NCBI GenBank assembly: GCA_003242645.1
Contig: QGVC01000254.1
Coordinates: 1-5,194, forward strand
Direction of reading: 5' to 3'
Source: Pseudomonadota bacterium
Lineage (GTDB): Bacteria > Pseudomonadota > Alphaproteobacteria > Rhizobiales > Hyphomicrobiaceae
DNA length: 5,194 nt
The position numbers were made by a program, and so were the translations under genes. The notes beneath the pieces are model-generated. The model was given only the letters and a program-made list of their open reading frames with translations. It did not search any database and was not told the DNA's origin. Positions 1 to 5,194 of the stretch are shown here, piece after piece (the first letter of the stretch is position 1; every line of letters starts with the position of its first letter).

Positions 1-591
1 AAGCACGCTACGGTCGCGCGCGGTCTTGATGAAAAGCGCCTGTCGAAACAGCTCGACGAAATCGACCGGCTGAACGATAGCCTGGATGGCTTCCGCGTCC
101 TGAAATCTTGCGAGGTGGACATCTTAGCTGACGGCACGCTGGATTTGCCGGACCGCATTTTGAAGCGGCTCGATTTCGTTGTTTGTGCCGTTCATTACAA
201 ATTTGACATGGACGCCAAATCGCAAACCGAGCGGATCTTGCGGGCCATGGATAATCCCTATTGCAAAATTCTGGCGCATCCCACCGGGCGCCTGCTGCTT
301 GAGCGGCCGGGCTATGCGTTGGAGATCGAGCGCGTGCTGCGGGGCGCCAAGGAAAGGGGGTGCTTTCTGGAGCTGAACTCCCATCCTTCGCGTCTCGATC
401 TGGATGACGTGCACTGCAAAGCCGCAAAGGAGATGGGCATTCTCATTTCGATCGGCACGGACGCCCACTCGACCATGGGACTTGATGCGATACGGTACGG
501 GGTTGGCCAGGCCCGGCGCGGCTGGCTCGAGCCGAAGGATATTCTCAACACGCGCCCCTGGCCGGAGCTGAAGCGGCTGCTCGCGCGGTGA
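1..591 (+). CDS. polX: DNA polymerase/3'-5' exonuclease PolX, C-terminal part (5' truncated)
   Basis: The frame is open from the first base to the TGA at 589-591 and gives 196 residues, about the last third of a family X polymerase that is usually near 570 residues. The visible part is the PHP domain, the metal-dependent phosphoesterase/exonuclease module of bacterial PolX. Its first residues (KHATVARGLDEKRL) match the stretch that normally follows the TDHS motif. Likely metal ligands are present: Glu38 in CEVDILADG, His65 in AVHYKF, His93 in LAHPTGR, and Asp154 and His156 in IGTDAHS. ELNSHPSRLDL (residues 124-134) is also typical. In the family, PolX fills short gaps during base-excision repair and trims 3' ends in the cytoplasm. 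The polymerase and helix-hairpin-helix parts lie outside the window, so their integrity cannot be judged. A GTG at 115 is internal and not a start. The CapA-family gene begins 19 bp downstream on the same strand, so the two are probably cotranscribed. Confidence 0.93.
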   Translation, partial: KHATVARGLDEKRLSKQLDEIDRLNDSLDGFRVLKSCEVDILADGTLDLPDRILKRLDFVVCAVHYKFDMDAKSQTERILRAMDNPYCKILAHPTGRLLLERPGYALEIERVLRGAKERGCFLELNSHPSRLDLDDVHCKAAKEMGILISIGTDAHSTMGLDAIRYGVGQARRGWLEPKDILNTRPWPELKRLLAR

Positions 592-610
592 GCTGAGCAG
601 CGAGAAAATC

Positions 611-1723
611 ATGGTGTCGGAAAGCGTAAAGCTGTTACTGACGGGCGACGTGATGACGGGGCGCGGGATCGATCAGATTCTGCCCCATCCCTCCGATCCC
701 GTGCTATACGAGGATTATGTCAAATCTGCCCTCGATTACGTGAAGCTGGCGGAGGACGCGCACGGCCCGATCCCGCGCCGGGTTCCTTATGAATACATCT
801 GGGGTGATGCACTGGATGAGCTCAAGGCGCGAAACCTCGATTTTCGCCTGATCAATCTGGAAACAGCGATAACGTCCGACGGCATTCCGGAGCCGAAAGG
901 CATTAATTACCGAATGCACCCGGCGAACATCGGGGTGCTGACAGCCGCTCGCATCGATGCTTGTGTTCTAGCAAATAATCACATGCTTGACTGGGGCGTC
1001 TCGGGTTTGAACGAAACGCTCGAAACGTTGGAGCGAGCAGGTATCGCTGCCGTCGGGGCCGGTCGAAACCAGCGAGACGCGACGGCGCCACTGGTGCGCC
1101 AGCTTGCCGACAACCGCCGCATTGTTGTCTTCGCCTACGGCTCAACAGATAGCGGTGTCCCATATTACTGGGCGGCGGGTGAGAATGCACCGGGCGTCAA
1201 TGTTCTTTCCGGCTTTTCAGATCGCACGGCGACGGACATTGCTGATCGTATTCAAGCGATAAAGCGGTCTGGCGATGTCGTGATCGTCTCGATCCATTGG
1301 GGCAGCAATTGGGGCTACGAAATTCCCGCCGCGCACCGCCGGTTTGCCCACACGCTCATCGAGACCGGCGTGGTTGACGTTATTCATGGCCATTCGTCGC
1401 ACCATGCCAGGGTTTGCGAGGTGTGGCGCGGGAAATTGATCATGTATGGATGCGGCGATCTCATCAACGATTACGAGGGGATCAGCGGGTACGAAGTTTA
1501 TCGCGATGACCTGGGCCTGATGTATTTCCCCGAGATCGACCCCACGAATGGTCAGCTGATAGCCCTCGAGATGGCTCCATTCCGAATCCGCAGATTTCGC
1601 CTTGAATGCGCGCCGGATCACGATGTGACCTGGCTTGCCGAGACGTTGTGGCGTGAGGGGCGGCAAGTCGGAACAGGAGTCGAGGTAACAAATACAGGTC
1701 ACCTGCGGCTCACCTGGAAATAG
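611..1723 (+). CDS. CapA-family (poly-gamma-glutamate synthesis type) metallophosphoesterase
   Basis: A complete 370-residue protein of the PGA_cap/CapA family, which has a calcineurin-like metallophosphoesterase fold. Visible metal-site motifs, in order, are TGDVMTGRG (Asp13), INLETAIT (Asn82, Glu84), LANNHMLDWG (Asn122, Asn123, His124), SIHWGSNWG (His229) and IHGHSSHH (His259, His261, His264). The full set suggests an active hydrolase. The Bacillus CapA/PgsA proteins are membrane-anchored and help export poly-gamma-glutamate. This protein has no N-terminal signal peptide or transmembrane helix: the GDVM motif begins at about residue 12, so it is probably cytoplasmic. No capB or capC partner is visible, so a capsule role is not supported; the substrate is unknown. 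The ATG at 611 is preceded only by a weak purine-rich stretch (GCGAGAAA), which fits translation following on from polX, whose stop is 19 bp upstream. It converges with pncA, leaving 34 bp with no convincing terminator. Confidence 0.9.
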   Translation: MVSESVKLLLTGDVMTGRGIDQILPHPSDPVLYEDYVKSALDYVKLAEDAHGPIPRRVPYEYIWGDALDELKARNLDFRLINLETAITSDGIPEPKGINYRMHPANIGVLTAARIDACVLANNHMLDWGVSGLNETLETLERAGIAAVGAGRNQRDATAPLVRQLADNRRIVVFAYGSTDSGVPYYWAAGENAPGVNVLSGFSDRTATDIADRIQAIKRSGDVVIVSIHWGSNWGYEIPAAHRRFAHTLIETGVVDVIHGHSSHHARVCEVWRGKLIMYGCGDLINDYEGISGYEVYRDDLGLMYFPEIDPTNGQLIALEMAPFRIRRFRLECAPDHDVTWLAETLWREGRQVGTGVEVTNTGHLRLTWK

Positions 1724-1757
1724 GCACTCACCAAGCGGCGCTTTCAAACCAAAGCTT

Positions 1758-2411
1758 TCACTTTGCCTGCGCAGCCTTGATGTCTTCCGTCGTGACAACG
1801 TGCACCCCGAGCTCCGCGAAGCTCCGGCGGGTTTCCTGGAGAGATCCGTTCACGTCGATCGCTCGGCACGCGTCCTCGATGACGACGGCGGGGAATCCGA
1901 TGCGGGTAGCATCCTCGACGGAATAACGGACGCAGAAGTCGAACGCGAGGCCGGCGAAAAACGCACGCTCAAGGCCGCGCTCCCGCAAGTAGCCGGCGAG
2001 TCCGGTCGGCGTCTTGCGATCGTTTTCAAAGAACGCAGAATAAGAATCTATATGCTTGTGATAACCCTTTCTGAGGATTAGCTCAGCATGCGGGATATCC
2101 AGCTCATCGCGCAGCTGAGCTCCCGGCGTGCCCTGAACGCAATGATCCGGCCACAGAACCTGGGGACCGTAGAACACCTCGATTATTTCGTAGGGCTGCC
2201 GGCCAGGGTGAGACGACGCAAAGGACAAGTGTCCTGGCGGATGCCAGTCCTGCGTGATAATGACGTGCTGGAAATGCCGCGCAATCTCGTTGATCGGCCG
2301 AATGACCTCATCGCCACGCGGGACGGACAGCCGCCCGCCCGGACAGAAGTCGTATTGCACGTCGACAGCGATGAGAACGTCTCGTTCGGTGATCTGCAGG
2401 ATCTTGTTCAC
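1758..2411 (-). CDS. pncA: nicotinamidase (PncA, isochorismatase-like hydrolase)
   Basis: A complete 217-residue cysteine hydrolase that deamidates nicotinamide to nicotinate in the cytoplasm, the first step of the Preiss-Handler salvage route to NAD. The catalytic triad is visible as Asp17 (AVDVQYDFCPGG), Lys115 (LRKGYH) and Cys160 (FDFCVRYSV). Likely metal ligands are Asp55, His57 and His61 in TQDWHPPGH and His90 in WPDHCVQG. SYSAFFEN (residues 123-130) is also a PncA signature, and the length is normal for the family (about 210). The start is a GTG at 2411-2409 that overlaps the TGA stop of pncB as GTGA. A strong GGAGG (2422-2426) lies 10 nt upstream, inside the end of pncB, so translation is likely coupled. 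Adjacency to pncB, the next enzyme of the pathway, confirms nicotinamidase over other isochorismatase-like hydrolases. Confidence 0.95.
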   Translation of the reverse strand: MNKILQITERDVLIAVDVQYDFCPGGRLSVPRGDEVIRPINEIARHFQHVIITQDWHPPGHLSFASSHPGRQPYEIIEVFYGPQVLWPDHCVQGTPGAQLRDELDIPHAELILRKGYHKHIDSYSAFFENDRKTPTGLAGYLRERGLERAFFAGLAFDFCVRYSVEDATRIGFPAVVIEDACRAIDVNGSLQETRRSFAELGVHVVTTEDIKAAQAK

Positions 2412-3766
2412 TTGGCAGCTTCCTCCAGCTCGGCCAGGTGTTTGTCCACTTCCTCGGTCAACTGCAACAAAGCTGCTCCGATCTCGACCGGGTACTGAGC
2501 ATCCGGCTCGAGCCGCCGTAGCGGCTCGGGTAATTGTGCAAGATTTTTCGCCGCGTGTTTACGGACCTCATCTAGGCTTGGAGACGGACGAATTCGCCGT
2601 CCATTTTTCATCACCAGATGGATCAGTTGCTCGCCCGGCTGGGTGTCAGTCTCGACCGAAAGGACGTCACCGGACATGCGTCCATCGGCATCATAGTTGC
2701 GCCACACCTGTTTGCGCCCGGGCCAGGTCGCTTTGCCCGCTGAGCGCTTGCGACGACCGACGCCGGCGTATTCCTGGAGTTTGTAGGCACAATCGAGAGC
2801 CGGGACGTCGAACGAGGTCGTCAGGCTTGTGCCGATTCCATAGCCGTCAATCGGAGCGCCCGTCTCGCGGAAATGTAGAAGCTCTGCGTCGTCAATGCCG
2901 CCGCTGGCAAAAATGATCACGTCCTTAAGCCCGCCCTCATCGAGGATCTGCCGCACACTCTTTGCCAACGCAGCGAGATCGCCGCTGTCAAGGCGGACGC
3001 CGCGAATCTTTATCCCGCGCGCTGCTAGCTTCGGCGCCAGAGCAACGACTTTTCTCGCTGCCGCTTCGGTATCGTAAGTATCGATCAGGAGCACGAGTCC
3101 CTCAGGCCGGGATTCGGCAAACGCCTCGAAGGCGGAGACTTCATCGTCGAAAGCCTGAATGAAGGAATGCGCCATCGTGCCGAATATGGGAATGCCGTAA
3201 AGCTGGCCGGCGGACATCGTGGCGGTTCCAGCGTATCCGGCAATGTAGCTGGCCCGCGCTGCCATAATCCCCGCCTCAGCTCCATGGGCCCGCCGCAGGC
3301 CGAAGTCGACAAGCTGCTTGCCCGGCGCCAGCAGCACATGGCGGGCCGCCTTGGATGCGATCAGCGTCTGGAAATGGAGAATATTGATCAGCCGCGTTTC
3401 GACGAGCTGAGCCTCCGGCAGTGGTGCGACAACGCGCAAAATCGGCTCATTGGGAAAGAACACCGTGCCTTCCGGCATGGCATAGACATCGCCGGTGAAG
3501 CGGAATTTTCCCAGCTGGGATATAACGCTTTCGCTGAAACGTCCGCTCCGGCGCAGCCAGTCGAGGTCCTCCGGGGGAAAACTTAGGTTTTCCAGAAAAT
3601 CAAGTGCTTGCTCGAGGCCAGCCGCGACAAGAAAACCGCGAGAGCGGGGGAGCTTGCGCACAAAGAACTCGAAGACGGCCGTTTCCGTTTTCCCATGCTC
3701 CAGGTAGGCCTGGATCATGTTGAGCTGATAAAGGTCAGTCAGCAGAGGGCTTCTTGACAGGTCCAT
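2408..3766 (-). CDS. pncB: nicotinate phosphoribosyltransferase
   Basis: A 452-residue enzyme that condenses nicotinate with PRPP (with ATP hydrolysis) to nicotinate mononucleotide, the committed step of Preiss-Handler NAD salvage. Motifs in order: SPLLTDLYQLNMIQAYLEHG (residues 6-25, typical N-terminus), FEFFVRKLP (32-40), FGLRRAHGAEAG (155-166), FGTMAHSFI (195-203; its His200 corresponds to the histidine phosphorylated during catalysis), LIDTYDT (227-233), VRLDSGDLAAL (257-267) and IFASGGID (285-292). I chose the ATG at 3766 because GGGAG (3771-3775) lies 4 nt upstream and the homologous N-terminus begins there. A GTG at 3796 would add ten unconserved residues and coincides with the predicted transcription start. 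It is first in an operon with pncA, which it overlaps by 4 bp. The C-terminus is charged and helical (LTEEVDKHLAELEEAAK). It runs in the same direction as hsp20, with a 158-bp gap between them. Confidence 0.95.
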   Translation of the reverse strand: MDLSRSPLLTDLYQLNMIQAYLEHGKTETAVFEFFVRKLPRSRGFLVAAGLEQALDFLENLSFPPEDLDWLRRSGRFSESVISQLGKFRFTGDVYAMPEGTVFFPNEPILRVVAPLPEAQLVETRLINILHFQTLIASKAARHVLLAPGKQLVDFGLRRAHGAEAGIMAARASYIAGYAGTATMSAGQLYGIPIFGTMAHSFIQAFDDEVSAFEAFAESRPEGLVLLIDTYDTEAAARKVVALAPKLAARGIKIRGVRLDSGDLAALAKSVRQILDEGGLKDVIIFASGGIDDAELLHFRETGAPIDGYGIGTSLTTSFDVPALDCAYKLQEYAGVGRRKRSAGKATWPGRKQVWRNYDADGRMSGDVLSVETDTQPGEQLIHLVMKNGRRIRPSPSLDEVRKHAAKNLAQLPEPLRRLEPDAQYPVEIGAALLQLTEEVDKHLAELEEAAK

Positions 3767-3802
3767 CCAGCTCCCTCTTCCAAAGCCCTGGCGCACGGCT
3801 TG

Positions 3803-3830
3803 AGTTTATCATTGGTCGGGCAGTCATCAA
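3803..3830 (-). promoter_or_regulatory. sigma70-like promoter of the pncB-pncA operon
   Basis: On the minus strand a -35 TTGATG (3830-3825) and a -10 TAAACT (3808-3803) are separated by 16 bp. The -10 is preceded by TGA, giving an extended -10 form (TG-N-TAAACT). Each hexamer matches four of six consensus bases. The predicted start is near 3796, leaving a leader of about 30 nt before the ATG at 3766 with its GGGAG. This also argues against the upstream GTG at 3796 as the translation start. Confidence 0.5.
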
Positions 3831-3840
3831 GCGCGCGGAT

Positions 3841-3855
3841 CGGTGTTCAACACCG
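3841..3855. repeat. perfect palindrome CGGTGTT-C-AACACCG upstream of the pncB promoter
   Basis: Two 7-bp arms are perfectly complementary around a single central base. The palindrome lies about 10 bp upstream of the predicted pncB -35 element, centred near -52, a usual place for a regulator of the NAD-salvage operon. It also lies 70 bp beyond the hsp20 stop, so it could instead form a transcript hairpin there, but no T-run follows on the minus strand. I do not recognise it as the site of a known NAD regulator such as NrtR or NiaR. Confidence 0.45.
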
Positions 3856-3882
3856 GACCACCCACCCGCTCAGTCTCAAGTA

Positions 3883-3904
3883 CGGGGGGATCGCCGTCCC
3901 CCCG
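3883..3904 (-). terminator. GC-rich hairpin downstream of hsp20 (possible terminator)
   Basis: Arms CGGGGGGA and TCCCCCCG are perfectly complementary (8 bp) around a 6-nt loop, starting 20 bp past the hsp20 stop. On the minus strand the stem is followed by TACTTGAG with no U-tract, so it is not a textbook intrinsic terminator. It may still end the transcript, or protect its 3' end and partly insulate the pncB operon from hsp20 transcription. There is no gene on the plus strand that it could serve. Confidence 0.45.
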
Positions 3905-3924
3905 GCTTTCTCTAAGGGAGCTCG

Positions 3925-4419
3925 TCAGGCCTTCTTGATCTCGATCTTCTTCTCGGCCTTTACGGCCTCGGGTTTCTTTGGGGCGGTGATCTTCAGCACG
4001 CCCTTGTCAAATTTTGCCTCGATCTTGTCCGCATCGATGGTGTCCGGGAGCGAGAGGGAGCGCTCGAATTTTCCATAGGAACGTTCGGCCAGATAGTAAT
4101 TCTCCTCTTTCTCTTCGCGCTCGCTCTTCTTTTCGCCCTTGATGGTCAGCGTCCCGTTGGCCATCGTCACGGAGATGTCCTTCTCGTCGACGCCCGGCAG
4201 GTCGACCTCGATCATGAACTTCTTATCGTCCTCGTGGACGTCGACCTCCGGCAACATTACTGGACGCCCGAAACGGCGAGAAATCAGGCTCGGCCAGCGA
4301 GGCCAGCCATGCTCAAGCCGCTCGAACATCCTGTCCATCTCCTCGCGCATGGCGGCGAAGATGTCGCTCGGACGGGTCACTTCACCCAACGTTGGCTTGG
4401 TGATCTCAGTTTTGGGCAT
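3925..4419 (-). CDS. hsp20: Hsp20/alpha-crystallin small heat-shock protein
   Basis: A complete 164-residue ATP-independent holdase that binds unfolding proteins in the cytoplasm as large oligomers. Residues 1-50 form the variable N-terminal arm (FAAMREEMDRMFERL, then a Trp/Pro-rich stretch). The alpha-crystallin domain spans about 57-148: LPEVDVHEDDKKFMIEVDLPGV, then NGTLTIKGEK, then FERSLSLPDTIDADKIEAKF, ending in the hallmark GVLKITAPK (140-148). The C-terminal tail carries an IEI (159-161), matching the I-x-I/V motif that docks neighbouring subunits. The ATG at 4419 has GGAG (4427-4430) 7 nt upstream. The gene is divergent from prs, and an FNR/FixK-type site lies 171 bp upstream of its start. 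No CIRCE element or clear sigma32 promoter is seen. This is the class common in rhizobia and other proteobacteria, of normal length. Confidence 0.95.
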   Translation of the reverse strand: MPKTEITKPTLGEVTRPSDIFAAMREEMDRMFERLEHGWPRWPSLISRRFGRPVMLPEVDVHEDDKKFMIEVDLPGVDEKDISVTMANGTLTIKGEKKSEREEKEENYYLAERSYGKFERSLSLPDTIDADKIEAKFDKGVLKITAPKKPEAVKAEKKIEIKKA

Positions 4420-4462
4420 GGTTAAGCTCCATCATCGGTAGGACAGTTCTGAAACGCAGATG

Positions 4463-4498
4463 GGCAAGGGCGGTTCGCCGAGCTCCCCAGCCCTTACC
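4463..4498 (-). other. stem-loop in the predicted hsp20 mRNA leader
   Basis: In the minus-strand transcript, GGUAAGGGC (4498-4490) can pair with GCCCUUGCC (4471-4463), eight Watson-Crick pairs and one G-U, around an 18-nt loop. The loop includes AGCUC, complementary to the GAGCU of the hsp20 ribosome binding site. It could fold as a leader regulatory element, but the conserved short segment of rhizobial ROSE thermometers is not obvious here. It may simply be a stable leader hairpin. Confidence 0.25.
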
Positions 4499-4561
4499 AG
4501 CTTGGCCACGCGCAGGTCGCCCGACCTTGGGCTTCAGCTTGAGCCAAACTGTTCATGTGTA

Positions 4562-4567
4562 AGTCTG
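4562..4567 (-). promoter_or_regulatory. candidate -10 element for hsp20
   Basis: CAGACT on the minus strand matches TATAAT at only three positions, but these include the important A2 and T6. It is positioned exactly as expected for a class II activator bound at 4590-4603. The implied transcript would start near 4555 and have a leader of about 135 nt before the ATG at 4419. No -35 hexamer is needed in this arrangement. The call rests on spacing, not on a strong hexamer. Confidence 0.35.
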
Positions 4568-4589
4568 AAAGGCTGCAACCCTAGCTGCC

Positions 4590-4603
4590 TTGATGGGAAT
4601 CAA
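4590..4603. promoter_or_regulatory. perfect FNR/Anr/FixK-type binding site
   Basis: The sequence TTGAT-GGGA-ATCAA matches the FNR/Anr consensus TTGAT-N4-ATCAA at all ten specified positions, and also the rhizobial FixK form TTGA-N6-TCAA. With one flanking base pair it forms a 16-bp inverted repeat (4589-4604). Read toward hsp20, the site is followed after exactly 22 bp by CAGACT (4567-4562). This places the box at -41.5 relative to a start near 4555, the geometry of class II FNR/CRP activation. Read toward prs, the same distance gives ACCTGG, a poor -10. Activation of hsp20 under low oxygen is therefore the better reading. The regulator itself is not in the window. Confidence 0.65.
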
Positions 4604-4736
4604 GCTGAACTTCACCGGCGCTAAGACCTGGAGCGGCAGTGTCCCAGGATCGCACTGGAGGCGGCAAGGCGATGGTCGGAATATTGAGTTGAGCGTTTGA
4701 AATATAACGTGCTGCCGAAGAGGGAGTTTCGCCTCA

Positions 4737-5194
4737 ATGCAATTATTTGCCCTCAGCGAAAGCCGGCCGTTCGCGGAGCGAGTTGCGACGGAGCTGGGCC
4801 TCGGCCTGTCAGAGATCGAGGAGCGTGTGTTTCCGGACGGTGAGTTTCAAAATCGGCCCCTCGTCAGTCTGCGAGGCCGCGATGTTTACGTTATCCAGAG
4901 CCTCCATGCAGGCCCGGATGTCAGCCTCTCCGACAAGCTTGTCCGCCTTCTCGTACTCCTGGCCACCCTGAGGGATAACGGCGCGCAGCGCGTTACGGCG
5001 GTCATCCCCTATCTCGCCTTCGCCAGACAGGACCGACAGGTGCACCCTCGCGATCCGCTCGCCTTGCGAACCTTGGCCCTGCTTCTCGAAGCTGCAGGCG
5101 CAGATGCGGTGGTCACCGTCGACGTGCATAACATTGCAGCCTTTCAGAATGCCTTCCGTTGTCAGGCGATCAATCTGGAAGCGGCGCCTGATCT
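4737..5194 (+). CDS. prs: ribose-phosphate pyrophosphokinase (PRPP synthetase), N-terminal part, 3' truncated
   Basis: The frame opens at the ATG at 4737 and has no stop up to the window end: 152 codons of an enzyme usually near 300 residues. It transfers pyrophosphate from ATP to ribose-5-phosphate, making PRPP. Visible motifs are RVFPDGEFQNR (residues 30-40), RDVYVIQSL (48-56), AVIPYLAFARQDRQ (88-101, the ATP-contacting RQDR segment), DPLALRTLALLLEAAGAD (106-123) and VVTVDVHN (125-132, replacing the usual TVDLHA). The text after it (IAAFQNAF...AINLEA) is more like short archaeal-type enzymes than the housekeeping class I enzyme, so this is probably a second, accessory PRPP synthetase. This is inference from half a protein; the C-terminal PRPP-binding loop is outside. 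AGGGAG (4721-4726) lies 10 nt upstream of the start. Divergent from hsp20 and near pncB, which consumes PRPP. Confidence 0.9.
   Translation, partial: MQLFALSESRPFAERVATELGLGLSEIEERVFPDGEFQNRPLVSLRGRDVYVIQSLHAGPDVSLSDKLVRLLVLLATLRDNGAQRVTAVIPYLAFARQDRQVHPRDPLALRTLALLLEAAGADAVVTVDVHNIAAFQNAFRCQAINLEAAPD

Follow-up and report, generated by a model that had tools for sequence, protein, structure and literature searches.

We conclude that a small heat-shock gene (hsp20) in a 5,194-nt stretch of Hyphomicrobiaceae DNA (the window) is very probably activated at low oxygen by a FixK/FnrN-type regulator bound in the class II position. This is the best explanation of the data, and we put its probability at roughly 0.86. 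It builds on the site itself, its conservation, its position relative to a -10 signal across relatives and the fitting regulators in the nearest genome, all of which were observed directly. The site, TTGATGGGAATCAA, is an exact match to TTGAT-N4-ATCAA with 10/10 core bases and 0 mismatches, and lies in the 317-bp intergenic gap between hsp20 (start 4419, minus strand) and the divergent prs (start 4737, plus strand), so that all ten specified bases are indeed found in intergenic DNA, as the sequence-only reading had claimed. An outer C and G extend the arms to 6 bp (CTTGAT-N4-ATCAAG). FNR/FixK-type operators follow TTGA-N6-TCAA, preferably TTGAT-N4-ATCAA, and the window site has the preferred form. 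The exact 14-mer match is unique within the window; at up to 2 mismatches the window holds 3 sites where a mean of 1.58 is expected, a count too coarse to say how likely the perfect site is by chance. The element at 4590-4603 looks like a genuine, conserved site for FNR/FixK-family low-oxygen regulators. The features of the window are compiled in Table 1.

Table 1 Features of the window around the hsp20-prs gap
Feature	Position	Strand	Basis
CapA/PGA_cap-family protein	611..1723	+	Pfam PGA_cap 8.5e-78
Isochorismatase-family protein, probable nicotinamidase (pncA-like; role inferred)	1758..2411	-	Pfam Isochorismatase 2.8e-22
Nicotinate phosphoribosyltransferase (pncB-like), 452 aa from ATG 3766	2408..3766	-	Pfam NAPRTase_N 2.2e-35
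GC-rich hairpin after hsp20 (six G, eight-base loop, six C; without T run)	3884..3903	-	Sequence
hsp20, small heat-shock protein, 164 aa	3925..4419	-	Pfam HSP20 1.3e-27
Predicted hsp20 leader, about 135 nt	4420..4554	-	Conserved with L001
Putative start of transcription (class II; box centre at -41.5)	4555	-	Inferred from spacing
-10-like hexamer CAGACT	4562..4567	-	22 bp past the box towards hsp20; 3/6 to TATAAT
FNR/FixK-type palindrome TTGATGGGAATCAA	4590..4603	.	Exact match, kept in L001; TTGA-N6-TCAA common in the family
prs-like ribose-phosphate pyrophosphokinase (N-terminal portion; the gene runs past the end of the window)	4737..5194	+	Pfam Pribosyltran_N 8.6e-32

The nearest relative is Hyphomicrobiaceae RSA4 (locus L001), whose NAPRTase is 88% identical to that of the window. 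Its hsp20 carries TTGATCCCTATCAA 197 bp upstream of the ATG; the arms of the box are kept and the centre differs (GGGA vs AGGG, L001 and window compared in the same orientation). Loss of the box in close relatives, which the sequence-only reading had named as refuting, was therefore not seen in L001. Homology between the two sequences begins at the box and extends to hsp20, not towards prs, with identity at 130/169 aligned positions from box to ATG vs 58/152 on the far side. There, L001 has a different ORF, oriented towards hsp20 and PP2C-like by eye, and prs found no match at this locus or, at E<=1e-30, in its source genome G001. As a different ORF without prs match occupies the other side, the box in this genome belongs to hsp20. 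Within hsp20 itself, the window and L001 are identical at 25/42 four-fold sites, 104/165 third positions and 411/495 positions of the whole gene. The box-to-ATG stretch (window 4420-4589) is thus kept better than the four-fold sites or third positions of hsp20 and less well than the whole gene; since its conservation exceeds that of the four-fold sites, the leader may carry further signals. Among the listed protein relatives of the window with a taxon name, 6/7 belong to Hyphomicrobiaceae and 1/7 to Xanthobacteraceae.

The sequence-only reading had proposed a genome scan for FNR/FixK sites, which we carried out as a pattern search on related genomes in place of the window's own. The perfect core was enriched in all seven relatives counted (genome sizes 4-6 Mb), with 12 sites in G103, 9 in G100, 5 in G031, 11 in G028, 4 in G026, 11 in G069 and 22 in G004, while the reversed pattern gave 0 in each of the same genomes. 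From these 4-22 sites per 4-6 Mb genome and the zero counts of the reversed pattern, our own arithmetic puts the chance of a perfect core in a given 317-bp gap far below 1%. In G001 (3.4 Mb, the nearest relative and the source of L001), TTGAY-N4-RTCAA occurred at 17 distinct sites vs 2 for the reversed pattern; the core is perfect in three of the 17, the hsp20 site included. Several of the 15 G001 sites examined sit within ORFs (e.g. L082, L085 and L094), and the motif by itself is therefore insufficient.

In the family of G001 (103 genomes), a search for hsp20 relatives at E<=1e-30 gave 33 matches in 29 genomes; we examined 450 bp upstream of each of the 30 that had loci (L096-L125, 29 genomes). 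TTGA-N6-TCAA occurred within this distance in 19/30 loci and was absent from 11/30. Once the window and the P. indica locus L079 were added, 21/32 upstream regions had the box, compared to 0/32 for the reversed pattern, 0/32 for the first 450 bp of the hsp20 gene and a mean of 0.15 (maximum 2) in 200 shuffles of the 32 regions. The published FixK2 consensus, TTG[AC]-N6-[TG]CAA (PMC9104804), is looser and was found at 23/30 family loci, adding L099, L100, L107 and L110, in a bare count without control; neither form was present upstream of the remaining 7/30 (L101, L109, L111, L113, L121, L122 and L124). One locus, L112, has a 14-mer identical to that of the window, and the P. indica hsp20 is preceded by two perfect boxes. 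The distance from box to ATG is 184 bp in the window and 73-152 bp in relatives with a box, except for L096 (197 bp) and L114 (210 bp), the nearest box being taken in each case. An order-wide search returned hsp20 relatives in 6/397 genomes at E<=1e-45, five of which were already known, leaving L168 as the sole addition.

In class II FNR promoters the box is centred at about -41.5 and lies 22 bp before the -10 element, and a -10-like hexamer at exactly this distance towards hsp20 had been pointed out from the sequence. In the window alone, this hexamer is weak single-site evidence: CAGACT agrees with TATAAT at 3/6 positions, and 36/312 minus-strand hexamers of the gap match as well or better. 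A sigma-70 promoter scan of 4200-5000 found none. L001 has the same hexamer at spacer 23. The class II spacing did stand up in the relatives as a group. We aligned 25 loci (23 family loci, L079 and the window) by one box each, located 55-215 bp upstream, and the mean TATAAT match peaked at spacer 22 with 2.24 of 6. The neighbouring spacers gave 2.04 and 1.72, spacer 19 gave 2.00, and the rest of the range 8-41 gave 0.80-1.80. The value at spacer 22 was reached there by 0/5000 within-sequence shuffles and, when the maximum over spacers 8-41 was taken, by 0/1000, shuffles that do not keep position-dependent composition.

These findings suggest how hsp20 would be switched on. An active FixK dimer, or a 4Fe-4S FnrN/FnrL dimer, would bind the hsp20 box at -41.5 once oxygen falls and would touch RNA polymerase as in class II promoters. 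The hsp20 transcript would then begin about 135 nt before the ATG and might extend through into pncB and pncA. What we infer from the observations above is that the regulator binds at hsp20 and activates it in response to oxygen, together with the start site and the read-through.

Candidate regulators are encoded in G001. L126 is FixK-like, is devoid of an N-terminal Cys cluster and scores 170.5 bits with the FixK model against an NCBIfam cut-off of 300; L130 is FnrL-like, with Cys at 6, 9, 17 and 105/106, and scores 216.2 bits with the FnrL model, again against a cut-off of 300. The two share the helix residues ETVSR. Proteins that look alike by eye and also carry ETVSR are present in G100, G031 and G103, and one G031 protein has an FnrL-type Cys pattern; proteins with an E-x-x-S-R recognition helix were accordingly observed in four genomes of relatives (G001, G103, G100 and G031). 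We also read the surroundings of 15/17 G001 sites, the other two being without a locus, and scored 8 adjoining ORFs with NCBIfam. Boxes precede ccoN, hemA and hemN, each scoring above its NCBIfam cut-off; the other adjoining ORFs were Usp-like, CBS-domain, SOD and peroxiredoxin-like, all below cut-off, and one without match. The ccoN box (L086) lies one small ORF downstream of the fixK-like gene. PMC2908626 tabulates hemA, ccoN, uspA and hemN as FnrL targets in R. sphaeroides, and hsp20 fits this target set. Around position 1501 of L095, a further G001 box precedes an ORF that by eye resembles the P. indica L079 ORF 9967-11025, which lies between prs and hsp20. Taken together, the boxes in 19/30 relatives, the class II spacing of the group, the regulators in G001 and the rhizobial precedents described below support a predicted oxygen control of hsp20 of the FNR/FixK type, as first proposed from the sequence.

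Could hsp20 instead be chiefly controlled by heat, through its long leader acting as an RNA thermometer or through RpoH, with the box being minor or vestigial? The conservation of the stretch between box and ATG, above that of the four-fold sites though below that of the whole gene, is what such control might leave behind. Neither CIRCE (up to 3 mismatches) nor the alpha-type RpoH pattern CTTG-N15-19-CYTATNT occurs in the window, and Rfam recognised no leader there, ROSE included; the single Rfam match, RRE (E 0.039, 17.8 bits vs a cut-off of 104), was taken as noise. The fold of the leader is unremarkable (z -0.68), and an RNA-thermometer reading of it is thus unsupported. The earlier statement that no classical heat-shock sites lie near hsp20 agrees with these scans, and, with the box recurring across relatives, we regard chiefly heat-driven control as improbable. 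An element of an undescribed type in the conserved hsp20 leader may nevertheless exist and would be compatible with the negative scans.

A different objection concerns the signal and not the site. The DNA sequences bound by FNR, FixK and DNR are very much alike (PMC2908626), for which reason the box cannot distinguish between them, and the operator might be read by a sensor of the NnrR/DNR type that responds to nitric oxide or denitrification and not by FixK/Fnr. Against this speak the G001 boxes before ccoN, hemA and hemN, the listing of Hsp20 under FixK in Table 1 of PMC2908626, and the best scores of L126 and L130 with the FixK and FnrL models (the other G001 Crp/Fnr proteins are not all classified). 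A nitric oxide sensor is, on balance, very unlikely to be the main reader. That the box is a chance palindrome without function would sit well with the occurrence of the motif within ORFs of G001, but the conservation in L001, the 19/30 relatives, the genome counts of 4-22 vs 0 and the spacer-22 peak, taken together, make this next to negligible. The preferred reading hence stays that a FixK/FnrN-type regulator activates hsp20 from a class II site when oxygen is low.

Whether the box also serves prs is less clear. A prs of this type was found in 8/103 family genomes at E<=1e-30, from which we take the window copy to be probably an accessory one. One dimer at the box might activate hsp20 in class II fashion and prs in class I fashion or otherwise, co-inducing a chaperone and PRPP supply, a scenario that is possible and to which we give somewhat less than even odds. 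In its favour, prs and hsp20 also diverge in G103, where a box in the gap lies 183 bp from the ATG of prs and 141 bp from that of hsp20, and TTGA-N6-TCAA lies within 400 bp upstream in 4/8 family prs loci (L156, L161, L162 and L163), or in 6/8 with the looser consensus, both as bare counts without control. Moreover, the B. diazoefficiens ribose-phosphate pyrophosphokinase gene bll3116 is reported as microoxia-induced and its predicted operon-mates bll3117 and bll3115 as FixK2-dependent. On the other side, the prs-directed hexamer at spacer 22 matches at 0/6 positions in the window and in G103, the homology with L001 ends at the box on the prs side, and a prs of this kind is absent from G001 at E<=1e-30. 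In a three-way intergenic alignment with G103, the box was not aligned, the G103 gap (L097/L156) being poorly alignable to the window, and this alignment was set aside. The suggestion of the sequence-only reading that perhaps prs responds as well is therefore backed by boxes at some prs relatives and not by a prs-side -10 at spacer 22 or by conservation of the prs side with L001; the check that it had proposed, for a box at hsp20/prs pairs in relatives, finds one in G103, whereas L001 keeps the box without prs. Given the G103 pair and the boxes at prs relatives, prs may be in the same regulon, yet control of prs from the box is less supported than control of hsp20, and the evidence on the window box favours hsp20.

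On its other side, pncB and pncA come after hsp20, and the pncA-like gene overlaps the end of the pncB-like gene. The 158-bp gap between hsp20 and pncB holds the G6/C6 hairpin, which may shield the end of the hsp20 mRNA or determine the ratio of hsp20 to pncB. A similar G6/C6 hairpin also follows hsp20 in L001. Across 80 NAPRTase loci, some of them short, a CapA relative was nearby in 10, a prs relative in 12 and an hsp20 relative in 4. NAPRTase is present in 4/103 genomes of the G001 family, so that a pncB neighbour is rare there, which counts against a fixed module. P. indica L079 (3113-11800) unites relatives of CapA, NAPRTase, pncA, prs and hsp20 in one neighbourhood. The same P. indica neighbourhood (within 15 kb) also holds what by eye are GroEL and an Anr-like Crp/Fnr protein rich in Cys. 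For 78 of the 80 NAPRTase loci (2 were dropped for less than 300 bp of upstream DNA), we asked how often TTGA-N6-TCAA lies within 450 bp before the operon; it did in 8/41 operons that are not pncA-first vs 0/37 that are, with 0/78 for the reversed pattern. A box directly before NAPRTase operons is thus real in some and was rejected as a general rule.

From this neighbourhood a wider and more speculative picture can be drawn, which we hold to be unlikely as a whole. The box would drive an hsp20-pncB-pncA transcript and help to control the accessory prs diverging from it; a single low-oxygen switch would thereby couple a chaperone to PRPP/NAD salvage, with CapA close by. Such a set could be a proteobacterial counterpart of the DosR dormancy set, in which an unrelated regulator governs the same gene functions, and might have spread between lineages as a low-oxygen neighbourhood, also seen in P. 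indica with GroEL and the Anr-like regulator. If NAD and PRPP genes are truly co-controlled, this would suggest that unrelated bacteria share a gene kit for outlasting oxygen lack.

Oxygen-controlled hsp20 with an FNR/FixK box is already known in rhizobia, and the window is a well-supported further case, which brings uncultured Hyphomicrobiaceae-like bacteria alongside the rhizobia as carriers of small heat-shock genes under oxygen control; the 25 aligned class II promoters form a testable set. Literature searches found nothing joining Hyphomicrobiaceae, FixK and heat shock, or FixK, hsp20, phosphoribosyl and regulon, and the available text of PMC4999443 makes no mention of hsp, prs, heat shock, pncB, usp or Hyphomicrobi. 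The closest precedent is the small heat-shock gene rlv_1399 of R. leguminosarum UPM791, for which PMC11784457 describes an FnrN-dependent anaerobox TTGA-N6-TCAA with its centre at -87.5 relative to the translation start, an induction of about 50-fold under microaerobic conditions and only basal expression in the fnrN double mutant. Both genes are thus preceded by TTGA-N6-TCAA, with control measured there and predicted here; rlv_1399 has a second, imperfect box, whereas the window hsp20 has one. In B. diazoefficiens, the hsp20 gene hspC2 (blr4637) is given as FixK2-dependent with a box listed at -86, and bll3117-bll3116-bll3115 as a predicted operon with a box listed at -74, of which bll3117 is FixK2-dependent and bll3116 microoxia-induced (PMC9104804, PMC6515984). 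By their gene numbers these hsp20 and pyrophosphokinase genes occupy separate loci, whereas those of the window diverge around one box. A reconstruction of the alphaproteobacterial FixK regulon likewise predicts Hsp20 as a member from conserved boxes (PMC2908626); it covers 87 other species, and "nicotinate" and "pyrophosphokinase" are absent from its text as available.

More distant systems share parts of the gene set. B. cenocepacia is a betaproteobacterium. Its low-oxygen-activated lxa locus comprises a heat-shock protein and six Usp proteins, for which an Anr-like regulator was proposed (PMC6127331); the available text lacks "phosphoribosyl", "nicotinate" and "pyrophosphokinase", unlike the gene set of the window. 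In B. cenocepacia H111, the anoxic-survival Tn-seq table has a row for nicotinate phosphoribosyltransferase with values of -4.48 and -2.37 (PMC9104464). The linkage of a box-bearing hsp20 to NAD-salvage, Prs and CapA genes is mildly new and resembles the mycobacterial DosR set. DosR is a two-component regulator with an operator unrelated to the FNR/FixK box, and Rv0574c of M. tuberculosis is presumably of the CapA type. The DosR regulon, as listed in PMC11203133, includes HspX, PncB2 (Rv0573c) and Rv0574c. The window and the DosR set thus both combine a small heat-shock protein with a nicotinate phosphoribosyltransferase, those of DosR under a hypoxia regulator, a likeness of functions alone.
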